From: Chlorobiaceae bacterium
GTDB lineage: Bacteria > Bacteroidota > Chlorobiia > Chlorobiales > Chlorobiaceae
Assembly: GCA_013334335.1 (NCBI GenBank)
Contig: JAAXXR010000003.1
Span: 1-64,000 of the forward strand
Direction: 5' to 3'
DNA length: 64,000 bases
Positions 1 through 64,000 of this stretch are shown piece after piece. Position 1 is the first letter of the stretch; every line of letters starts with the position of its first letter. Below the pieces are notes generated by a model. The model was given only the letters and a program-made list of their open reading frames with translations, was not told where the DNA came from and ran no database searches. Position numbers and translations under genes: made by a program.

Positions 1-90
1 GGGGGGGGATATACAGAGGGGAAATAAAACAAAAGAATGAGAACAAAGGGGGGAGGCAGCCGAGCAGCCATGAGCAACATCCCGGGGGAA

Positions 91-1476
91 TCAGGTTGAC
101 GGTTGAGCGGGAGCTATCCTGCCAAGGGACTTTTCCAGTTCGACCGATGCCACCAGGTAGTCATAGACCGCCTGCAGGTAGTTGGTTTTCGCCGTGTTGA
201 GCTGCAGTTCCGCATCCGTCAGTTCGAGTCTCGAACCGATCCCCTCACGCATACGCAAGGTGGTGATCCGGTAGCTTCGCTCGGCAACGCTGATGGTTCT
301 CGATTGCACCTCGATGCGCTTCCGCGCTTCCAGCAGGTTCCAGAGCCGGATCTCGACATCGGCCCGCACCTTTTCCTTCAGCTCTTCAAGCCTTGTTCTG
401 GTCTGCATTCTGTTGATCTTGGACTGCTCGATCTTCGCGCTCGTCCCGAAACCCGAAAAAATCGGCACCGAAAGCTGCAACCCGACCGATGAGGTGGTCG
501 GCCACCCATTCACGTCAGGCGACTGGTCATCGTTAAACTGCGACTGCATCTGCATCTGGCCGAACGCGGACAGCGACGGCATGCCTTCGGAACGGACCGC
601 GGTGACCTTTTCATCCTCTGCCTCCAGCTGCAAGGTGAGACTCCTGACATCCGGTCGGTTCTTGAGCGCTTCGGCATAGGCGGTCGGCAGGTCGGCCGGA
701 ACCGGTCGGTCCTGATAGAGTAACCGGTCGGTAAGCTCAAGCTCGGTCTCCTGTTCGATGCCCATGACGCTCTTGAGTCTCGTCGACGCGGTCATCACGG
801 AACTCCTGGCCCTGATCAGGTCAGGCTTGAGGTTCTCGACGGAAAGGTAGGCCTTCAGGGTGTCGATGTCGGCCGCGACCCCCTGCCTGAACAGGGCGTT
901 CGTATCCCTTCTCGACTCGTCCCATCGGGCGATGCTCTGCTCGACCAGCACAAGCTTTTCCCTGGCGATCAGGGCATCGAAATAGGCTTTGCGGATATTG
1001 GCCTCGACATCGGCGCTCGACTGCCGGAACGACTCCTTGCTGATCTTCTTCACCAGCGAAGAGGCCCTGATGCCAGCGATGGCTGAAAGCTTGAAGATGT
1101 TCTGGTCGACCCTGAGGGTTCCGACGACCGAGTTGTCGCTGCCGATCCTGATCGGTCCCGAAATACCCGGGAAGGTGTTCTCAGGAAGGAAGAGCAGCGA
1201 CGGCTCGATCGTTCTGGTGTACGTGACACTCGACGTGACATGCGGCAGCACCTCGGCCCAAGACTCGCGGGCCTTCTGGCCGGCCATCCGCTGATCGAGC
1301 CTGGCGATCTCGAGTTCCCGGTTCCGCTTCATTCCTATGCCCACAGCATCCTCAATGCTGATAACGAGACGGGACGCCGGCTTGGGTGCAGGTTTATCCA
1401 CCGCCCAAACCGTCCCGATGGACGTCATGAAAAGCAGCATGAAAGCGGTAAACCTCGAAATGATGACGGAGTTCAT
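91..1476 (-). CDS. TolC-family outer membrane efflux channel
   Basis: Encodes a 461-residue outer membrane factor. Trimers of this family form a beta-barrel in the outer membrane continued by a periplasmic alpha-helical tunnel, and carry substrates of tripartite efflux pumps or type I secretion systems. The ATG at 1476 was chosen because it opens a signal peptide (hydrophobic core ISRFTAFMLLFMTSIGTVWA) and has AAGG 8 nt upstream; the frame is open to 1548 but that extension has no signal-like character. Two tandem TolC repeats are visible, roughly residues 30-230 and 250-450, with the typical second-repeat stretch SVPIFSGFGTSAKIEQSK. No adaptor or pump gene is inside the window, so the transported substrate cannot be inferred. 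The gene starts 68 nt after the stop of rarA, so they may share a transcript. Confidence 0.92.
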   Translation of the reverse strand: MNSVIISRFTAFMLLFMTSIGTVWAVDKPAPKPASRLVISIEDAVGIGMKRNRELEIARLDQRMAGQKARESWAEVLPHVTSSVTYTRTIEPSLLFLPENTFPGISGPIRIGSDNSVVGTLRVDQNIFKLSAIAGIRASSLVKKISKESFRQSSADVEANIRKAYFDALIAREKLVLVEQSIARWDESRRDTNALFRQGVAADIDTLKAYLSVENLKPDLIRARSSVMTASTRLKSVMGIEQETELELTDRLLYQDRPVPADLPTAYAEALKNRPDVRSLTLQLEAEDEKVTAVRSEGMPSLSAFGQMQMQSQFNDDQSPDVNGWPTTSSVGLQLSVPIFSGFGTSAKIEQSKINRMQTRTRLEELKEKVRADVEIRLWNLLEARKRIEVQSRTISVAERSYRITTLRMREGIGSRLELTDAELQLNTAKTNYLQAVYDYLVASVELEKSLGRIAPAQPST

Positions 1477-1544
1477 TTGAAAGACCTTGTTTAAGGGAGC
1501 AACCATTCTCCTGCAAATATAGCCCAACCGGCCCACTCGGCCAA

Positions 1545-2891
1545 TCACTCTTCGTAACGCCCTTTCCAGAGGGCCTCGAGCCGCTCCTTCAGATACTTTT
1601 CCCTTCCCTCCGCACCAGGCCGGTAATAAGCCTTCGGATCGATCTCGGCCGGAAAGTAGCGCTCCTGCACGAAATGGCCGGGATAGCTGTGCGGATAGCG
1701 ATAGCCGTCGCCATACCCGATCTGTTTCATGAAATCGGTCGGTGCGTTACGGAGGTAGAGCGGCACCACCAGTTGACCGGCGGCCTTTACGGCAGCCAAT
1801 GCCTCGCCCAGCGCGGCGTAACTTGCGTTCGACTTCGGACAACAGGCCAGGTAGGTGGCCCCCTGGGCCAGGTTGATGCGCGCTTCGGGCATGCCGATCA
1901 CTTCCACGGCATGGAACACCGACATGGCCAGCGTGATCGCATAGGGATCGGCGTTGCCGACATCCTCGCTGGCAAAAATCACCATGCGCCTGGCGATGAA
2001 CTTCGGTTCCTCCCCACCTTCGATCATCTTCGACATCCAGATGAGCGCCGCATCGGGATCAGAGCCTCGAAGCGACTTGATGAAGGCCGACACTGTATCG
2101 TAATGCGCTTCTCCCCCCTTGTCGTACTCCGGGGCGCGATGCTGGAGCGCCTGCTCGAAAAGCCGGCGATCAAGCCGGGCGCTGACGGCACCTCGAGGAA
2201 GGAGCGAGAGCGCCGCTTCGATGGCGTTCAGCGCCTTTCGGGCGTCCCCCCCCGCGTACTGCAGCAGAAACTCCATGTCAGCCACCTCGACGCCTGCCGC
2301 GGAGAGCGTCTCGTCGCTTCCGATGGCTCGTTCGACGACCCGGCGGACATCTTCATTCCCGAGCGGCTGGAGGATATACACCTGCATCCTGGAGAGCAGG
2401 GCACGGTTCACCTCGAACGAGGGATTCTCGGTCGTGGCACCAATGAGCACGATCAGCCCCTGCTCTATGGCATGCAGGAGGGTGTCCTGCTGCGCCTTGT
2501 TGAAGCGGTGGATCTCGTCGATGAAAAGCAGCGTCTGGCGCCCTTCGATCCGGCGGGTCTTCTCGGCCGTCTCGAGCACCCGGCGGACATCCTTCACGCC
2601 GGCATCGGTGGCCGAGAGCTGCTCGAACCGGTAGTTCAACGACCGGGCGCACACCTCGGCGAGCGTGGTCTTTCCCGAACCCGGAGGTCCCCAGAAGATC
2701 ATTGAGGGAACCCTTCCCTGCGCAAGATATCGCCTCACCGGCCCATCCGGGCCTGCCAGGTGCTCCTGGCCGAACAGTTCGTCGATATGCATCGGCCTGA
2801 CCCGCTCGGCAAGAGGCTGGAAGCCCCGGGCTCCTTTGTCGGCTCCGGAGCGACCGAAAAGATCCTGCTGTGAAAGATCGCCGGCCATCAT
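1545..2891 (-). CDS. rarA: Replication-associated recombination protein A (RarA/MgsA), AAA+ ATPase
   Basis: A 448-residue clamp-loader-like AAA+ ATPase of the RarA/MgsA/WRNIP1 family, which acts at stalled replication forks and interacts with single-strand binding protein. Walker A is GPPGSGKTT, Walker [17 protein letters not shown], and sensor 1 [12 protein letters not shown]. The C-terminal tetramerisation region holds the family stretch [20 protein letters not shown]. The start is ATG 2891, which overlaps the TGA of ribE as ATGA and indicates translational coupling; a second ATG follows immediately at 2888. The frame is open further upstream but that part overlaps ribE out of frame. The length is normal for the family and all catalytic motifs are intact. 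Confidence 0.96.
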
Positions 2892-3541
2892 GAAAAGCCC
2901 TGCTCCGAAAGCCACGACTCACTGATGCGGCTCCCCTTGCCTGAGGCCCCGGACTGCTGCTGGCGTGCAACATACTTGCCGAGGATGTCGAACTCGAGGT
3001 TGACTTCGCTTCCCTCCCGAAGTCCAGCGATGGTGGTGTTGCCGAGGGTATAGGGAATGAGGGCCACCGTCAGGAGTGACGGCTCGACGCAAGCGACCGT
3101 AAGGCTCACGCCGTCGATCGAGATCGAACCGACCGGCACGATCCATGAGTCGAACCCGGCAGGATAGGAGATCGAAACCGTTCGGCTCTCCCCTGACTCA
3201 ACGAGACGCGCCACCCTGCCCACACAATCCACGTGGCCAAGCACGAAGTGCCCGCCGAGCCGGTCCATCGGTCGCACCGCCCGCTCGAGATTGACATTCG
3301 TACCGGTGCGGAACGAACCGAGGGTGCTCTTCTTCAGGGTCTCGGCGACGGTATCCACCTCGAACCATCCCTGCCCACAAGCTACGACCGTCTGGCAGGC
3401 ACCGTTCACGCTCACGCTCTCGTCCACCGCGAGATCGCCGAACTCGGCGGCCGACGTATAGTTCACCCTGAGCCTCAGGCCGCCGCCTCTGGGCGCGCTC
3501 CCGGCGACCGTGCCGACATCCTTGACAATTCCTGTAAACAT
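2888..3541 (-). CDS. ribE: Riboflavin synthase, alpha subunit
   Basis: A 217-residue cytoplasmic enzyme that dismutates two 6,7-dimethyl-8-ribityllumazine molecules to riboflavin and a pyrimidine product, the last step of riboflavin synthesis. The N-terminus [10 protein letters not shown] is diagnostic. There are two lumazine-binding barrels, about residues 1-95 and 96-200; the second begins [12 protein letters not shown]. The C-terminal tail after about residue 195 is longer and more polar than usual. The stop codon overlaps the rarA start. ribD is also in the window (13347-14459) but in a separate transcription unit, so riboflavin genes are dispersed here. No FMN-riboswitch-like structure was recognised in the 271 nt upstream. 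Confidence 0.96.
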
Positions 3542-3812
3542 GCAGTAGCCTCACTCTTGCTTTCGCTGAACAACCTGGTCATTCAAGGTAAGAAAAAAAC
3601 GACAACCACCCGTGAGAGCGATCAGGCCCGCCTGGCAGATCAACTCCTCGCCGGATGCACGGGAACGTGAACGTGGAAGAACCCAGCCGGCGAAGTCCGG
3701 CATATGCGGTCGGGTACCGGGATGCCGGCGGCGAAGCAGGATGACGCGCGGCAGTGACGCCACCAGGGACACCATCGCGGTGGGACATCTGAAGTTTCCG
3801 GAGAAGAGGGGG
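3542..3812. other. Intergenic region with a doubtful small ORF (3551-3775, minus)
   Basis: Lies between the amylase stop and the ribE start, both on the minus strand. One minus-strand frame from ATG 3775 to TGA 3551 encodes 74 residues (MVSLVASLPRVILLRR at the N-terminus) and ends 10 nt before ribE. It has no clear ribosome binding site and no recognisable family, so it is not called as a gene. The leader of ribE contains GAGTGAGG about 6 nt before its ATG. Confidence 0.2.
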
Positions 3813-5780
3813 TTACCGGTAAACCACAAAACCGCCCGACGGCACCGTGATCCTGACGGTCGCACCGCACCCCTTCCATTCGATGGGCACCGCAAGGCCC
3901 TCCTGTGATTCGTCTGTCGACAGGACACAGGTCATCGGCCGACCCTGTTCGTGAAGCTTCCGGTCTATGACCACCGAGACCGTCAACGTCCGGTCGAGGC
4001 TGGTGTTGATGGCGCAGAGGCACTCCGAATCGGCCATGATGCGCGACCATGCCACGACCCAGAACAGATTACCGTTGACCGGCTGCGGATACCAGAAGTC
4101 GCCGTCGCGTCCGCTTTCCGAGACCTGTCGCAGGTACTGGCGCCCCCTGCGGAGGGCAATCTCGCGGTTGCGCAGTTCGCACAATCTCCCGACGAAGCGG
4201 TAGACCTCGTGCCCTTCGTCGAAAAAGTGGCGTCCCTGGCTTTGGTGTGTCCCGAACTGCCCGCCGAACATGCACTCCCGCATGAACACGTCGCCAAACG
4301 AATCGTCGCCGCTCCGCAGGTCGGCGCCGTCGAAAGCCTGTTCGGTGCCGTAGTAGATGCAGGGGATACCCGCTGTCGCCAGGTTCAGCCCCAGGGCAAG
4401 CTTCAGGCGACGGGAACTTTCGGGATTGTCGCCGCAAAACCGGTACTTGCGTTGCAGCCCGACCTGATCGTGGTCGTCGATCATGGTCACGATATGTTTC
4501 GAGTACCACTGATGGCTGTTCTTGCCGTCCAGAAGGCTGTTCATGAAGAGGTCGAAATATCCCTCCTGGTCGATGGTGTCGGGATGTCCGGGACTGCGCT
4601 GCCCCTTGGCCAGAAACTCGAGCTTGTCCGGCAGGTCGTCGATGCCGAGCGCGGCGTCGAGACCCGTTTTGTCAAGAATCTCGATAGCCCGCGAACGTCC
4701 CCCGGTTATCTCGCCGATCACCGCGAAATTCTCCTTGCCGATCGACTGGGCAAACTCATGGATGCCGGTGACGAAATAACGCACGGCTCCAGGCTCCATG
4801 TGCTTGACGGTATCGAGCCGGAATCCATCGATGTCGGTCAGGGCGATCCAGTAACGGTAGACCTTGACCAGATGATCGAGAGCCTCGGATGGCCTGAACT
4901 CCCGAATTCGCCGCAGAAGGTCCCAGCTCGATGCCGGGTCCTTGATGGTCGTACCGAGGTCGATCTCCTTCAGGGAGCAGAAATCGCCGTCGAGATACTC
5001 CGGATAGCCATCCCAGTCGCGGATCTCGCCGCGACGTGACCACGTCGATTCCTGCTGGAACTCCACCGGCCAGACCGCACCATCCGGCCATGCTCCCGCC
5101 CGGGCCTCGCCTTCCCCCTCGCCGAAGGGCACGCTTCCGGGATCATCCCGTCTCAGGCGATACCCGTCGACCGGCCACTGTCGACCATCCTGGTAAAAAC
5201 GGCGCTGATTGTCCCGGTATGCAAAAACGTCTCCGGCATGGTTGACGATGATGTCGAGAATCACCCTGATGCCCGACTCGTGTGCCGCAGCCACGAACTC
5301 CCGAAGCTCCTCCCTGGTGCCGAAATGAGGATCGACGTCAAGGAAGTTCTGGATTCCGTAGCCATGGTAGTCGCCGCTGCCGGTGACCTGCCTGAAGACC
5401 GGACTCACCCACACGGCCGTCACACCAAGCCGGCTGAGATAACCGAGCTTGTCCTTCAGTCCAGCGATCGTGCCGCCGCACCATCCCCGGCCCGCCTCGA
5501 ACCATGCGTCCCTGGGGGCATTGCCGTTGTCCGCAGGAGCCGAAAACAGCGGGGTGGTTCGCCCCGCTCCCGGCACGTCGACCGGAGCTGCATACCGGTC
5601 GGAAAAGCCCCCGAACTCATGGCCATCCGAAAATCGGTCAAGCATGAGGAAATAGAGCACCCCGTCTTCCCATGAGGAGGGAGAGGGGTGATAGCTCCTG
5701 GCGGCAGTCAGATTTTCGAGATCGATATCGGCCAACGATCGCTGCACCGGTGCGTCATCCTGAAGGGGAGCTGTCGACAT
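3813..5780 (-). CDS. GH13-family alpha-amylase / alpha-glucan-acting enzyme
   Basis: A 655-residue glycoside hydrolase family 13 protein with a (beta/alpha)8 barrel over about residues 35-520 and a C-terminal beta-sandwich ending VPSGGFVVYR. The four conserved GH13 regions are present: VILDIIVNHAGDV (region I), GFRLDTVKHM with the nucleophile Asp (II), FAVIGEITGG with the acid/base Glu (III) and TMIDDHDQV with the third Asp (IV). There is no signal peptide, so it probably acts on internal alpha-glucan such as glycogen, which green sulfur bacteria store. The N-terminal 30 residues look unstructured. Exact specificity (amylase, maltogenic or transferase activity) cannot be told from motifs alone. 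It lies 105 nt downstream of tpx. Confidence 0.9.
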   Translation of the reverse strand: MSTAPLQDDAPVQRSLADIDLENLTAARSYHPSPSSWEDGVLYFLMLDRFSDGHEFGGFSDRYAAPVDVPGAGRTTPLFSAPADNGNAPRDAWFEAGRGWCGGTIAGLKDKLGYLSRLGVTAVWVSPVFRQVTGSGDYHGYGIQNFLDVDPHFGTREELREFVAAAHESGIRVILDIIVNHAGDVFAYRDNQRRFYQDGRQWPVDGYRLRRDDPGSVPFGEGEGEARAGAWPDGAVWPVEFQQESTWSRRGEIRDWDGYPEYLDGDFCSLKEIDLGTTIKDPASSWDLLRRIREFRPSEALDHLVKVYRYWIALTDIDGFRLDTVKHMEPGAVRYFVTGIHEFAQSIGKENFAVIGEITGGRSRAIEILDKTGLDAALGIDDLPDKLEFLAKGQRSPGHPDTIDQEGYFDLFMNSLLDGKNSHQWYSKHIVTMIDDHDQVGLQRKYRFCGDNPESSRRLKLALGLNLATAGIPCIYYGTEQAFDGADLRSGDDSFGDVFMRECMFGGQFGTHQSQGRHFFDEGHEVYRFVGRLCELRNREIALRRGRQYLRQVSESGRDGDFWYPQPVNGNLFWVVAWSRIMADSECLCAINTSLDRTLTVSVVIDRKLHEQGRPMTCVLSTDESQEGLAVPIEWKGCGATVRITVPSGGFVVYR

Positions 5781-5828
5781 GGGAATCTTCGGTTGTGGTT
5801 GAACGAAAAACTGGATTTGCAGGAGATC

Positions 5829-5864
5829 GAAGGCCTTGCCGTCCGCGGAAATGGCAAGGCCTTC
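5829..5864 (-). terminator. Hairpin downstream of tpx (terminator-like, no U-tract)
   Basis: A perfect 12-bp inverted repeat (GAAGGCCTTGCC pairing with GGCAAGGCCTTC) with a 12-nt loop, 22 nt after the tpx stop. There is no T-tract on either side, so it may act as an RNA-stabilising 3' end rather than a classical intrinsic terminator. Confidence 0.6.
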
Positions 5865-5885
5865 GTTGGAGCTGAAACGCCGGCT

Positions 5886-6386
5886 TCAGCCGAGCGACGC
5901 TATCGCTTTGGCATAATCAGGCTCCTGAACGATCTCCGGCACCTGCTCGGCATAGAGCACCTTGCCGGAACCGTCGGTGACGATCACCGCCCTCGACAGC
6001 AAACCGTTGAGCGGTCCGTCAACGATGCCAACGCCGTAGCTCCGTCCGAACTCCGGTGAACGGAAGGAGGAAAGCGACACGACGTTCTCGATTCCTTCGG
6101 CCACGCAGAACCGGCTATGGGCGAACGGAAGATCGCCGGAAATGCAGAGCACCACGGTGTCGCCCTGCGATGCGGCATCCTGGTTGAAGCGCCTGACCGA
6201 GGCGGCGCACACCGGGGTGTCGAGACTCGGAAAAATGTTCAGCACCAGCTTCTTGCCTGCAAAATCGGCAAGCGAAGCATCGGAAAGATCGCTTCTGACG
6301 AGCGTGAACGGCGGCAAGACGCTGCCGACGGCCGGAAGCTGGCCAGCGGTGTTGATTGCATTGCCTTTAAGGGTGATCGTTGCCAT
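5886..6386 (-). CDS. tpx: Thiol peroxidase (atypical 2-Cys peroxiredoxin)
   Basis: A 166-residue Tpx-type peroxiredoxin that reduces hydroperoxides in the cytoplasm with thioredoxin as electron donor. The start at ATG 6386 (MATITLKGN) matches the usual Tpx N-terminus; the open frame continues to 6431 but without family similarity. The peroxidatic cysteine sits in the active-site loop SLDTPVCAASVRRF, and the resolving cysteine in the Tpx signature LPFAHSRFCVAEG. No strong Shine-Dalgarno sequence is visible. For an anaerobic phototroph this is a defence against peroxide. A 12-bp hairpin follows the stop codon. Confidence 0.95.
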   Translation of the reverse strand: MATITLKGNAINTAGQLPAVGSVLPPFTLVRSDLSDASLADFAGKKLVLNIFPSLDTPVCAASVRRFNQDAASQGDTVVLCISGDLPFAHSRFCVAEGIENVVSLSSFRSPEFGRSYGVGIVDGPLNGLLSRAVIVTDGSGKVLYAEQVPEIVQEPDYAKAIASLG

Positions 6387-6540
6387 GGTGTTGACGGATT
6401 GGATGTTTTTGGAAGTAGCGGCTGAGAACACTCCTCCTCAACCCTGCCCGAAGGCTTCTAAGTTCCTGCAAGTCAATAAAAATAAGGAGAATACCGCTGT
6501 AAACCAAGCACTACGCAAGGGCCCGACACGCTACTATCCA

Positions 6541-9500
6541 CTATCCATTATCAACTCCCCCCTTGTCCCTGAACCGTTCCAGGCCTTCACGGATCCTCCG
6601 GTAGACCTCGCTCCAGTCGCCCACCCTACCCTGGCGATAGAGGCGGACCGTCGGATACCAGGGGCTCTCCTCCCGGTCGAGCAGCCATCGCCAGTCCGGG
6701 ATGAACGGCAGCATGATCCAGACCGGTTTGCCGAGCGCCGCCGCAAGGTGGGCTACGCTCGTGTCGATCGTGACGACCAGGTCCAGCAGGTCACACAGGG
6801 CTGCCGTATCGGTGAAGTCGACGAGCAACTCACCGAAATGGAGAACCCTTCCTGCCGGCGACAGTGCCTGCATATCGGAGGGGCGAACCTCTTTCTGGAG
6901 GCTGAAGTACTGGATGCCTTCAGGAAGGTGCCCCAGCAGCTGGTCGAGCGGCATGCTGCGGTTGTGGTCGTTCAGGTGTTCCGCCCGGCCGCTCCAGGCA
7001 ATGCCGACCCTCGGTTTTCGCTTCTGGCCGAGCCGACGGGCCCATGCTTCCCGCCGTTCGGAATTGCTGAAAAGGTACCGCTCCCCTGACGGTATGGTCT
7101 CAAGCCTGGTCCTGAAGGAAAGCGGTAAGCTCAGCAACGGGCAATGCAGGTCGAATGGTGGAATCGCCTCACCCCTGGCGATCACCAGGTCGGCACCGTC
7201 GACCTGCCTGAGCAGGTTGAGCAGCGGCGGATCGACCTCCAGGATCACCGTCGCCCCAAGCGCCTTGACCATCTTCACGTACCGGCAGAACTGCAGCGAA
7301 TCGCCCAGCCCCTGTTCGCTGTGCAGCAGGATGGTCCTGCCTTCGAGCGGTTCCTTGCCGAGCCAGAATGGCTGGGGGAAATTGCGCATCGGCTGCGGGG
7401 AGCTGTCACGCTTCCATCGCCATTCATAGAGTTCGAAACCCTGTTCGAGTTCGCCGAGGAGCAGCAGGTCCAGCGATTTGTTCCAGTAGACGTCCCAGTA
7501 GTCCGGTTTGATCGTAAGCGCTTTCTCGTAGCATTCGAACGCAATATCGAACCGTTTGAGCGCACGGAAGGTGATTGCCCGGTTGAAATGGGTCACGGCA
7601 AGCCCGGAATCGAGCGTGAGCGCCATCCCGTAGTTCTTCAGGGCCTCGTCGTAGCGCGCCAGTTCCTGCAGGGCGAGCCCCTGGTCCGAATAGTAACCGG
7701 CGTTGCCGGGATCGAGTTCGATCGCCTGGCCGATCAGTTCGATCGCAGTTTCAAAGTCGCGCATCCGGTAAGCGATGACTCCCAGCAGATGCAGGTTGTC
7801 CCCCGTCTGAGGCTGCTGTTCGATCAGCTCTTTCGCCCTGGTGTAGGACTCAAATGCCGGACCATGCATCATGAACTCACGCAGGACGTTGGCCCGGTTC
7901 AGGTGCGTGATGGCAAGGTCGGGATCGATTGACAGCGCCTTGTCGTAGCACTCCAGGGCCGCATCGAAGCGACGCAGGCCCTGCAGGGCGAACCCCCTGT
8001 CGGAAGAGTAGACGGCATGATACGGATTGATCGAGATTGCCCGGCCGATCAGGTCAGCCGCCCGTTCGAGGTTTTTCCTGCGATACTCGAGGAGGCCAAG
8101 CAGATGGAGCGAGTCGGCGTCATCCGGCCTGGTTTCAAGTATGGCGGCAGCCAAGGCGTCACTCCGCTCCGCCTCGACCTCCCGTTTCAGCAGCCTGAGT
8201 ACGTAGCCCCGGTTCAGCTGCGTGATGGCAAGGCCGGGATCGAACCGCAGGGCCGCTTCGTAGGATGCAAGCGCCTCCTCGTAACGCCGGAGCTCCTGGA
8301 GTGCAAGTCCCCGGTCCGAAAGGCACGGCGGACTGCCGGGGTCGAGCGCAAGGGAACGATCAAACAGGCTGAGGGCTTCCCGACAGCGCTTGCGTCGAAA
8401 CTCGATGGCCCCCAAGATATGCAGCGATTCGGGGCTTTCAGGTTGCGCTGCAAGCATCGCGGCTGCCAACCGGTCGCTCTCCAGGGCTGCAGCCGGGTTG
8501 CCGAGCGTCCTGAGGATATGGCCGCGGTTCAGCTGGGCGACCAACAGGAGCGGATCGATCGACAGGGCCCGGTCAAAGCTCATCAGGGCTTCATCGTAGC
8601 GTCGCAGCTCCTGCAACGCCAACCCGAGTTCGAGGTGCCATGACGGTTGTTCCGGCCTGATCGCCCCGGCCTGGCTGAAAAGCTCCACGGCTTTCGCCAG
8701 GTTCCCCTTCCGGCGCTCGAGCACGCCAAGCCGGTAGAGCGACTCGGCGTCCGTCGACTGGCCTCTGAGAAGAGTCTCGGCGATGCCGTAGCTATCTCCG
8801 GCTGCAGCGGCTCGGTTGAGTTCCGTCAGGACGTCGCCCCGGTTCAGGTGGGTAATCGCCAACCCGGGGTCGAGTGAAAGTGCCCGGTCGTAGTGCTCGA
8901 GCGCCTCTTCGAACCGACCGAGCAGCTGGAGGGCGTAGCCCCGGTCAGAGTGGTACGCCGCATGCCGGGGGGCGGCGGCAATGGCCTGGCCGATCAGATC
9001 GGCCGCGCCCGAGAAATCGCCCCGCTGGCAGGCAATGACGCCAAGCATGTGCAGGGCGTCCGTTTGCGCAGGTACGGCGGCAAGCAGTTCTTTGAACAAC
9101 CGTTCTGCAGCGTCGAAGTCACCCTGCCGGTGCAGCAGAAGCGCTTCCGGCAGGATCGCCTGGAAAGCATCCGGGCCTTGTTGACCCGGAGCAGCAGTGG
9201 CGATGGTCTGCGTGCCCGGCATCCGGCGAACCATACCGCAACGGTACTGGTAATCGAAGCCGGGATAGGCGGAAGGTAGGCTCACTGCCTCCGCCATGGG
9301 ACGGAACAGGGCCTGGACACCGCCAGCGAGGCCGAAGGCGCGGGCCGAGACGAAACCGGCATGACGCTCGTCAAGCGAGTAGGCTTCAACGGCGGACGCG
9401 AGCACCAGGAAGCTGGCCAGTTGCCGGATCGCAGCACCGAACCGGTCCCCAGCCGGCGACTGGCCGTAGCTACCGAAAAGCCCGGAGAGCGGCGTTGCCC

Positions 9501-10095
9501 CGGGATTCCGCCTGAGCCACTGCTGCACAAGGGCTTCGTCGTCGGAATCAAGCAGGGCGTCAGGAACGGTTCGCTGCAGCTCATTCCAGCGATCTGTTTG
9601 TCCCGGCCGCCCGGAACCCGACAAGCAGACGACCGGTCGTTTTTCAGGGATTTTCTCCAGCAGGTTCCTCAGCGCCTCGACCGCCTCGGGGGTCAACCGG
9701 AGATGCTCCTTCAGGAGCTGGTAATCGCCGGCGGGTGCACCGAATCCTCCATAAACCCAGACCGGCTCGCGATGAAACCCTTCCCGGGGATCGTACGAGG
9801 GTGCTGCGGCCATCGGGAAGTGAGGTTCGTCGATTTCAAAACGATGAGGACCGTGGCGCCACCAGGCAGGATAGATCTCGAGCCCTGCCGGAACCTGGCT
9901 GGCCGAGCTCACGTAGGGCTGGTCAACCAGGGTGAAATATCGATAAAAACCGCCGGAGGCATCCGGCCAGAAGGGATCGTCCCAGTCGACCAGCAACGCC
10001 CTGTTGAACTGAGAGGCCATCGTGACCGTCGAGGCAAGAGCCTGCATCCGGTCTCCGAACGCTTCGCAACCCTTGCCGATGAGGTAACGGTTCAT
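6541..10095 (-). CDS. Large fusion: NodZ-like fucosyltransferase region + TPR array + GT9/GT41-like domain
   Basis: An 1184-residue protein in three parts. Residues 1-310 resemble NodZ/GT23-type fucosyltransferases: an N-terminal FGDRMQALASTVTMASQF followed by RALLVDW, and a later SARAFGLAGGVQALF stretch. Residues about 320-900 are at least a dozen consecutive TPRs, recognisable from repeated blocks such as ALEHYDRALSLDPGLAITHL. Residues about 920-1184 form a glycosyltransferase B-fold of the GT9/TPR type, with LLHSEQGLGDSLQFCRY and the nucleotide-sugar site TIDTSVAHLAAALGKPVW. The start at ATG 10095 opens the NodZ-like segment; upstream codons look unrelated. There is no signal peptide, so it should act in the cytoplasm. 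It lies 96 nt downstream of a TpsB transporter on the same strand, which suggests that it glycosylates an exported adhesin. That role is inferred. Confidence 0.8.
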   Translation of the reverse strand: MNRYLIGKGCEAFGDRMQALASTVTMASQFNRALLVDWDDPFWPDASGGFYRYFTLVDQPYVSSASQVPAGLEIYPAWWRHGPHRFEIDEPHFPMAAAPSYDPREGFHREPVWVYGGFGAPAGDYQLLKEHLRLTPEAVEALRNLLEKIPEKRPVVCLSGSGRPGQTDRWNELQRTVPDALLDSDDEALVQQWLRRNPGATPLSGLFGSYGQSPAGDRFGAAIRQLASFLVLASAVEAYSLDERHAGFVSARAFGLAGGVQALFRPMAEAVSLPSAYPGFDYQYRCGMVRRMPGTQTIATAAPGQQGPDAFQAILPEALLLHRQGDFDAAERLFKELLAAVPAQTDALHMLGVIACQRGDFSGAADLIGQAIAAAPRHAAYHSDRGYALQLLGRFEEALEHYDRALSLDPGLAITHLNRGDVLTELNRAAAAGDSYGIAETLLRGQSTDAESLYRLGVLERRKGNLAKAVELFSQAGAIRPEQPSWHLELGLALQELRRYDEALMSFDRALSIDPLLLVAQLNRGHILRTLGNPAAALESDRLAAAMLAAQPESPESLHILGAIEFRRKRCREALSLFDRSLALDPGSPPCLSDRGLALQELRRYEEALASYEAALRFDPGLAITQLNRGYVLRLLKREVEAERSDALAAAILETRPDDADSLHLLGLLEYRRKNLERAADLIGRAISINPYHAVYSSDRGFALQGLRRFDAALECYDKALSIDPDLAITHLNRANVLREFMMHGPAFESYTRAKELIEQQPQTGDNLHLLGVIAYRMRDFETAIELIGQAIELDPGNAGYYSDQGLALQELARYDEALKNYGMALTLDSGLAVTHFNRAITFRALKRFDIAFECYEKALTIKPDYWDVYWNKSLDLLLLGELEQGFELYEWRWKRDSSPQPMRNFPQPFWLGKEPLEGRTILLHSEQGLGDSLQFCRYVKMVKALGATVILEVDPPLLNLLRQVDGADLVIARGEAIPPFDLHCPLLSLPLSFRTRLETIPSGERYLFSNSERREAWARRLGQKRKPRVGIAWSGRAEHLNDHNRSMPLDQLLGHLPEGIQYFSLQKEVRPSDMQALSPAGRVLHFGELLVDFTDTAALCDLLDLVVTIDTSVAHLAAALGKPVWIMLPFIPDWRWLLDREESPWYPTVRLYRQGRVGDWSEVYRRIREGLERFRDKGGVDNG

Positions 10096-10158
10096 GGTTG
10101 TAGTTGAGGATGAACCTGCCAGGTGAATCACACGAGCCGAACTGGAACACCTTGACGT

Positions 10159-10173
10159 TCCGGACGGTCCGGA
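10159..10173 (-). terminator. Small hairpin between tpsB and the glycosyltransferase gene
   Basis: TCCGGA repeats flank a 3-nt loop 18 nt after the tpsB stop. There is no T-tract. It could be a partial terminator or a processing site that lowers expression of the downstream gene relative to tpsB. Confidence 0.3.
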
Positions 10174-10191
10174 CAAACAGAAATTTGCGGC

Positions 10192-11910
10192 TTAATACCG
10201 GTATGCCGCCTGGAGCCAGAATCGCGACCGGTCAGCATGACCGTCATAGTTGTTTCCGCTGATACTGCTGCCGGGGTTGTCGCCGATCGTATGGGCCCAC
10301 ACGGACCTGAGCGTTACACGGCCCCGGTACGAATACGAGAGTCCTATCCCCGCACCCTGAAGCCAGTAGCTGTTCCTTTCGGTGGCCGTGCCGAGGATGG
10401 ACATGGTTCGGTCATGCTGGATGGTGATCCGGCCGGCATCGTAAAAACCGCTGATTTCCAGGTTGCCCCAAGACGAAGGAAACGGCAGGGTGTAGCGCAA
10501 ATCCGCATTGATCAGGTGCCCGTTATCGCCGGCCGCTTCACCCAGGGGATACGCACGGACACCCTCAGGGCCTCCAAGAGAAAACCTCTCGCTGCTGTCG
10601 AGGTTGCCAACGGAAAGCTGCGAACTCCAGTTGATCGCCAGGGTGGTGCGGTCGGCAATGTTCTGCATTCGCGCGATACCCAGGTTGATACGCTTGAATT
10701 CCCCCTCAGTCCTGTTTGCCTGCGCATCGGTCAACGCAGCCGGATTGCGATCATGCAGCACGCCCCGGGTTATGCTGAGGTTCCAGGTCGTAGCGGCGTC
10801 ACCAAACAGCTGGTCGAACCGGTCGCCGATCAACCCCAGAGTACCGTACTCGGCATGCTTGTCATGAATATCGAAAGGTCCCTGGTGGTCCACCATGGTT
10901 CTCGACCCGTAACTGAAAACAGCCGTAATGTTCGCATTCCGGCTTCTGTGCAGCGGATAACTCAAACCCGCTTCAACCCCGTTGCTGGAGCCTGAGTAGT
11001 CCAGCGAGGAAAATTCGCCGTCGGTCAGTTCATATGTCATGCCGGTATAGGACAACCTGGCCTTGAGCCCGTCGCACCAGAGGGGGACGACATACGAGGC
11101 GCGTCCCTGCACGAGCCCGTCACTTATGGTCAGCATCGTGCCAAGCTGGTCACCGATCCGGAGTGGATCATTCAGAAAAACCATCCCATTCCCACGCCAG
11201 CTGCCGGTATACGCATTACCCATATTGTCACTCGAGAGCGTGCCGCTGACCGGCGGGCCCTCCGATATGCCGATCCGAAGCATGCTGGTCCCTGTCTTGC
11301 TGCCGGGGCTTATCATTGCCGTCGCCCTGATACCCGGAAGGTCGTTCATCAGCAACAGCGAACGTTCCAGCCGCCGCTGGTTCAACGCGCCCTCGGCGCT
11401 CAAGGCAGCATCACCCATCCCTTGAAACTGCGAGGCACGCAGGCGGACCCTGCGGTCAGGCGAGTAGTTGATCTTCCCGTCTACCCGCCCCTGTTCGAGC
11501 CTGATTTCGACGACGCCACCGGAAACATCCTGTTCGGGCAGGTAAGCGCGAGAGAGCACCCAGCCCCGGTCCCTGATCCAGAACGATAGCTTCGAAACCA
11601 GCACCTTGAGCTCCCCCATCGTAAGGCTCTTGTTCACCGAATCCGAGACGAGGGACTGGAGCTCGGCTTCCGTCGCGATCCCTTCATAGCCGCTGAAGAC
11701 GAACCTGGACACCTTGACGACCATACCGGCACCGGGTTCCGGATGTTCAGAAACCACCGTTTCAGTCGGTCGCAAACCCTCGGGGAGTGGCCTCTTGCGC
11801 TCCTGTTGCTGAAGCAGGCTCCCTGCATCGGGAATCGGGGCAGCCTGGAGACTGCCGGAAAGCATGATAATGATGAGTCCTATAAAATACTGTCGGGGGG
11901 GCAGTCTCAT
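10192..11910 (-). CDS. Two-partner secretion outer membrane transporter, TpsB (ShlB/FhaC/HecB family)
   Basis: A 572-residue Omp85-superfamily transporter that exports a large TpsA exoprotein across the outer membrane. A signal peptide ends near LSGSLQA. It is followed by a plug/linker region, a POTRA domain at about residues 65-140 (VSRFVFSGYEG, then LSFWIRDRGWVLSRAYLP), a second POTRA-like segment to about 215, and a 16-strand barrel. The family L6 motif appears as GGPEGVRAYPLGEAAGDNG (usual VRGY/F, here VRAY). The last residue is an aromatic Tyr (AAYRY), as needed for barrel assembly. No TpsA gene lies upstream or downstream inside the window, which is unusual because tpsA and tpsB are normally adjacent. 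The next gene encodes a TPR glycosyltransferase. Confidence 0.93.
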   Translation of the reverse strand: MRLPPRQYFIGLIIIMLSGSLQAAPIPDAGSLLQQQERKRPLPEGLRPTETVVSEHPEPGAGMVVKVSRFVFSGYEGIATEAELQSLVSDSVNKSLTMGELKVLVSKLSFWIRDRGWVLSRAYLPEQDVSGGVVEIRLEQGRVDGKINYSPDRRVRLRASQFQGMGDAALSAEGALNQRRLERSLLLMNDLPGIRATAMISPGSKTGTSMLRIGISEGPPVSGTLSSDNMGNAYTGSWRGNGMVFLNDPLRIGDQLGTMLTISDGLVQGRASYVVPLWCDGLKARLSYTGMTYELTDGEFSSLDYSGSSNGVEAGLSYPLHRSRNANITAVFSYGSRTMVDHQGPFDIHDKHAEYGTLGLIGDRFDQLFGDAATTWNLSITRGVLHDRNPAALTDAQANRTEGEFKRINLGIARMQNIADRTTLAINWSSQLSVGNLDSSERFSLGGPEGVRAYPLGEAAGDNGHLINADLRYTLPFPSSWGNLEISGFYDAGRITIQHDRTMSILGTATERNSYWLQGAGIGLSYSYRGRVTLRSVWAHTIGDNPGSSISGNNYDGHADRSRFWLQAAYRY

Positions 11911-12006
11911 AGTGGGGGGATGATGATGGGCTGGACGATTCTCCTGCTTAACTGGACAATAGTGACGCTAACACAAAGATGTACATTTTCCCTCTATTTT
12001 CCATCC

Positions 12007-12858
12007 TCACGTTCCCGCTGGCACCGCGTGGTAAAAGCCGTTGCCGCTCACCACCTCGACGCGGCATCCGAACAATGCGGACACCATTCCGGAGGTGAGC
12101 AGGCACTCCTTGTCCCCATCGGCCACGACGCGTCCCTGGTCGATGAAGACGAGACGGGAGATCTCCGGCGGGATCTCATGCAGATGATGGGTGACCAGGA
12201 TGAGCTGCGTTCCGGAACGCATCAGCGCCCTGATGGTTTCGATATACCGGATCGTAGCCGACAGGTCCAGGCCACTCGTCGGCTCGTCAAGCAACAGTGC
12301 TTCGGGTTCGTGAACCAGGGCACGTCCGAGCAGGAATCTCCGCTGCTGACCGGTTGACATCCTGCCGAACGGACGGTCGGCCAGTTCGGCGATCCCAAGC
12401 TGCTCCATGAGGCTTTCGGCAAGCTCCAGCTCCGACATCGTGAAGCGCTGATGCGGCCAGGTATCGATGCTCGAATAGTAACCCGAAAGCATCACATCCC
12501 GCCCCTTTGCCTGGCGGATGTACTCCTCCTGGAGGTCTTGCGACACAATTCCAAGATGCGACCGCAACTCCTCGACGTTCCATCGGTCTCGACCGTAAAC
12601 CAGGAGGCGGCTACCTTCTGAAAATACCGGATAGAGTTCACGGGAGATGAGTTTCAGCAGGGTCGATTTCCCCGAACCATTCGGTCCGACGATCGCCGTA
12701 TTCACTCCCTGCCCGATGCAGAGATCCAGACCATTGAACACCAACGTACCGCCCCGGTAGGCGGTGACGTTCCTGCATTCGAGCACACACGCCGCATGAC
12801 TTGCCTTCAGGCCCGGCTGGCCAACTCGCACCAGCCGTTCGCGAGCACTCAGTTCCAT
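12007..12858 (-). CDS. ABC transporter ATP-binding protein (ModF/PhrA-like)
   Basis: A 283-residue single nucleotide-binding domain with Walker [11 protein letters not shown]-loop GIVSQD, signature MSTGQQRR (a variant of LSGGQ), Walker [10 protein letters not shown] and H-loop VTHH. The N-terminal 25 residues precede the domain. No permease gene is adjacent, and the closest recognisable types are the stand-alone molybdate/photorepair ATPases (ModF, PhrA), so the transported substrate is unknown. The ATG at 12858 lies inside the last codons of the DoxX gene (10-nt overlap), so both are translated from one message. Confidence 0.9.
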
Positions 12859-13313
12859 TTGCCGATGCCGCCGGAAATGCTGTAGCGGCCAGCGCCAAGA
12901 AACAGGACGGCCAGTGAACCGAAAAAGTAAAATGCCTGGAGTTCGAGGGCATATCCTCCGTTGGAATCGAGAGACACGAGATCACCCATATGCACGAGCC
13001 AGATCGCCATGGCCATGAGGATCGCCTCGGTGAGCGCCGCAGGACGGGTATAGAGGCCGACCATCACGAGCAGTGGTGCCACAACTTCACCAATGGGGAC
13101 ACCTGCAACCAGCAGTTCGGGAAGACCAGCCGCCTTGAGCTTCGACACGATGAACCCGTAACCGTGAATGAGCTTGTGTATGCCATGGAACAACATCAGG
13201 CCGCCGACGCTCAACCGCAAGAGGAGTTTACCAAGATCGTCGTTCCTCAAGAACCCCCCCGATGACGAGAACTCCCTCCTTGCACTGTAATTTCTTTTGA
13301 ACAATGCCGCCAT
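12849..13313 (-). CDS. DoxX family membrane protein
   Basis: A 154-residue integral membrane protein of the DoxX superfamily with four hydrophobic helices: [55 protein letters not shown] and [18 protein letters not shown]. Start ATG 13313 has GGAG 6 nt upstream; a TTG two codons earlier is less likely. The first 25 residues are basic and serine-rich. DoxX proteins have been linked to thiosulfate-quinone oxidoreductase and to redox homeostasis, but most members, including this one, have no defined function. It overlaps the start of the ABC ATPase gene. Confidence 0.9.
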
Positions 13314-13346
13314 GAGCAACTCCGGATAGAAAATGGTTTGAGATTG

Positions 13347-14459
13347 TCAATGCATATAAGCTTCGAGCATGAGATCCTTTCCGACCACAACGGGGGCACC
13401 GAACCGCAGGTTGACCGACTGGTCGGGCATGAGCACACCGAGCGTGCCGAACGACGGCAACCCGTCTCCACCGAACAGCTTTGGGGCTATGAACACCGCG
13501 AACTTGTCCACCAGTCGCGCCCTGACCAGTGCCGCGGCAACCCGGCTGCCGGCCTCGACCATCACCGACATAACCCTCCGCCGGTGAAGCTCGGCGAACA
13601 CCTGGGCAAGGGCGAGGCCTTCTGGTGCGTCATCGATGGTGACCACGTCGACCCCGAGTTTCTCCAGCATGCCCATGCGCGCCGCATCGGCGCTCCTGGA
13701 GGAAGCAAACACGAGGGTGTTGGCATCGCCGCTGAACACCATCGAATTGAGCGGCACCTGCAGTTGGCGATCAAGCACCACGCGAAGCGGGTTCCGCCCC
13801 GGGCAATGCCGCACGGTCAGCTCCGCGTCGTCGGCCATGACCGTGGATGAGCTGGTCAAGACCGCGTCATACCGGCTTCGAAGCCGGTGAACCTCGACCC
13901 TGGACTCCTCCCCGGTTATCCACTTCGAAGCGCCAACCGCGGTGGCGATGCGCCCGTCGAGTGTCTGGGCAACCTTGACCATCACGAATGGCCTGCCCAG
14001 TCGATGGCTGGTCATGAAGGCCTCGTTGAGCCGCTCCGACTCCTTTTCGAGCACGCCGACCGTCACCTCCACACCGGCGTCCCGCATACGGGCGATCCCC
14101 TTTCCGGCAACCTTGTCGTGCGGGTCGAGACAACCGACCACCACCCGCGGGATCTTCATGGAGACGATCAGGTCGCAGCAGGGCGGGGTCTTGCCGAAAT
14201 GGGCACAAGGTTCGAGGTTCACGTACAGGGTCGAGCTTTCCAGAAGCATCCGGTCGCTTACCGAGGCGATGGCGTTCACTTCGGCATGCGGACCGCCGTA
14301 TCGCTCATGCCAGCCCTCTCCGATGATCCGTCCGTCATGCACGATCAGTGATCCGACCATGGGGTTCGGACTCACGCATCCCGCCCCGTTCATAGCCAGT
14401 GCCAGGCATCGGCTCATGAGTGCTTCGGGGGTCATGACCATGTCAGGATCGACCTTCAT
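13347..14459 (-). CDS. ribD: Bifunctional riboflavin biosynthesis protein RibD (deaminase/reductase)
   Basis: A 370-residue cytoplasmic enzyme. The N-terminal deaminase (residues 1-150) converts the pyrimidine product of GTP cyclohydrolase II; the C-terminal reductase then reduces its ribosyl chain using NADPH. The zinc-binding deaminase motifs are [10 protein letters not shown] and [13 protein letters not shown]. The reductase part begins near [17 protein letters not shown] and ends with [18 protein letters not shown]. The length is typical. It starts 12 nt after the dCMP deaminase stop, so the two deaminases form one minus-strand unit. A second possible start lies at MTPEAL, eight codons in. 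Confidence 0.96.
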
Positions 14460-14471
14460 CGAACGAGCCGG

Positions 14472-14996
14472 TCAGGGTGTTTCAAGGGAGACCTTCACCA
14501 GCCTGACGCCCGAGAGGCGAAGAAGCTCCGAGATATTTTCAATCTTGTAGGGCTTGTCGTAATAGATGGTCCTGATACCGACGTTGATCAGCACCTTGAG
14601 GCAATGGATGCACGGGCTTGCCGTGATGTAGATGTCAGCGTCCTTGATCGAGACACCATGCTTGGCGGCCTGCGCGATGGCGTTGATCTCCGCATGTATG
14701 GTGTTGACACAGTTTTCTTCTACCGTCCCGTCGGGATGCGTGCTCCTGAAGATGCGGCAATTGGTCTCGTTGCAGTGCGGAAGTCCGGATGGCGCGCCGT
14801 TGTAGCCGGTGGAAAGGATGTTGTGATCCCTGACGATGACCGCTCCGATATGGCCCCTTGTGCAGGTGGCGCGACGTGAAATGAGTTGCGCGACACTCAT
14901 GAAGTACTCATGCCATCCGAGCCGCTTTTCCTGTCCCGCCCCCCCCGCCTCACCGGGAGTTCCACAGCAGCAGGTGTTCTTGCCGTCGTCATGCAT
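14472..14996 (-). CDS. Deoxycytidylate (dCMP) deaminase family protein
   Basis: A 174-residue zinc-dependent deaminase of the dCMP deaminase/ComEB family, which makes dUMP for thymidylate synthesis. Zinc ligands are in [14 protein letters not shown] (His and catalytic Glu) and [16 protein letters not shown] (two Cys). Additional cysteines and a His near residues 75-85 (LPHCNETNC) match the second, structural zinc site of this family. The start is taken as ATG 14996; a TTG at 15026 would add ten residues. The first 25 residues are Cys/Gly-rich ([12 protein letters not shown]) and are not part of the catalytic fold. The gene is divergent from rqcH, with 89 nt between them. Confidence 0.9.
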
Positions 14997-15085
14997 AGCG
15001 ATGTTTTTTTTACATTGGGAAGTCAAGTCCCGTAACTATCTAAAAATAGAGGAAAGATCGTCCCCACGCAACTCGCCGGCCGCCC

Positions 15086-16717
15086 ATGATACGAAATTAC
15101 TTTACCCTCTACCATGTTGCGCAGGAACTCCACGAACAACTTGCCGGAGGCTATCTTTTCGAAATCCATTCGCAGGAACGCAACGAGCTGACGCTCGGCT
15201 TTGTCACCCCGAGAGGCAAGCACCTGCAACTCATCGTCACCGTTCGCTCGAGGCAGTTCTCGATATGGACCAGGGAAGGGTTGAACCGTAAACGGCGCAA
15301 TAGCGCGGGAGTCATGAAGCAGCTCAACGAGCTGCAGGTGACGGGCATCTCCATGGCGCCTCGTGACCGCGAAATCCGTATAGCCATCGAGGGGGAGTTC
15401 ATCCTCGTGATCCGATTCTTCAGCGCGGACACCAACGTCCTGCTGGTGCATGCAGGACATGTCGCCGATGCGTTCAAGGATGCCCGCGAGCTCGTCGGAA
15501 CACCATGGGAAGAGGATGCAATGGGGATGCCACGATTCCGCTCCCTCGAACGTATCGCCGGAGACGAGGGTCATTTCATGGAACTCCTGCAAGCCACCGG
15601 AGATGAGGTGCCCCTCGAGAGGCGACTCGCCTCATCCCTGCCCGGTTTTGACCTTGACCTTGCCCGCAGGCTCATTGCACGCTCGAATAGCGGTGGCGAC
15701 TCGAGCGCGCTGTTCGATGCGCTTGGGGGCATGCTGTACGATCTCGCCTCCCCGACGCCCTGCGTCGTCGAGACGCCAGGCCTGGCTCCGGAGTTCTCCA
15801 TCCTTGAACCGGCCGGACAGAGCGAGTCGACACCGCATGACGAGGTGATCGACGCCCTCAACCACTATACCCGGAGGATGCACCGTTTCCTTCAACTGCA
15901 AGCCGGAGCGGATAACCTGCGAAAGGAGTTGCAGCAGCAGATTGCCCGCACGTCGAAAGAACTTGCCTCGCTTGAGTCTGCCGGCCTGACAGAAACCGCG
16001 GAGCGATACGAAACCTTTGGCCACCTGCTCACCGGCGCCATCGGCAGGGCGGAAACCGCCTCCGGGGAGGTGACGGTGCCCAACCTCTTCAAGCCGGAAT
16101 TACCAGAGGTGACGATCCCCGTCAGGCAGGAGCTCAACATGCAGGAGAACGCCGCCAGCTATTTCAGGCGGGCCGCCAAAAGCAGGGAAAAAAAAGCAGC
16201 TGCCGAGTCCCGTCGGGCGCTGCTTGACGACCGGCTTCGATCGCTCCGCCTGAAACTCGGCCAGCTCGACGATGAAAAGTCCGGAGAAAACCTTGGACGA
16301 CTCGTCGGCAAAATCGGAACCGGAAAAAAAAGAAACGCAAGCCACGTGGGCAAACAGGAGGATCGGCAGGCCCGGTTCAGGACGGTACCGTTTTCCGATG
16401 ACATCACCCTCTATATCGGAAAGGACGCCCGGAACAACGAGCGCCTCACCTTCGGATTCGCAAAACCGGACGACATCTGGCTACATGCCCAGGGATCGTC
16501 CGGATCGCACGGTATTCTCAGGGGGGCCGGAATGCAAAACTTGAGCGAGATCCGGCGAGCTGCCGAAATCGCGGCCTGGTATTCGGCCGCAAGAACCTCC
16601 CGCCTCGTACCGGTGATGTACACCCTGAAAAAATATGTCCGGAAAGCCAAAGGCGCGATCGGCAGCGTCCTGGTCGAACGCGAGAAGGTGCTTATGGTGA
16701 AGCCGAGGAAGGAGTAG
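15086..16717 (+). CDS. rqcH: NFACT family protein, RqcH/Rqc2 homolog
   Basis: A 543-residue protein of the NFACT (NEMF, FbpA, Caliban, Tae2) family. In bacteria RqcH binds peptidyl-tRNA-obstructed 50S subunits and recruits tRNA-Ala to add alanine tails to stalled chains. Visible parts are NFACT-N (residues 1-240) with the conserved Asp-Arg pair in APRDREIRIAI (residues 94-95), a coiled-coil middle region (about 270-420), and NFACT-R at the C-terminus (TLYIGKDARNNERLTF, DIWLHAQGSSGSHGIL). The first ATG of the frame is used. No rqcP gene is in the window. Older databases call such proteins fibronectin-binding; the ribosome role is the family-level assignment. Confidence 0.9.
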   Translation: MIRNYFTLYHVAQELHEQLAGGYLFEIHSQERNELTLGFVTPRGKHLQLIVTVRSRQFSIWTREGLNRKRRNSAGVMKQLNELQVTGISMAPRDREIRIAIEGEFILVIRFFSADTNVLLVHAGHVADAFKDARELVGTPWEEDAMGMPRFRSLERIAGDEGHFMELLQATGDEVPLERRLASSLPGFDLDLARRLIARSNSGGDSSALFDALGGMLYDLASPTPCVVETPGLAPEFSILEPAGQSESTPHDEVIDALNHYTRRMHRFLQLQAGADNLRKELQQQIARTSKELASLESAGLTETAERYETFGHLLTGAIGRAETASGEVTVPNLFKPELPEVTIPVRQELNMQENAASYFRRAAKSREKKAAAESRRALLDDRLRSLRLKLGQLDDEKSGENLGRLVGKIGTGKKRNASHVGKQEDRQARFRTVPFSDDITLYIGKDARNNERLTFGFAKPDDIWLHAQGSSGSHGILRGAGMQNLSEIRRAAEIAAWYSAARTSRLVPVMYTLKKYVRKAKGAIGSVLVEREKVLMVKPRKE

Positions 16718-16730
16718 GCGAAAATCGTCA

Positions 16731-16821
16731 CGCGTGACTCGTAACACGTGACGCGTGACGATAAAACCTTTCTTATCTTGTCAATCGTCGCCCGTCACTT
16801 GTCACTTGTCACCCGTCACTA
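16731..16821. repeat. Two oppositely oriented heptanucleotide repeat tracts
   Basis: The left tract (16731-16760) is four units of period 7 with consensus CnCGTGA. The right tract (16787-16821) is five units of consensus GTCACnn. The tracts are approximate reverse complements separated by 26 nt of AT-rich sequence, so the RNA or single-stranded DNA could fold into a long imperfect hairpin. They sit between rqcH and the thioesterase gene, which begins 8 nt after the right tract. The structure could serve as an RNA 3' end for rqcH. Confidence 0.8.
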
Positions 16822-16829
16822 CGCTTCAC

Positions 16830-17198
16830 ATGGAAACCCACAAGCTCGTCATGCCCGAACATCTGAACCATTTCGGATTCCTGTTCGGAGGCAACCTGCT
16901 CAAATGGACTGATGAAATCGCATATATCGCCGTTACGCTCGACTACCCGGGATGCAATTTCGTCACGGTAGGCATGGACAAGATCGAGTTCAGGAAAAGC
17001 ATACGTCAAGGCACGATCCTCTGCTTCGACTCCAGGAGGAGCCGTACAGGCAACACCTCGGTGGAGTATGTCGTCGACGTCACCAGGGAAGAGATCACGA
17101 CCGGCCAGAAAGAGCTGGTCTTCACCACACGCATCACGTTCGTGAGCGTCGATGAAGAGGGGCGGAAAAAGCCCATCTGCAGGGCAAAAGGTGGCTGA
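16830..17198 (+). CDS. Acyl-CoA thioesterase, hotdog fold (YciA/cytosolic type)
   Basis: A 122-residue single hotdog-domain protein that would hydrolyse acyl-CoA thioesters in the cytoplasm. The start at ATG 16830 gives [20 protein letters not shown], the canonical beginning of this family; the longer open frame to 16755 merely translates the heptad repeats. The catalytic region is [19 protein letters not shown], in which the Asp of the WTDE segment is the conserved acidic residue, and CRAKGG ends the protein. Substrate chain length cannot be read from the sequence. Confidence 0.9.
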
Positions 17199-17216
17199 CC
17201 AGGGGTCAACGATCCC

Positions 17217-18545
17217 TCACCTTCCCGAACCGGAGATCGAGCGGTTCAGGCGATAGAGCATCAGGATACCGGCCGTTGCCAGGAGCATGTTGGGCAACCA
17301 TACCGAGATGCCTGGAGTCAGGAATCCCCGTTCAGCCAGTTTCTCGCCGCCGATCATCATGGCCCAGTAGAGAACGAAAAAGAGCAGCGACAATCCGGCG
17401 CCAACGCCGAACCCACCCCTTCTGGCGAGCACGCCGAGAGGAGCGCCGACAAGGGCGAACACCACGCAGGCGAAGGCCAGTGAGTACTTCTTGTGGTATT
17501 CGACCATATACATATTGTACTGCGAACGGTTACTTTCGAGCTGCTCGATGCCTGCCGTGAGGCTGACAATCCGGCCATCCATCAGTTCGACACTTTTCAC
17601 GACCTCAGGATCAGGCCAGACTTTCGGTTGCGCGGGACGAGCCGGGCCGTTCACCTTTCGTATCATTGCCACCTGGGCCGACAGTTCACCGGGCCCGCTA
17701 CCGACGAGACGCTCCGAAAACGACACCTTTTTTCGGTACTCTTCTGCAACAGCCCTGAGCCGGTCAGCCGACAGCTCGCGCCCGCCACGTTTGCCCTTGT
17801 TTTCGTCCGACCGCTCGAAACCGTATCCCGCAGCCTCAAAAACGTAACGATGCTTCAGGAAGGTAACCCGTCGGTATTTGTTCATGCCGGGAAGGTCGAG
17901 CTCATGGGTCTGACCGTCATAGAGGGTCATGACCAGGTAACGGTAATCAGGAGTGAAGGCGATTTTCCCCTTTCGCGCCGTGATGACGGTCCTGACGCCC
18001 GGACGTTCACGATCGTACATCACCACACCATACAGTTCACCGGTTTCATTGTTCACCTTCCTGGCCATGAGCGAGTACCCCTGCACGATATCGGAAAACG
18101 CTCCCTGGTCAACCGCGAAACCCGGCTTGAGTCGCGTAATGTCTGAAAGCAGCGCGTTGGCCTGGTAATTTGCCTCCGGCAACAGCACATTGTTGAAGCG
18201 TTCGTTGAATCCAGCAAGCAGAACGCTGCCCAGCATGACAGGTGCGACCAACCGGTAGATCGAGATGCCTCCGGAACGCATCACGGTCATTTCGGAGCTG
18301 TTGGTCAGGGCGCCGAAAGCCATGACCGTCGCGACAAGCACGGACATCGGCAGAGCGAGGCTCACCATCCAGGCGGACTGGAGCAGGACCATCTCCACCA
18401 GCACGCCGATATCGAGTCCTTTGCCGACCAGCCTGTCCATGAAGCGGGTCAGGAACGAAAGGATGAAGACGAACATGATGGTAAAAAAGCCGAAAAACAG
18501 CGGCCCGGCATGCGCCTTGAGTATATATCTATCGAGAATCTTCAT
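17217..18545 (-). CDS. LptF/LptG family lipopolysaccharide export permease (YjgP/YjgQ)
   Basis: A 442-residue inner membrane protein of the LptFG family, which with ATPase LptB extracts lipopolysaccharide and passes it to the periplasmic LptC/A bridge. It has six predicted helices: three N-terminal (GPLFFGFFTIMFVFILSFL; SLALPMSVLVATVMAFGAL; YRLVAPVMLGSVLLAG), a large periplasmic jellyroll domain (about residues 125-340), and three C-terminal (SLAFACVVFALVGAPLGVLA; GAGLSLLFFVLYWAMMIGG; LPNMLLATAGILMLYRL). The N-terminal MKILDRYILKAHAGP is typical of the family. The single gene does not allow LptF to be distinguished from LptG. The periplasmic part carries a charged insert (SDENKGKRGGRELS). Confidence 0.9.
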   Translation of the reverse strand: MKILDRYILKAHAGPLFFGFFTIMFVFILSFLTRFMDRLVGKGLDIGVLVEMVLLQSAWMVSLALPMSVLVATVMAFGALTNSSEMTVMRSGGISIYRLVAPVMLGSVLLAGFNERFNNVLLPEANYQANALLSDITRLKPGFAVDQGAFSDIVQGYSLMARKVNNETGELYGVVMYDRERPGVRTVITARKGKIAFTPDYRYLVMTLYDGQTHELDLPGMNKYRRVTFLKHRYVFEAAGYGFERSDENKGKRGGRELSADRLRAVAEEYRKKVSFSERLVGSGPGELSAQVAMIRKVNGPARPAQPKVWPDPEVVKSVELMDGRIVSLTAGIEQLESNRSQYNMYMVEYHKKYSLAFACVVFALVGAPLGVLARRGGFGVGAGLSLLFFVLYWAMMIGGEKLAERGFLTPGISVWLPNMLLATAGILMLYRLNRSISGSGR

Positions 18546-18931
18546 CGAAGGTCCGTTGATACCTGAAACTTCAAAGAGCGGTCACACAATCCTGAAAAAA
18601 CGACGGTGCGGACACTAATATACGGCAGAAGCCCGGGAGTGCAATACAGCCCGGCCAAAGAGTCGCGCCACGTCAGGGGGCGGAGGAACGAACGGTAAAT
18701 CCAGTAATTTTCAGTGAAGTACATACCGACCGGCAGCGTGATTATTATGTAAAATTCCAGACAAGTTTCCAGGCAACTTCACTATATTTACCCTTGAAAA
18801 TAGAGTGCCCGATTGTACAGGCCTACGTTGCCAGCCCCCCTTTTGGGAACTGTCCGAAGCAAACATACGGTTAATCGGTGATTCCCTGTGGTTGCCGAAA
18901 AACCGCGAACATTCAATGACCAAAGGATCAT
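18546..18931. promoter_or_regulatory. Divergent intergenic region between lptF/G-type gene and hybrid kinase gene
   Basis: 386 nt separating two divergent genes, so it must hold promoters in both directions. No ORF with a convincing start was found. The 3' half is AT-rich (about 18705-18805). AAGGA lies just before the kinase ATG. No palindrome strong enough to call an operator was seen. Confidence 0.5.
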
Positions 18932-20881
18932 ATGCTGACAAATGTCATGACTTCGGAATGCGCCCAGCCGGATTTCGAGTTCTTCAGTATGTTCGAATCC
19001 TTCGATATACCGGTGTTCGCCATTGAACCCAACGGGAAGATCGTCTACGCGAACAACGGTTTTGCATCACGACTCTCCATGCAACCCGATGAGTGCCTGG
19101 GCACGAACCTCTACGAACAGATGTCGTCCGTCCTCCACATACCGGAGATCGCGGCAGAACGCAAGAAACGGTTCGATGAGGCGCTCAGGACAAAAAAACA
19201 CCTCGCGTTCGAAGATGAACGCGACGGCATAACCCTGAAACACAGCCTCTACCCGGTCAGGCTTGTCGATGGAGCAGAGACTCGCCTTCTGGTCATCATT
19301 CAGGACATCTCCGACCAGAAACGCAGGGAAAGCGATGCCCACAAAGGCCTGGCGATACTGAACGCGATCGTGGACACCATTCCGGCATCGGTCATCGTCG
19401 TCGACGCCCGCATGCGACTTGTCGGATGGAACCGGTTTTCACGCGATATCATCAACGCCAAACCCGACAATGAGATGCTCGGAGTCATCCCGTTTGAACG
19501 AGTTCATCCGGAAGACCGCGTATCGATTATCAACAAGGCATTCTTCAACGTCCTCAATTTTGGCATCGAAGAGACCGCTGAATTCAGGATGCGGCACCGG
19601 AACGAAGAGGAGTACAAATGGGCCACGCTAAGGGCCAGAAGGATCATCGTGGAAGAGCAGCCCTTTGTGGTCGCCGTGGTCACCGAAACGACGGAACTCA
19701 AAAAGGCAGAAGATGAGCGGAAAAAACTCCAGGCGCAGCTCCAGCAATCGCAGAAAATGGAGATGCTCGGCCAGCTCGCCGGTGGAATCGCCCATGACTT
19801 CAACAATGCCCTGACGGCTATTCTCGGCAATGCGGAGCTTATCCTGCAACGGTTAAACAGCTCCGACCGGCTGGCTGAAAACATACAGGATATCCACCTG
19901 GCGGCGACCCACTCGGCAGAGCTTGTCCGTAAACTCCTCGCCTTTGCCAGAAAACAGGTGACCCAGCCGGAGATCGTCATTCTCGACGACGAAATCGAAG
20001 CCCTGCTGCCAATGCTCGGGCGTCTGATCGGCGAAAACATCCGGGTCCGCTGGCACCCTGACAGTGCCGGTGCGAGAGTGTGCGTTGATCCTTCACAGAT
20101 CGCCCAGATTGTCTCCAACCTCTGCATCAATTCGCGAGACGCCATCGCCGGCAGCGGAAGCATCGATGTCTCGACCGACACCATCCACGTCTCAAGGGAG
20201 CAATCCAGAAGCGGCCACCCGTGCACGACCCCGGGCGACTATGTCCGGCTTGCCGTAGCGGACAACGGAAGCGGCATCGACAAGCAGACACTGCCTCATA
20301 TCTTCGAGCCTTTTTTCACGACCAAGGAGGTCGGCAAGGGTACGGGACTGGGGCTTTCCATGATCTACGGCATACTGCAACAAAACCACGGGTTCATCGA
20401 ATGCAGTACCGAAATGGGCAAGGGCACGGCCTTCACCCTCTATATCCCGCAATACCAGGGCATTCTCTGCAACGAGGACAACCAGTTGCCGGAACCATCT
20501 CGGAAAGACAGGAACGAAACGGTGCTGCTGGTCGAAGATGAGCCATTCATCATCAAAATCATCACGGAACTGCTCGAGAACAACGGCTTCAGCGTCCTGT
20601 CCGCCACCGACGCCGAAACCGCCGTGGAACTTGACGGAGAGCATCAGGGGCGAATCGATCTGCTGATATCCGACGTGATGCTGCCGGGCATGAACGGCGT
20701 GCAACTCGCAAAGAAACTGCAGGAGCGGCATACCGGGCTCAAAGTGCTGTTCATGTCCGGTTACGCCTTTGAAACCATCGGCCATCACGGGACGTTCGAA
20801 GAGGGAGTGGACTTCATCCAGAAACCGTTCGGTATCGACGAATTCATGAACATCGTCCAAAAGGCAATTCCGATTGCGTAG
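18932..20881 (+). CDS. Hybrid sensor histidine kinase (PAS-PAS-HisKA-HATPase-REC)
   Basis: A 649-residue cytoplasmic hybrid kinase. Order: PAS 1 (about 20-125), PAS 2 (about 140-260), a short coiled linker, HisKA with the phosphoacceptor His288 in LAGGIAHDFNNALTAIL, a HATPase_c domain (N-box LCINSRDAIAGSG; G-boxes DNGSGI and GKGTGLGLSMIYG), and a C-terminal receiver with phosphoacceptor Asp in LLISDVMLPGMNG. There are no membrane helices, so the signal is probably internal. The GGIAHDFNN box places it in the NtrB-like HPK4 group. AAGGA precedes the ATG by 4 nt. It resembles the N-terminus of the 31227-34652 kinase. No partner regulator gene is adjacent. Confidence 0.93.
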   Translation: MLTNVMTSECAQPDFEFFSMFESFDIPVFAIEPNGKIVYANNGFASRLSMQPDECLGTNLYEQMSSVLHIPEIAAERKKRFDEALRTKKHLAFEDERDGITLKHSLYPVRLVDGAETRLLVIIQDISDQKRRESDAHKGLAILNAIVDTIPASVIVVDARMRLVGWNRFSRDIINAKPDNEMLGVIPFERVHPEDRVSIINKAFFNVLNFGIEETAEFRMRHRNEEEYKWATLRARRIIVEEQPFVVAVVTETTELKKAEDERKKLQAQLQQSQKMEMLGQLAGGIAHDFNNALTAILGNAELILQRLNSSDRLAENIQDIHLAATHSAELVRKLLAFARKQVTQPEIVILDDEIEALLPMLGRLIGENIRVRWHPDSAGARVCVDPSQIAQIVSNLCINSRDAIAGSGSIDVSTDTIHVSREQSRSGHPCTTPGDYVRLAVADNGSGIDKQTLPHIFEPFFTTKEVGKGTGLGLSMIYGILQQNHGFIECSTEMGKGTAFTLYIPQYQGILCNEDNQLPEPSRKDRNETVLLVEDEPFIIKIITELLENNGFSVLSATDAETAVELDGEHQGRIDLLISDVMLPGMNGVQLAKKLQERHTGLKVLFMSGYAFETIGHHGTFEEGVDFIQKPFGIDEFMNIVQKAIPIA

Positions 20882-21187
20882 CACCAACGATCCGCCCCCC
20901 CTTTCAAAGGCTTGACCGGCAACTTTTCCGGCAAGTGGTCGGAAGATCATTGTTCAGCCAACCGGGGCGGGATTCTTGAACAACTCCCCTACCCTCAGGC
21001 TCCATAAACCACGCGACAGATCGTGAAGATGGGGGCTGCATGCCTGGAGCGTCACGCCCACAGCAAAGTCCGGCCGCGCGGCTATTGAAAAACAACGGTT
21101 TTTCCTCGACCCTTTACGGTTTATGACTATTTTGCAGAATGACCATTTCAGGGACGAGACCGGCCGAACAACACAACCAGCAGTGAC
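20882..21187. other. Intergenic region, nothing recognised
   Basis: 306 nt between the hybrid kinase and a small acidic protein gene. It contains no convincing ORF, tRNA or strong hairpin on either strand. Confidence 0.5.
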
Positions 21188-21553
21188 ATGAACCAGAGCA
21201 TCGACCTCAGTGGAGATCCGAAATACGCAGGAGTGAAGGCCGCCCTCGATGACATCGAGATAAAACTCGTCGAGAACGGCAAGCTCGTGAAACTTACGGG
21301 CACCGTCGCCAGCAGCGTAACCATTGAGTTCGGCATGTACGGTGACGGGAAAAATGCTGAACCCAGCATCCTCATCAAGGTCACCACCCCTGATGACATC
21401 TTCATCGACGCCGACGAGGAGATACTCGACGACTTCGAGGATTTCATCATCGCCGAACTTGAAACCGCCTCTCTCGAATGGTCACCGGAGGTGAAGGAGT
21501 CTCTGGGGGACGACCGACAGATCATCCTGCTCATCGACGGCGAAGAGTACTGA
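21188..21553 (+). CDS. Small acidic protein of unknown function
   Basis: A 121-residue protein that I do not recognise. It has no signal peptide or membrane helix and is strongly acidic towards the C-terminus (DADEEILDDFEDFIIAELE). The N-terminal half alternates hydrophobic and polar residues (KLVKLTGTVASSVTIEFGMY), suggesting beta strands. The reading frame has a clean ATG and is followed by an intergenic stretch, so it is probably a real cytoplasmic protein. Neighbours give no functional hint. Confidence 0.65.
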   Translation: MNQSIDLSGDPKYAGVKAALDDIEIKLVENGKLVKLTGTVASSVTIEFGMYGDGKNAEPSILIKVTTPDDIFIDADEEILDDFEDFIIAELETASLEWSPEVKESLGDDRQIILLIDGEEY

Positions 21554-21652
21554 CATCATGGCGGTACGGACCGTCGTCAGTTCGCAAGGTGCCTGATCGC
21601 AAACGCTTGCCGGCAGTTTTTTACCTTTGGAGTGGAGCCGGTTCAGGTCAAT

Positions 21653-22183
21653 TCACCCGACGGGCCGGGTGTTGAAGATCACCCCGGCCTTCGCCTCCTG
21701 CCAGATCGCGCCGAACCTGACCTGTTCGGTCCTGGTGAAACGGAGGGCACCAGCCAGAAACCACGTTCCGGGATGCTTCTCAGGATCGTCGCCCTCCTTC
21801 GTACCCAGGTGCTCCAGGTCCGAAACCTCGCCACAGCCACCCCTCCTCACCCGCCACTGCCCCATGACATACCGTTCAGCATCGGCCGCCACCACATCCA
21901 GCACCTCATGGATCTCACCCTGGTCGCTGTCTCCTCGCAACGCAAGGCCACCATAGGCATACGCCACGGAACGGTGTTCATCAAGTACGAAACGGAGGTA
22001 TTTATTCCGCACCATGTGATGCAAATCCAGATTGTCGAAAAGGTAGATGAACTGGCTTCCGTCTCCGGCAACCCCCGAGATGGATCTCGGCAGGACGCCG
22101 TTCTCTTCGGCAAGCGTGATGTACCACTCCGCATACTCCTCATAAAGCTCCGTGAGCAGGGGGTTCGGTTCGCAGGTATCCAT
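21653..22183 (-). CDS. Hypothetical protein
   Basis: A 176-residue soluble acidic protein with no recognised domain. The start is taken at ATG 22183 (MDTCEPNPLLTELYEEY); a TTG at 22219 would add 12 residues and has no better ribosome site. Notable segments are FIYLFDNLDLHHMVRNKYLR and GTWFLAGALRFTRTEQVRFG; the regular alternation suggests a mixed alpha/beta fold. It lies downstream of the CqsS-like kinase on the same strand, 188 nt away, and could be a read-through partner of it. Function unknown. Confidence 0.6.
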   Translation of the reverse strand: MDTCEPNPLLTELYEEYAEWYITLAEENGVLPRSISGVAGDGSQFIYLFDNLDLHHMVRNKYLRFVLDEHRSVAYAYGGLALRGDSDQGEIHEVLDVVAADAERYVMGQWRVRRGGCGEVSDLEHLGTKEGDDPEKHPGTWFLAGALRFTRTEQVRFGAIWQEAKAGVIFNTRPVG

Positions 22184-22371
22184 AATGGCAATAATTGTCC
22201 TGATGGGCGATCTCTCCAAGGCCTTTCGGAAAGGAGCCGACTCCCCCGAAACATGATCGAATTCATTGAAAATACACAGCCATGCCGATATTCACGCACC
22301 CTGTCGGTAATTGATGCGCACCAGGGCATTGCGTCAGGATGATGGCCGGAGGAAAGTCCTCTCCACGCCAC

Positions 22372-24945
22372 TCATGGTGAGGAAGCGGTGTCCGAAACTG
22401 ATTTTGACACCGTCAGCGAAGAGAGCTCCTCGCTCGTCAACCTGCACACGCAACGCAGGTAGTCAGTCCAGCCATCACTCAACGGACACCCGCCCTGGTG
22501 GAAAAACTCGCTGATCCTGACACTCACGGCCAGGATTCTGGCCGCTCCGATGTTGGCGGCAGAGCCCTTGAGCGTATGATTTGCGCGTATGGCGCGCTCC
22601 TGGTCATGCTTCATGCATGCGTCATCCAGATCGTCGATGATCTTGCCGGTATCCTCGATGAACAGCCTGAACAGGTTTCCCATGAATTCGTCATCCCCGA
22701 GTTCCCGGAGACTCTCAATGGTTGAACGGTCCAGAATCTCGACGCCGTCGAACTCCTTCCATGGAGCAGGGGCCGTCAGGTCGCAATTACATTCATGCTG
22801 ACACTTCGCCTTGCTGTTGTACATGAGGTCCGATATGGCTTTGACCAGTTCCTGCTTACGGACCGGCTTGCCCAGATGCATGTTGATCTCCGTATCCATG
22901 GCGACGGAGATCGCCTCACGGTCAGAGTACCCGCTGAGCATGATAATGGGAACCTGGCAGTAATGCTCGAGACATTTTCCCGGGCCACCCGCCCTGATGA
23001 TCTTGGTGGCTTCGATACCGTCCATGACCGGCATCTGCATATCCATGATGACGAGATCGACTGGAACGGATTCAAGCTTGTCCAGAGCCCGTCTGCCATT
23101 CTCTGCCAAAAACACCGTGAAACCAAGAGGTTCAAGCATGGCCTTCAGAAACTCCCTGCTCACCATGTTGTCTTCAACGACAAGGATGTTCCCCTCCAGC
23201 TTTACCTCCGGTTGGAAGTTTGCGACGAAGCGGCGCTCCGAAAAGAAGTACTTCTCGACCATGATGCGTATATCCTGCCTCCTGACCGGTTTGAACAGGC
23301 ATTCATCCATTCCCGAAGCGGATGAGCGGGCAAGCCCCTCCTCTTCGGACAGCGCAGTCACGCCGACGATCGGTACGGTAAGGTAGTGCTGCACCAGGAA
23401 CCGTTCAATACCGATACCGTGTCGAATGCGCCGGACAGCTTCGTCCCCGTTGAGCTCAGGCATCTCGATATCCATCAGGATCAGGTCATAGCGGTTATTC
23501 CTGGCCATTTGCAGTGCAATCAGACCGTTCTCTGCCTGATCGCAGATGCATTTCATCTCACCAAAGTATTTCGAGAGCAATATCCTGTTCGGCATCTGGT
23601 CATCGACAATGAGCACCTTTTTGCGACCAAGGATCTCCTGCTTGAGGAGTTCAACCGGCTTCGAGTCGTATGCAGGCAGCTCAATGACAAACTCCGTCCA
23701 TTCTCCCGGTACGGAGCAGCAGGTGATTCTCCCTAAAAAAGAGGCCACGATCCGCCGGCAGAAGGCGAGCCCGATCCCGGTACCCCCTGGTTTACCGTAG
23801 GTGTTGAATGGCTGGAAAACCTTCTCGAGCCTGTCGGCAGGAATTCCCGGACCAGTATCCCTGATGATGATTCGATTGCAGGCTTCAGCGACCTGCATGG
23901 TGATGTCAACCCGGAACCCGTCGATACATCCGTAATACAGCGCGTTTTTAAGCAGGTTCGCCATCAGGTTTGAAAACAGGTCCTGGTCCCCAAAGAAATC
24001 GAAATCACCTGAATAGTCGACATGAACGAATGACGCCTCTTCTTCTCCGCTGAACACATACCCTTCGAGTGCGTTGCGGATCGATGTCGACACCGTCAGG
24101 CGCCTGAACTGGCTCTGATCGATCATCCTTCCGTTGAGACTCAGGAGAATGGAGTCGATGATCTTGTTTGCCCGATGGATGGTTTCCGAGCCAACATCGA
24201 TATTGTGGTGAATGCTTGCCAGCGAGACGTTCGAGATGGCGGTATCTTCAGGGCCGTCGGACAGTTCGACAGGCTTCAGGGGAAGTAACCCCCTGACCGA
24301 TTCGATGCTCAGTGCCACGGAATTGAGCGCATTTCTCATCTCGTGGGCAATCGTCCCGCTCAGGCTTTTCATGATCGTGAACCGCAACTCCTGGTAGGAG
24401 TGCATCCATCGCACCGCAACCATTACCCCGTAGAGCGTGAACACGGACGACAACAGATAGGTCCAGTCGAAATCGGTATACCTGACTTCACCATCAAGCA
24501 GCATGACGGTCAACAAAGCCGCAACGAAGGAAACCGACATGAGTACGACGATGAACAACCAGTCGAGGGTTACCAGGATGATGACGATGAGCCCCCCAAG
24601 GGCGGTCGTCGTCCACACTTCCGACCACTCGTTCTTCATGGTCATGAAAAAAATGAAAAACGGGCAGGCGACGAGGGTATAAAAAATGAAGTAATAGGGA
24701 AATGGCTTTCTGAAATCAGCGGGAATCGAGCGATAGAAGATCAACGGCAGGGCAAGTGCGGCTATCGCAACCCGAAACCCGGGGTTTTCATATCGTTGCG
24801 GTATGATCCAGATGAGAACTGCGCCCCAGATCAGACTGGACAAGGCAGCGTAGATTCCCAATGCGGATACATTCGATTCCGAGTGGTCGAACATGTCCTG
24901 CGCCCGCGTCTTGAGAGACGATGCCAATGGGAGGAAGCCGTTCAT
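22372..24945 (-). CDS. CqsS-like hybrid histidine kinase (membrane sensor-HisKA-HATPase-REC-REC-Hpt)
   Basis: An 857-residue membrane kinase resembling the Vibrio CAI-1 receptor CqsS and its Legionella LqsS relatives. The sensor (residues 25-185) has about six short hydrophobic helices with no large periplasmic loop and contains IPQRYENPGFR, close to the CqsS segment FPQSYENLGLR. The phosphoacceptor is His201 in GTIAHEMRNALNSVALS. The ATPase domain has NLLKNALYYG and GGTGIGLAFCRR, then WTEFVIELPAYDS, again CqsS-like. Two receivers follow (Asp in LILMDIEMPELNG and LVIMDMQMPVMDG) and a C-terminal Hpt domain with RANHTLKGSAANIG. CqsS has a single receiver and no Hpt, so this protein could carry out a whole phosphorelay. 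Start ATG 24945 is one of several options. Ligand identity is inferred only from similarity. Confidence 0.9.
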   Translation of the reverse strand: MNGFLPLASSLKTRAQDMFDHSESNVSALGIYAALSSLIWGAVLIWIIPQRYENPGFRVAIAALALPLIFYRSIPADFRKPFPYYFIFYTLVACPFFIFFMTMKNEWSEVWTTTALGGLIVIILVTLDWLFIVVLMSVSFVAALLTVMLLDGEVRYTDFDWTYLLSSVFTLYGVMVAVRWMHSYQELRFTIMKSLSGTIAHEMRNALNSVALSIESVRGLLPLKPVELSDGPEDTAISNVSLASIHHNIDVGSETIHRANKIIDSILLSLNGRMIDQSQFRRLTVSTSIRNALEGYVFSGEEEASFVHVDYSGDFDFFGDQDLFSNLMANLLKNALYYGCIDGFRVDITMQVAEACNRIIIRDTGPGIPADRLEKVFQPFNTYGKPGGTGIGLAFCRRIVASFLGRITCCSVPGEWTEFVIELPAYDSKPVELLKQEILGRKKVLIVDDQMPNRILLSKYFGEMKCICDQAENGLIALQMARNNRYDLILMDIEMPELNGDEAVRRIRHGIGIERFLVQHYLTVPIVGVTALSEEEGLARSSASGMDECLFKPVRRQDIRIMVEKYFFSERRFVANFQPEVKLEGNILVVEDNMVSREFLKAMLEPLGFTVFLAENGRRALDKLESVPVDLVIMDMQMPVMDGIEATKIIRAGGPGKCLEHYCQVPIIMLSGYSDREAISVAMDTEINMHLGKPVRKQELVKAISDLMYNSKAKCQHECNCDLTAPAPWKEFDGVEILDRSTIESLRELGDDEFMGNLFRLFIEDTGKIIDDLDDACMKHDQERAIRANHTLKGSAANIGAARILAVSVRISEFFHQGGCPLSDGWTDYLRCVCRLTSEELSSLTVSKSVSDTASSP

Positions 24946-25435
24946 AGGTTTTGGCCCAATGAACAATGCGCACGCGCCACCCTGAACCACTTGGGTGTGA
25001 AGGCCGGAATGACTGCTCCCGCCTCCGTAATAATGCAACCACTCAGGTGTCTTGGGGGACGCATGGGGGTCGATCTATCGTTATGAATTCTCCGGCAGCA
25101 TCCTGCCCGATCGTCATGACGGGCAACAAGCCGCCGTTTTGTTACAATATATAGTAAAATAGTATCATATCAATATGCCTGCCTATACCGCCAGGCCGTG
25201 GAACCGGGGACATGGAATCTGAAAATCGGAGCCGATCATTGCCGACCATCGCGATTCGATTCCGGCAGGTTCATCCGGAACTCTCCCGCATACGCAAACT
25301 TCCGGAACGACCAGCAGATAATTTCTTGCGTATTTGGTGTTATCGAAACATAAAACAGGTGTTATCCGCATTTAAATGGTAAACTGCACCAAGTTCCCAT
25401 TTTCGACAATGCAGATTTTGAGAGGAGAAGCGGCG
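24946..25435. other. Intergenic region between CqsS-like kinase and higA-type gene
   Basis: 490 nt separating divergent genes. The part 25130-25180 is AT-rich and carries a promoter-like pair, given separately. All three plus-strand frames were checked for a HigB toxin, which normally precedes HigA; none shows its features. A plus-strand frame of 15 codons starts at 25174 directly after the promoter-like element and is not called. Confidence 0.4.
25139..25168 (+). promoter_or_regulatory. Putative sigma-70-type promoter
   Basis: TTGTTA (25139-25144) and TATCAT (25163-25168) are separated by 18 nt of AT-rich sequence. It would read towards the HigA-type gene, leaving a leader of about 260 nt. 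This is a pattern match only. Confidence 0.4.
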
Positions 25436-25741
25436 ATGCCACCCGTAAAAATGAAACCGGTTCATCCAGGAGAGATCCTGTCGGAGGAGTTTCTTGATCC
25501 TATGCAACTCAGCAGCGCCGTCATGGCAAAAGGACTCAACCTCCCCGAAACGGAAATCGAGGAGATCCTGCAGGGAAAGCGAAACATAAATGCCGACACG
25601 GCATGGCGACTCGCACGTTTTTTCAGCAACTCGGCCCAGTTCTGGTTCGGTATGCAGATGCAGTACGATCTCGATACGGCATATGAACAGAACGGCGACA
25701 AAATCCAGCAGGAGGTCACCATCCACAAGCAGGCCGAGTGA
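25436..25741 (+). CDS. higA: HigA-family addiction module antidote / XRE-type regulator
   Basis: A 101-residue helix-turn-helix protein of the HigA antitoxin family. The start KPVHPGEILSEEFLDPM is the hallmark of this family, and WRLARFFSNSAQFWFGMQ is the recognition-helix region. ATG 25436 has AGGAG about 8 nt upstream; the longer frame from 25376 lacks this. HigA represses its own operon and neutralises the ribosome-dependent mRNase HigB. No higB is found upstream or downstream, so this is an orphan that may act as a stand-alone repressor or be the remnant of a module. Confidence 0.9.
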   Translation: MPPVKMKPVHPGEILSEEFLDPMQLSSAVMAKGLNLPETEIEEILQGKRNINADTAWRLARFFSNSAQFWFGMQMQYDLDTAYEQNGDKIQQEVTIHKQAE

Positions 25742-26297
25742 AAGAAAAGGAGACTTTTCCCAACGACGATCTACGACGACATCTTCTGTCACCGTAAGAA
25801 CCCATGTTCACTGCAGAGATCATCGGCGAGTTTGATCAAAATGGTGTTCCGTGAATGTGGGTAAATAAGCATGAGCGGCCACTCCCAACGCCATTGGCTC
25901 TCCAAGGAAGCACGTTTGCCTCAACAGGAAATCGTGAAGGACACCATCCCCCAGATCAGCTTCATCCAGGAATCATAGAGCCACTGCTCGTCATCTTCTC
26001 GACTCCGCTGAGGTTCATCTCACCCAAAGGGCCCGTTTCCAGCAGGACACCCCATCTGAGCGGTATTCGTGAGACTTGCCGTTGACTTGGGCTTTTGAAA
26101 AGATCAGCAGCCGTCAACACCATCATCACGCATGGGGTAGGCACTCCCGGGGAAATCGATACTTCCGGCGGCGTTCAGCCTGCATCACGCATGAAGACAG
26201 CCGCGTCGAAACTCGTCGGACAGGTAGATGCCGGGGGTGCGTAACCTGCAGATGCCGACCGTAAACCGGAAACGCTACCGGTTCCAACAACGCACCG
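25742..26297. other. Gene-free region of 556 nt
   Basis: No frame on either strand has both a good start and plausible protein character. A short plus-strand frame at 25805 encodes 16 residues (MFTAEIIGEFDQNGVP) and then stops; it may be the start of a decayed gene. A 6-bp hairpin (AACCGG/CCGGTT, 26264-26283) lies about 15 nt downstream of the next minus-strand gene and could be its weak terminator. Confidence 0.4.
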
Positions 26298-26522
26298 TCA
26301 TTCAACGTTCTGCTTCGCCCCCGTCAGATTCGACGGAATGTTGCCCCCATTGAACACACCGCTCACTTTCATGAACAATGAACCGGCCGCGAACAGCCCA
26401 AGCCCCACCACGGCAACGCCCGCCAGCCCATGCAGAACAGGTGGCGCAATTGGCGCAAGAAGCACCGTACCGCCTATACCTACGGCTTTCTTGACCATAT
26501 CTGACTGGATCGTCTCACTCAT
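26298..26522 (-). CDS. Small hydrophobic membrane protein, possible chlorosome-block protein
   Basis: A 74-residue protein with two adjacent hydrophobic stretches rich in Gly, Ala and Val (AVGIGGTVLLAPIAPPVL and LAGVAVVGLGLFAAGSLF), short polar ends and no cleavable signal. A good AGGAG lies about 8 nt before ATG 26522. I do not recognise the family. Its size and amphiphilic composition are like chlorosome envelope proteins of the CsmC/CsmD type, and a CsmA/CsmE-type gene is 1.6 kb away, but it could equally be an ordinary inner membrane protein. Confidence 0.7.
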   Translation of the reverse strand: MSETIQSDMVKKAVGIGGTVLLAPIAPPVLHGLAGVAVVGLGLFAAGSLFMKVSGVFNGGNIPSNLTGAKQNVE

Positions 26523-26639
26523 GTCGGAAGTCTCCTGTGCTTATTTTTCAAGAAACCTTTTTTCGAAGCCGGATACTGAAATCCGCCCGAAAGGTGCGGG
26601 TCATTTTATGCCGTTCCAGCCTGAACTGCAGCGAATCCT

Positions 26640-26876
26640 TCAGTTCAGGTTCGGTTCACACTTCCGAACGCCGATGATGCATGATTTGGAATACTTTTCC
26701 CCGGCGGCAAAGCCTTCCATGAAAATGATCTCGGCAAACTCCTCGAGTTTCATGCCCATCTCGATCTCCTGACTGAGATACGACTCCATATTGCGGGGCT
26801 TCATGCGCTTGTTCATTTTTTTCACATACGCAACCCATGCACCACGGCATGCCTGTAACCACAAGATTTTTGACAT
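26640..26876 (-). CDS. Small basic protein of unknown function
   Basis: A 78-residue frame starting 2 nt after the stop codon of the upstream gene, which suggests translational coupling. The N-terminal half is basic (KKMNKRMKPRNMES); the C-terminal half is helical (MGMKLEEFAEIIFMEGFAAG) and contains two cysteines (CIIGVRKCEPN). No ribosome site independent of the upstream gene is evident, and no family is recognised. An internal start at MNKRMKP is possible. Support comes from the tight spacing and lack of a competing frame. Confidence 0.45.
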   Translation of the reverse strand: MSKILWLQACRGAWVAYVKKMNKRMKPRNMESYLSQEIEMGMKLEEFAEIIFMEGFAAGEKYSKSCIIGVRKCEPNLN

Positions 26877-26878
26877 GT

Positions 26879-27142
26879 CTACTGCTGTTTGATGTTTTCA
26901 GTACTGTTTCCTGCCGACACGACCTTGCCCGCTTGCACGTTATCCTTCCGTCTTGCCTCATCAGGCATCATGACGCTGAAGGGAGTCAGTGCCGATGAGA
27001 TTGCAAAAAAACCGGCGCCGGTCAATGTCGCGCCACCCAACACAAGAAACGCGACTGGAAACCCGACAAGGGGAAGCAACATCGCAAGGCCCAACATGCC
27101 GTCGGAATGCCGTCGAGTTGCCAACGTGGAATCTTCAGGCAT
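26879..27142 (-). CDS. Small two-helix membrane protein, possible chlorosome envelope type
   Basis: An 87-residue protein with two hydrophobic helices (MLGLAMLLPLVGFPVAFLVL and GATLTGAGFFAISSALTPF) and a polar C-terminal tail of about 30 residues. The start is uncertain: ATG 27142 (MPEDSTLAT) is used, a GTG at 27223 would add 27 residues and ATG 27097 would remove 15. The layout resembles small chlorosome envelope proteins such as CsmC/CsmD, but I cannot confirm homology. It is followed at 2 nt by the 78-residue frame. Confidence 0.55.
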   Translation of the reverse strand: MPEDSTLATRRHSDGMLGLAMLLPLVGFPVAFLVLGGATLTGAGFFAISSALTPFSVMMPDEARRKDNVQAGKVVSAGNSTENIKQQ

Positions 27143-27503
27143 AAAAAGTATCGGTAAATGTTGGAAAACCGGAAGAACGGCATACCACGGTTCCCGCCAT
27201 GTCGGTCTTGCCGCATGAATCACCTGTTTATGCTTCGATCAAGGCCCTCAGCTACAGGAGTGCCGGTTGGAGTGACCGCACAATGATACCGACGATCCTG
27301 ATCACGCTCGTTTGAGTAAGGGTGGCTCGGGCAAGCAGTTCGGAATCAATGCTTGCCATGACGTCATTGCCCCGCCCTGATCATGCCCGCCTGATGTTAA
27401 CAATTATTACAAAGATTACGCACTGCCCCTGCGCAACCCGAAGACGCGCATCAGATACTAATTATCATCTCGATTTATCGTCATAATTATAAGAAATTTT
27501 TTT
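27143..27503. promoter_or_regulatory. Divergent intergenic region upstream of the csm-type operon
   Basis: 361 nt between divergent genes. The last 110 nt before 27504 are very AT-rich, with ATAATTATAAG ending 13 nt before the next ATG, a plausible -10 region for the plus-strand photosynthesis block. No ORF or RNA gene was recognised. Confidence 0.45.
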
Positions 27504-28166
27504 ATGTTTACCACAATTGTTACGGCTTCTGGCGTCAACGAATCGGCGGAACATTACCTGTCGGCAACTGAATTCGTTCGCGGCAGCCTTGAGTTAGTAA
27601 CCGCTAATCAAGATGTAGTGATCATGTCCTTCAAATGGTGGAAAAAGCAAGCATCAACGCTGGAACCGAAATCGCGATTGCCCATCAAAGTCAGCATTAC
27701 GCCGGAACAAGGCGAATGGACGCAGGAACAGCATGGTCACGCCTCCGGGAATTCAGCTGCGCTCCGGACCGAGCCACTCCCGACACGCTCAGGGCTGAAC
27801 GCCTGCATTAGCCAGGATGAAGCGTCCTATCCATCGGGACGATGCGGATTCAGTACCGGTGTACATGGCCAGACCCCGCCCATCGACATTGCGATCATCG
27901 CAGAACGACTGACCGCCATCATCGAGGATGAGCTGTTGCGTTCACCGGTTATGGATGACGCGCATATCGAACTGCGACCTCCAGGCAAAGCAACGGCGAA
28001 TGAACCGCCCGATGACAAGCAGATGACTCGACCCGAGTCGCACGACAGTTACGACACTCCTGACAAACCGGGCAACTATTCGCTTTGGGGAAAGCGAATT
28101 TCCGGAAAACACGAATCGCCAGATTCAAAAGTTTCGATCAACTTCAACTCCCATGATCATGAATAG
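27504..28166 (+). CDS. Hydrophilic protein of unknown function preceding the csmA/E-type gene
   Basis: A 220-residue protein that I do not recognise. It is hydrophilic and low in predicted structure, rich in Pro, Ser, Asp and His, with one ordered segment (PIDIAIIAERLTAIIEDELL). The last 8 nt overlap the likely start of the CsmA/CsmE-type gene, so the two are co-transcribed and probably translationally coupled. The start is uncertain: ATG 27504 directly follows an AT-rich promoter-like stretch, while ATG 27624 (MSFKWWKKQ) is an alternative. A role in chlorosome assembly or attachment is suggested only by position. Confidence 0.6.
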   Translation: MFTTIVTASGVNESAEHYLSATEFVRGSLELVTANQDVVIMSFKWWKKQASTLEPKSRLPIKVSITPEQGEWTQEQHGHASGNSAALRTEPLPTRSGLNACISQDEASYPSGRCGFSTGVHGQTPPIDIAIIAERLTAIIEDELLRSPVMDDAHIELRPPGKATANEPPDDKQMTRPESHDSYDTPDKPGNYSLWGKRISGKHESPDSKVSINFNSHDHE

Positions 28167-28419
28167 CACACCCGGCGTGTTTGTCCAAGGCGCTGAAAGC
28201 TATGGCCGCCTGCTTGAAGTCTTCATCGACGGCCACTGGTGGGTCGTCGGAGATTACCTTGAAAATGTCGGAAAATGCACCAAAAGGCTCGGCGCGAACG
28301 CCTACCCCTCGCTTTACAGCGGCAATGCAACGATAGGCGCTCTTCGGGGCAGCTCTCCGGGGATATCAGGTTATGCGATTCCCTCCAAAGAGATCCAAAG
28401 CCGCTTCTCCGATCAATGA
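28159..28419 (+). CDS. Chlorosome envelope protein, CsmA/CsmE family
   Basis: An 86-residue homolog of CsmA, the protein of the chlorosome baseplate that binds bacteriochlorophyll a, and of its paralog CsmE. Matching landmarks are GVF near the N-terminus, GRLLEVFIDGHWWVVG with His26 at the place of the CsmA ligand His25, NAYPSL, and the C-terminal ALRGSSPGISGYAIPSKEI, which corresponds to the extension removed from pre-CsmA. ATG 28159 is preferred over 28153 because it aligns with the CsmA start. The extra residues around GNATIGA and the double Trp argue for CsmE or a further paralog rather than CsmA itself. This gene is the main evidence that the organism makes chlorosomes. Confidence 0.9.
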   Translation: MNSTPGVFVQGAESYGRLLEVFIDGHWWVVGDYLENVGKCTKRLGANAYPSLYSGNATIGALRGSSPGISGYAIPSKEIQSRFSDQ

Positions 28420-28479
28420 TACCCCCGGCAGCAAGATATCAGGAGTAAAAGAACTTATCCATATGTGTCCCAGTAATCC

Positions 28480-29865
28480 ATGCTGACAGCCGCCCCGAAC
28501 ACCATCGACATCTCGTCCCCGTCCCTGGCCCAGTTGGCCGCACGGCAACAAAACAGGAAAAAGTGGCTGCTTGTCCAGCCAAAAAGCGTGACGAACATGA
28601 CCGTCGACTCCGGTCGCGTGAGCATGCCCCTCAATCTGGTCATGGTCGCGACGCTGGCCGGCACGATTTTCGACATCACCCTCGTCGACGAGCGCATCGG
28701 AGACCGGGTGCCGGATGACCTTTCGGAATTCGACGTCGTGGCGATCACTTCACGCACGCTCAACGCCTCGAGGGCATATGGCATCGGAGACAAGGCTCTG
28801 GCCCAGAAAAAAATCGTAGTGCTCGGCGGGGTCCACCCGACGATGCTGCATGACGAAGCGGAGCAGCACTGCACGAGCGTCGTCTACGGCGAAGTGGAGG
28901 GAATCTGGAATGAACTGGCTTCCGATCTCCTGCGTGGAACGATGAAAAAAATCTATCGCTCCGACCAACTTACCCCGATGACCTCGATGCATCGGCCAGA
29001 TTTTCGTTATGCGCTGGCATCGAAAAACGCAAAGCATTATGCCGCACGAATACCCATCCTGGCCACCAAGGGGTGTCCGGTGGGATGCAGTTTCTGCACC
29101 ACACCGGTGGTCTATGGAAAGAGCTACCGGCATCGGGGGCTCGATCTGGTGCTCGACGAAATGCGGTACCACCAGGAGCGGCTCGGCAAGAGAGCGGTGA
29201 CCTTCTCGTTCATGGACGACAATATCAGTTTCAAACCCCACTACTTCACCGAACTGCTCGGGGAGATGGAGCGGATCGGCGTCCGCTGGAACGCGAACAT
29301 CTCCATGAATTTCCTGCACAAGCCGGAGGTTGCCGAAATCGCAGGGCGTTCCGGTTGCGACCTGATGAGCATCGGTTTCGAATCGCTCAATCCCGACATC
29401 CTGAAAAGCATGAACAAGGGGGCCAACCGGATCCAGAACTACTCAACCGTGGTGGGCAATCTGCATAAGAACGGTATCGCCATTCAGGCCTACTTCATGT
29501 TCGGATTCGACGATGACACCGAGAAGAGCTTCCAGGCGGCATACGACTTCATCATGCAGAACCGCATCGAGTTCCCGGTCTTTTCACTGGTGACTCCGTT
29601 TCCCGGCACGCCCTTCTTCGAGGAGATGAAGCCGCGCATCCGCCATTTCGACTGGGACAAATACGATACGTTCCATTACATGTACGAGCCCAGGAAAATG
29701 TCAGGGGAAAAACTGCTCGGGCAGTTCATCAAGCTGCAGCGAGAGATCTACAAACCAGGAGCCATCATGCAACGTATGAAGGGCAAACCGCTCAACTGGG
29801 TATGGCTGGCAAACCTCAAGATGAACAGCTTCACCAGGAGCCTCCGGCTCGAGAATTTTCTCTGA
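28480..29865 (+). CDS. B12-binding radical SAM enzyme, BchE/BchQ/BchR-like
   Basis: A 461-residue enzyme. The N-terminal Rossmann-like domain (residues 25-150) is of the cobalamin-binding type. It is followed by a radical SAM barrel with the CX3CX2C cluster motif GCPVGCSFC (Cys199, 203, 206), then GFDDDTEKSFQ and the C-terminal DUF4070-like part (FEEMKPRIRHFDWDKYDTFHY). Family members in green sulfur bacteria include BchQ and BchR, which methylate bacteriochlorophyllide at C-8(2) and C-12(1), and BchE, the anaerobic cyclase. The position between a chlorosome protein gene and a chlorophyll synthase favours a pigment-tailoring role, but I cannot tell which paralog this is. It lacks a clear Shine-Dalgarno sequence. 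Confidence 0.85.
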   Translation: MLTAAPNTIDISSPSLAQLAARQQNRKKWLLVQPKSVTNMTVDSGRVSMPLNLVMVATLAGTIFDITLVDERIGDRVPDDLSEFDVVAITSRTLNASRAYGIGDKALAQKKIVVLGGVHPTMLHDEAEQHCTSVVYGEVEGIWNELASDLLRGTMKKIYRSDQLTPMTSMHRPDFRYALASKNAKHYAARIPILATKGCPVGCSFCTTPVVYGKSYRHRGLDLVLDEMRYHQERLGKRAVTFSFMDDNISFKPHYFTELLGEMERIGVRWNANISMNFLHKPEVAEIAGRSGCDLMSIGFESLNPDILKSMNKGANRIQNYSTVVGNLHKNGIAIQAYFMFGFDDDTEKSFQAAYDFIMQNRIEFPVFSLVTPFPGTPFFEEMKPRIRHFDWDKYDTFHYMYEPRKMSGEKLLGQFIKLQREIYKPGAIMQRMKGKPLNWVWLANLKMNSFTRSLRLENFL

Positions 29866-29940
29866 TGCAGAAGCCGTCTGCATCAGGCCACTTCACCTTT
29901 CACCGGCGTCCCGTCCCGGACGCCTCACCTGCAACGCCGT

Positions 29941-30942
29941 ATGTCCACAGCGAACCTTCGCTCCGGGGTCATTGACAAGATCAAGGCCCACATTGAAATA
30001 CTTGATCCGGTCACCTGGATCAGCGTCTACCCCTGCCTGGCCGGTGGCGTCATGGCTTCGGGTGCCATGCAGGGAACCATGCACGACTATCTCATGCTGC
30101 TTGCCCTCTTCATGATCTACGGGCCGCTCGGCACGGGGTTCAGCCAGTCGGTGAACGATTACTACGATCTCGAACTGGACATGGTCAACGAACCGACCCG
30201 GCCGATTCCCTCCGGAAGGCTGAGTAAACAAGAGGCGCTGTGGAACTGGAGCATCGTGCTTGCCATTGCCGTGCTCTCCGGCATCCTGCTCAGCCTTCAT
30301 ATCGGCGGAGTCAGGGGATGGACGTTCTTCGGATCCCTGATGACGGGGCTCCTGCTCGGCTACATCTATTCGGCGCCGCCGCTCAAGCTGAAAAAGAATA
30401 TCCTCCTGTCAGCTCCTGCGGTCGGAATATCCTACGGCGTGATTACCTGGCTTTCTGCCAACGCATTCTTCTCCGATCTTCGACCTGAAGTGTTCTGGCT
30501 GGCCGGACTCAACTTTTTCATGGGTTTCGCGCTCATCATCATGAACGATTTCAAATCGCAGGAGGGTGATGCCAAGGCAGGCATGAAGTCGCTTGCGGTC
30601 ATGATCGGCGGCAGGAACACCTTCCTGGTCGCCTTCGCCATCGTTGACCTCGTATTCGCCGTGTTCGCCTGGCTGGCATGGAGCTGGGAATTCCGGTTCC
30701 TGACGTCTGTCGTTCTGGTCTCGCTCCTGGTGGACATCATCATCCAGGTGAAACTCTTGCGCGATCCCCAGAACGGCCTCTCGTTCATGCAGACGGCGGT
30801 CAACGACGGCTTTGGCCACACCATCGGCAAAAGCGAAATCCATGAGCATAACGCATTTCTCAGGTTCTCCATGATCAACAACATCATGTTCCTCATCAAT
30901 CAGATCATTGTCGCCGCCCTTATCGGCATGAAATACATGTGA
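29941..30942 (+). CDS. (Bacterio)chlorophyll synthase, BchG/ChlG/BchK family
   Basis: A 333-residue UbiA-superfamily membrane enzyme that esterifies (bacterio)chlorophyllide with an isoprenoid alcohol diphosphate. It has about nine hydrophobic helices. The family motifs are VNDYYDLELDMVNEPTRPIP for the first Asp-rich site and PSGR, and IIMNDFKSQEGDAKAGMKSL for the second. The N-terminus ILDPVTWISVYPCLAGG is characteristic of chlorophyll synthases as opposed to other UbiA proteins. Green sulfur bacteria carry three such enzymes (for BChl a, Chl a and BChl c). Adjacency to a CsmA/E-type gene and a BchQ/R-like enzyme hints at the BChl c-type enzyme (BchK), but sequence alone does not settle this. 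It starts 75 nt after the radical SAM gene. Confidence 0.92.
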   Translation: MSTANLRSGVIDKIKAHIEILDPVTWISVYPCLAGGVMASGAMQGTMHDYLMLLALFMIYGPLGTGFSQSVNDYYDLELDMVNEPTRPIPSGRLSKQEALWNWSIVLAIAVLSGILLSLHIGGVRGWTFFGSLMTGLLLGYIYSAPPLKLKKNILLSAPAVGISYGVITWLSANAFFSDLRPEVFWLAGLNFFMGFALIIMNDFKSQEGDAKAGMKSLAVMIGGRNTFLVAFAIVDLVFAVFAWLAWSWEFRFLTSVVLVSLLVDIIIQVKLLRDPQNGLSFMQTAVNDGFGHTIGKSEIHEHNAFLRFSMINNIMFLINQIIVAALIGMKYM

Positions 30943-30957
30943 CGCAGGACACTGCGT
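30942..30957 (+). terminator. Short hairpin at the end of the pigment operon
   Basis: ACGCAG/CTGCGT, a 6-bp stem with a 4-nt loop, begins at the stop codon of the chlorophyll synthase gene. There is no T-tract. The following 270 nt up to the next start hold no gene and include an AT-rich stretch near 31100. Confidence 0.4.
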
Positions 30958-31226
30958 TGACGGCTCTTCCCCCGATGGCAATCTTCCGGTATCTCCGCAT
31001 CATCAGCCAACAGGCAAGGATGATTTCGTGACAAGCATATCATAACCTATAAATCTCACCAGCGCACACAGTTTCTTGCCGATTGAGGGCTTACTGTTGC
31101 GATTTTTGTTACGAAAAGTGTAGTTTTTCTCCTTCTGTAGTTCAGCTGACCGGTGGTTATCCCCCCGTTGAACAGCTGAAAAGGTGCGACTTGTTACCTG
31201 AAGGAACATTATATCACGACGTCCTG

Positions 31227-34200
31227 ATGCCGAAGCAACTGAAAAACATTAGCTCCGACGCGCTCAACATGGCCAGCCGGGAGGTGTGCTCGCTCCTGGA
31301 ATCCCTTCCCGATGCCGCGTTCATCATGAATCCGGATGGCCGGGTCCTCAACGCCAACAACCTGTTCGCGGAGAAGTTCGGCATGCGAAGTTCGGAATTT
31401 ATCGGCGCCGACATCTACGATCTTTTCGTCAACATATTGCGAATACCCCAGCTGGTACAGTATCTCAGAGAAAAATCACAACAGGTGCTGCAGAGTGGAA
31501 AACGACTGATTTTTGAAGATGACACCGAGATCTGGAAAGTCACCATCAGTCCGGTACGGGCATCAGGTGAAAAGATCGAGAGCCTGTACATCGGGATCCA
31601 GAACATCGCCGAACAGAAGCGAACGGACAAAACCCTGAAAAAAGAGCGCGAGCTCAAATCGACCTTGCTCGATTCGATCACCTGTTCCGCTATAATTCTC
31701 GATGCGAGCCTTAAACTGATCGCCTGGAACCGCTACGCCCATGACCTCATTTTCAGCACGTCATGTGCGGAAAAACCGGTCGTCGACCCGGTCGACTTCT
31801 TCAGTCCCGAAGACATGGCATCGCTCAGGAAAAAATTCCTGAATACGCTGGAGACCGGCATTGACGACCTGAGTGAAGTTGAGGTCCGTCCTCGCGGAGC
31901 AGCAGGATCCCAATGGCTTTTTACCCGTTCAAAGCGGATATACATCGATGGCGAACCCTGCCTGGTCTCGATCGGGATCGACATCACCGAACGCAAGTTG
32001 CTTGAGCAGGAGCTCATCGAGAGCAAGGTCAGGTACAGTTACGCCCTGGATGCATCCCACGCAGGAATCTGGGAGTGGGACCTCGCCACGGATGACCTGA
32101 GCTGGTCGGAACAGGTTTGGAAATTGTACGGGCTGGACGTAAAGAGCAGGCCCTTGAACCACCAGCTCTGCGTCGACACCATCCATCCTGAAGACCGCGA
32201 AATGGCCTCAAGGATCATCAAAAAGGCGGTCAGCGCTCAAAATGCGGCATCGGTCGAATATCGTACCTGCCACCCCGACGGCTCCATTCATTGGCTGACC
32301 TCCCGTGGCATGCCGATTCTTGACGACTCGGGAAACGTGACCCGGTACATCGGCGCCATCATCGACATCACCGAACGCAAGCTGATCGAACTCGAGCTGA
32401 TCGAAAACAGGAAACGGCTTAACCAGGCGCTTGAGGCCGCGCGCGCCGGTGTCTGGGAGTGGGACCTTCTGAGCGATGAAAATATCTGGTCTGACGAAAT
32501 ATGGCCATTGTATGGCCTGAAGCCAGGGGACGCCCACCATCCAAACTTCAGGTTCTGGGCAGACTCCATTCATCCCGACGACCGTGAACTGGCCATACGG
32601 GAGGTCACTGAAGCCGCGAAAAACCATACGGAACTGAACGTCGAATATCGCGTCGGTTACCCGGACGGATCTGTCCACTGGCTCATGTCCCGCGGCAAAC
32701 CCGTTCAGGACGAGCACGGCTCTACGATTCGATATCTCGGCACAATCATCGATATCACCGAACGCAAGAAGGCAGAAGAAGCCCTGCAGGAAAGCAAGGT
32801 ACGGTTCAACTTTGCACTGAAAGCCACGGGAGCGGGCATCTGGCAATGGGATGTCAGGGAGGACAAGGTGACCTGGTCAGAACAGATATGGGCACTGTAC
32901 GGCCTGGAACCGAACAGCATCGTGCCCTCCCACCGGCTTTGCGAAAGCAACGTTCATCGCGACGACCGGGAGTTGACCTTTGAACAGGTCATGTCAGCGG
33001 CAAACAGGAACATCGAGTTCACCGTCGAATATCGGGTCTGCCATCCGGATGGTTCCGAGCATTGGCTTATGTGCCGAGGGGTACCCATGCCTGGAGCTGA
33101 CGGCAAGACGACCTGTTATCTCGGCATGGTCATGGATATCACCGAACGGAGACAGGCAGAAGAAGAGCGGAGAAGAAGCCAGGAAAAACTCAACTTCGTC
33201 CTCCAGAAAAGTCGTCTGGGTGTGTGGGATCTGAACCTGAACGATTTCACCGCGCTCCGTTCGCTTGAGTACGCCCACATTTTCGGATATGACCACATCA
33301 CTTCCGAATGGTCTCTGGAACACTTTTTCTGCCACGTCGTGCCCAGGGATCGCGAACGGATTGAACGGCTGATCAGGGATGCCATCGACAAGCAGGAGAG
33401 TTTTACCTTCGAATGCCAGATCATTACCGTCAGCGGCAATCTCCGCTGGATATGGCTCTTTGGCGCCTTCGACACCAGCCGGAGCGGAAAGGCAAAATAT
33501 CTGTCTGGGGTCGTGCAGGATATTACCGAACGCAAACAGACGGAGTTGCTGCTGAAGGACAGCGAACAGAAGTTCAGGAACATCTTCGAGTTCTCCCCAA
33601 TCGCCATCGGCATCGAAGACATGGAGAATGAACAGCTCTTCGACGTCAACGCCTCATGGCTGAGGCTTTTCGGCTTTTCAAGGGAAGAGGTGATCGGCAA
33701 GCGCTGTACCGATTTGGGGCTCTATCAGTATCCGGAAGACCATGAGCAGATCAAACAAGACCTCCGGAAGCACGGCAGAGTCTTCAACCGACCGTTCAAA
33801 CTGAAAAAAAAATCGGGCGATCGCGTCGACAGCCTCTATTCCGCAGAGTATGTCACAATGAACGCCCAGACCAGCCTCCTGGTGATGATCACCGATATGA
33901 CCATACAGCAGTTGCAGCAGGCAAGCATCTCAATACTGGAAAAAGCCGTTGCCGATCGCACCGCCCAGCTTGAGCTCGAAGTTGAACACCTGCATCGCTT
34001 CCTGAGCATGATCTCCCATGAATACCGCACCCCCCTGGCGATCATCCGTGGAAATCTCGACCTTATCGACCTCAAGCATAAAAGCGGTGATTATTCGAAC
34101 AACCGCGAAATGGGTAAAATTAAACGGGCGATCGACCGCCTGGTCGAAGTCATGGAGGTGTCGATACAGGAAAGCCGCATTCTCGAATCGCAGAAAACCC

Positions 34201-34652
34201 TCTCTTCGACCAACTTCGAAATCGAACCGTTAGTTATTTCACAGCTGGATGCATTCCGTTCCATGTGGCCGGAACGGGAGTTCCGATACTCGGGAAGCCT
34301 TGGTGAATCAAGGATTGCTGGCGAATCGTCGCTGCTCAAGATGGCCATTTTCAACCTTTTGGATAATGCCCTCAAGTACTCCCTGCCGGACACACCGATT
34401 GACATGAGTTGCCGCGTCGAAGAGCACGAGGCCGTGATCGCCATACGAAACCAGGGCAAAAGCATCATCGCAGACGAAGGGGAGGCGTTCTTCGAAAAAT
34501 ACCGGCGAGGCAGCAACGCGGCCAACACCGGCGGCGCAGGCATCGGCCTGTGGCTGGTCAAGAGCATCATCGACCAGCATCATGGACAGGTCCACCTGAC
34601 AGGTACGGAAACAGGAGTCGAGGCGGCCGTGAGACTGCCACTGGCGGAGTGA
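31227..34652 (+). CDS. Multi-PAS sensor histidine kinase (seven PAS domains)
   Basis: An 1141-residue soluble histidine kinase. Two N-terminal PAS domains (about 15-125 and 140-260) resemble those of the 18932-20881 kinase. They are followed by four consecutive PAS_3-type modules, each with a signature such as ALDASHAGIWEWDL and ending in IDITERK, and a seventh PAS (KFRNIFEFSPIAIGIEDMEN). The HisKA phosphoacceptor is in FLSMISHEYRTPLAI, and the ATPase domain has NLLDNALKYSLP and GGAGIGLWLVKSIIDQH. There is no receiver. ATG 31227 is used because the frame to 31083 begins with TTG and lacks domain character. The cognate regulator starts 65 nt downstream. Ligands of the PAS array cannot be deduced. 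Confidence 0.93.
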   Translation: MPKQLKNISSDALNMASREVCSLLESLPDAAFIMNPDGRVLNANNLFAEKFGMRSSEFIGADIYDLFVNILRIPQLVQYLREKSQQVLQSGKRLIFEDDTEIWKVTISPVRASGEKIESLYIGIQNIAEQKRTDKTLKKERELKSTLLDSITCSAIILDASLKLIAWNRYAHDLIFSTSCAEKPVVDPVDFFSPEDMASLRKKFLNTLETGIDDLSEVEVRPRGAAGSQWLFTRSKRIYIDGEPCLVSIGIDITERKLLEQELIESKVRYSYALDASHAGIWEWDLATDDLSWSEQVWKLYGLDVKSRPLNHQLCVDTIHPEDREMASRIIKKAVSAQNAASVEYRTCHPDGSIHWLTSRGMPILDDSGNVTRYIGAIIDITERKLIELELIENRKRLNQALEAARAGVWEWDLLSDENIWSDEIWPLYGLKPGDAHHPNFRFWADSIHPDDRELAIREVTEAAKNHTELNVEYRVGYPDGSVHWLMSRGKPVQDEHGSTIRYLGTIIDITERKKAEEALQESKVRFNFALKATGAGIWQWDVREDKVTWSEQIWALYGLEPNSIVPSHRLCESNVHRDDRELTFEQVMSAANRNIEFTVEYRVCHPDGSEHWLMCRGVPMPGADGKTTCYLGMVMDITERRQAEEERRRSQEKLNFVLQKSRLGVWDLNLNDFTALRSLEYAHIFGYDHITSEWSLEHFFCHVVPRDRERIERLIRDAIDKQESFTFECQIITVSGNLRWIWLFGAFDTSRSGKAKYLSGVVQDITERKQTELLLKDSEQKFRNIFEFSPIAIGIEDMENEQLFDVNASWLRLFGFSREEVIGKRCTDLGLYQYPEDHEQIKQDLRKHGRVFNRPFKLKKKSGDRVDSLYSAEYVTMNAQTSLLVMITDMTIQQLQQASISILEKAVADRTAQLELEVEHLHRFLSMISHEYRTPLAIIRGNLDLIDLKHKSGDYSNNREMGKIKRAIDRLVEVMEVSIQESRILESQKTLSSTNFEIEPLVISQLDAFRSMWPEREFRYSGSLGESRIAGESSLLKMAIFNLLDNALKYSLPDTPIDMSCRVEEHEAVIAIRNQGKSIIADEGEAFFEKYRRGSNAANTGGAGIGLWLVKSIIDQHHGQVHLTGTETGVEAAVRLPLAE

Positions 34653-34717
34653 ACCAGTGCAAGCAAGGCCATCGAGAGCCCAGCCGGAAAACAGGATAAC
34701 CTCTACTGCCCAAACCT

Positions 34718-35446
34718 ATGACCGAACACAAACAGATCATCGTCGTCGAAGACGATCGTGACTTCCGCGAAAGCATGGTCGAATACCTTCTCCTGGCTGG
34801 ATATGACGTCACCGGTGTCGGGTCCGCCCTTGAGTTCTATCAGGCTATCGCCCGTGACCGCTTTCTTCTGGCCATCCTGGACATTGGCCTGCCGGACCAG
34901 GACGGATTCGTGCTTGCCGAGTACATTCGAAAAAATTCCGAAATGCGCATCGTCATGCTCACTGCGCAATCCTCTCTCGACAGCAAAATCAACGCCTACC
35001 GGTCAGGCGCCGATACCTACCTCGTCAAACCGATAGATTTCGCAGAACTTGCCGCCTCGCTCGACAGCATGATCGGACGCCTCAATTCCAAGAGTGCTGA
35101 TGACGAGCAACCGACACCCATTGCACCCCTCCACGGCGGAAAAACGGAACACTGGCGGCTTATGCGCAGCGAACACTCACTATTCGCACCGAACGGCAAC
35201 ATGACGGCGCTCACCTCCAAAGAGTTCGATCTTCTGGAACAGCTCGCCGCATCCCCGAAAACGGTCGTCGAACGCAGAACCCTTCTGCAAACCCTCGTGT
35301 ATGACGACGACGACCTCGGCAATCGCGCCCTCGATGCGCTCATCCACCGCCTTCGTCGAAAAAAAGAGGATCTCGGCCTGATGATCCCTGTAAAAACCGT
35401 CCACGGCTCCGGATACAGTTTTTCCGAACTGATCGTCATCGAGTAG
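34718..35446 (+). CDS. OmpR/PhoB-family response regulator
   Basis: A 242-residue two-domain regulator. The receiver (residues 5-120) has the acidic pair VVEDD, phosphoacceptor Asp in LLAILDIGLPDQDGF, Thr in VMLTAQSS and Lys in TYLVKPIDFAE. The C-terminal winged-helix DNA-binding domain (about 145-240) shows ALTSKEFDLLEQLAASPKTV and ends with VKTVHGSGYSF. It is directly downstream of the seven-PAS kinase and is presumably its partner; its target promoters are unknown. The 207 nt that follow contain a palindrome in front of ndh that could be one. Confidence 0.95.
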   Translation: MTEHKQIIVVEDDRDFRESMVEYLLLAGYDVTGVGSALEFYQAIARDRFLLAILDIGLPDQDGFVLAEYIRKNSEMRIVMLTAQSSLDSKINAYRSGADTYLVKPIDFAELAASLDSMIGRLNSKSADDEQPTPIAPLHGGKTEHWRLMRSEHSLFAPNGNMTALTSKEFDLLEQLAASPKTVVERRTLLQTLVYDDDDLGNRALDALIHRLRRKKEDLGLMIPVKTVHGSGYSFSELIVIE

Positions 35447-35601
35447 TCCTCTCGAACGGCAATTCGTGGCCTGCCGGTACCTCAGGCAACCTGCGGCCTC
35501 CTCCTCGTACGCCCACCATCGTGCGAGACGGGATAACACCCTCCGCACCCTACGCGTTACTGCATTTTTCCATCTCCCGCCCAATTAAATTCGGTATATT
35601 A

Positions 35602-35625
35602 CCAATTATACAATTGTTAATTAGG
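35602..35625. promoter_or_regulatory. Imperfect 24-bp palindrome upstream of ndh
   Basis: An inverted repeat with the perfect core ACAATTGT and outer CC/GG ends (8 of 12 positions pair) in an AT-rich stretch 28 nt before the ndh start codon. The position fits an operator or a regulator site overlapping the promoter. It could bind the neighbouring OmpR-type regulator or a redox regulator; no consensus was matched. Confidence 0.4.
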
Positions 35626-35653
35626 CCGCAGGGAAACAACTCATCTGTAATCA

Positions 35654-37003
35654 ATGAAACATGTCGTGATCGTCGGAGGCGGATTTGCTGGACTCAACGT
35701 TGCCAGGGAGCTGGGCAACAAACGCGGGGTCAGGGTCACGCTTCTCGACAAGCACAATTTTCATCTGTTTCAGCCGCTACTCTACCAGGTCGCCATGGCC
35801 GCGCTCAACGCAGGCGAGATCGCCTACCCGTTGCGCATGATGCTGTCGAAGTACAAGAACGTCACCGTCCTGAAGGGAATCGTCAAGACGGTCGATCCAT
35901 TCACCAATACCATATTCACCGATTTCGGCGAGCTGACCTACGATACCCTCGTCATGGCCTGCGGCACGAAACACCACTATTTTGGGCATAACGAATGGGA
36001 GGAGTTCGCGCCCGGCCTGAAAACGATTGCCCAGGCCGCCGAAATCCGAAGACGGGTCATGGAGGCGTATGAAAACGCCGAGCGCTCCCAGAATCCCGAA
36101 GAAAAAAGGAAACTTCTGACCTTCGTGGTTGTCGGTGGAGGCCCCACCGGTGTCGAACTTGCCGGATCTATCGGTGAAATGAGCCGGCACTACCTGTCGA
36201 AATATTTCAAGAATATCGACCCCAAGCAGGTCCGGATTTTCATTGCCCATTCGGCGCCCCGCATTTTGCAGACGTTCTCTGCTGAACTTACCGACAAAGC
36301 CACCCGCGCGCTCGCCGAGCTCGGGGTCGAAGTGCTGTCCTGCTGCACGGTCACCAGCATTGATGCAGACGGAGTACTCATCGGGAGCGAAAGGATCGAT
36401 GCCGGGACGGTGCTGTGGGCCGCTGGAGTCAGGGCAACAAGCATCGGGAAAACCATCGGATTCGAAACCGACAGAAGCGGCAGGATCATCGTAGCCGAAG
36501 ACCTGAGCGTACCGGGCCATCCCGACATTTTTGCCGGAGGCGACCAGGCCCATTTCGAGTTTCCCGACGGGAACATCCTTCCTGGCCTGGCGTCCGTCGC
36601 GCTTCAAGAGGGTCAGGCCATCGGCAGGAACATCCTCAACGACATGCAGGGAAAACCCCGCAAACCATTTGTCTACAAGGACAAGGGACAGATGGCGACC
36701 ATCGGTAAAAACATAGCTATTGCCGAGAGAGGTCAGGTCAGGCTGTCAGGCATACCTGCATGGATCATCTGGCTTGCCGTCCACCTCTATTACCTCAGTG
36801 GCGCCAAACACCGGATATTCGTGCTGTTGCAATGGGGCTGGTCATACTTCACCTTCGGTCATGGAGCCCGCATCGTCAACAAGGAGTGGCGGTTTTATCC
36901 CACCGTTCCTGAAAAGGCCGAGCCCGCAGAAAAAGAGGAGCTGGTATCCGACAGCGCGTGCGCACTTCCATCCGGGGATGCTGACGGCAAGACCCGGCAG
37001 TAA
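35654..37003 (+). CDS. ndh: Type II NADH:quinone dehydrogenase (Ndh-2)
   Basis: A 449-residue FAD-dependent peripheral membrane enzyme that transfers electrons from NADH to quinone without pumping protons. The FAD-binding Rossmann motif is HVVIVGGGFAGLNVA at the N-terminus and the NAD(P) motif VVVGGGPTGVELAGSI lies near residue 160. The quinone/flavin-site segment is DIFAGGDQAHFEF. The C-terminal region (WIIWLAVHLYYLSGAKHR, ILLQWGWSYFTF-like) is the amphipathic membrane anchor typical of Ndh-2, followed by a polar tail of about 35 residues. In an anaerobic phototroph it would connect NADH to the menaquinone pool. Confidence 0.92.
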   Translation: MKHVVIVGGGFAGLNVARELGNKRGVRVTLLDKHNFHLFQPLLYQVAMAALNAGEIAYPLRMMLSKYKNVTVLKGIVKTVDPFTNTIFTDFGELTYDTLVMACGTKHHYFGHNEWEEFAPGLKTIAQAAEIRRRVMEAYENAERSQNPEEKRKLLTFVVVGGGPTGVELAGSIGEMSRHYLSKYFKNIDPKQVRIFIAHSAPRILQTFSAELTDKATRALAELGVEVLSCCTVTSIDADGVLIGSERIDAGTVLWAAGVRATSIGKTIGFETDRSGRIIVAEDLSVPGHPDIFAGGDQAHFEFPDGNILPGLASVALQEGQAIGRNILNDMQGKPRKPFVYKDKGQMATIGKNIAIAERGQVRLSGIPAWIIWLAVHLYYLSGAKHRIFVLLQWGWSYFTFGHGARIVNKEWRFYPTVPEKAEPAEKEELVSDSACALPSGDADGKTRQ

Positions 37004-37036
37004 AAAAGAAAGCCGAAGGAAGGCGTTCCCCCGGCT
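37002..37036 (-). terminator. Rho-independent terminator for the 37072-37428 gene
   Basis: Read on the minus strand, a stem AGCCGGGGGAA pairing with TTCCTTCGGCT (one bulge) is followed by TTCTTTTTT. It lies 35 nt after the stop of the minus-strand secreted protein gene and overlaps the end of ndh. Confidence 0.8.
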
Positions 37037-37071
37037 CTCCTTATGGTACAGCCCCATCGCATGCAGTTCGT

Positions 37072-37428
37072 TCAATAGGTGATCGTCACATTGATCGAAC
37101 AGGAGTTGACGCCATCCCTGATATTCGGGATGATCCGGTAACTGCCGGCGGGAATTGAGTATCCTCTTGCCTGCCCTACGGAATCGAAGTTCTTGACAAG
37201 GGTGCCGGATTCGGTCTCGATCCAGAAACCGCTGGCCCCATTGGGCTCAATATTGCTGATCGTTCCGGTGGCCGGGAGGGTGAAAAGCTGACCGTGAATT
37301 TCAGCGTTATGACCCGGATAACCCCTGCTTTGGCGGCCGGTTCCGTTGACGGTACCCGCAAAGGAGACTGCAGAACAGAGCAGCATGGCCAGGAGGGCGA
37401 CGGACAAGAGCAGAAAACGTTTTTGCAT
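37072..37428 (-). CDS. Small secreted protein of unknown function
   Basis: A 118-residue protein with a clear signal peptide (MQKRFLLLSVALLAMLLCSA, cleavage near SFA) and a mature domain of about 95 residues rich in Gly, Asn, Ser and Thr. The mature part looks all-beta (GTISNIEPNGASGFWIETE, then YSIPAGSYRIIPN), with a single cysteine near the C-terminus. ATG 37428 is chosen for the signal peptide; the frame runs open to 37557 without meaning. No family is recognised. It has its own terminator. Confidence 0.75.
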   Translation of the reverse strand: MQKRFLLLSVALLAMLLCSAVSFAGTVNGTGRQSRGYPGHNAEIHGQLFTLPATGTISNIEPNGASGFWIETESGTLVKNFDSVGQARGYSIPAGSYRIIPNIRDGVNSCSINVTITY

Positions 37429-37563
37429 GATGTGGAACTCCAGTTGATGATTTTGAAAACAATCAAGGTCGGGGAGAAGCGAAAAGATACATAAATCACA
37501 AGAATACCGCATAGTAGCAACCAGCGTCCTCCCTGAAGCTCCGGGAGGCCTCCTCACTTCATC

Positions 37564-37662
37564 TCACCCGCTCCCCAACCCGTTCGAGCCCTTCGATGTA
37601 AGCCATACGCCGGCGACCAGCCCGCAGGCCAACCTGAACGGCAACACGAGCATGGATCCCAT
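37564..37662 (-). CDS. Candidate 32-residue single-helix membrane peptide
   Basis: An ATG 2 nt after the stop of the channel-like gene opens a 32-codon frame (MGSMLVLPFRLACGLVAGVW at the N-terminus) with one hydrophobic helix and a short polar tail. It is too short to be assigned by similarity. The tight spacing suggests coupling to the channel-like gene, but chance cannot be excluded. Confidence 0.3.
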   Translation of the reverse strand: MGSMLVLPFRLACGLVAGVWLTSKGSNGLGSG

Positions 37663-37664
37663 CT

Positions 37665-38042
37665 TCAATCGTTCGCATCCGGCCGCCCTCCGGATCCCTG
37701 GGACTCCTCCCAGTGAAACCGGTGCATGATCCGGTGGACGACCGGGGCTAACATGATGCTCATAATGACGATGAACACCAGCCCGGAATAGAGTGCGAAC
37801 ACACCCGCAAACAGCTTTCCCTGTTCACTCAGCCCTCCAGTCTTGACCGGGCCCATGCCGCCGAGAAGCATGGCTGCGTTCAGAAAGGCGTCAAGCATCG
37901 TCATCTTTTCCGTACTCATGTAACCGGCAATGCCGATCAGGAGTGACAAAGCGACAATCGTTAACGCAAACGCCGCGTGCTTCAACATGCGCAACAGAAA
38001 TCTGCCTGGGGAAACAGGCGAAACATAACGGTGTTCGTACAT
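37665..38042 (-). CDS. Two-helix pore-loop (ion channel-like) membrane protein with altered filter
   Basis: A 125-residue protein with an excellent AGGAGG 5 nt before ATG 38042. It has two helices, AAFALTIVALSLLIGIAGYM and LYSGLVFIVIMSIMLAPVV, separated by a loop of pore-helix type, DAFLNAAMLLGGMGPV. The layout matches the helix-pore-helix unit of small potassium channels, but GGMGPV stands where the TVGYG filter would be. I recall similar unnamed proteins in proteobacteria with the same GGMGP stretch, so it is probably a conserved family of unknown ion specificity. The C-terminus is polar (HWEESQGSGGRPDAND). Confidence 0.75.
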   Translation of the reverse strand: MYEHRYVSPVSPGRFLLRMLKHAAFALTIVALSLLIGIAGYMSTEKMTMLDAFLNAAMLLGGMGPVKTGGLSEQGKLFAGVFALYSGLVFIVIMSIMLAPVVHRIMHRFHWEESQGSGGRPDAND

Positions 38043-38112
38043 GGTGCCTCCTTTACGTTTCCGGCAATTGTCGGTGCATTCACAGGAAGATGAAGAGCTG
38101 ACTCGAGCCGTC

Positions 38113-38532
38113 TCAGAGAACGGGAAACACCGGAGGCTCCCAATCATCGACGAGGTCCCAGTCCCGTCCCCTGATCTCCCCCGGCTCAGTTCCCTTCAGA
38201 TACACGGTTTGCGAAACCATATCCACCCCAAGCCAGTCGCACGGCATCCCCGTACCCCCGGCCCCCCCTTCAAAGACGCACACATCCTTCCAGTATCTCT
38301 GACCATCTTTTTCCGCAGAGCACTCGAATCCGAGCTTCCACCACTCCCCGAGCAGGGCCTCCATTGCCGGGCGATTCATGGCGCCATCCCGAAACAGCCG
38401 GTCATCGAACCAGACCCGTCCACCGATCGCCGGCTGGTGATCGATCAGGCACTGCTCCCATCCGCCAGGGTACTTCTCCTCAATGGTCGAAATCGGAACG
38501 ATCAAATCGAGAAACTCGGTCATTATCGCCAT
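38113..38532 (-). CDS. Conserved-looking hypothetical protein
   Basis: A 139-residue soluble acidic protein beginning MAIMTEFLDLIVPISTIEEK. It is rich in Trp and Gly (GGWEQCLIDHQPAIGG; GEWWKLGFECSAEKDGQRYW), lacks a signal peptide or membrane helix, and ends DDWEPPVFPVL. The open frame continues upstream to 38952, but that part is the out-of-frame shadow of the next gene. No family was recognised. It follows the NAD(P)-binding protein gene by 70 nt on the same strand. Confidence 0.65.
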   Translation of the reverse strand: MAIMTEFLDLIVPISTIEEKYPGGWEQCLIDHQPAIGGRVWFDDRLFRDGAMNRPAMEALLGEWWKLGFECSAEKDGQRYWKDVCVFEGGAGGTGMPCDWLGVDMVSQTVYLKGTEPGEIRGRDWDLVDDWEPPVFPVL

Positions 38533-38602
38533 AGCTGGTTTACTCTCGTTACGTTGGGGAGGCCACAACACGAGTGGCCTCCAATCCTGTCCGGTCAGGC
38601 CG

Positions 38603-39481
38603 TCAGGTTGCGAGCGCCTTGCACTGCACGAAGAAATCCCGCAACCGGTGCGTTCCGTACTTCGGGGAAACGATGTCGATCCTGCTGAGCGTCGTCGCAA
38701 AGAGCGCCACGTCATGCACATCCCGGTTGAACAACCCCACTCCGGCGACCAGCCCGTCGGCAAGCCAGAATGGCAACGGAAGCAGCATCGGCTGGTTCCC
38801 GGCGATCTCGATTGCCAGATCGACCATTTCACGGTAGGTGAAAACTTCGGGGCCACCAACCTCAACCTCCCGTTCAGATCCCTCTGCCGCGTCGACACAA
38901 ACCTTGGCCAGATCGGCACCATGAATTGGATTCTGGCGCTGATAACCATCACCTACCCAGAACATGAACCCCTTGAGAGCCCGGGAGACGAACTGGCCGA
39001 TCTCTGAAAAATAGCCGTTCGGGCGGATAACCGCACTCTCGATCCTGGCGGCCTGCAACTCCCTGACGAACTTCTCATGCGCCTGGACATTCGGGATGTT
39101 CATCATCCGGTGCGCATCGAACACCGACACATACACGAACTTCGGGACACCTGCCTTCAGGGCCTGTTCGAGAATGTTCATGTTCCCCTGGTAGTCCACA
39201 TCGAAATTCGTATGCACGAAATCCGGTTTGATCATGCCGAGCGACGAAAAAACCACGTCGATACCCTCACCTATCCCGGCAAGGGTTTCCGGTTTGGTGG
39301 CATCGGCAAAAAACACCTCGTCGACCAGATTGTCGATGGAGGGTGCAAGCCAGGGCCCCGGCTGCTTGAACTTCTCGTGGTTGCGCACCAGGGCACGCAC
39401 CCAGTAACCGCGATTCTTGAACTCCTGGACGGCATAGCGCCCCAGATAGCCCGTTGCACCGGCGACAAGTACCTTCTTCAT
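38603..39481 (-). CDS. NAD(P)-binding protein, NmrA-like/atypical SDR family
   Basis: A 292-residue Rossmann-fold protein with the dinucleotide motif VLVAGATGYLGRYAVQEF at the N-terminus, a downstream DVVFSSLG segment, and VYVSVFDAH in place of the catalytic Tyr-Lys region of classical SDRs, as in atypical SDRs. The family includes transcriptional redox sensors (NmrA), isoflavone reductases and the divinyl-chlorophyllide reductase BciA of green sulfur bacteria. This protein is shorter than I would expect for BciA and lacks segments I associate with it, so a pigment role is only one possibility. The substrate is unknown. Confidence 0.85.
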   Translation of the reverse strand: MKKVLVAGATGYLGRYAVQEFKNRGYWVRALVRNHEKFKQPGPWLAPSIDNLVDEVFFADATKPETLAGIGEGIDVVFSSLGMIKPDFVHTNFDVDYQGNMNILEQALKAGVPKFVYVSVFDAHRMMNIPNVQAHEKFVRELQAARIESAVIRPNGYFSEIGQFVSRALKGFMFWVGDGYQRQNPIHGADLAKVCVDAAEGSEREVEVGGPEVFTYREMVDLAIEIAGNQPMLLPLPFWLADGLVAGVGLFNRDVHDVALFATTLSRIDIVSPKYGTHRLRDFFVQCKALAT

Positions 39482-40096
39482 TGATTCTGCTGATAGAGTT
39501 GAAAAATAGTCCCGAACGATTGCGATAATCGTAATAAAATCATTTTTCAGCTGATGTTGCGCCGGGGTTGTGCGTAATTGAGGAGGTGGGGGGAGTCGTG
39601 CGCTTTCGGAAGGGAACCCGCCGCCGGATCACGCTCCGGACACGGCATGCGGTTCGCCTGCCGGCCTCTGGTAGACAATGGCATGGACAACAACAAACCA
39701 GCGAAGAGGAAGGCCATCCTTCAGCACTTCGTCTTGATGTTCTGTGGCAGACGATCCACCAGTTGACGGTGAAAAGGTTATCGGGCATGATCAGGAACAA
39801 CGGATACCCGACTGAACTCCGGTAGGCTTGCTGGCCGGTAACTGAAACGCCCAACTGCAAAATACGGTAAGGGCTGTCCGATTGCACCACTGCGTGATAC
39901 AAGCAAAATCATCCGTATATCCCGGGAGGTGCCTGAACATGGTTACGTTTCGTGAAACAAGATCGCAGAATCCGGAGGCTCTTCGGTCGAAGTGCTGGAA
40001 TCTGCCCGGCGTCACCTATATTCACCTGTCAACGTACGAATATTCCGAGTCACCTGATAACCACCCGACCTCATTCATCAGCCACGGCACCTATCC
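39482..40096. other. Gene-free region of 615 nt with a doubtful small ORF
   Basis: No confident gene. A plus-strand frame 39568-39825 (85 codons) contains a GTG preceded by AGGAGG at about 11 nt, giving a 75-residue Arg/Gln-rich product (VRFRKGTRRRITLRTRHAV at the start), without recognised similarity. A minus-strand frame of 120 codons overlaps it. Either may be debris of an older gene. Confidence 0.3.
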
Positions 40097-41116
40097 ATGA
40101 ACACCATCAGCGAAAACCTTGAACCGTCACTTCATAAAAGAAAATTGAAGAAGATCGCCGTCTTCACCTCTGGAGGTGACGCCCCAGGAATGAATGCGGC
40201 AATACGCGCAGTCACCCGTGCCGCTCTGGCAAACAAGCTCAAGGTCGTAGGCATCCGCCGTGGTTACCAGGGCATGATCGAGGGCGATTTCATCCCGCTC
40301 AAATCCTCCGATGTCAGCGGGATCCTGCAACTTGGCGGTACCATACTCAAAACCGCCCGCAGCGAGGAGTTCAGAACCCCGGAAGGCAGGTTCAAAGCCT
40401 ATCAACAACTGAAAAACGCACAGATCGACGCCGTTGTCGTCATCGGAGGCGATGGCTCTTTCACCGGCGCCCAGGTGATGTCAAAGGAGTACGAGATCTC
40501 CTTTGTCGGCATTCCCGGCACCATTGACAACGACATGTACGGTACAGATTACACCATCGGCTACGAAACCGCCCTGAACACGGTTGTCGAGGCGGTCGAC
40601 AAAATCAGGGAGACCGCACGCTCCCATGGCCGGATTTTCTTTGTCGAGGTCATGGGGCGCGAAGCCGGACTGCTCGCCCTGACCAGCGGCATCGCTTGTG
40701 GCGCAGAGGTAATCCTCATCCCTGAATCCACCGTGCAGACCGAGGAGCTGAACAGCTTCCTCAGGAAAGGTTACAAGAGCAAGGAGAGCAGCGGGATCGT
40801 CATCGTCGCCGAGGGCGATCAGAGCGGGGGCGCGATGTGCATCGCCGAAGAGGCCCGCAAAGCGCATCCCGACCTCGATGTGCGTGTCTCCGTTCTCGGC
40901 CATATCCAGAGGGGCGGAAGCCCCGCGGCCAAAGACCGGGTGAATGCGACCCGGATGGGTGTCGCCGCCGTCGATGCCCTGCTCGATGACCAGCACAGTG
41001 TCATGATCGGCATAGCCAACGAGAAAATCGTGCTGGTCCCCTTCAACAAAGCCGTCAAGCTGAACCACGTCATCGATACCAACCTGATCGAAATTCACCG
41101 CCTGCTGAACCGTTAG
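40097..41116 (+). CDS. pfkA: ATP-dependent 6-phosphofructokinase
   Basis: A 339-residue group A phosphofructokinase that phosphorylates fructose 6-phosphate to the 1,6-bisphosphate. Motifs: FTSGGDAPGMNAAIR (ATP site), VVIGGDGSFTGA (Mg/ATP; the Gly after Asp indicates ATP rather than diphosphate use), GIPGTIDNDMYGTDYTIG (catalytic loop with Gly rather than the Lys of PPi enzymes), MGREAGLLAL and GHIQRGGSP. A nonconserved N-terminal extension of about 18 residues precedes the fold. The presence of PFK in an autotroph fits glycogen breakdown in the dark; a GH13 glucan enzyme is also in the window. Confidence 0.96.
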   Translation: MNTISENLEPSLHKRKLKKIAVFTSGGDAPGMNAAIRAVTRAALANKLKVVGIRRGYQGMIEGDFIPLKSSDVSGILQLGGTILKTARSEEFRTPEGRFKAYQQLKNAQIDAVVVIGGDGSFTGAQVMSKEYEISFVGIPGTIDNDMYGTDYTIGYETALNTVVEAVDKIRETARSHGRIFFVEVMGREAGLLALTSGIACGAEVILIPESTVQTEELNSFLRKGYKSKESSGIVIVAEGDQSGGAMCIAEEARKAHPDLDVRVSVLGHIQRGGSPAAKDRVNATRMGVAAVDALLDDQHSVMIGIANEKIVLVPFNKAVKLNHVIDTNLIEIHRLLNR

Positions 41117-41435
41117 CGCCACAGACCATACTCCGGGCGCATTGGAATTGCCGCGTCAACTCCGATACCCCAAGCCTGTTCATGAGATGCAGCGCCATGC
41201 GGACAAGGCAACCGGCTGGCAACTGTCCGGAACGGTCCTGAGTTTGTGATGCTCGCTATTGTTTGATACCTTCCAGATAACGGGCGAGCCCATACACCTC
41301 CTCGACTGCGCTGCACGAGCTTTCAGGACCTTTCGCCCGCGTCATCCCCCAGACAGGCTCATCAGCAAATCCGTCCAGTAGGCCGGATTGCCAGGAAGTC
41401 CACAGAACCGGGCAAGCAAGGGGGGACGTTCAACC
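41117..41435. other. Intergenic region with a possible short minus-strand frame (41256-41345)
   Basis: 319 nt with no confident gene. On the minus strand a frame open through about 55 codons ends at 41256; from its internal ATG 41345 it encodes 29 residues (KGPESSCSAVEEVYGLARYL) with protein-like composition. It may be the 3' remnant of a lost gene. AGGGGGG precedes the next plus-strand start by about 10 nt. Confidence 0.3.
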
Positions 41436-42269
41436 ATGGCTTACAGAATCATCAAGGGCACATTCCACGTCAGGGGCTATTCTCCCGATGGGGATTCCGT
41501 ACGTTTTCGCGCTTTCGACGAAAACACCTGGAACTTCCTGACATGGAATAACCGTAAGGAGCAGCAGAAAGAGTTCAAGCAGCTGCGGTTCGAAGGCATT
41601 GATGCGGTCGAAACCCATTACGAAGAGTCCCACCAGCCAAGATCTTTCGGCCTTGCAGCGATGGAGGTCATGCTGGGCATGATCGGGATCTCCGAAATCG
41701 TCTACAACCTCAACATCACCACCATACTGAAAGCGGGCGACGCAACCCCAGGCTACCTCGCGGTCATCGGCATTGATGCCTACCATAGGCCCGTCACCCT
41801 CGTTTTCAACGGCGACACGACCTTGCCCGACGGCAGCGAAGTGACATTCTCCGATCTTGATATCGATCGTTCGGTGAACCTGCAACTGCTCCGCCATGGC
41901 CTGGTCTACCCGACATTCTACAACAGCATGCCTGCGGAAATGATCGAGCGATTCTCGAACGAAACGATTCAGGCAAGATCAAACAAGGTCGGCATCTGGG
42001 CGCTCGACCGGACAGGCGACTTCATTTTCTGGAATCGTGAAACGATCAAGGACGACATCGTCATCCTGCCCAAACTCTTCCGCCGTCTGACCGGTTTTCT
42101 CGGCGCAAGGGGAAGTTTTGATGAATTGAAAGAGTACCTGCTTTCACAGAACGATCGGCTGACCCTGAGAAGCACCGGCACAAAAACCACGCTGGGCAAG
42201 CTCATCGAGGTCGATGACCGGCGGGTTCGGCTCGCTGTACCAGTCGAAGAGATGATTTTCAAACCCTGA
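41436..42269 (+). CDS. Staphylococcal nuclease-like (SNase) domain protein
   Basis: A 277-residue protein whose first 200 residues resemble the SNase/thermonuclease OB-fold. The catalytic trio appears conserved: Arg and Glu in LRFEGIDAVETHY and a second Arg in DAYHRPVTLVF. A central insert of about 30 residues after the first motif (SFGLAAMEVMLGMIGISEIV) is longer than in the small secreted nucleases. The C-terminal 75 residues form a helical-plus-strand tail (KLFRRLTGFLGARGSFDELK). There is no signal peptide, so it should act inside the cell. The start at ATG 41436 is preferred over the open frame at 41388 because of the purine-rich site. It is followed 4 nt later by a sirtuin gene. Confidence 0.8.
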   Translation: MAYRIIKGTFHVRGYSPDGDSVRFRAFDENTWNFLTWNNRKEQQKEFKQLRFEGIDAVETHYEESHQPRSFGLAAMEVMLGMIGISEIVYNLNITTILKAGDATPGYLAVIGIDAYHRPVTLVFNGDTTLPDGSEVTFSDLDIDRSVNLQLLRHGLVYPTFYNSMPAEMIERFSNETIQARSNKVGIWALDRTGDFIFWNRETIKDDIVILPKLFRRLTGFLGARGSFDELKEYLLSQNDRLTLRSTGTKTTLGKLIEVDDRRVRLAVPVEEMIFKP

Positions 42270-42273
42270 AGGG

Positions 42274-42993
42274 ATGAACCACGCCCAACCATTCGACCCC
42301 TCGGCATATCGGCTGATCGTCTTCTTCACCGGCGCCGGCATGTCGGCCGAAAGCGGCGTGCCCACCTACCGCGGCAAGGGAGGCGTCTGGGAACAGTACG
42401 ACTTCGAAACGTACGCCTGCCAGCGGGCTTTCGAGCGCGATCCTGAAAAGGTGCTTGAATTCCATGAACTCCGGCGCCGCGCAGTGCTCGACTGCCAGCC
42501 TCATGATGGGCACCGGACGATCGCCGGCATGCCGCAAGCCTGCGTGGTCACCCAGAACATCGACGGCATGCACCAGCGTGCGGGTTCGCGAAACGTGATC
42601 GAGCTCCACGGCAGCCTCTGGCGCCTGCGTTGCGAAACGTGCAAATCGGTGAAAGAAGATGTCGGCAGGCGGTATGAGTCACGCCGCTGCGGTTGCGGCG
42701 ACTGGCTCAGGCCCGACATCACCTGGTTCGGAGACCTGCTCGACGAAAAGGTCATGCGACAGGCCTCCGCACGCATCGCCTCCTGCGACCTTTTCGTCAG
42801 CATCGGCACCTCCGGCACCGTCTGGCCGGCCGCAGGATTTCCGGCACTCGCGCGGGAAGCCGGAGCCGTTTGCGTCGAAATCAACCCTGAGCCGACAGCA
42901 TCGAACCGCTACGATCTCGTCATCAGCCAATCCGCCTGCACTGCGCTGACTGGACTTTTCAACCCCGGCAAGCGGGATGACGCACGGACATGA
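42274..42993 (+). CDS. cobB: Sirtuin-type NAD-dependent protein deacylase (CobB-like, class III)
   Basis: A 239-residue SIR2 enzyme that removes acyl groups from protein lysines using NAD. Motifs: FFTGAGMSAESGVPTYRG (NAD site), VVTQNIDGMHQRAG, catalytic His in IELHGSLWRL, zinc ligands CETCKS and the later Cys pair in RRCGCGDW, then RPDITWFGDLLD and SIGTSGTVWPAAGF. In class III sirtuins a Tyr-x-x-Arg pair reads acidic acyl groups such as succinyl. Here the aligned segment is VLEFHELRRRAV, so Arg is kept but Tyr is replaced by His. It starts 4 nt after the SNase-like gene and is presumably in the same operon. Confidence 0.93.
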   Translation: MNHAQPFDPSAYRLIVFFTGAGMSAESGVPTYRGKGGVWEQYDFETYACQRAFERDPEKVLEFHELRRRAVLDCQPHDGHRTIAGMPQACVVTQNIDGMHQRAGSRNVIELHGSLWRLRCETCKSVKEDVGRRYESRRCGCGDWLRPDITWFGDLLDEKVMRQASARIASCDLFVSIGTSGTVWPAAGFPALAREAGAVCVEINPEPTASNRYDLVISQSACTALTGLFNPGKRDDART

Positions 42994-43435
42994 CCCATTG
43001 CGAAACCATCCGGTTCAACATGAAGGGATTTTCCAGTATGCGCCGGCACTCGTAGAGGATCTCCGGTCGAAACCCGAACAGCTCGTTCCGTGCGCCGAAC
43101 CCGGCCGTCACCCGGAAACCCGGGAAGAGGACAATGGCTTCCCGTACCTTCGGGCATCGCTGATGGGGCCTTCCGACACGATTCCCTTCAAGGGCAGCCG
43201 TCTTTCACCCAGCTCCTGGCGGCAAATCACCTTCATCAAGAACGACAACCGCCCACGCAACCGGGAGTGCCTCGTCATGCTTGTCGGTGAACGGGGATAA
43301 ATAAATGCACGACTCCGGCGCTCTTCCGGAACGATCTTCGCCATTCGTGTGTTTCCCTGCAAGGGTCGTGCTGCAATAAAGACGTAACCGTAGCTTTCCC
43401 CGCCTGCGTCAACCGTTCAACCCGAGGATTCGATC
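42994..43435. other. Gene-free region of 442 nt, possibly a decayed gene
   Basis: No confident gene. The plus-strand frame from ATG 42991 reads MTHCETIRFNMKGFSSMRRH and then meets a stop. Beyond it the same frame is open again to a further stop near 43160, with protein-like composition. This pattern of interrupted frames suggests a pseudogene but no family was recognised. A different plus-strand frame of 107 codons (42977-43300) crosses it. Confidence 0.3.
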
Positions 43436-45469
43436 ATGCCGATCACCTCTCCCAAAGCATTCAGATCAAAGATCATGGCCGTGCTGCTCGGCTTGCTGCT
43501 CCCCGCCGCTTTTTGCCCCACCGGAGTGGCGACACCTCCCGCAGGCAAACCTGCCGCAAGCGCAACAACTGATTTCTATCGATGGGTGAACGCCGAATGG
43601 CTCGACTCCAGCGACATTCCTCCGGACAAGCCTGGCATCAGCAACTTCGAGCTCATCCAGCTCGACGTCAACCTGAAGCTTGAAAAACTGGTGGCGGGAC
43701 TCAGGAAAAAACCTGCCCTGACCGATGACGAGCAGAAGATCGTCACCATATACAACTCGTTCACGGACCTTGAACGCCGGGAGTCGCTCGGACTTTCACC
43801 GCTCAAACAGGAGCTCGGACTCGTCGACAGGGCCGGAACCCTTCGCGACATCGCCCTGCTCTTCGCCCAGTTCCAGAGAATCGGCGTCGCCGTCCCGATC
43901 ATCTTCAACGTCTCGACCGACTTCAAGGACTCCGGGAGGAACATCATCTTCGTTGAACAGTCGGGCCTCGGCATCGAACGTGAGGGACTCCTCGGCGAGG
44001 ACGCCAGATCCCAAAGCCTGAGAAAGCAGTACCGGAACCTTCTCGGAAAACTGTTCCGCCTGGCATCGATCGACCGTCCCGATACGCGCGCCGGCGAGGT
44101 GGTCGCCCTGGAGCAGATGCTGGCCCGCATGCAATGGAGCAATACCGACAACCGGAACATGGAACTGATCAGCAACGTGACTGATCACCAGACACTCATG
44201 GCAACCAAGCCAGGCCTGTTTCTCGACGCCCAGTTCACCCTCCTCGGGATACCGTCCGGCTACCCGGTCAACCTGACCCAGCCATCTTACCTGGACGCGT
44301 TCAACAGGTTTTTCCCTTCCTCCCGTATCGACACCTGGAAATCCTACCTCCAGGCTCGGCTCCTCATGAGTTACGCCAAACTCCTCGACAGCCGGTTCCG
44401 GAACGCGATGGTCGGCTATGAGGTCGAACGAGGCCTCTACCAGTCCGAACAGCCTATCCAGCTGCAGGCCATCGGTTACCTGAACGATAACGCCGGCATG
44501 CTGCTCGGGAAGTCTTACGTCGAACAGTCATTCAGCGAAACCGACAAACGGAGAGTGGCCGGAATCGTCAAGTCGATCGTCGACCAGTACCGTATCGCCA
44601 TCGGCAACTCGACAAGAATGGAGCCCGAAACCAAACAGAAAGCGATGCTGAAACTCGACCGCATGACGTTCCGTATCGGCTATCCCGATCACTGGAAAGA
44701 CTATACCGCATTCCATCCCGCCGCCGGACAGCCAGCAGAAAACCACAAGCGTCTCAGCCGATTCGAGTTCGAGCGCCGGCTTGCCAGACTCGGCAAGCCG
44801 GTCGACATCAACGACTGGGGCTATCCACCACAGTTAGTCAACGCCTTCTATGAACCGACCTCAAACTCATTCGTCCTTCTTGCGGCCATCCTCAATCCAC
44901 CGTTCTATTCATCCGACGCCCCTGAAGCGAAAATATACGGCGGCATCGGCTTCATCGTCGGTCACGAGATCGGCCACGGGTTCGACGACCAGGGCAGCAC
45001 GTTCGACGAACGCGGCAATCTCAGGAACTGGTGGACAAAACCCGACAAGGAACGCTTTGACGCCATCAGAAGCCGCCTGATTGCCCAGGCCAACGCCTAT
45101 GAGATCATGCCTGGCCGGTTCCTGAACGGCCCTCTCGAAATCGGGGAGATCATCGGCGACCTCAGTGGCTCTGAAATCGCCTTCGACGCCTATCGGAAAA
45201 GCGCTGCCACAATGGGAAAGGATTCGCCGGAGAACCGTCGCCAGTTCTTCGAGCAGCTCGCCCGGACCTGGCGGGCCAAAATGAGGCCCGAGATCACCCT
45301 GCTGCTGCTCGACGCCGATCCCCACCCCCCGTCGGAGTTCCGCGCCAACGGCATCGTCAGGAACTTCGACGAATTCCATCGACTCTTCGGCACCAGGCCG
45401 GGCGACCCGATGTATCTTGCCCCGGCGAGTCGCATCACCATGTGGCAAGGAGATCGCCATGCGCACTGA
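43436..45469 (+). CDS. M13-family zinc metallopeptidase (neprilysin/PepO type)
   Basis: A 677-residue secreted or periplasmic endopeptidase of family M13. The signal peptide has its core at IMAVLLGLLLPAAFC. The mature N-terminus (DFYRWVNAEWLDSSDIPPDK) is typical. The zinc motif is GFIVGHEIGHGFDDQGS, with the third ligand and partner acid in GEIIGDLSGSEIAFDAY (usually GENIADLGG). The substrate-binding segment NAFYEPTSNSFVLLAAILNP corresponds to the conserved NAYY.P..N.I.FPA.ILQ.P region. The catalytic residues are intact. Such enzymes degrade small peptides and may act in envelope protein turnover. Confidence 0.94.
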   Translation: MPITSPKAFRSKIMAVLLGLLLPAAFCPTGVATPPAGKPAASATTDFYRWVNAEWLDSSDIPPDKPGISNFELIQLDVNLKLEKLVAGLRKKPALTDDEQKIVTIYNSFTDLERRESLGLSPLKQELGLVDRAGTLRDIALLFAQFQRIGVAVPIIFNVSTDFKDSGRNIIFVEQSGLGIEREGLLGEDARSQSLRKQYRNLLGKLFRLASIDRPDTRAGEVVALEQMLARMQWSNTDNRNMELISNVTDHQTLMATKPGLFLDAQFTLLGIPSGYPVNLTQPSYLDAFNRFFPSSRIDTWKSYLQARLLMSYAKLLDSRFRNAMVGYEVERGLYQSEQPIQLQAIGYLNDNAGMLLGKSYVEQSFSETDKRRVAGIVKSIVDQYRIAIGNSTRMEPETKQKAMLKLDRMTFRIGYPDHWKDYTAFHPAAGQPAENHKRLSRFEFERRLARLGKPVDINDWGYPPQLVNAFYEPTSNSFVLLAAILNPPFYSSDAPEAKIYGGIGFIVGHEIGHGFDDQGSTFDERGNLRNWWTKPDKERFDAIRSRLIAQANAYEIMPGRFLNGPLEIGEIIGDLSGSEIAFDAYRKSAATMGKDSPENRRQFFEQLARTWRAKMRPEITLLLLDADPHPPSEFRANGIVRNFDEFHRLFGTRPGDPMYLAPASRITMWQGDRHAH

Positions 45470-45496
45470 AGATTTCCAGAACGAAAACCGGCTACC

Positions 45497-46114
45497 ATGA
45501 AACAACCTGGTTCAGCGGCAGACTGCTTCTGTCACCCATCCCGCTCATTCTTGACGGGCGTCGTCGTGGTACTCATGCTGCTGATCCAGGCGCTCCGGGC
45601 GGACGCCGCGACTTCCGACGGCATCCGGACACAGCGGATCAAACCTGTAGAGGGACCAACCACCATCATCAAGGGGGCTCTCCGTGGGTATGAATCGGTC
45701 AGTTACCTCATCGGCGCACGTTCTGGCCAGCGACTGAAGATCACCCTCAAAAGCAGCAACGCTGCCAACTATTTCAACCTCTATGCGCCCGGTAAAGGCC
45801 CCGGCGACGAAGCGATGCACATTGGCGAGCTCTCGGACAACCATTTCGAAGGAACGCTTGCCGAATCCGGTGACTACGCCGTTTCGCTCTTTCTCATGAG
45901 AAGCGCTGCCCGAAGAAACGAAACTGCCCGCTACACCCTGGAGATCACCCTCGTTGCGGGAACTCCCCTGGCGCAACCAACGGCTTCCGAACCAAGCCGG
46001 GTCGTCAGTCCCGTCAAACCCGCAGCGATTCACCATCTTTACTATGCGAACAAATCCTTTACCATCGGCAGTGAAAGGTGTATCGTGCCTGACGCCGCCC
46101 ACTTCGGAGAATGA
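45497..46114 (+). CDS. Secreted protein resembling inhibitors of g-type lysozyme (PliG-like)
   Basis: A 205-residue exported protein with a signal peptide (TGVVVVLMLLIQALRADA). The central domain (about residues 45-155) is all-beta. Its pattern GARSGQRLKITLKSSNAANY, then GTLAESGDYAVSLFLMRSAA and RRNETARYTLEITL, is what I recall from periplasmic inhibitors of g-type lysozyme, including the LMRxAARR segment. A Pro/Ser linker and a short unrelated tail (CIVPDAAHFGE) follow. The assignment is by remembered pattern and could be wrong; other bacterial pre-peptidase-like beta domains are an alternative. It starts 27 nt after the M13 peptidase gene. Confidence 0.6.
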   Translation: MKQPGSAADCFCHPSRSFLTGVVVVLMLLIQALRADAATSDGIRTQRIKPVEGPTTIIKGALRGYESVSYLIGARSGQRLKITLKSSNAANYFNLYAPGKGPGDEAMHIGELSDNHFEGTLAESGDYAVSLFLMRSAARRNETARYTLEITLVAGTPLAQPTASEPSRVVSPVKPAAIHHLYYANKSFTIGSERCIVPDAAHFGE

Positions 46115-46209
46115 GAAGAAACCGCGCTTCATCCTGAGCTACGCGGATGATCGCTATTCCGAATAGTCAACGACAACCCAGGTAACGTAAACCCAAAACA
46201 AAACAGCAT

Positions 46210-46707
46210 ATGAACACCAGACACCTCCGCCTCTCAACCGCGGCGCTCGCCCTCGGCCTGCTCTTTACTGCTCCCCTCATGGCCGACGACTACAACCTGA
46301 TGCTGAATCTCACCTGTCGGGGATCGGGAGTAGCAACGAAAAGCGAATCGGCCAACATCAACACGTACGACCCGAAAACGAAAAAATACAGGACCACCAC
46401 GGCCCAGTCCTCCAGTAAAGAGCCCTTCCAGGGCATCGCCGTTGTCGAAATCGCCGGAGGCATGGGACGCATCAAGCTCCCCGAACCCATGGTCCCGCCC
46501 CTCAGCACCCGTGACGAAGGGTGGTTTAAGATCAACGACATGGTCGTCACTCCGGACGTGATCACCGGCAAGATCAAGGTCAACTTCCTCAACAACAAGG
46601 CTCTCCGAATCGACCGGCGCTCCGGCCTCTTGACTATCGACGGAAGCAGCGGCAGTTTCTCGGGCCAATGCGAAGCCACCGACCTGAACGCCCCCCGGAA
46701 ATTCTGA
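46210..46707 (+). CDS. Secreted protein of unknown function
   Basis: A 165-residue protein with a signal peptide (STAALALGLLFTAPLMA, cleavage before DDYNL). The mature part is basic and likely beta-rich (RGSGVATKSESANINTYDPK; GWFKINDMVVTPDVITGKIK) and contains two cysteines, one at each end (NLTCRG and GQCEATD), which could form a disulfide. No family was recognised. A strong hairpin 30 nt downstream separates it from the convergent M48 gene. Confidence 0.75.
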   Translation: MNTRHLRLSTAALALGLLFTAPLMADDYNLMLNLTCRGSGVATKSESANINTYDPKTKKYRTTTAQSSSKEPFQGIAVVEIAGGMGRIKLPEPMVPPLSTRDEGWFKINDMVVTPDVITGKIKVNFLNNKALRIDRRSGLLTIDGSSGSFSGQCEATDLNAPRKF

Positions 46708-46736
46708 ACAGACTCCATTCGGCATCGAAAAGGCGA

Positions 46737-46770
46737 GAGGCTGTCTCGCGAAGAGGTCCGAGACAGCCTC
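46737..46770. terminator. Bidirectional hairpin between convergent genes
   Basis: A perfect 12-bp inverted repeat (GAGGCTGTCTCG with CGAGACAGCCTC) with a 10-nt loop, located between the plus-strand gene ending at 46707 and the minus-strand gene ending at 46859. It lacks a T-tract but its position fits transcription termination or 3'-end protection for both. Confidence 0.65.
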
Positions 46771-46858
46771 CTGGCCAGGCATCCTCTGCCCTTGGCACCC
46801 TGCCGCTTCACCTGCGGAAACGGCGAGTCTCCTCCTGACGACGAACACCCCGGGGAAC

Positions 46859-47602
46859 TCACCGCTTCAGGCGATCCTCCAGCCTTTTGGCCCGGGCGCC
46901 CGGTTCCGGATGGCTTGACAGAAAGCTATGGGTGCCGCCCAGACCGGCAAGCTTCCTGAGGGCCGTCACGGAGGCCTCCGTCCTGAAACGCTGCCGTTGC
47001 ATGAGATCGAATCCAAAATCGTCGGCCGCCTTTTCCTGGGTCTGTGAATACTGCGCCTTGATGAAGGTCTCAAGAAGGCCGCCCAGCTCCGAAGAGGCGA
47101 TCTGTCCGGTTCGGCCGCCCTGCGAGGCAACACCCTTCCTGACAGCTGAAAGCGCATAGGCCCGGCTGATCGCCGCCTTGGTATCGCCATTGACCACATG
47201 CCCCTGCTCGTGACCGATCACGAAAATCAACTCGTCATCGTCCATCAGATCCATCAGCCCGCTGTAAAGACGAATGCTGCCATCCCCGAGCGCGAAGGCG
47301 TTCACCTCGGGAACCAGATAAACCTTGTAGTTGAACTTCCGCCCCTGATCCTTCGACAATCTTGCCGTCAGTCGGTTCAGGCGTTTGGCGTATGGGCTGC
47401 CCGGTCCGGCAACCTTGTTGGTCACATCGGAATACTGGGCGAACTGCAGCGACATGGCGGCCACGTCCTCGTCCGTGAGCGTTGCCGCTTTGACGCCGTC
47501 CATAACCGCATCGAGCGCACTGCCAAAGTTGAACGCGCATCCACTGTTCGATCCAAGGATCAGGAACGAGAGCGTCAGGAACAAAAAGCTGATCTTTTTC
47601 AT
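46859..47602 (-). CDS. M48-family zinc metalloprotease (BepA/LoiP-like)
   Basis: A 247-residue exported peptidase. The N-terminus is a signal sequence (MKKISFLFLTLSFLILGSNS) with a Cys at SNSGCAF that may be lipid-modified, although the lipobox is weak. The zinc motif HEQGH is in FVIGHEQGHVVNGD and the third ligand Glu in QTQEKAADDFGFDLM. The C-terminus FLSSHPEPGARAKRLEDRL is the typical M48 end. Relatives control outer membrane protein quality. Start ATG 47602 was selected over upstream in-frame codons because of the signal peptide. Confidence 0.92.
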   Translation of the reverse strand: MKKISFLFLTLSFLILGSNSGCAFNFGSALDAVMDGVKAATLTDEDVAAMSLQFAQYSDVTNKVAGPGSPYAKRLNRLTARLSKDQGRKFNYKVYLVPEVNAFALGDGSIRLYSGLMDLMDDDELIFVIGHEQGHVVNGDTKAAISRAYALSAVRKGVASQGGRTGQIASSELGGLLETFIKAQYSQTQEKAADDFGFDLMQRQRFRTEASVTALRKLAGLGGTHSFLSSHPEPGARAKRLEDRLKR

Positions 47603-47981
47603 GAGGGGTCTGTCCGATGTTGTGTCATTGATGCAGGGGGAACCACAGTACTTGGAATACCGCGAAAGAACAGCTGCCCGACCGGCGAAACGCCGACCGC
47701 AAGCAGGACGCACCCGGGAACTGCCCACTGGTGCAGCGGTCTCACGAGGGAGGGGGAACCGGATAACAGAGGTCAGCCCACAAAGTAATTACTTACGAAA
47801 TAATCCAAATCGAATCAAGACACCACAATCGGGAAAACGACCGGTATGGCCTGTTCCTTTCACGAAAAATGCCCCGTTTCACCACGAAAGCCTGTTTGCG
47901 CTTTATGCGGAAAGATTTATCGTTATAAGTCACTTTTGACAGGCTCAATTGAACATGACGGGAAACACGTAAATCTTTACC
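47603..47981. promoter_or_regulatory. Divergent intergenic region between M48 and CAP genes
   Basis: 379 nt, presumably with promoters for both genes. A plus-strand frame across it encodes about 100 Arg/Pro-rich residues without a ribosome site and is judged spurious. The 60 nt before 47982 are AT-rich. Confidence 0.4.
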
Positions 47982-48725
47982 ATGACGACGATGAGTAACC
48001 AGCACACCGGAAAAACCACTCTCCTGCTTCTCTTTCTGCTGCTCGCCCACGGCAAAACAAACGCCGGAATTTTGCAGTCAAAACCCGAAGTTGGCAGCGG
48101 TACACGACAACAGGCGACTCCGGCACTGAAGCGAGAAACCTCCGGGTCGACGATCGGGATTTCATCCATGACCCCCACGGAACGTGAAGTCATCGCTGAA
48201 GTCAACCTGATGAGAAATAACCCTGCACGCTACGCACAGTTGTATCTGGTGCCACTCCGTTCATGCTATCAGGGCAGAGTCCTCACCCTCCCCGATCAGT
48301 CTCCCGTGATGACCAACGAGGGAATCGGGGCGCTCGATGAGTGTATCCGGGAACTGGAACGAGCCACGCCGGTGACCGGCCTGGCCCCGCGAAAGGAGCT
48401 CTCGTTGGCAGCCCGCGACCATGTACAGGACCAGGGGAGAACCGGCTCAGTCGGCCATGACGGAAGTGACGGATCATCCACCTTCTCGCGGATGAATCGA
48501 TACGGGAAATGGGAGTACAGTGCCGGAGAAAACATCTGTTACGGCATCAGCAGAGCGAGATACATCGTCATCACCCTGCTCATCGACGATGGCGTAAGCT
48601 CGCGCGGCCACAGAAAAAACTTCCTGAACAACAGCTTCAAGCTCATCGGCGTCAAAACCGGTGCGCACCAGGTGTACGGAAACATGTGCGTCATCGATTT
48701 TGCCGGAGGATATACCTCAAGGTAG
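47982..48725 (+). CDS. CAP (SCP/PR-1) domain secreted protein
   Basis: A 247-residue exported protein with a signal peptide (LLLLFLLLAHGKTNAG), a variable Ser/Thr linker (about 30-65), and a CAP domain beginning TPTEREVIAEVNLMRNNPAR. The CAP cavity residues are recognisable: His and acidic residue in VGHDGSDGSS, Glu in YSAGENICYG and His in SSRGHRKNFLN, followed by KLIGVKTG. CAP proteins are widespread, mostly extracellular, and few bacterial members have a defined role. Two cysteines flank the domain. Confidence 0.9.
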   Translation: MTTMSNQHTGKTTLLLLFLLLAHGKTNAGILQSKPEVGSGTRQQATPALKRETSGSTIGISSMTPTEREVIAEVNLMRNNPARYAQLYLVPLRSCYQGRVLTLPDQSPVMTNEGIGALDECIRELERATPVTGLAPRKELSLAARDHVQDQGRTGSVGHDGSDGSSTFSRMNRYGKWEYSAGENICYGISRARYIVITLLIDDGVSSRGHRKNFLNNSFKLIGVKTGAHQVYGNMCVIDFAGGYTSR

Positions 48726-49021
48726 AGACATGAATCAGTTCGCGGGATCGCTGCACTCGAACGATCCGACTCATGAAAAAAGCACCCGGAGCCGGCAAGT
48801 CCTGACTCGGAATTTCCTGGCTGACCGGTGACTCCTGACGTATAAACCTTATATTTCCTGCTGTAACGGCACCTCCGGTTCAGGAAGCCTATCGACGCGC
48901 TGACTTCTTGGACCGGACGATTTTTCCCGACGGATCGTTTCGGAAGAGCGTTGTACCCGGGCAGGCGATAACCCCTGACCGAGCTCCTGAACACCTCCCG
49001 CGCAAGCATAACAATACGGCC

Positions 49022-50869
49022 ATGATTAAAAGTACATCGAGCTCACTTTTGATCAGTTTCCTGCACTCCATCATCATCGTGACCGGGACGATCATCCTGC
49101 TCTTCTCGTTTCCCGTGGCCGCGCTGTTACTGAAAGAGCTCTATTTCAAGAACGTGGCACCTTCGGAATACTTCACCTGGGTCTACCGCATCTTCACCCT
49201 GATCATCTCGCTCGCCTTCACGCGATTCCTCTACCAGCAGATCGTCAAGCTCGCGATGTTCATCGCCAGAAACGACGTCATCGCTGTCATGAACAAAAAG
49301 AGCTTGATCGTCTCCATGCTCTTCACCTTGCTGCTCGTACCCAAAGCTGCGGTAACGAGCCTCTACGGCGTGGTCACCAACCTCTTCAACTTCTTCAGGA
49401 ATGTCCTGAACGCCTCGTCCTACCTCATCATGGGTCCGGGCTCCAGTTCGGAATCCAATACGGGCGTCACCGATTTCATCACCCTGTTCTACCGGAACTC
49501 CCTCGACTTCGTCAACCGCTTTACCAACGAAGTGAGACAGCTACTGAATTACCTGCCGTTGTCGGACACCGCCCTGTTTATCAGCCTCTGGATATTGATC
49601 GCCTTCACCTCCGAACTGATGCTCGGCAGCAACGAACAGCTTTCCCTCAAATTCCCCGACATCGACAGCAAGCGGGATCGCATCCTGGGATTCGTCCGTA
49701 TCCACCGGGATAAAATTCTGTTCGGCACCATACTCTCCTTCTCCCTGTTCCTGTCGGTATCTGCCATGATCGCCGTCCCCTATGTCTCGCAAAGTTCACA
49801 GAAGCTCATCTACGACACCGAATACCTCAAGAAAAGCCTCGATGCTTATCTGATTCCCGATTCGTTCCTCGAGGAGGAACTGAACGCACATGTCGCCGAC
49901 AGCCTCGCTTACGAAAGACAACTGGAAAAATGGCTCGCATTTTCAGCCGATTCGCTTGAACAGAAAAGCGGCCGACCATTGCCTCAGGCTGTGAGGACAC
50001 AATGGACCGACCATATCGCAGCCGTTAACGGGCTGGTGAAGCAGGCCATAGCCAATGATCGAAAGCAGGTGAAGATGATCCGGGAGTTCAGGAAAGAGGT
50101 GCTTGCACGGCAAAAAAAAGAGAGCCGCATGCTGTCGGAGAATTTACTGCTCACCGCCAACTCCCTGACCAACGCCGACGAAGCTAACGAATATTTCAAG
50201 CGGCTGGTCTGGTGGTTTTCGGAAGAGTCGGACAACCTGAAAACCATGCTCGACAACGAATACTTTAAACTCAGAAACAACACCTCCCTGCAGAGTTCGA
50301 TGTTCTCGTTCCTCAGCAACAGCCTCGAAAACGACGTCGAAACGCTTCTGAAATCAAACGCCGGAGACCAGCCCTATCTGGCCAACACCGAGAACATGAA
50401 AATGTATCTGCACAAGCAGCTGATCGACATTGAAAGCACATCGTTTCGGCACGACGCCATTCCAATGCCCTCGGTGCCCAAAGCTGGAATGAGCTGGGGC
50501 ATCTTCGGCCAGATCGCCCAGTGGCTGCTCGCCTCGAGATCTTACGAGCTGGCCATTCTGACCGGCATGTTCGGGTTCGGCCTGTTCGGGGCCTCTATCT
50601 CCACACTGATACGCTCCCAGGACGGAGAACCGGCCCCCACGGCAGGCTACCGGATCATCATCAAAGGCCTCAGCGCCGCCGTCCTGCTCTTCCTCTCGAT
50701 CATGGGCGGCACCGCACTGCTCGGCATCGAAACATCCAAGCCAAACGCCTATACACTCTTTTTCCTGTGCCTCATCGGCGCCGTTTTCAGCGACACGGTC
50801 TGGGAATGGGCGAAAGGCAAACTGTCGGGTATCAATGAACAACCAGGAGGAACACCAGGCAATACCTAA
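49022..50869 (+). CDS. Large membrane protein of unknown function
   Basis: A 615-residue protein with five N-terminal hydrophobic helices (for example LLISFLHSIIIVTGTIILLF, VSMLFTLLLVPKAAVTSLY, ALFISLWILIAFTSELML, FGTILSFSLFLSVSAMIAV). These are followed by a soluble, largely helical and charged domain of about 220 residues (roughly 260-490, possibly coiled coil), and three C-terminal helices (LAILTGMFGFGLFGASI, AAVLLFLSIMGGTALLGI, LFFLCLIGAVFSDTVWEW). The start at ATG 49022 begins the hydrophobic part; the frame extends to 48908. The soluble domain, flanked by helices on both sides, suggests a sensor or mechanosensitive scaffold, but I recognise no family. Confidence 0.75.
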   Translation: MIKSTSSSLLISFLHSIIIVTGTIILLFSFPVAALLLKELYFKNVAPSEYFTWVYRIFTLIISLAFTRFLYQQIVKLAMFIARNDVIAVMNKKSLIVSMLFTLLLVPKAAVTSLYGVVTNLFNFFRNVLNASSYLIMGPGSSSESNTGVTDFITLFYRNSLDFVNRFTNEVRQLLNYLPLSDTALFISLWILIAFTSELMLGSNEQLSLKFPDIDSKRDRILGFVRIHRDKILFGTILSFSLFLSVSAMIAVPYVSQSSQKLIYDTEYLKKSLDAYLIPDSFLEEELNAHVADSLAYERQLEKWLAFSADSLEQKSGRPLPQAVRTQWTDHIAAVNGLVKQAIANDRKQVKMIREFRKEVLARQKKESRMLSENLLLTANSLTNADEANEYFKRLVWWFSEESDNLKTMLDNEYFKLRNNTSLQSSMFSFLSNSLENDVETLLKSNAGDQPYLANTENMKMYLHKQLIDIESTSFRHDAIPMPSVPKAGMSWGIFGQIAQWLLASRSYELAILTGMFGFGLFGASISTLIRSQDGEPAPTAGYRIIIKGLSAAVLLFLSIMGGTALLGIETSKPNAYTLFFLCLIGAVFSDTVWEWAKGKLSGINEQPGGTPGNT

Positions 50870-50933
50870 CCGGTCAGCCCGTGGCCGGCATGCACCTGAA
50901 CCTGTTCACGACCTCGGGCTGTCCGGGGGGAAG

Positions 50934-51755
50934 TCAGGCCGGCAGGAGCGGAACACCATCAAAGCCCGACAATGGCACAGGAATGAGCTGAAAAGGATGC
51001 TCGTAATCGACCGTCGCGAAGCTGCCGACCCCGATCGAACGCCGGTGGGCGTAATCCGGGAATGGTGTCGAGACCGCTGTCGGGTCGAGATAGAACCAGC
51101 GTTCGCCGACGTAAGCGGCAACAAAGACATGCGACGCCGTCGGTGGCGCACCATTCTCAGCGTGATGGCCGCTGGCGACCGCAAATCGGTAACGAGGGGA
51201 GACGATACGGCCAAGAAGGGTCGCGAACAGATGCGCCTTGGAAAAGCACGCCGCCCAGGCGAGCTGTCCGTGGGCCTGGTAATACCTTGCAAAATCAGCA
51301 ATTGAGGGCCACGCTCCAGGCAATGACGACATGGTTGCATATTCGGCATTGCTGGACACGACATGCGTTCCCATCCAGTTCCAGAGCATCCCGATGCGGG
51401 ACCATACCTCCTCTTCGGTCTCAGCCTTGCTCCACGTGAACCCGATATCGCGCAACAGGGTATCGATTTCCGCATTAGCCGTCTCGTAATCCCGGAAAAA
51501 GAGCGACGAACGCGTATCCGCCGACACCCCGGCCCTGACCCAGAAGTTCCAGAGTTTGTAATAGAGCACCTCCCCTTCATGCTTCGTCGATATCCGTTTC
51601 CAGATGACGTTGCCGCGAAGCTTGACCTTTCCTGGATCGATCACCTGCGGAAGGATCTGCCAGTCGAGGTACACCGGGCTCTGGAGTACACCCCCCTTCT
51701 CCTTCTTCTGCTTCTTCAGCGTCGCAGCCTTCCCTTTCGCCTTCTTCTCAGACAT
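50934..51755 (-). CDS. Transglutaminase-like superfamily protein
   Basis: A 273-residue protein with a strong AAAGGAGG 5 nt before ATG 51755. The first 25 residues are very basic (SEKKAKGKAATLKKQKKEKG). The C-terminal half holds the papain-like transglutaminase core: Cys in WAACFSKAHLFATLLG, His in ASHVFVAAYVGERWFY and Asp in YLDPTAV, a complete Cys-His-Asp triad. There is no signal peptide. Members of this group act as peptidases, transglutaminases or deamidases; the substrate here is unknown. Confidence 0.8.
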   Translation of the reverse strand: MSEKKAKGKAATLKKQKKEKGGVLQSPVYLDWQILPQVIDPGKVKLRGNVIWKRISTKHEGEVLYYKLWNFWVRAGVSADTRSSLFFRDYETANAEIDTLLRDIGFTWSKAETEEEVWSRIGMLWNWMGTHVVSSNAEYATMSSLPGAWPSIADFARYYQAHGQLAWAACFSKAHLFATLLGRIVSPRYRFAVASGHHAENGAPPTASHVFVAAYVGERWFYLDPTAVSTPFPDYAHRRSIGVGSFATVDYEHPFQLIPVPLSGFDGVPLLPA

Positions 51756-52184
51756 ACGGACCTCCTTTTTCGTTGTGGATGAATCCTGCCGGATACGAAC
51801 AGCAGAAACCCGGAACTTGCGAGACGATGCCGGACCTGTTGCACAACATGCACGAAACCACCGCATGGATAGGGGAAACAACCTCCATGGGGACCATGGA
51901 GAGCAACCATGCCGGATGGGCTTGCGGTTGCAGTACCATGACGAAAAATAGTTCTCGCTGCACGTGCGTGCAATGAAAACTTCACTCACGCAGATTCAGG
52001 CGCCGACACGTCGTCCTCTGATATGCCTGCAGAAACATGCCACAGCTTACGATGTCTGTACTACGTGCATCGATAGGCCTGTCGGCGACGTTCTCTATCC
52101 CGTCAATGGACAGGACGTTTTGTCCGTGTTCCGCCTGCGCCCTCAGAAAAAGAAACAGCTCCATTCGAACCGGGATGGCGGGAC
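51756..52184. other. Gene-free region of 429 nt
   Basis: Upstream of the transglutaminase-like gene and downstream of a secreted protein gene, both on the minus strand. A minus-strand frame 51982-52188 (68 codons, GTG start overlapping the previous stop) has no family and is not called. It should contain the promoter of the transglutaminase-like gene. Confidence 0.4.
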
Positions 52185-53033
52185 TCACTGTTCCAACCGC
52201 TCGAGAAGCCTGCCACGTCCGTCTTCGATGCAGGCATAACGCGAACGAATCGCCCGCAGCCCTCCGGGGGCCGCCACCAGTTCGATCTCGACCTCCTCCT
52301 CAGCACCGTGATCGCCGCAAGGCCAGGAGACGACCGTGGTTCTGCCCCTTGAGACGAGAAGACGCTGCCATGCCTCGGGGCTTTCGAGGACAAGGGGATC
52401 GCCAGGATGGGCAACGGTACCGAACGCATGGAGTTTCGGGTTCAGGCGCGTAATGCCGACCAGCACCGTCTGGCGATGCCCGCATGGGCCGGCACCAACC
52501 TGCAGCGCAAATTCGGTCGGACGACCGTCGTGGTCGTAGTCGCCAATGTTCATGATCCGGACGACCGGTCGGGATTTGACCATCCTGCTGAATCCGGGAG
52601 AATCCTTCCTTTCGAAATCTCCCTTCCGGACCGGCCATCTCGGAAGCCGGGCAACCGAATCTCCGTCGAACCCGAGTGCGAACAACGGCGACAGTGGCAA
52701 ACGCTCGGCTGGCTTGCCGGGAACAAGACGAACGAGATCGAGCTCCCCTGACTCGCCAAAGGCGAATCCCGAGCATGGGCAGGTGTACCAATCGTCACCG
52801 GATGGATCGCACTCCTGTTCCGGTGCCCTTTTCCACTCCAGCCGCCACTCCTCGACTGCAGAACCGACGACAACCCGTTGCCGCTCCCGGACAACGGCGC
52901 CGGATCCCGGGCGCTGAACGACCAGGACGTGGGGAGGTGCCGCTGAACCCGGCGGTGAAAAGAGCCCGACGCAAAGCGAAACCAACAGGAGAGGCCGCAG
53001 CCTGTAGTGAAAAATCCTCATGATACCTGCCAT
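52185..53033 (-). CDS. Secreted protein of unknown function
   Basis: A 282-residue exported protein. The signal peptide has its core at RPLLLVSLCVGLFSPPGSAA. The mature part contains six cysteines, including CDPSGDDWYTCPCSG, which could form disulfides, and a calcium-binding-like segment IMNIGDYDHDGRPTEFALQV that recalls FG-GAP/VCBS-type repeats. No complete family match was recognised. An alternative start is ATG 53021. It lies 93 nt after another unknown exported protein gene on the same strand. Confidence 0.7.
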   Translation of the reverse strand: MAGIMRIFHYRLRPLLLVSLCVGLFSPPGSAAPPHVLVVQRPGSGAVVRERQRVVVGSAVEEWRLEWKRAPEQECDPSGDDWYTCPCSGFAFGESGELDLVRLVPGKPAERLPLSPLFALGFDGDSVARLPRWPVRKGDFERKDSPGFSRMVKSRPVVRIMNIGDYDHDGRPTEFALQVGAGPCGHRQTVLVGITRLNPKLHAFGTVAHPGDPLVLESPEAWQRLLVSRGRTTVVSWPCGDHGAEEEVEIELVAAPGGLRAIRSRYACIEDGRGRLLERLEQ

Positions 53034-53126
53034 GACGAGCGGTCAGATGGCCTCCGGGAGCCGCGCTCCCCCATTTCCCGCAATGATTGTTGAAAAAATC
53101 CAGGATCTGTTCCGCACAACGGCCGA

Positions 53127-53576
53127 TCAGTCGGTACGCTCCCCTGGAAGGATGCGTGACGGCAAACCAGGGAAACGGGCCACAAGATTCCTGAAATACC
53201 CGGGACTCTCCAGACATCCAGGATTATCCGGCTCGGTGCAGGGTATCTCGACAACACGCCACCGGCCCTGTCCCCTGTGCAACAGGGCATACACATCCTC
53301 GTAGATGCTGTCGCCACGCTTCGACCGGGGAAGCGTATGGACCCAGGCCCAACCGTCACTGACCGTCAACTCCTTCACGACGAAGATCACCTCGAGCCCG
53401 TGCAGCTCGTTTACCTTTACTCGAACGGCATCGAGTATCGCCCTGCGCTCCGTGCTGCCGGGGTGCGGTGTCCGGACAGCCGGAACCACGCCCGGGGCTT
53501 CACGCGAATAAAGCGGCCCTGAACCGGAAACCCCAATCACCAAGAGGAGGACGCGGCATAAACACCTGAACTTCAC
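53127..53576 (-). CDS. Exported protein of unknown function (GTG start)
   Basis: A 149-residue protein. I use GTG 53576 because AAGGAG lies about 10 nt upstream and the product then begins with a signal peptide (KFRCLCRVLLLVIGVSGSG). The mature part has a pattern I associate with a conserved unnamed family: AILDAVRVKVNELHGLEVIF, then VSDGWAWVHTLPRS and WRVVEIPCTEPDNPGCLESP. The single Cys pair in this last segment is conserved in that pattern. No function is known to me. Confidence 0.65.
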   Translation of the reverse strand: MKFRCLCRVLLLVIGVSGSGPLYSREAPGVVPAVRTPHPGSTERRAILDAVRVKVNELHGLEVIFVVKELTVSDGWAWVHTLPRSKRGDSIYEDVYALLHRGQGRWRVVEIPCTEPDNPGCLESPGYFRNLVARFPGLPSRILPGERTD

Positions 53577-53982
53577 GGCGCATGCTCCTTGGCCATAGCC
53601 GGCATCGCTCACGCATCCATCACTCGACCCCATGTCCGTCATGTTCGTTCATCTTTGGTTGACCATGTCAGGGAACGCCCCTGCTTACGCTTCAAGGACA
53701 GCCCGCTTCCAGCCCATCAGCATTGGAGTTCATCCGAAAAAACAGTCCTCTTCGGGTTCATGGTTGCCGGAGCGACAAGAGTATCTGCACATCAGGTTAC
53801 CTGTTTCCGGGACAAGATCCAACCTTGGACCCTAAAGACCGAGCCTGCGCATATCCTCACCAACAACCGCAAAACCTCCCTCACCACCGTGTGAGATCCC
53901 CGGACTGTTCATCCTTTCGTGGAATCTTGCGGTATTCTCGCTATACTTCAGGAGGCTCATCAACCTTCAAACCCGTTCTCCT
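53577..53982. other. Gene-free region of 406 nt between divergent genes
   Basis: Contains the promoters of the exported protein gene and the cyclophilin gene. Several plus-strand frames of 65-100 codons cross it but lack ribosome sites and protein character. Nothing else was recognised. Confidence 0.4.
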
Positions 53983-54546
53983 ATGCTGACCACTTCGATC
54001 AGGATCTTTGCGGTGCTGTTTGCACTTCTCGCGGGTTTCCTCCCACGAGCGGAATCCGCTACGGCACTTGACCCTGAAAACACGATCTACCTTGACCTTC
54101 CCGCAGGCAGGGTCGTCATCCAGCTTCTGCCCCGCATTGCCCCCAGCCATGTGGCACGAATCAAGGAGCTAACCCGCAAAGGTTTTTATGACGGGCTCAC
54201 CTTCCACCGCGTCATTCCGGATTTCATGGCGCAGACCGGCGACCCCGGGGGTGACGGCACCGGAGGATCGGGAAAACAGCTCAAAGCCGAATTCAGCAGC
54301 ACACCGCATTTGCGCGGCACCGTCTCCATGGCACGCGCCCAGAACCCCGACAGCGCGGACAGCCAGTTCTTCATCTGCTTCGCCCCGAGTCCGTTCCTCG
54401 ACGGCCAGTACACCGTCTGGGGCAAGGTTGTCTCCGGCATGGAGTTCGTCGACAGGATCAAAGCAGGAACACAGTACAACAACGGCGCCGTCACCAACCC
54501 GACTAAAATCATCCGAATGCGAGTCGCCGCAGACGTCAAACCCTGA
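53983..54546 (+). CDS. Peptidylprolyl isomerase, cyclophilin type, exported
   Basis: A 187-residue cyclophilin with a signal peptide (SIRIFAVLFALLAGFLPRAE), so it probably catalyses proline cis-trans isomerisation of envelope proteins. Domain motifs: YDGLTFHRVIPDFMAQTGDP with the catalytic Arg, GTVSMARAQNPDSADSQFFI, and FLDGQYTVWGKVVSGMEFVD. The length is typical for bacterial PpiA-like proteins. It is followed by a region with a broken minus-strand gene. Confidence 0.93.
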   Translation: MLTTSIRIFAVLFALLAGFLPRAESATALDPENTIYLDLPAGRVVIQLLPRIAPSHVARIKELTRKGFYDGLTFHRVIPDFMAQTGDPGGDGTGGSGKQLKAEFSSTPHLRGTVSMARAQNPDSADSQFFICFAPSPFLDGQYTVWGKVVSGMEFVDRIKAGTQYNNGAVTNPTKIIRMRVAADVKP

Positions 54547-54625
54547 AACCGGTTACCCCCGGAAGGCATTAGCCCGACTTGAGGCCAGAAACCGTCGCCC
54601 CATTACCTTCACTGCTGATCGAAAA

Positions 54626-54952
54626 TCAGTGCTGTATGGTGCCACTCGGCAACATGCCCATCAAGCGTCTCTTAGCCACGGGTTTTACATCCATGCCCGG
54701 TACTACCAGAGCAACTCTTGACGGACTGCTTTTCGCTATGCCGGTTCGTTGATATGACTCGAATGGTGCCAGCCTCGGCATGGCGTCGGAAAGATGATTG
54801 AGCGGACTTCCTGCCACTGCAGGTTTCGGCTTAGGACTGAAACCGGCAGAAGCATTGGGAGGTGCGCCGGTGACGGCAGGCTTTGGCTTCGGGCTTTAGC
54901 CGGCAGGCGTATCGGACCGCCTTTCTTTTGCGCGTTCCATTGTCAGCGTCAT
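54626..54952 (-). pseudogene. Small repeat-containing gene interrupted by an in-frame TAA
   Basis: On the minus strand ATG 54952 has AAGGAGG 5 nt upstream, among the best ribosome sites in the window. The frame reads MTLTMERAKERRSDTPAG, then TAA (54896-54898), and then continues open for another 89 codons to TGA 54626. The protein repeat SPKPKPAV occurs twice in the same frame, directly after the TAA and 19 codons later. The second copy is preceded by AGF where the first has AG-stop, so the TAA most likely replaced a Phe or Leu codon. The rest is basic (KPVAKRRLMGMLPSG). No family was recognised. It may be a recent pseudogene, or translation may end after 18 residues. Confidence 0.6.
54819..54906 (-). 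repeat. Two 31-nt imperfect direct repeats encoding SPKPKPAV
   Basis: Units at 54819-54849 and 54876-54906, 57 nt apart. They are similar at the DNA level and identical at the level of the encoded SPKPKPAV octapeptide, with differences mostly at third codon positions, which points to past selection on the protein. Confidence 0.6.
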
Positions 54953-55425
54953 GAGAACCTCCTTGATCATGGGTTTGTGCTCAGAAAATCCAGGGGATCA
55001 AAAACTAAATATACAGCCCTGCCCGCTTCTCTCAAGAGCGGAGCCGGTTGATCCCGCAATGCCCTTCTCGGGAGCGTCAGCATCCATGATGATCGGATTC
55101 AGAGCTCTTCAGCGCTCCTCATTGCCAACCTGGCGAGCGACCACCTCACCGCTGAAACAAGCCGCGCCCTGAAATGCCATCAAGCACCCCTCAGCAATTG
55201 ATGACGCACCGAGCGTTCCCCATCCCCCGTTATAACACGCAAGTTGATGTTTTCAGGAACCTCCCGAATGATTCCGGAATCGGTCACCGCAAAACAGCGG
55301 TTACCTCGCGATGAGAAACTATGTCCTTGAGTCTTGAGGTTAATATAAAGGGGAAAGAAGTGCTGACGTATTGCCATAAGTGCATCGAATGAATACCGTC
55401 GCTCAATTTCAGCAAGGAATACGCC
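54953..55425. other. Gene-free region of 473 nt with a doubtful minus-strand ORF
   Basis: Upstream of both the broken gene and the UbiA-family gene. A minus-strand frame from ATG 55377 to 55180 gives 65 residues (FAVTDSGIIREVPENINLRV) with protein-like composition but no ribosome site; it is not called as a gene. Nothing else was recognised. Confidence 0.35.
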
Positions 55426-56295
55426 ATGACGCACTATTTTTTCAGGAACAAGCTGCATCTGTCTATCCTTTCAGCACTTGGGGCTGTGAGCTGGTCAATC
55501 TACCTGGACATTCCGGTCAATCTATGGGCCATTTTATCCGTATTTCTCCTGACATTTTCGATATACCAGGACAACCGCCTCACCGATACTATCGAGGATG
55601 CGGTCAACACCCCGGACAGCCTGATTAACGCCGTCAAGCATGAGCTTTTCATCACCTATGTGACATTCTACCTGTGCTCATTCATCTCGCTGTTGATCGC
55701 CATTCAATTCGGGCAACCGGCCTTCTGGGCAACCACGTTCATCATTGTCATCGGTTATCTCTACAATCATAAAGTCTTCCCGGCATTTGTCTCCCGTCGA
55801 CTGAAGGGAGCACGGCGACTGAAAGACATCTACATCGTAAAAAATCTTACGCCTCCTCTCGACTGGGCGACCGCGCTCGTGTTTCTTCCACTGCTCTTCG
55901 AAGGCCGTCCGCTTTCGGTCAAAGCATGGATAAGCTGGGGCTATGTGTACGTCTGTGCGTTTTTCATCGAAGTGATGTGGGACATGAGGGACTGCCGGGG
56001 AGACCTGTTGAGTGGCATCAAAACGATCGGGAACTCATTCTCCTTTCTGCAGACCAAACGGTTGCTCATCACGGTGAACCTCTTGTCAGGAGCGATCCTC
56101 TTATACTTCACGTTCGCGAAACTCCTTCCGGCATCCAGTTATTTCCTTCTTTTGAACAATGTTGCCGTCATGATCATCGCCAGCTTGTACAAAGAGGACA
56201 AGGAACAGTTCATGCGCAAAATCAGTGATTTGACCATCCTTTTGGCCACCATTCTGTTTCTGTCTTTCGGCCTGATCGCTTTCTATTCGAGGTAA
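55426..56295 (+). CDS. UbiA-family prenyltransferase-like membrane protein
   Basis: A 289-residue protein with eight to nine hydrophobic helices. The two Asp-rich motifs of the UbiA superfamily are recognisable: FSIYQDNRLTDTIEDAVN (first site) and VMWDMRDCRGDLLSGIKT (second site). The remaining sequence is divergent from the chlorophyll synthase at 29941-30942, so it acts on a different acceptor, for example a quinone precursor, tocopherol-like or carotenoid molecule; I cannot tell which. AAGGA lies about 7 nt before ATG 55426. No neighbouring gene of quinone synthesis is present. Confidence 0.82.
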   Translation: MTHYFFRNKLHLSILSALGAVSWSIYLDIPVNLWAILSVFLLTFSIYQDNRLTDTIEDAVNTPDSLINAVKHELFITYVTFYLCSFISLLIAIQFGQPAFWATTFIIVIGYLYNHKVFPAFVSRRLKGARRLKDIYIVKNLTPPLDWATALVFLPLLFEGRPLSVKAWISWGYVYVCAFFIEVMWDMRDCRGDLLSGIKTIGNSFSFLQTKRLLITVNLLSGAILLYFTFAKLLPASSYFLLLNNVAVMIIASLYKEDKEQFMRKISDLTILLATILFLSFGLIAFYSR

Positions 56296-56392
56296 CACCC
56301 CCACCATCGCCAATGGCCATGAAAACCTTTTTCAGTCGGACATTGTTGGGTAGAGCACAAGCTGCACCAAACCGATCAAGAAGGACGATATC

Positions 56393-57025
56393 ATGAAAAC
56401 CGTTATGCTGATGCTGACAAGCCTCCTGTTTGCAGGATGCTCCGTGCTGGGAAAACGAAGTGCTGCAGAACCTCCCTACGAAGTGCTGAAAAAGGACGGG
56501 GTGTTTGAAGTGCGTCGTTATGGGCCAATGGTGATCGCTGAAACCAACCTCGACGAAGAGGATTACGGAGCTGCAAGTGGTAAGGGATTCACCCGGTTGG
56601 CAGGATATATCTTCGGCAAGAACAGGTCAAAGAGTTCAATCAGCATGACCGCTCCGGTTTTGCAGGAGCGCCACAACGAAAAGATCTCCATGACTGCGCC
56701 AGTCCTGCAGCAACGACAGAAAAGCGGGTGGACCATGGCGTTCGTGCTGCCGGAGGGCTACACCCTCGAATCGGCCCCCGAACCGCTCGATCCCGCAGTG
56801 AAGCTCAGCGAGGTACCGCCTGCGTCGGTTGCCGTGATCAGTTTCTCGGGCCTGCATTCATCTGGAAACCTTGAAAAATTTAGTCGGCAACTTCGTGCCT
56901 GGCTCGAAAAGCAGGGCTATCGTGCGATTTCGGAACCAAAGCTCGCCGCCTACGATCCACCCTGGACCCTCCCCTTCCTTCGCCGCAACGAGGTGCAGAT
57001 CAGGATCGCTCCCGATCCCGGTTGA
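56393..57025 (+). CDS. SOUL-family heme-binding-like lipoprotein
   Basis: A 210-residue protein of the SOUL/HEBP family. The N-terminus is a lipoprotein signal with lipobox LLFAGC, so it is probably membrane-anchored on the periplasmic side. The domain begins PYEVLKKDGVFEVRRYGPMV and contains the repeated family segment ISMTAPVLQ in two consecutive copies (one after KSSIS, one after EKIS), then AFVLPEGYTLESAP. Relatives bind heme or other tetrapyrroles; in a green sulfur bacterium a porphyrin-binding role is plausible but unproven. AAGGA precedes the start by 8 nt. Confidence 0.9.
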   Translation: MKTVMLMLTSLLFAGCSVLGKRSAAEPPYEVLKKDGVFEVRRYGPMVIAETNLDEEDYGAASGKGFTRLAGYIFGKNRSKSSISMTAPVLQERHNEKISMTAPVLQQRQKSGWTMAFVLPEGYTLESAPEPLDPAVKLSEVPPASVAVISFSGLHSSGNLEKFSRQLRAWLEKQGYRAISEPKLAAYDPPWTLPFLRRNEVQIRIAPDPG

Positions 57026-57326
57026 CCTGCCCAGAGTCGAACAGGCCTGTCCCGTCTTGACTTGCCACCTATTCACCGTCATGTCGGAAGGCATACCTTA
57101 CAACAATGAAGGTATGCCTTCCACAACGACAACCGGAAGCGCTCAGCTTCATGGAACCTGCTCCGGTAAAGCCGCGTGGTACTAATTTCCCGGCAACCAG
57201 ACGCTTTGGCTTGCTGAGGTGCGAACTCATTCCAGTTACCTCAGTCACTTACGTCCCCCTCCACTTCTCCAGTCACATCACCCTGACGCCAAAATGCGGG
57301 GCTGGCAATCCGGAAACGAGGTAAAA
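57026..57326. other. Intergenic region, nothing recognised
   Basis: 301 nt between the SOUL gene and the terminator of the convergent secG-tRNA unit. A short inverted repeat AAGGCATACCTT/AAGGTATGCCTT (57088-57121) may be the terminator of the SOUL gene. Confidence 0.5.
57088..57121 (+). terminator. Hairpin downstream of the SOUL gene
   Basis: The stem AAGGCATACCTT pairs with AAGGTATGCCTT around a 10-nt loop, beginning about 60 nt after the stop codon. No T-tract follows. It is a plausible transcription end. Confidence 0.5.
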
Positions 57327-57361
57327 CAAAAAAAGACCTTCGGAACATGCCGAAGGTCTTT
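57327..57361 (-). terminator. Rho-independent terminator of the secG-tRNA-Lys unit
   Basis: On the minus strand a perfect 12-bp stem (AAAGACCTTCGG with CCGAAGGTCTTT) with a 6-nt loop is followed by a T-tract of at least seven. It ends 8 nt after the tRNA 3' end. Confidence 0.92.
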
Positions 57362-57369
57362 ATGATGTT

Positions 57370-57445
57370 TGGTGCACTCGCCAGGACTCGAACCTGGAAC
57401 CCACTGATTAAGAGTCAGTTGCTCTACCAATTGAGCCACGAGTGC
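57370..57445 (-). tRNA. tRNA-Lys (anticodon CTT)
   Basis: A 76-nt tRNA including an encoded CCA end. The acceptor stem is GCACTCG/CGAGTGC with discriminator A; the D stem is GCTC/GAGC; the anticodon stem ACTGA/TCAGT encloses the loop CTCTTAA, giving anticodon CTT for the lysine codon AAG; and the T-arm contains GGTTCGAGTCC. It begins 6 nt after the secG stop, so it is probably processed from the secG transcript. Confidence 0.97.
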
Positions 57446-57451
57446 ATAAGC

Positions 57452-57820
57452 TTATTTTGCGGGAGCTGCGGGAAGGGTGTTTGCCGGAGCTGGAAGCGCG
57501 GGAAGAGCCTGCGGAAGGCTGTTGACCGGAAGCGATGCCGGAACCTCCTTCTGGAGAATGCTCTTGTCTGCATCCGCCGCCTTGTGGCGTACCGGAAGCG
57601 TGAACTGGGCAATGAAACAAAGAGCCATGACAAGACCTGCAAGAATCGCTGTCGTCTTGCTCAGAAAATCACCTGTCCTCCTGACGCCGAGGGTCTGCAC
57701 CGTGCCGAGGCCGGAAATGCCGCCGGTGAGTCCGCTGCCGGCCTTCGGGCTCTGGAGCAGAACCGCTCCGACGAGCAGTATCGAAGAGAGCAGGGCAAGG
57801 ATGACGACGAATACGTGCAT
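57452..57820 (-). CDS. secG: Preprotein translocase subunit SecG
   Basis: A 122-residue inner membrane protein that assists SecYE in protein export. The two helices are [20 protein letters not shown] and [18 protein letters not shown], joined by the conserved cytosolic loop [20 protein letters not shown]. The C-terminal 45 residues are Ala/Pro/Leu-rich and extend beyond the usual 75-80 residue core. The gene is divergent from the DUF2905 gene and is followed 6 nt later by tRNA-Lys. Confidence 0.95.
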
Positions 57821-57921
57821 GTAGGGCCAACTGATGAATTTGTCTGATACTATCGTATCTTGTCATTACAGTGGGCATAATTTAGCAACTTTTATCCAAA
57901 ATGCAAGCGCTGTTTTGAGTG

Positions 57922-58152
57922 ATGGGAAAGTTTCTGATCTTCATGGGTATTTCGTTGACCGTGCTCGGGATCCTGATCGTGTTCGCCCAGAAATCAGGGG
58001 CAACGGGATGGTTCGGATGGTTTGGGCACCTGCCGCTCGACATCAGGATCGAAAAAGAGAATTTCGGTTTCTACTTTCCCATCGGGAGCTCTATACTCTT
58101 GTCGGTCATTCTGAGCCTTATCTTGGCGATCATCAATAAATTCATCAGGTAA
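57922..58152 (+). CDS. DUF2905 family membrane protein
   Basis: A 76-residue protein with two hydrophobic helices ([18 protein letters not shown] and [19 protein letters not shown]) around the conserved centre [20 protein letters not shown]. This matches DUF2905, a widespread small membrane family of unknown function. ATG 57922 is used; a GTG one codon earlier is also possible. It precedes hisB by 8 nt, so the two are co-transcribed. Confidence 0.9.
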
Positions 58153-58160
58153 CACCCTCC

Positions 58161-58763
58161 ATGACAGCAAACAGAGACGCCGGAAGGCGCACGGCAACGC
58201 GCAACAGGAAAACAGCTGAAACGGATATCACCGCTACCGTAGACCTCGACGGGACCGGTTCGTCATCGATCAGCACAGGCGTGGTCTTTCTTGATCACAT
58301 GCTGACCAGCTTCAGCCGTCATTCCGGAATCGATGTCAATATCGTGTGCCGGGGCGACCTTGACGTGGACGACCACCACTCGGTCGAGGATGTGGCGCTG
58401 GTGCTCGGCAGTGCCATCTCGGACGCGCTCGGGGACAAGAAAGGTATCGGGCGCTACGGTTGGGCGATCATTCCGATGGATGACTCGCTGGCCCGATGCT
58501 CGATCGACCTCGGCGGGCGGAGCTATTGCGTCTTCACCGCCGGCTTCTCCCGGCCGGTGATTCAGGGATTGTCGACAGAGATGGTCGAACACTTCTTCGT
58601 ATCGCTGTCACGGACCATGCAGGCGAATCTGCACCTTGCGGTCCTGGAGGGCAAGAACACGCATCATATGATCGAGGCGCTCTTCAAGGCGCTGGCGTAT
58701 GCGATGAAGCAGGCCGTGCGGATGGAGGGTTCGGAGATCAGATCGACCAAGGGCGTGATCTGA
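58161..58763 (+). CDS. hisB: Imidazoleglycerol-phosphate dehydratase
   Basis: A 200-residue monofunctional HisB that dehydrates imidazoleglycerol phosphate in histidine synthesis. The metal-binding motifs are [29 protein letters not shown] and [15 protein letters not shown]. Compared with many homologs it has a basic extension at the N-terminus (about 15 residues). No other his gene is nearby. A strong terminator follows. Confidence 0.97.
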
Positions 58764-58792
58764 ATAGGCATGATCCGACGGATCAATGTCAT

Positions 58793-58840
58793 AAAAAAAG
58801 AAGAGGCTGCCTGGTTTCCCTTGGGCAGCCTCTTCTTTTT
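58793..58840. terminator. Bidirectional terminator between hisB and rny
   Basis: A perfect 17-bp inverted repeat (58795-58811 with 58824-58840) of core AGAAGAGGCTGCC and GGCAGCCTCTTCT flanked by A and T runs, so it provides a U-tract in both directions. It lies 30 nt after hisB and 45 nt after the convergent rny. Confidence 0.93.
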
Positions 58841-58885
58841 CGATCGGTCCAATAAGTCAGATCAGTCCGATCTGATGCCAACCCC

Positions 58886-60460
58886 TTACTTCGCGTAGGC
58901 GACCGAGCGCTTTTCGCGCACGATGGTGACCTTGATCTGGCCGGGGTACTGTGCCTCGGATTCAATCTTGCTGGCAATGTCGTGTGCAAGCACATCGGCC
59001 TGTGAGTCGCTGACGTTGTCGCCTTCGACAATCACCCTGATCTCCCTGCCGGCCTGGAGCGCATAGGTCTTGATGACGCCGGGGAATGTCTTTGCGATCT
59101 CTTCGAGGCTTTCGAGCCGCTTGACGTTGCCTTCTGCAGTCACGGCGCCTCGTGCGCCGGGCCTGGAGAGCGATACGACGTTGGCCGCATCGACCAGTTC
59201 GGCGATCGGCGACTCCTTCTCGACCTCCCCATGGTGGGCGGCAATGGCGTTGAGCACGACGGGCGATTCGCTGAACTTCTGAAGGAACTTCATGCCCGCG
59301 ATGGCATGCGGCCCATCGGTTTCCGGCAGAACGAGGCCGATGTCGTGCAGGAGGCCCGCACGTTTTGCCAGGCGTGCGTCGAGCTTGAGCTCGGCCGCCA
59401 TGAGACCGGCGAGCATGGCCACCTCGCGGCTGTGCTGCAGGAGGTTCTGACCGTAAACGGTGTGGAACTTCATCTTGCCGATAAGGGAGACGACTTCGGC
59501 TGGCATGTCGGGGATCTGGAGCGAGGAGAGCGCCTCTTCGCCGGCGGTCATGATGACGTCGTCGATCTCCTTCCTTGCGTCCTGGTATGCCTTTTCGATA
59601 GCAACGGGATGGATGACGCCGTCGACGAGCAGCTTCTGCAGGGTGCGCTTGGCCATTTCACGGCGAAGCGGGTCAAAGCAGGAAAGAATGACCACTTCCG
59701 GAGTGTCGTCAACGATGATGTCGACGCCGGTGGCATTCTCGAATGCCTTGATGTTGCGACCTTCACGGCCAATGATACGGCCCTTGAGTTCGTCGCTCTG
59801 GATGTGCACGACGGACAGGGCGCTTTCAGTCGCCTGTTCAAAGGAGACCCGCTGGATGGCCGTCAGGAGGGTCTTCTCGGCGACGCGGTCGGCTTTCTGT
59901 TCAGCCTCCTCATGAATCTGGTGGATGGTCTCGGTGGCCTCTTCCCTGGCCTTGGCGATCATGTTCTCGACGAGCATCTGCCGGGCTTCTTCGGCAGTGA
60001 GGCTGGAGAGGCTCTCGAGTCGCTGGTTCTGTTCAGTGATGATGCGCTCGAGCTCTGCTGCCCGGTTGTGCACGTTGTCGGTCTGATGGCGCAGCTCATC
60101 CTTCTGATCCTGCAAGCGCTTTTCAGTCTCACGTACCTCCCTGGTCTGGTTGTTCAGGGTCACCTCTTTCTGGCGGATCTGCTTCTGAAGCTGGGCAAAC
60201 TTGTTGTTCTTGATGGTCACTTCAGCGTCGAATTCGCGCTTGCGCTTCTTCCACTCCTGGTTGACCTCGTTGACCTTGAGCTCCTTGTAGTCGTTCGCCT
60301 CTTTCTGGGCCTCCTGGATCACCTGGACGGCACGCTCTTCGGCTTCCAGGACCTTGGTCGTACCGATGCGCTCGAGAAAGACGCGGCCGATGTAGAAGCC
60401 GACCGCGAAAAAGACTACCGATGCAAGAATAATGAGGAACAGATTTATGACGAGTCCCAT
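58886..60460 (-). CDS. rny: Ribonuclease Y
   Basis: A 524-residue membrane-anchored endoribonuclease that starts mRNA decay. Order: an N-terminal helix (VINLFLIILASVVFFAVGFY), a long coiled coil (about 35-215), a KH domain with GRIIGREGRNIKAFENATGV, and an HD domain with AGLLHDIG and NAIAAHHGEVEKESP. The ATG at 60460 has AAGGAGG 8 nt upstream and gives the standard length; the open frame to 60550 runs into the 6S RNA terminator. The gene follows the 6S RNA gene. Confidence 0.97.
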   Translation of the reverse strand: MGLVINLFLIILASVVFFAVGFYIGRVFLERIGTTKVLEAEERAVQVIQEAQKEANDYKELKVNEVNQEWKKRKREFDAEVTIKNNKFAQLQKQIRQKEVTLNNQTREVRETEKRLQDQKDELRHQTDNVHNRAAELERIITEQNQRLESLSSLTAEEARQMLVENMIAKAREEATETIHQIHEEAEQKADRVAEKTLLTAIQRVSFEQATESALSVVHIQSDELKGRIIGREGRNIKAFENATGVDIIVDDTPEVVILSCFDPLRREMAKRTLQKLLVDGVIHPVAIEKAYQDARKEIDDVIMTAGEEALSSLQIPDMPAEVVSLIGKMKFHTVYGQNLLQHSREVAMLAGLMAAELKLDARLAKRAGLLHDIGLVLPETDGPHAIAGMKFLQKFSESPVVLNAIAAHHGEVEKESPIAELVDAANVVSLSRPGARGAVTAEGNVKRLESLEEIAKTFPGVIKTYALQAGREIRVIVEGDNVSDSQADVLAHDIASKIESEAQYPGQIKVTIVREKRSVAYAK

Positions 60461-60512
60461 TAAAACAACCTCCTTTTCGGCAAGCCTGAGGGGCCAAGCC
60501 TTAAAATTGAAC

Positions 60513-60535
60513 AAAAAAAACCCGCACCAAGCGAG
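60513..60535 (-). terminator. Terminator of the 6S RNA gene
   Basis: The stem CTCGC/GCGGG (with a G-U pair) and loop TTGGT are followed by eight T on the minus strand, directly after the 3' side of the predicted 6S closing stem. Confidence 0.8.
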
Positions 60536-60720
60536 ATGTGTAAGATTCAAGAACCCGTTGTAACACGGTGGGCGCCTCCTTCAGATGTCTTGCTTCCAAT
60601 GCTCGCAACGAGTGCGAAGCTGCCGGCGGTTCATCACCGCGCGCCAGCAAGGCCTGCAATCGAAATAAAGAGTTGGGCTCCCTGTTCTATCCTGTTAGTT
60701 CTTTTACTTACAATACACCT
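60535..60720 (-). ncRNA. ssrS: 6S RNA (SsrS)
   Basis: A 186-nt intergenic RNA candidate in the classical position after zapA. The 5' end GGTG..TGTAAG..AAGAAC pairs in order with the 3' end GTTCTT..CTTACA..CATC, forming the long closing stem of 6S RNA. The 3' part contains GGCGCCCACCGTGTTACAAC followed by GGGTTCTTGA, resembling the conserved 3' region of proteobacterial 6S RNAs. Size, terminator and a promoter-like TTGACA upstream also fit. 6S RNA mimics an open promoter and binds the housekeeping RNA polymerase in stationary or starved cells. Confidence 0.82.
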
Positions 60721-60723
60721 CTT

Positions 60724-60754
60724 ATCATGGTGCGGATATTTCGTCTACTGTCAA
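60724..60754 (-). promoter_or_regulatory. Putative promoter of 6S RNA
   Basis: TTGACA (60749-60754, minus) and a weak -10 CATGAT (60724-60729) are separated by 19 nt and end 4-7 nt before the predicted 5' end. It lies directly after the zapA stop. Confidence 0.5.
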
Positions 60755-60763
60755 TGTAACTCT

Positions 60764-61027
60764 TTAACGCAAATTCTGCTCGATAAAATCGTTGAACCGA
60801 GCCATTTTCTGCCTCAGCTGCGACAGCTCTTCCTCGAGTTCGTTCTTCTTTTCAGCAAACTGGATAGCTGACAGCACCGCCAGCTTCTTGGGCTCGAGAT
60901 CGGGTGCTTTTTCGGCAAATCGCCTCATGACACCGTCCACATCTTTCGCCGCTTTTCCGGTCAGTTCGCTACTCTCTACCCTCAGCGGATAGTTGTCGCC
61001 ATAAACATTGACATTGATCTTTTCCAT
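60764..61027 (-). CDS. zapA: Cell division protein ZapA
   Basis: An 87-residue ZapA-type protein that bundles FtsZ filaments at the division site. The N-terminal domain begins EKINVNVYGDNYPLRVES and the C-terminal half is a coiled coil (ELEEELSQLRQKMARFNDF). ATG 61027 is used (a TTG at 61036 is the alternative). It starts 5 nt after the stop of the upstream coiled-coil gene, so they form one operon with pheT. 6S RNA follows, as is common for zapA. Confidence 0.92.
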   Translation of the reverse strand: MEKINVNVYGDNYPLRVESSELTGKAAKDVDGVMRRFAEKAPDLEPKKLAVLSAIQFAEKKNELEEELSQLRQKMARFNDFIEQNLR

Positions 61028-61032
61028 GGACT

Positions 61033-61338
61033 TCAAAATCTGGTCTGATCGCCCCTGAGTTCCCTTTCGATCTTCTGAAGGACCAGGGCAAGCTTCTGCT
61101 TGACCTGTATCTTTTCGGCATAGGAAAAACCGTCGCCCGAACCGGCCGCCACTTCGACGGACGGGCCTTCGGTACCGGGCAGTTTGAAGGACCTCAATAT
61201 GTTCTGAAGGCTCGAGACCTCAGATTTCAACAGCTCATTTTCCTTCCGGCATTCGGTCAGCTGCGCGACGAGCCTGGCGATATTCTCTTCAAGGATGGCC
61301 GTGATTTCAAGGCCATTCCGCTCATCCGCTGCATCCAT
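61033..61338 (-). CDS. Small coiled-coil protein in the pheT-zapA operon
   Basis: A 101-residue acidic protein with a heptad-rich N-terminal helix (IARLVAQLTECRKENELLKS), a Gly/Pro linker and a basic C-terminal helix (EKIQVKQKLALVLQKIEREL). Small coiled-coil proteins are often encoded between pheT and zapA in related phyla and may assist division, but I do not know a named family. It starts 13 nt after pheT and ends 5 nt before zapA. Confidence 0.8.
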   Translation of the reverse strand: MDAADERNGLEITAILEENIARLVAQLTECRKENELLKSEVSSLQNILRSFKLPGTEGPSVEVAAGSGDGFSYAEKIQVKQKLALVLQKIERELRGDQTRF

Positions 61339-61351
61339 GGTTTACACTGGA

Positions 61352-63787
61352 TCAAACTTGCCGAATTACCGCACCAAGTTCACTCCTGGCATTGTCGCTG
61401 ACTTTGGAGACAACGGAGCTGATCCGCTCCTCGTTCATTGTACCCGACCTGTCGGCCAGCTCCAGCGAAATCGCAACGCTGCGCATTTCGCCGTCTTCGG
61501 CGCCGGCGCCACTGCGCTCGAACACGTCGAAAACCCGTACGTACCTGACCAGCGGGTCACTTTTTGCTGCCAGGTCAACCAGACGCTGTACCGGAATATG
61601 CCGGGGTAGCACAAATGAAAGGTCCCTCTCGACAACAGGAAACTTCGACGGCGGTTCGTAAACGACACGCGAATCGAAACACTTCTCAAGCACCGTGACG
61701 TCGAGTTCAGCGATATATACCTCCTGGTCAAGCGAAAATGCCTCAAGCATCTCCTTGCCGACCTGCTGAACCATACCGACCTTCATGACGCAGGGCTTCC
61801 TGTTTTCCACCTCTGCAATCTCAATGCCAATCGTAAAATCATTATAAATATTAAGTGCTGATTTATCAAGTAAATTCAGCTTCTCAAGCAACATCTCCAC
61901 GGCTCCCTTCAAGTCGAAGAAATCGACCGCGGCATCGACCTGAGCCCAGTTCCTGGGTTCGCGCCGCCCGGTCATGACCACGGCAAGGAGCTCCTGTTCG
62001 CGGAATGCCGACAGGGGACCTTGGCCCTCGCGCTCCGCTTCCGGAAGCATGGCGAAACCATGGGCCACCTCGAAAAGGCGCAGGTCGCGATTGCCGTGAC
62101 GGATATTGTGTTCGACCACCTTGAGCAGGGACGAAACGACGTTGGGCCGCAAGACCTCCAGCTCCTCGCTGATGGGGTTGAGCGCCCGGACATGGAGTCC
62201 GCCGAAGCGGTCCGCCTCCTCTTTCCTGATGAGCGGGTTGGTAAGGACCTCCCTGAAATTCAGCCCGATCATGATGTTGCGCAGGTAGTCCGGGAAGAAC
62301 TCGGGCACCTTGCGAGACAGCGGATAACTGGAGACCATGGATGGGGAGGGCTCGAGTCTGTTGTAACCGTAAAGGCGGGCAACCTCCTCGATGAGGTCGA
62401 TCTCGGACTCGATGTCCACCCTGAAGGAGGGAACCGTGAAGGAGATCGAGTCGGCGTCCTGCGATACGTAACCCTGAGATACGGCTGCGATCCCGATCCT
62501 GCCGAGCAACTGCACCATCGACGGGGCGCTGATGTCGCTGCCGAGTATGGCGTTGGCACGGCCGGGCCTGAGGGTGACGATCTTCGGGCTCTGGGGCATG
62601 CTCCCGGACTCCTCGGTGGCGTCGACGGAGCCGCCGGCCAGGTCGAGGATCATGGCGATGGCATATTCCGCCGAGCGCCTGACATTGCAGGGATCGACCC
62701 CTCGCTCGTATCGATATGAGGAGTCGGAGGAGAGCTGAAGCAGCTTGGCGGTCCTCCGGATCGAAGCCGGGCTGAAGTAGGCCGACTCGAGCAGGATATC
62801 GGTCGTTTCGTCAGTGACCGCAGCGTGGAGACCACCCATCACGCCGGCGATGGCTACAGGCCCCTCGGCGTCGCAGATGGCAAGCATTCCCGGTTCAAGG
62901 GCGTACTCGCCCTGGTTGAGCGCCGTGATCTTCGTCGAAGCATCGCTTCGCACCACGATCCGGTGCCCCTTGAGCTTTCTGTAGTCGAAGGCGTGCAGCG
63001 GCTGGCCGAAGGCGTGCAGGATATAGTTGGTGATGTCGACAATGTTGTTCCTGGGACGGAGTCCGATCTGCTCGAGCCTGCGGGCGAGCCACCTCGGTGA
63101 CGGACCAACCTTGACCCCTTTGATGACCGTGCCCGAGTAGTAGGGACAAGCGTCCTGATCGTGGACTTCGACAAGGCGGCCACCCCTCGAGAAATCGCGC
63201 ACCGGAGCTGTCGGATAGGTGATGTCGATGCAGTCGACCAGTTCGCGTGCCACACCAAGGTGGGAAAGCGCATCCGGTCGGTTCGGCGTCACGGCGATAT
63301 CGAGTACCGTGTCGGATTCGAGGTACCCGGCAAGAGGCGAGCCGACCCGGCAACCTTCATCGAGCACCATCACGCCATCGTGATCATCTGAAAGTCCGAG
63401 TTCGTCGGCAGCGCAGATCATTCCCGAGGATTGCTCGCCACGGATCTTGGCCGGCTTGATGGCGAAGGTCTCGCCGGACACGGTGGTGAGCTGGGCACCG
63501 AGTGTGGCCACCGGCACGATCATGCCTGCCTCGACGTTCGGCGCACCGCAAACGATCTGGCGTAGCTCACCCTCTCCGGTGTCGACCATGCAGATGCGAA
63601 GCCGGTCGGCGTTCGGGTGCGGACGGACCGAATCCACGCGACCGACAAGCACTTTCGGATCGGGCAACTTCTGGGTGAACACCTCTTCGACCTCGAGGCC
63701 GAGAAAGGTCAGGCGGTCGACAAGTTCGGGAATGTCCGGTGAAAAGGCGGGAATGAACTCTTTCAGCCAGTTGACGGAGATTTTCAT
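61352..63787 (-). CDS. pheT: Phenylalanine--tRNA ligase, beta subunit
   Basis: An 811-residue subunit of phenylalanyl-tRNA synthetase. Order: N-terminal MKISVNWLKEFIPAFSPDIP, tRNA-binding OB domain (about 40-150, VLVGRVDSVRPHPNADRLRI), B3/B4 domain with the editing site (about 210-390, SSDSSYRYERGVDP), B5 DNA-binding-like domain (about 400-480), the catalytic-like core, and a C-terminal anticodon-binding FDX-ACB domain (KFPVVERDLSFVLPRHIPVQ). The length is typical of the bacterial long form. pheS is not adjacent on the visible side; a terminator upstream (63962-63996) separates it from the preceding minus-strand gene. Confidence 0.97.
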   Translation of the reverse strand: MKISVNWLKEFIPAFSPDIPELVDRLTFLGLEVEEVFTQKLPDPKVLVGRVDSVRPHPNADRLRICMVDTGEGELRQIVCGAPNVEAGMIVPVATLGAQLTTVSGETFAIKPAKIRGEQSSGMICAADELGLSDDHDGVMVLDEGCRVGSPLAGYLESDTVLDIAVTPNRPDALSHLGVARELVDCIDITYPTAPVRDFSRGGRLVEVHDQDACPYYSGTVIKGVKVGPSPRWLARRLEQIGLRPRNNIVDITNYILHAFGQPLHAFDYRKLKGHRIVVRSDASTKITALNQGEYALEPGMLAICDAEGPVAIAGVMGGLHAAVTDETTDILLESAYFSPASIRRTAKLLQLSSDSSYRYERGVDPCNVRRSAEYAIAMILDLAGGSVDATEESGSMPQSPKIVTLRPGRANAILGSDISAPSMVQLLGRIGIAAVSQGYVSQDADSISFTVPSFRVDIESEIDLIEEVARLYGYNRLEPSPSMVSSYPLSRKVPEFFPDYLRNIMIGLNFREVLTNPLIRKEEADRFGGLHVRALNPISEELEVLRPNVVSSLLKVVEHNIRHGNRDLRLFEVAHGFAMLPEAEREGQGPLSAFREQELLAVVMTGRREPRNWAQVDAAVDFFDLKGAVEMLLEKLNLLDKSALNIYNDFTIGIEIAEVENRKPCVMKVGMVQQVGKEMLEAFSLDQEVYIAELDVTVLEKCFDSRVVYEPPSKFPVVERDLSFVLPRHIPVQRLVDLAAKSDPLVRYVRVFDVFERSGAGAEDGEMRSVAISLELADRSGTMNEERISSVVSKVSDNARSELGAVIRQV

Positions 63788-63961
63788 AGGAAAGTGCGCT
63801 GCTTTCGTGAACGGGCAACGCTGAAAATCGTCGTGATCGGCCGAAGGGTGGACGGGCGGTGCGGAACCGGAAATACCCCCGGAATGCCGGGAGATGTGGA
63901 TTTCGACCCCTGTCCGGCCCGGATTGACTGAATTCGCGGAACAGATTTTCAGAGATAGCCC

Positions 63962-63996
63962 AAAAAAAAAGCCCTGAACCTTTGATGAACAGAGCT
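63962..63996 (-). terminator. Rho-independent terminator of a gene beyond the window
   Basis: On the minus strand AGCTCTG pairs with CAGGGCT (one G-U) around a 13-nt loop, followed by a run of nine T. It ends the transcript of a minus-strand gene lying beyond position 64000, so pheT should have its own promoter within 63788-63961. Confidence 0.85.
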
Positions 63997-64000
63997 GAAA

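Follow-up and report, generated by a model that had tools for sequence, protein, structure and literature searches.

A TpsB gene beside a TPR-GT9 glycosyltransferase gene in a Chlorobiaceae bacterium: a candidate three-partner secretion locus

Described systems and the layout of the locus

HMW1A-HMW1B-HMW1C of Haemophilus is a two-partner secretion (TPS) system in which the gene of a cytoplasmic glycosyltransferase (GT) lies just downstream of tpsB; HMW1C itself consists of a GT41 domain and an AAD domain, and it N-glycosylates NXS/T sites (PMC3983070). Caulobacter FlmG is a cytoplasmic protein with N-terminal TPRs and a C-terminal GT-B domain, whose TPR binds the exported substrate, and it acts on flagellin with pseudaminic acid (PMC7591256). 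The autotransporter heptosyltransferases TibC and AAH (BAHT), which have the GT9 fold, an N-terminal beta-barrel and a four-cysteine iron finger, act in the cytoplasm and glycosylate an adhesin that is secreted by the type V route (PMC4358343).

The window, that is, the whole stretch of 64,000 nucleotides that was analysed, carries a TpsB gene followed on the same strand, after 96 bp, by the gene of a protein with TPRs and a glycosyltransferase domain (TPR-GT). This pair had been recognised in the initial annotation, and Pfam domains on 10192-11910 and 6541-10095 bear it out. The features are as follows, G019 being the genome of the closest relative:

10192..11910, minus strand: TpsB outer-membrane transporter (POTRA_2 and ShlB barrel), 572 aa; from Pfam, PDB relatives, the G019 ortholog and dN/dS
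6541..10095, minus strand: TPR glycosyltransferase, 1184 aa; from the ORF and Pfam, with an ATG start at 10095 and an ortholog in G019
9190..10095, minus strand: N-terminal domain, aa 1-302, divergent NodZ/GT23-like; from the NodZ match and homology to L215, its full extent being putative
7486..9165, minus strand: TPR array, about aa 311-870; TPR repeats span about aa 310-880 in the Pfam matches, with TPR_1 at E=2.5e-69
6544..7485, minus strand: GT9-fold glycosyltransferase domain, aa 871-1184; from PF01075, alignment, AlphaFold and Foldseek
91..1548, minus strand: tolC-like gene, the last before the contig end; from the ORF and synteny with G019, where tpsA follows tolC
1..90, no strand: contig end; the tolC stop is 90 bp away, and window position 1 is the end of contig C25; tpsA is expected beyond

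The TpsB ORF is intact, and both elements of a two-partner secretion TpsB of the ShlB/FhaC type are present in it, namely POTRA_2 (PF08479, E=1e-13) and the ShlB beta-barrel (PF03865, E=9e-23). Its relatives of solved structure are CdiB and FhaC in the PDB comparison, and the nearest TpsB is encoded on contig G019:C21, with about 62-63% identity. For the second gene, the longest ORF (6541-10176) begins with TTG at 10176; however, the start that the 69% identical G019 ortholog shares is the ATG at 10095.

The explanation that is considered best, with a probability of roughly 0.55, is a three-partner secretion locus composed of TpsB, a GLUG-repeat TpsA encoded off the contig, and the TPR-GT9 protein, which would glycosylate TpsA in the cytoplasm; this explanation presumes that tpsA is present, and it likewise presumes what the enzyme modifies, with which sugar and by which linkage, and how adhesion is affected. 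The TPR-GT9 protein would use its TPR superhelix to bind TpsA in the cytoplasm and would attach single sugars to it, most likely on Ser/Thr, before TpsA undergoes Sec export and TpsB translocation. TpsB would then export TpsA as a giant GLUG-repeat surface protein, whose gene would lie just off the contig, after tolC. To our knowledge, TpsA glycosylation has been described only for GT41 enzymes of the HMW1C type, and no description of a TPR-GT9 partner of TpsA was found in the literature searched. If the proposal is true, such a partner would be a second, independent solution for TpsA glycosylation, with repeated occurrences in both green sulfur bacteria and Burkholderia, and protein glycosylation of giant adhesins would be extended to phototrophic bacteria.

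The missing tpsA gene and the contig end

No TPS domain (PF05860) was found in the window, as had been noted earlier for TpsA, or in the draft genome (2.18 Mb, 130 contigs, 99.6% complete), and the TpsA of G019, used as a protein query, had no match in the assembly. PF05860 detects TPS domains in 19 of the 61 genomes, which are exactly the 19 relatives carrying TpsB, and the present genome is the only one among the 61 with a TpsB but without a TPS domain. The initial annotation had counted such an absence against its own proposal of a glycosylated exoprotein system. The absence is real in the assembly as it stands, but its weight is reduced because the contig breaks at the syntenic position of tpsA.

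On contig G019:C21 the gene order is collinear with the window (ribD-ABC-TpsB-TPR/GT-tpx-ribE-mgsA-tolC) and is then followed by TpsA, about 690 bp downstream of tolC. The TpsA of G019 has at least 2128 aa, since it runs off its contig, and contains ESPR, TPS and Glug domains. As tpsA follows tolC in G019 and tolC is the last gene of the window, a gene encoded elsewhere in the genome, as first supposed for the adhesin, is less likely than one lying just past the contig end. The order of tpsB and the glycosyltransferase gene is conserved in this collinear block of G019, whereas in other Chlorobiaceae the ribD-ABC-tpx-ribE-mgsA-tolC block contains neither TpsB-GT nor TpsA, so that all of these were probably gained by insertion into the block.

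Contig edges often cut tpsA in draft genomes, seven other TPS hits lying 4-533 bp from an edge. Since the contig ends at the syntenic tpsA site and tpsA often breaks drafts, an assembly gap is favoured over true absence, and the tpsA of this genome is probably hidden in a gap just past tolC. To bridge the gap, a search was made for the methyltransferase gene usually found after tolC; the only copy is a diverged one, on a contig of 5 kb. This contig (G000:C6:1-5069, locus L131) has another ribE-tolC-methyltransferase block, diverged from that of the window (55-64% identity), and is probably a contaminant from another Chlorobiaceae.

It is unlikely, on the whole, that tpsA has truly been lost, so that TpsB and the glycosyltransferase are leftovers, or that TpsB exports a protein in which no TPS domain is recognisable while the glycosyltransferase acts on another exported protein. 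The completeness of the assembly in which neither the TPS domain nor the G019 protein finds a match speaks for such a loss; against it stand the break of the contig exactly at the syntenic site and the fact that no other relative has TpsB without TPS. Moreover, both genes are intact, and dN/dS against the G019 orthologs is 0.23 for TpsB, 0.21 for the glycosyltransferase and 0.19 for tolC (rough values, dS being near 1), that is, about the same for the pair as for tolC; this purifying selection supports a function of TpsB and the glycosyltransferase in the window.

Fold of the glycosyltransferase and contexts of its family

The protein had first been described as a TPR array with a GT9/GT41-like domain. 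The TPRs and the GT9 part of this description hold (fold and PF01075), no match to GT41 was obtained, and an N-terminal domain of about 300 aa had been overlooked. The match to Glyco_transf_9 (PF01075) scores 21.8-23 bits against a cut-off of 22, and a profile search of the GT-domain sequence against the PDB returned nothing, so that the GT9 assignment rests on the fold together with PF01075. AlphaFold models the last 314 aa with a pLDDT of 85, and the closest folds to this model in Foldseek are GT9 enzymes, first 3tov (E 1.9e-8), then WaaF, WaaC and TibC. Identity with GT41/HMW1C was rejected, there being no GT41 Pfam match and neither HMW1C nor OGT among the best 50 fold matches, where GT9 appears instead. 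As modelled, then, the domain is of GT9 fold (heptosyltransferase/TibC-like) and not GT41/HMW1C. The motifs EQGxGD and DTxxxH are invariant in an alignment of 14 GT-domain homologs, and by motif the Asp of EQGxGD may be equated with the catalytic base of TibC/WaaC, which in TibC is Asp-110 (PMC4358343).

Compared with the described systems, the window enzyme differs from HMW1C in having a GT9 fold and a TPR array, and from the BAHT in having TPRs and lacking the N-terminal beta-barrel; the four-cysteine iron finger of TibC/AAH was not found in the aligned GT domain, which has three cysteines only and no insertion. The layout of FlmG, a single soluble protein in which TPRs precede a GT-B domain, is present according to Pfam, AlphaFold and Foldseek, but the window gene adjoins tpsB and encodes an extra N-terminal domain. 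By analogy, the best reading is that the enzyme would work like HMW1C or FlmG without being an HMW1C.

Linkage of this glycosyltransferase family to tps genes recurs beyond the window. G019 has a second such locus on contig G019:C16, in the order TpsB-TpsA-GT on the same strand, and in G006 TpsB and TpsA flank the glycosyltransferase gene, which is on the opposite strand. Of the roughly 27 GT loci in Chlorobiaceae, three adjoin tps genes, where about 0.17 would be expected within 3 kb (P about 7e-4), an approximate statistic in which GT clusters were counted by hand and one pair comes from the same genome. Outside Chlorobiaceae, tps genes occur within 10 kb at 3 of the 78 best homolog loci, including those of P. 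kururiensis and Burkholderia sp. Bp8963. In these two, as well as in B. stagnalis and B. arboris, three tandem TPR-GTs stand directly upstream of TpsA, which in B. arboris has 4277 aa; a tandem triplet followed by a giant TPS-domain protein forms a conserved Burkholderia/Paraburkholderia locus (L155, L162, L218, L219). N-sequons of the HMW1C type (NXS/T) are not enriched in the linked TpsAs, at 0.9-1.3 times expectation, the same as in unlinked TpsAs.

Glycosylation of TpsA by a third partner is preferred because of this linkage in G019 (two loci), G006 and Burkholderiaceae, which is what stands of the earlier proposal of an HMW-like system; membership of the HMW1C family, with TPRs in place of AAD, does not stand. 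It is further supported by a family member on the flagellin side and by the fold match to TibC, a protein heptosyltransferase. It is weakened by the lack of TpsA in the assembly, by the position of most homologs off tps loci, and by the equally good match to WaaC/WaaF, as GT9 enzymes also build LPS. The flagellin-side member (L221:9347-10873) is encoded on a plasmid of the alphaproteobacterium Rhodovastum, close to flagellin, flaF and flbT, a context that resembles that of FlmG (PMC7591256).

Most TPR-GT homologs stand away from tps genes, in the wide set and in Chlorobiaceae alike, and many of those in Chlorobiaceae form tandem arrays, while one lies beside a type I secretion operon. With most members lacking an obvious linked substrate, the family taken together probably acts on several exported proteins. 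The same distribution speaks for the view that TpsB and the TPR-GT stand side by side with no shared function, the enzyme modifying another surface protein (type I secreted or pilus) or several proteins; such a coincidence is about as improbable as the loss of tpsA, given that same-strand linkage recurs in G019 and Burkholderiaceae, with the opposite orientation in G006. A lipopolysaccharide heptosyltransferase-like role, for which the GT9 fold, PF01075 and the places of WaaF and WaaC among the best structural matches could be cited, is very improbable in view of the large TPR array, the lack of recognised LPS genes in the neighbourhood and the fact that the family is linked to TpsA and to flagellin. 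In the arrays of other Chlorobiaceae (L134, 16 kb, on G018:C63; L212 on G013:C8) as many as eight TPR-GT genes stand in tandem, and the same group also has an ORF of 1790 aa in which several GT stretches are fused.

The N-terminal domain

The N-terminal domain of the window protein resembles the N-lobe of NodZ/GT23 fucosyltransferases. Its match to NodZ is weak (E=0.056); aa 3-77 are homologous (E=5e-11) to a protein of the NodZ family, 333 aa long, in L215, only about 77 aa aligning significantly. In contrast to NodZ/GT23 enzymes, the HxR motif is not conserved, and this canonical catalytic motif was not recognisable in the domain. The predicted structure, made from two sequences, has a pLDDT of 31.

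Within the TPR-GT family the domain is common to the window protein and its G019 ortholog only, and relatives were found neither in plasmids and viral contigs nor, beyond G019, in 86 Chlorobiaceae; the one relative among 395 genomes of the phylum is a NodZ-type protein. Since HxR is unrecognisable and the two orthologs differ from each other here, the domain may be inactive. It is quite doubtful, more so than the loss of tpsA, that the protein is a two-headed glycosyltransferase in which NodZ-like and GT9 domains around a TPR superhelix would build a short glycan on a TPS adhesin, forming a class of third partner distinct from HMW1C. A Chlorobium TPR-GT (L142:8909-10927) carries a sulfotransferase-like N-terminal piece (Sulfotransfer_3, E=0.004), which suggests, from sequence, that members of the family swap their N-terminal domains.

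Follow-up and report, generated by a model that had tools for sequence, protein, structure and literature searches.

The hybrid histidine kinase described here is encoded in a stretch of 64,000 nucleotides (the window) from a green sulfur bacterium. Homology identifies it as an orphan paralog of the quorum receptor CqsS. We do not name it CqsS because it lacks two features of that receptor, a synthase partner and the invariant Ser107. It may still work in a CqsS-like manner. Our preferred reading, to which we give a probability a little under one half, is an orphan CqsS-family receptor kinase that responds to a putative alpha-hydroxyketone-like signal from other cells and relays it to a separate regulator. 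The family is already known in green sulfur bacteria; what is new is the synthase-free paralog clade that holds the window protein. As a family member the protein is ordinary, and its mild interest comes from this synthase-free expansion.

The genome containing the window is 2.18 Mb long, in 130 contigs, and 99.6% complete. The window also encodes a bacteriochlorophyll c synthase, above its curated cut-off, which marks the DNA as that of a green sulfur bacterium. The kinase gene lies on the minus strand and is read from 24945 down to 22372 (Table 1).

Table 1. Features of the kinase gene, and one separate junction in the window
Feature	Position	Strand	Evidence
Whole gene, CqsS-family orphan hybrid histidine kinase, 857 aa	22372..24945	-	Reading frame without internal stop; Pfam; orphan clade in tree
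Six-transmembrane sensor, residues ~20-190 (homologous to CqsS ~5-182)	24376..24888	-	Proteobacterial CqsS membrane-only profile, E 8e-25; AlphaFold helices
Residues W111 to T114, equivalent to V. cholerae CqsS W104 to S107 (head-group determinants); Ser replaced by Thr	24604..24615	-	Alignment with V. mimicus CqsS; role from PMC3376566
TM6 residues S167, F169, G173 and A177, equivalent to V. cholerae F160, F162, F166 and C170; F162 alone kept	24415..24447	-	Alignment; role from PMC3376566
DHp region, phospho-acceptor H201 (CqsS H194)	24136..24375	-	Pfam and alignment
HATPase_c, residues 319-425	23671..23991	-	Pfam, E 1.8e-20
Receiver 1, residues ~443-560, D492, intact	23266..23619	-	Pfam and alignment; same place in Vibrio CqsS resembles a degenerate receiver
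Receiver 2, residues 586-705, D635 (CqsS D618)	22831..23190	-	Pfam and alignment
Hpt domain, residues 758-815, H790	22501..22674	-	Pfam, E 7e-8
Uninterrupted dCMP deaminase/NFACT junction, not part of the kinase	15027..15085	.	Genome G010 holds cqsS-cqsA there; cassette absent at this site

Homology of the sensor to CqsS

An earlier sequence-only reading likened both the sensor half and the kinase core to CqsS. The membrane-only profile, the alignment, the H-box and the relay residues all bear this out. The peptides it quoted are present in the window protein and match real CqsS sequences, FPQTYENLGLR in Vibrio mimicus and EWTEFTLTFP in another vibrio. We took reference CqsS genes from beside genuine CqsA, in Vibrio campbellii (L011), two further vibrios and a Cupriavidus LqsA-LqsS pair.

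For a non-circular comparison, a profile was built from the membrane part alone, using 47 proteobacterial CqsS segments that stop ahead of the H-box and include nothing of the kinase. The window protein scores 85.4 bits on this profile (E 8e-25). Among 2,000 shuffles that preserved composition or pattern (half keep the hydrophobic pattern), the highest score was 16.2 bits. This wide gap on a profile confined to the membrane part marks the window sensor, at the level of sequence, as a homologue of the CqsS sensor. When the orphan clade and proteobacterial CqsS were compared profile to profile, 178 of 178 columns aligned at E 1.2e-40, a somewhat favourable value because both sub-alignments came from one joint alignment. 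All six membrane segments align to CqsS with small gaps only, so the similarity around YENPGFR is not isolated, and the profile search did not place the sensor in a different membrane family.

An AlphaFold model of the sensor alone has six membrane helices (7-47, 55-79, which is broken, 82-104, 109-126, 129-151 and 161-189) with a mean pLDDT of 92.5; the last helix continues into the DHp helix. A search of solved structures with this model gave no significant match (best E 0.68), and the matches listed for a larger model are kinase proteins. Similarity to the NCBIfam LuxN model (234 bits, cut-off 1550) was discounted, its best stretch being 192-425, the kinase region and not the sensor. PhcS was set aside as a further example of a membrane lipid sensor; the PhcS paper does not discuss CqsS homology.

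In the catalytic half, Pfam finds two Response_reg stretches, of which 586-704 is the better. HisKA is below threshold (196-233, 14.9 bits, cut-off 26.9) despite an intact H-box, IAHEMRN.

CqsA and the synthase-free clade

Contrary to the sequence-only reading, CqsS/CqsA is not unexpected in green sulfur bacteria: it is already published, and 30 of the 98 Chlorobia genomes searched here contain CqsA. Homologs of cqsA and cqsS have been noted in Chlorobiaceae (PMC5289986, citing Tiaden 2010; PMC10692735), and a cluster of CqsS-like sensors takes in Chlorobia (PMC4821796). In a 2023 study of Prosthecochloris, cqsA and cqsS are described as neighbours in green sulfur bacteria, and one strain as having lost cqsA (PMC10158934). 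Our search with Vibrio CqsA gave 34 matches in the 30 genomes at 45-53% identity, clearly apart from the next group (BioF and relatives, about 30%). On the curated CqsA model NF005526 (cut-off 428 bits; positive controls 580-697 bits) the Chlorobia proteins score 595-624 bits. Every one of the 30 genomes also has a CqsS-like kinase, and the two genes are usually side by side wherever their surroundings are present; Chlorobium ferrooxidans DSM 13031 (L137) is a cultured example.

We also observed cqsA beside cqsS in three metagenome bins titled Rickettsiales, uncultured Alphaproteobacteria and 'Rickettsia typhi' (L156, L165, L172), which may be misnamed. Dyella and Rhodanobacter plasmids (L016:4953-6197, L017:4890-6257) carry CqsS-type kinases in a further orphan setting: their neighbours are a DEAD/DEAH helicase and a WGR-domain gene, and there is no synthase close by.

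The window had been said to contain no CqsA/LqsA-type synthase, and this is true of the whole genome as well. The curated model, Vibrio CqsA and Chlorobia CqsA found no CqsA there, an absence that falls short of absolute because the genome is in 130 contigs. Each of the three queries hits the same pair of enzymes and no others, with protein-search scores of about 110 bits, and the two best NF005526 scores are 182 and 174 bits, against the cut-off of 428. These candidates were rejected: they score far higher as serine palmitoyltransferase and BioF, and the BioF-like one lies among biotin genes.

One genome of the same genus, G010, does have the pair. There cqsS-cqsA interrupts the dCMP deaminase/NFACT junction (L037, G010:C37:49000-58000), which is intact in the window and in the 19 other genomes of the genus. 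Insertion in G010 is therefore simpler than loss of cqsA from the window's locus, and the pair was probably inserted in G010. In other CqsA-bearing Chlorobia it is found near trpB (L038), beside a metH-like gene (L059) or beside prs/lpxD (L097). Judged by these different loci, cqsS-cqsA seems to behave as a mobile cassette.

The window genome contains three full CqsS-like kinases: the window protein, L018 (45% identity) and L019 (38%). In a tree of 95 kinases L019 groups with CqsA-paired L037, which identifies it as the canonical copy, and the L019 and L037 sensors are 77% identical. The window protein and L018 belong to a clade of 10 sequences with support of 100/100, none of them beside cqsA. 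Two more unpaired kinases, L074 and L078, join this clade less firmly in a quick tree. The resulting 12 orphan-type sequences occur in five genomes of one genus (the window genome, G009, G010, G016 and G018), with three tandem copies each in G010 (L073) and G018 (L064). The clade has long branches. What looked like a fourth independent CqsS in the window genome (pieces L114 and L020, on contigs C75 and C20) reads as one distant kinase of a 700-aa type split by contig ends. Position 107 is Trp in its sensor half, within the stretch LWLYWEIF.

Since the same genome has a canonical CqsS, the window kinase might mainly modulate L019, through heterodimers or by competing for the same regulator, instead of being a receptor in its own right. 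The membrane anchors of CqsS and LqsS are able to heterodimerise (PMC4821796). However, the window and L019 sensors are only 32% identical, the window protein has complete relay residues and the pairing is putative; we consider this explanation improbable.

The closest relative of the window protein is L050 of G018 (69% identity over the whole protein). Between the window gene and its G018 ortholog, dN is 0.17-0.22 and dS about 1.1 in every module. Values of dN so far below dS argue that sensor and relay are both maintained, under purifying selection by this codon-level measure. They also speak, along with the intact 857-aa frame and a full set of relay residues, against a decaying and functionless duplicate. 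The duplicating set does include damaged members. A tandem orphan of G010 (L073:3592-6114) has Asn for the phospho-acceptor His (IANEMK) and is a possible pseudokinase, and another (L073:6208-8388) has no Hpt motif. For the window gene itself we regard decay as very improbable.

Orphan receptors of this family have precedents. The green sulfur bacterium Prosthecochloris SCSIO W1101 has retained cqsS in the absence of cqsA (PMC10158934), but there one canonical cqsS lost its partner, whereas the window genome has paralogs of a separate clade beside a canonical copy. Legionella LqsS and LqsT are CqsS-family sensors, and with LqsT there is already an example of an orphan homologous kinase within one circuit (PMC5289986). 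Unlike the window protein, Legionella LqsS passes phosphate to the separate LqsR in a cell that makes LAI-1 itself; the sequence that we compared is the LqsS-like L014 of Cupriavidus.

Ligand pocket and position 107

Eight positions were checked in V. mimicus CqsS (L164), and all agree with the numbering published for V. cholerae: W104, S107, F160, F162, F166, C170, H194 and D618. Their counterparts in the window protein are W, T, S, F, G, A, H and D. In V. cholerae CqsS, W104 and S107 are reported as head-group determinants, and F160, F162, F166 and C170 as gatekeeper or tail-length residues (PMC3376566). W104 says little because it is present in every kinase of the set. Among the gatekeeper and tail-length residues F162 is kept and the other three are changed, but these vary among paired receptors too. 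Compared with Vibrio CqsS, the CAI-1 receptor, the window protein has a six-helix sensor homologous over its full length, the H-box, a D618-equivalent receiver, W104 and F162 in common. It differs in Thr for S107, in changed F160, F166 and C170, and in a genome without cqsA.

Canonical Chlorobia CqsS proteins (for example L137 of C. ferrooxidans, L037 and L059) have the same 6TM-HisKA-HATPase-REC-REC-Hpt layout as the window protein, with about 27-34% sensor identity. Nearly all of them lie beside a true CqsA, with S107 present, in contrast to the window protein in its separate synthase-free clade. Thirteen sensor positions are invariant in the CqsA-paired Chlorobia receptors. The window protein keeps ten of these (N25, G30, Y52, R58, Y85, P95, N105, W111, A143 and F169); at the other three it differs, with G for Y34, I for F91 and T for S107 (its Thr114). 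It has also lost the GYPxxYY motif of TM1. Alpha-hydroxyketone sensing is unproven for this protein, given its orphan status and its changed sensor positions.

Ser107 occurs in all 28 paired Chlorobia receptors and in 16 of 61 unpaired ones, where it is the rarest of the positions invariant in paired receptors. All 63 paired receptors from the genome_contigs loci, which overlap the Chlorobia set, have it as well. The raw counts (28:0 against 16:45) give a Fisher p of 4e-12. Phylogeny-corrected contrasts reduce this to 3-4 supporting and 0 opposing cases, with p between 0.125 and 0.5. We therefore take the link between S107 and synthase pairing, despite the strong raw counts, as a suggestive lead from sequence that falls short of a proven marker. 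In the distant 700-aa kinase group, Ser107 is present in the 4 paired members and Trp107 in 25 of 28 unpaired ones. The four genomes in which cqsA lies beside such a Ser107 kinase (L097, L099, L090, L095) are of the same genus, and the synthase has possibly recruited this type of receptor independently. Together, the paired and unpaired receptors form a natural set for the roles of position 107 and the TM1 motif in ligand recognition.

In a competing explanation, the sensor drifted off alpha-hydroxyketones to another hydrophobic ligand (another fatty-acid-derived signal, an endogenous lipid or a membrane state) with the relay unchanged. It would account for the loss of GYPxxYY, S107, Y34 and F91, for Ala, Cys or Ser at position 107 in sister orphans, for long branches and for orphans that are never beside a synthase. 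However, ten of the thirteen invariant positions are kept, and Thr retains a hydroxyl at 107. LqsS departs from CqsS at W104 and at the gatekeepers, yet is considered a LAI-1 sensor (PMC3376566), and the S107-pairing link loses significance once phylogeny is corrected. We regard drift as a real possibility that falls short of even odds.

In our preferred reading, of an orphan receptor for signals of the alpha-hydroxyketone kind, the protein would be a dimer in the inner membrane, holding a small lipid-like signal among its six helices. The ligand would most likely be an alpha-hydroxyketone, an alpha-aminoketone or a close chemical relative, made by other cells since the protein's own genome has no CqsA. 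Binding would switch the protein from kinase to phosphatase, as in CqsS (PMC3310172). If the orphan copies do sense alpha-hydroxyketones, a phototrophic anaerobe would hear signals that it cannot make and for which close relatives carry the synthase.

A serine-palmitoyltransferase-like enzyme is encoded elsewhere in the window genome (L021:4933-6291; 458 bits, below the curated cut-off of 640), and similar enzymes seem widespread in the family. The alpha-aminoketone product expected of it is a conceivable class of endogenous ligand.

Phosphorelay and candidate output regulator

A built-in phosphorelay had been proposed from sequence, and the residues of a His-Asp-His relay are all in place: H201, D492, D635 and H790 are present, as is the conserved Lys of both receivers. 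The accompanying claim, that a second receiver and an Hpt domain were added relative to Vibrio, holds in part. The fused Hpt is clearly extra, as Vibrio uses LuxU. The receiver is probably not an addition, since Vibrio CqsS seems to keep a degenerate one. At the place of the window protein's intact first receiver (REC1), the acidic pair and the Lys are gone from Vibrio CqsS, and hhalign relates this stretch to REC1 at E 1.9e-4 with a probability of only 47%. By this comparison Vibrio CqsS carries a probable receiver remnant. Nearly all canonical Chlorobia CqsS proteins have REC-REC-Hpt; those with complete genes have both receivers and the Hpt domain, with a single Asp-to-Glu exception in REC1. 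The pattern suggests an old two-receiver layout whose remnant persists in Vibrio CqsS.

Phosphate would pass from H201 to D635 and/or D492 and then to H790 of the fused Hpt, and homology favours H201 to D635 to H790 as the working route. From H790 it would pass to a separate response regulator. No regulator adjoins the window kinase gene itself. A PhoB-type regulator (receiver and Trans_reg_C) is encoded about 1-4 kb from an orphan kinase in the window genome (near L018), G009, G010 and G018, and a GATase gene adjoins the kinases in three of these four. Orthologs at 56% identity or more occur outside them only in G016 and G013, and G013 has no orphan-type kinase. All six regulator-bearing genomes look related by their closest NFACT sequences, which makes co-occurrence weak evidence by itself; physical linkage is the better evidence. 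By neighbourhood, the PhoB/OmpR-type regulator at L018:10651-11409 is the best candidate output for the window kinase.

The wider proposal is that one lineage multiplied CqsS into synthase-free receptors (up to four of the clade per genome, some in tandem) with varied pockets and a shared PhoB-type regulator, a dedicated apparatus for the alpha-hydroxyketone-like signals of several neighbours and not for the bacterium's own. We think this doubtful as a whole.

The window also encodes, on the plus strand, a multi-PAS histidine kinase (31083-34652) adjoining a PhoB-type regulator (34718-35446), which shares 44% identity with the one encoded near orphan kinases.
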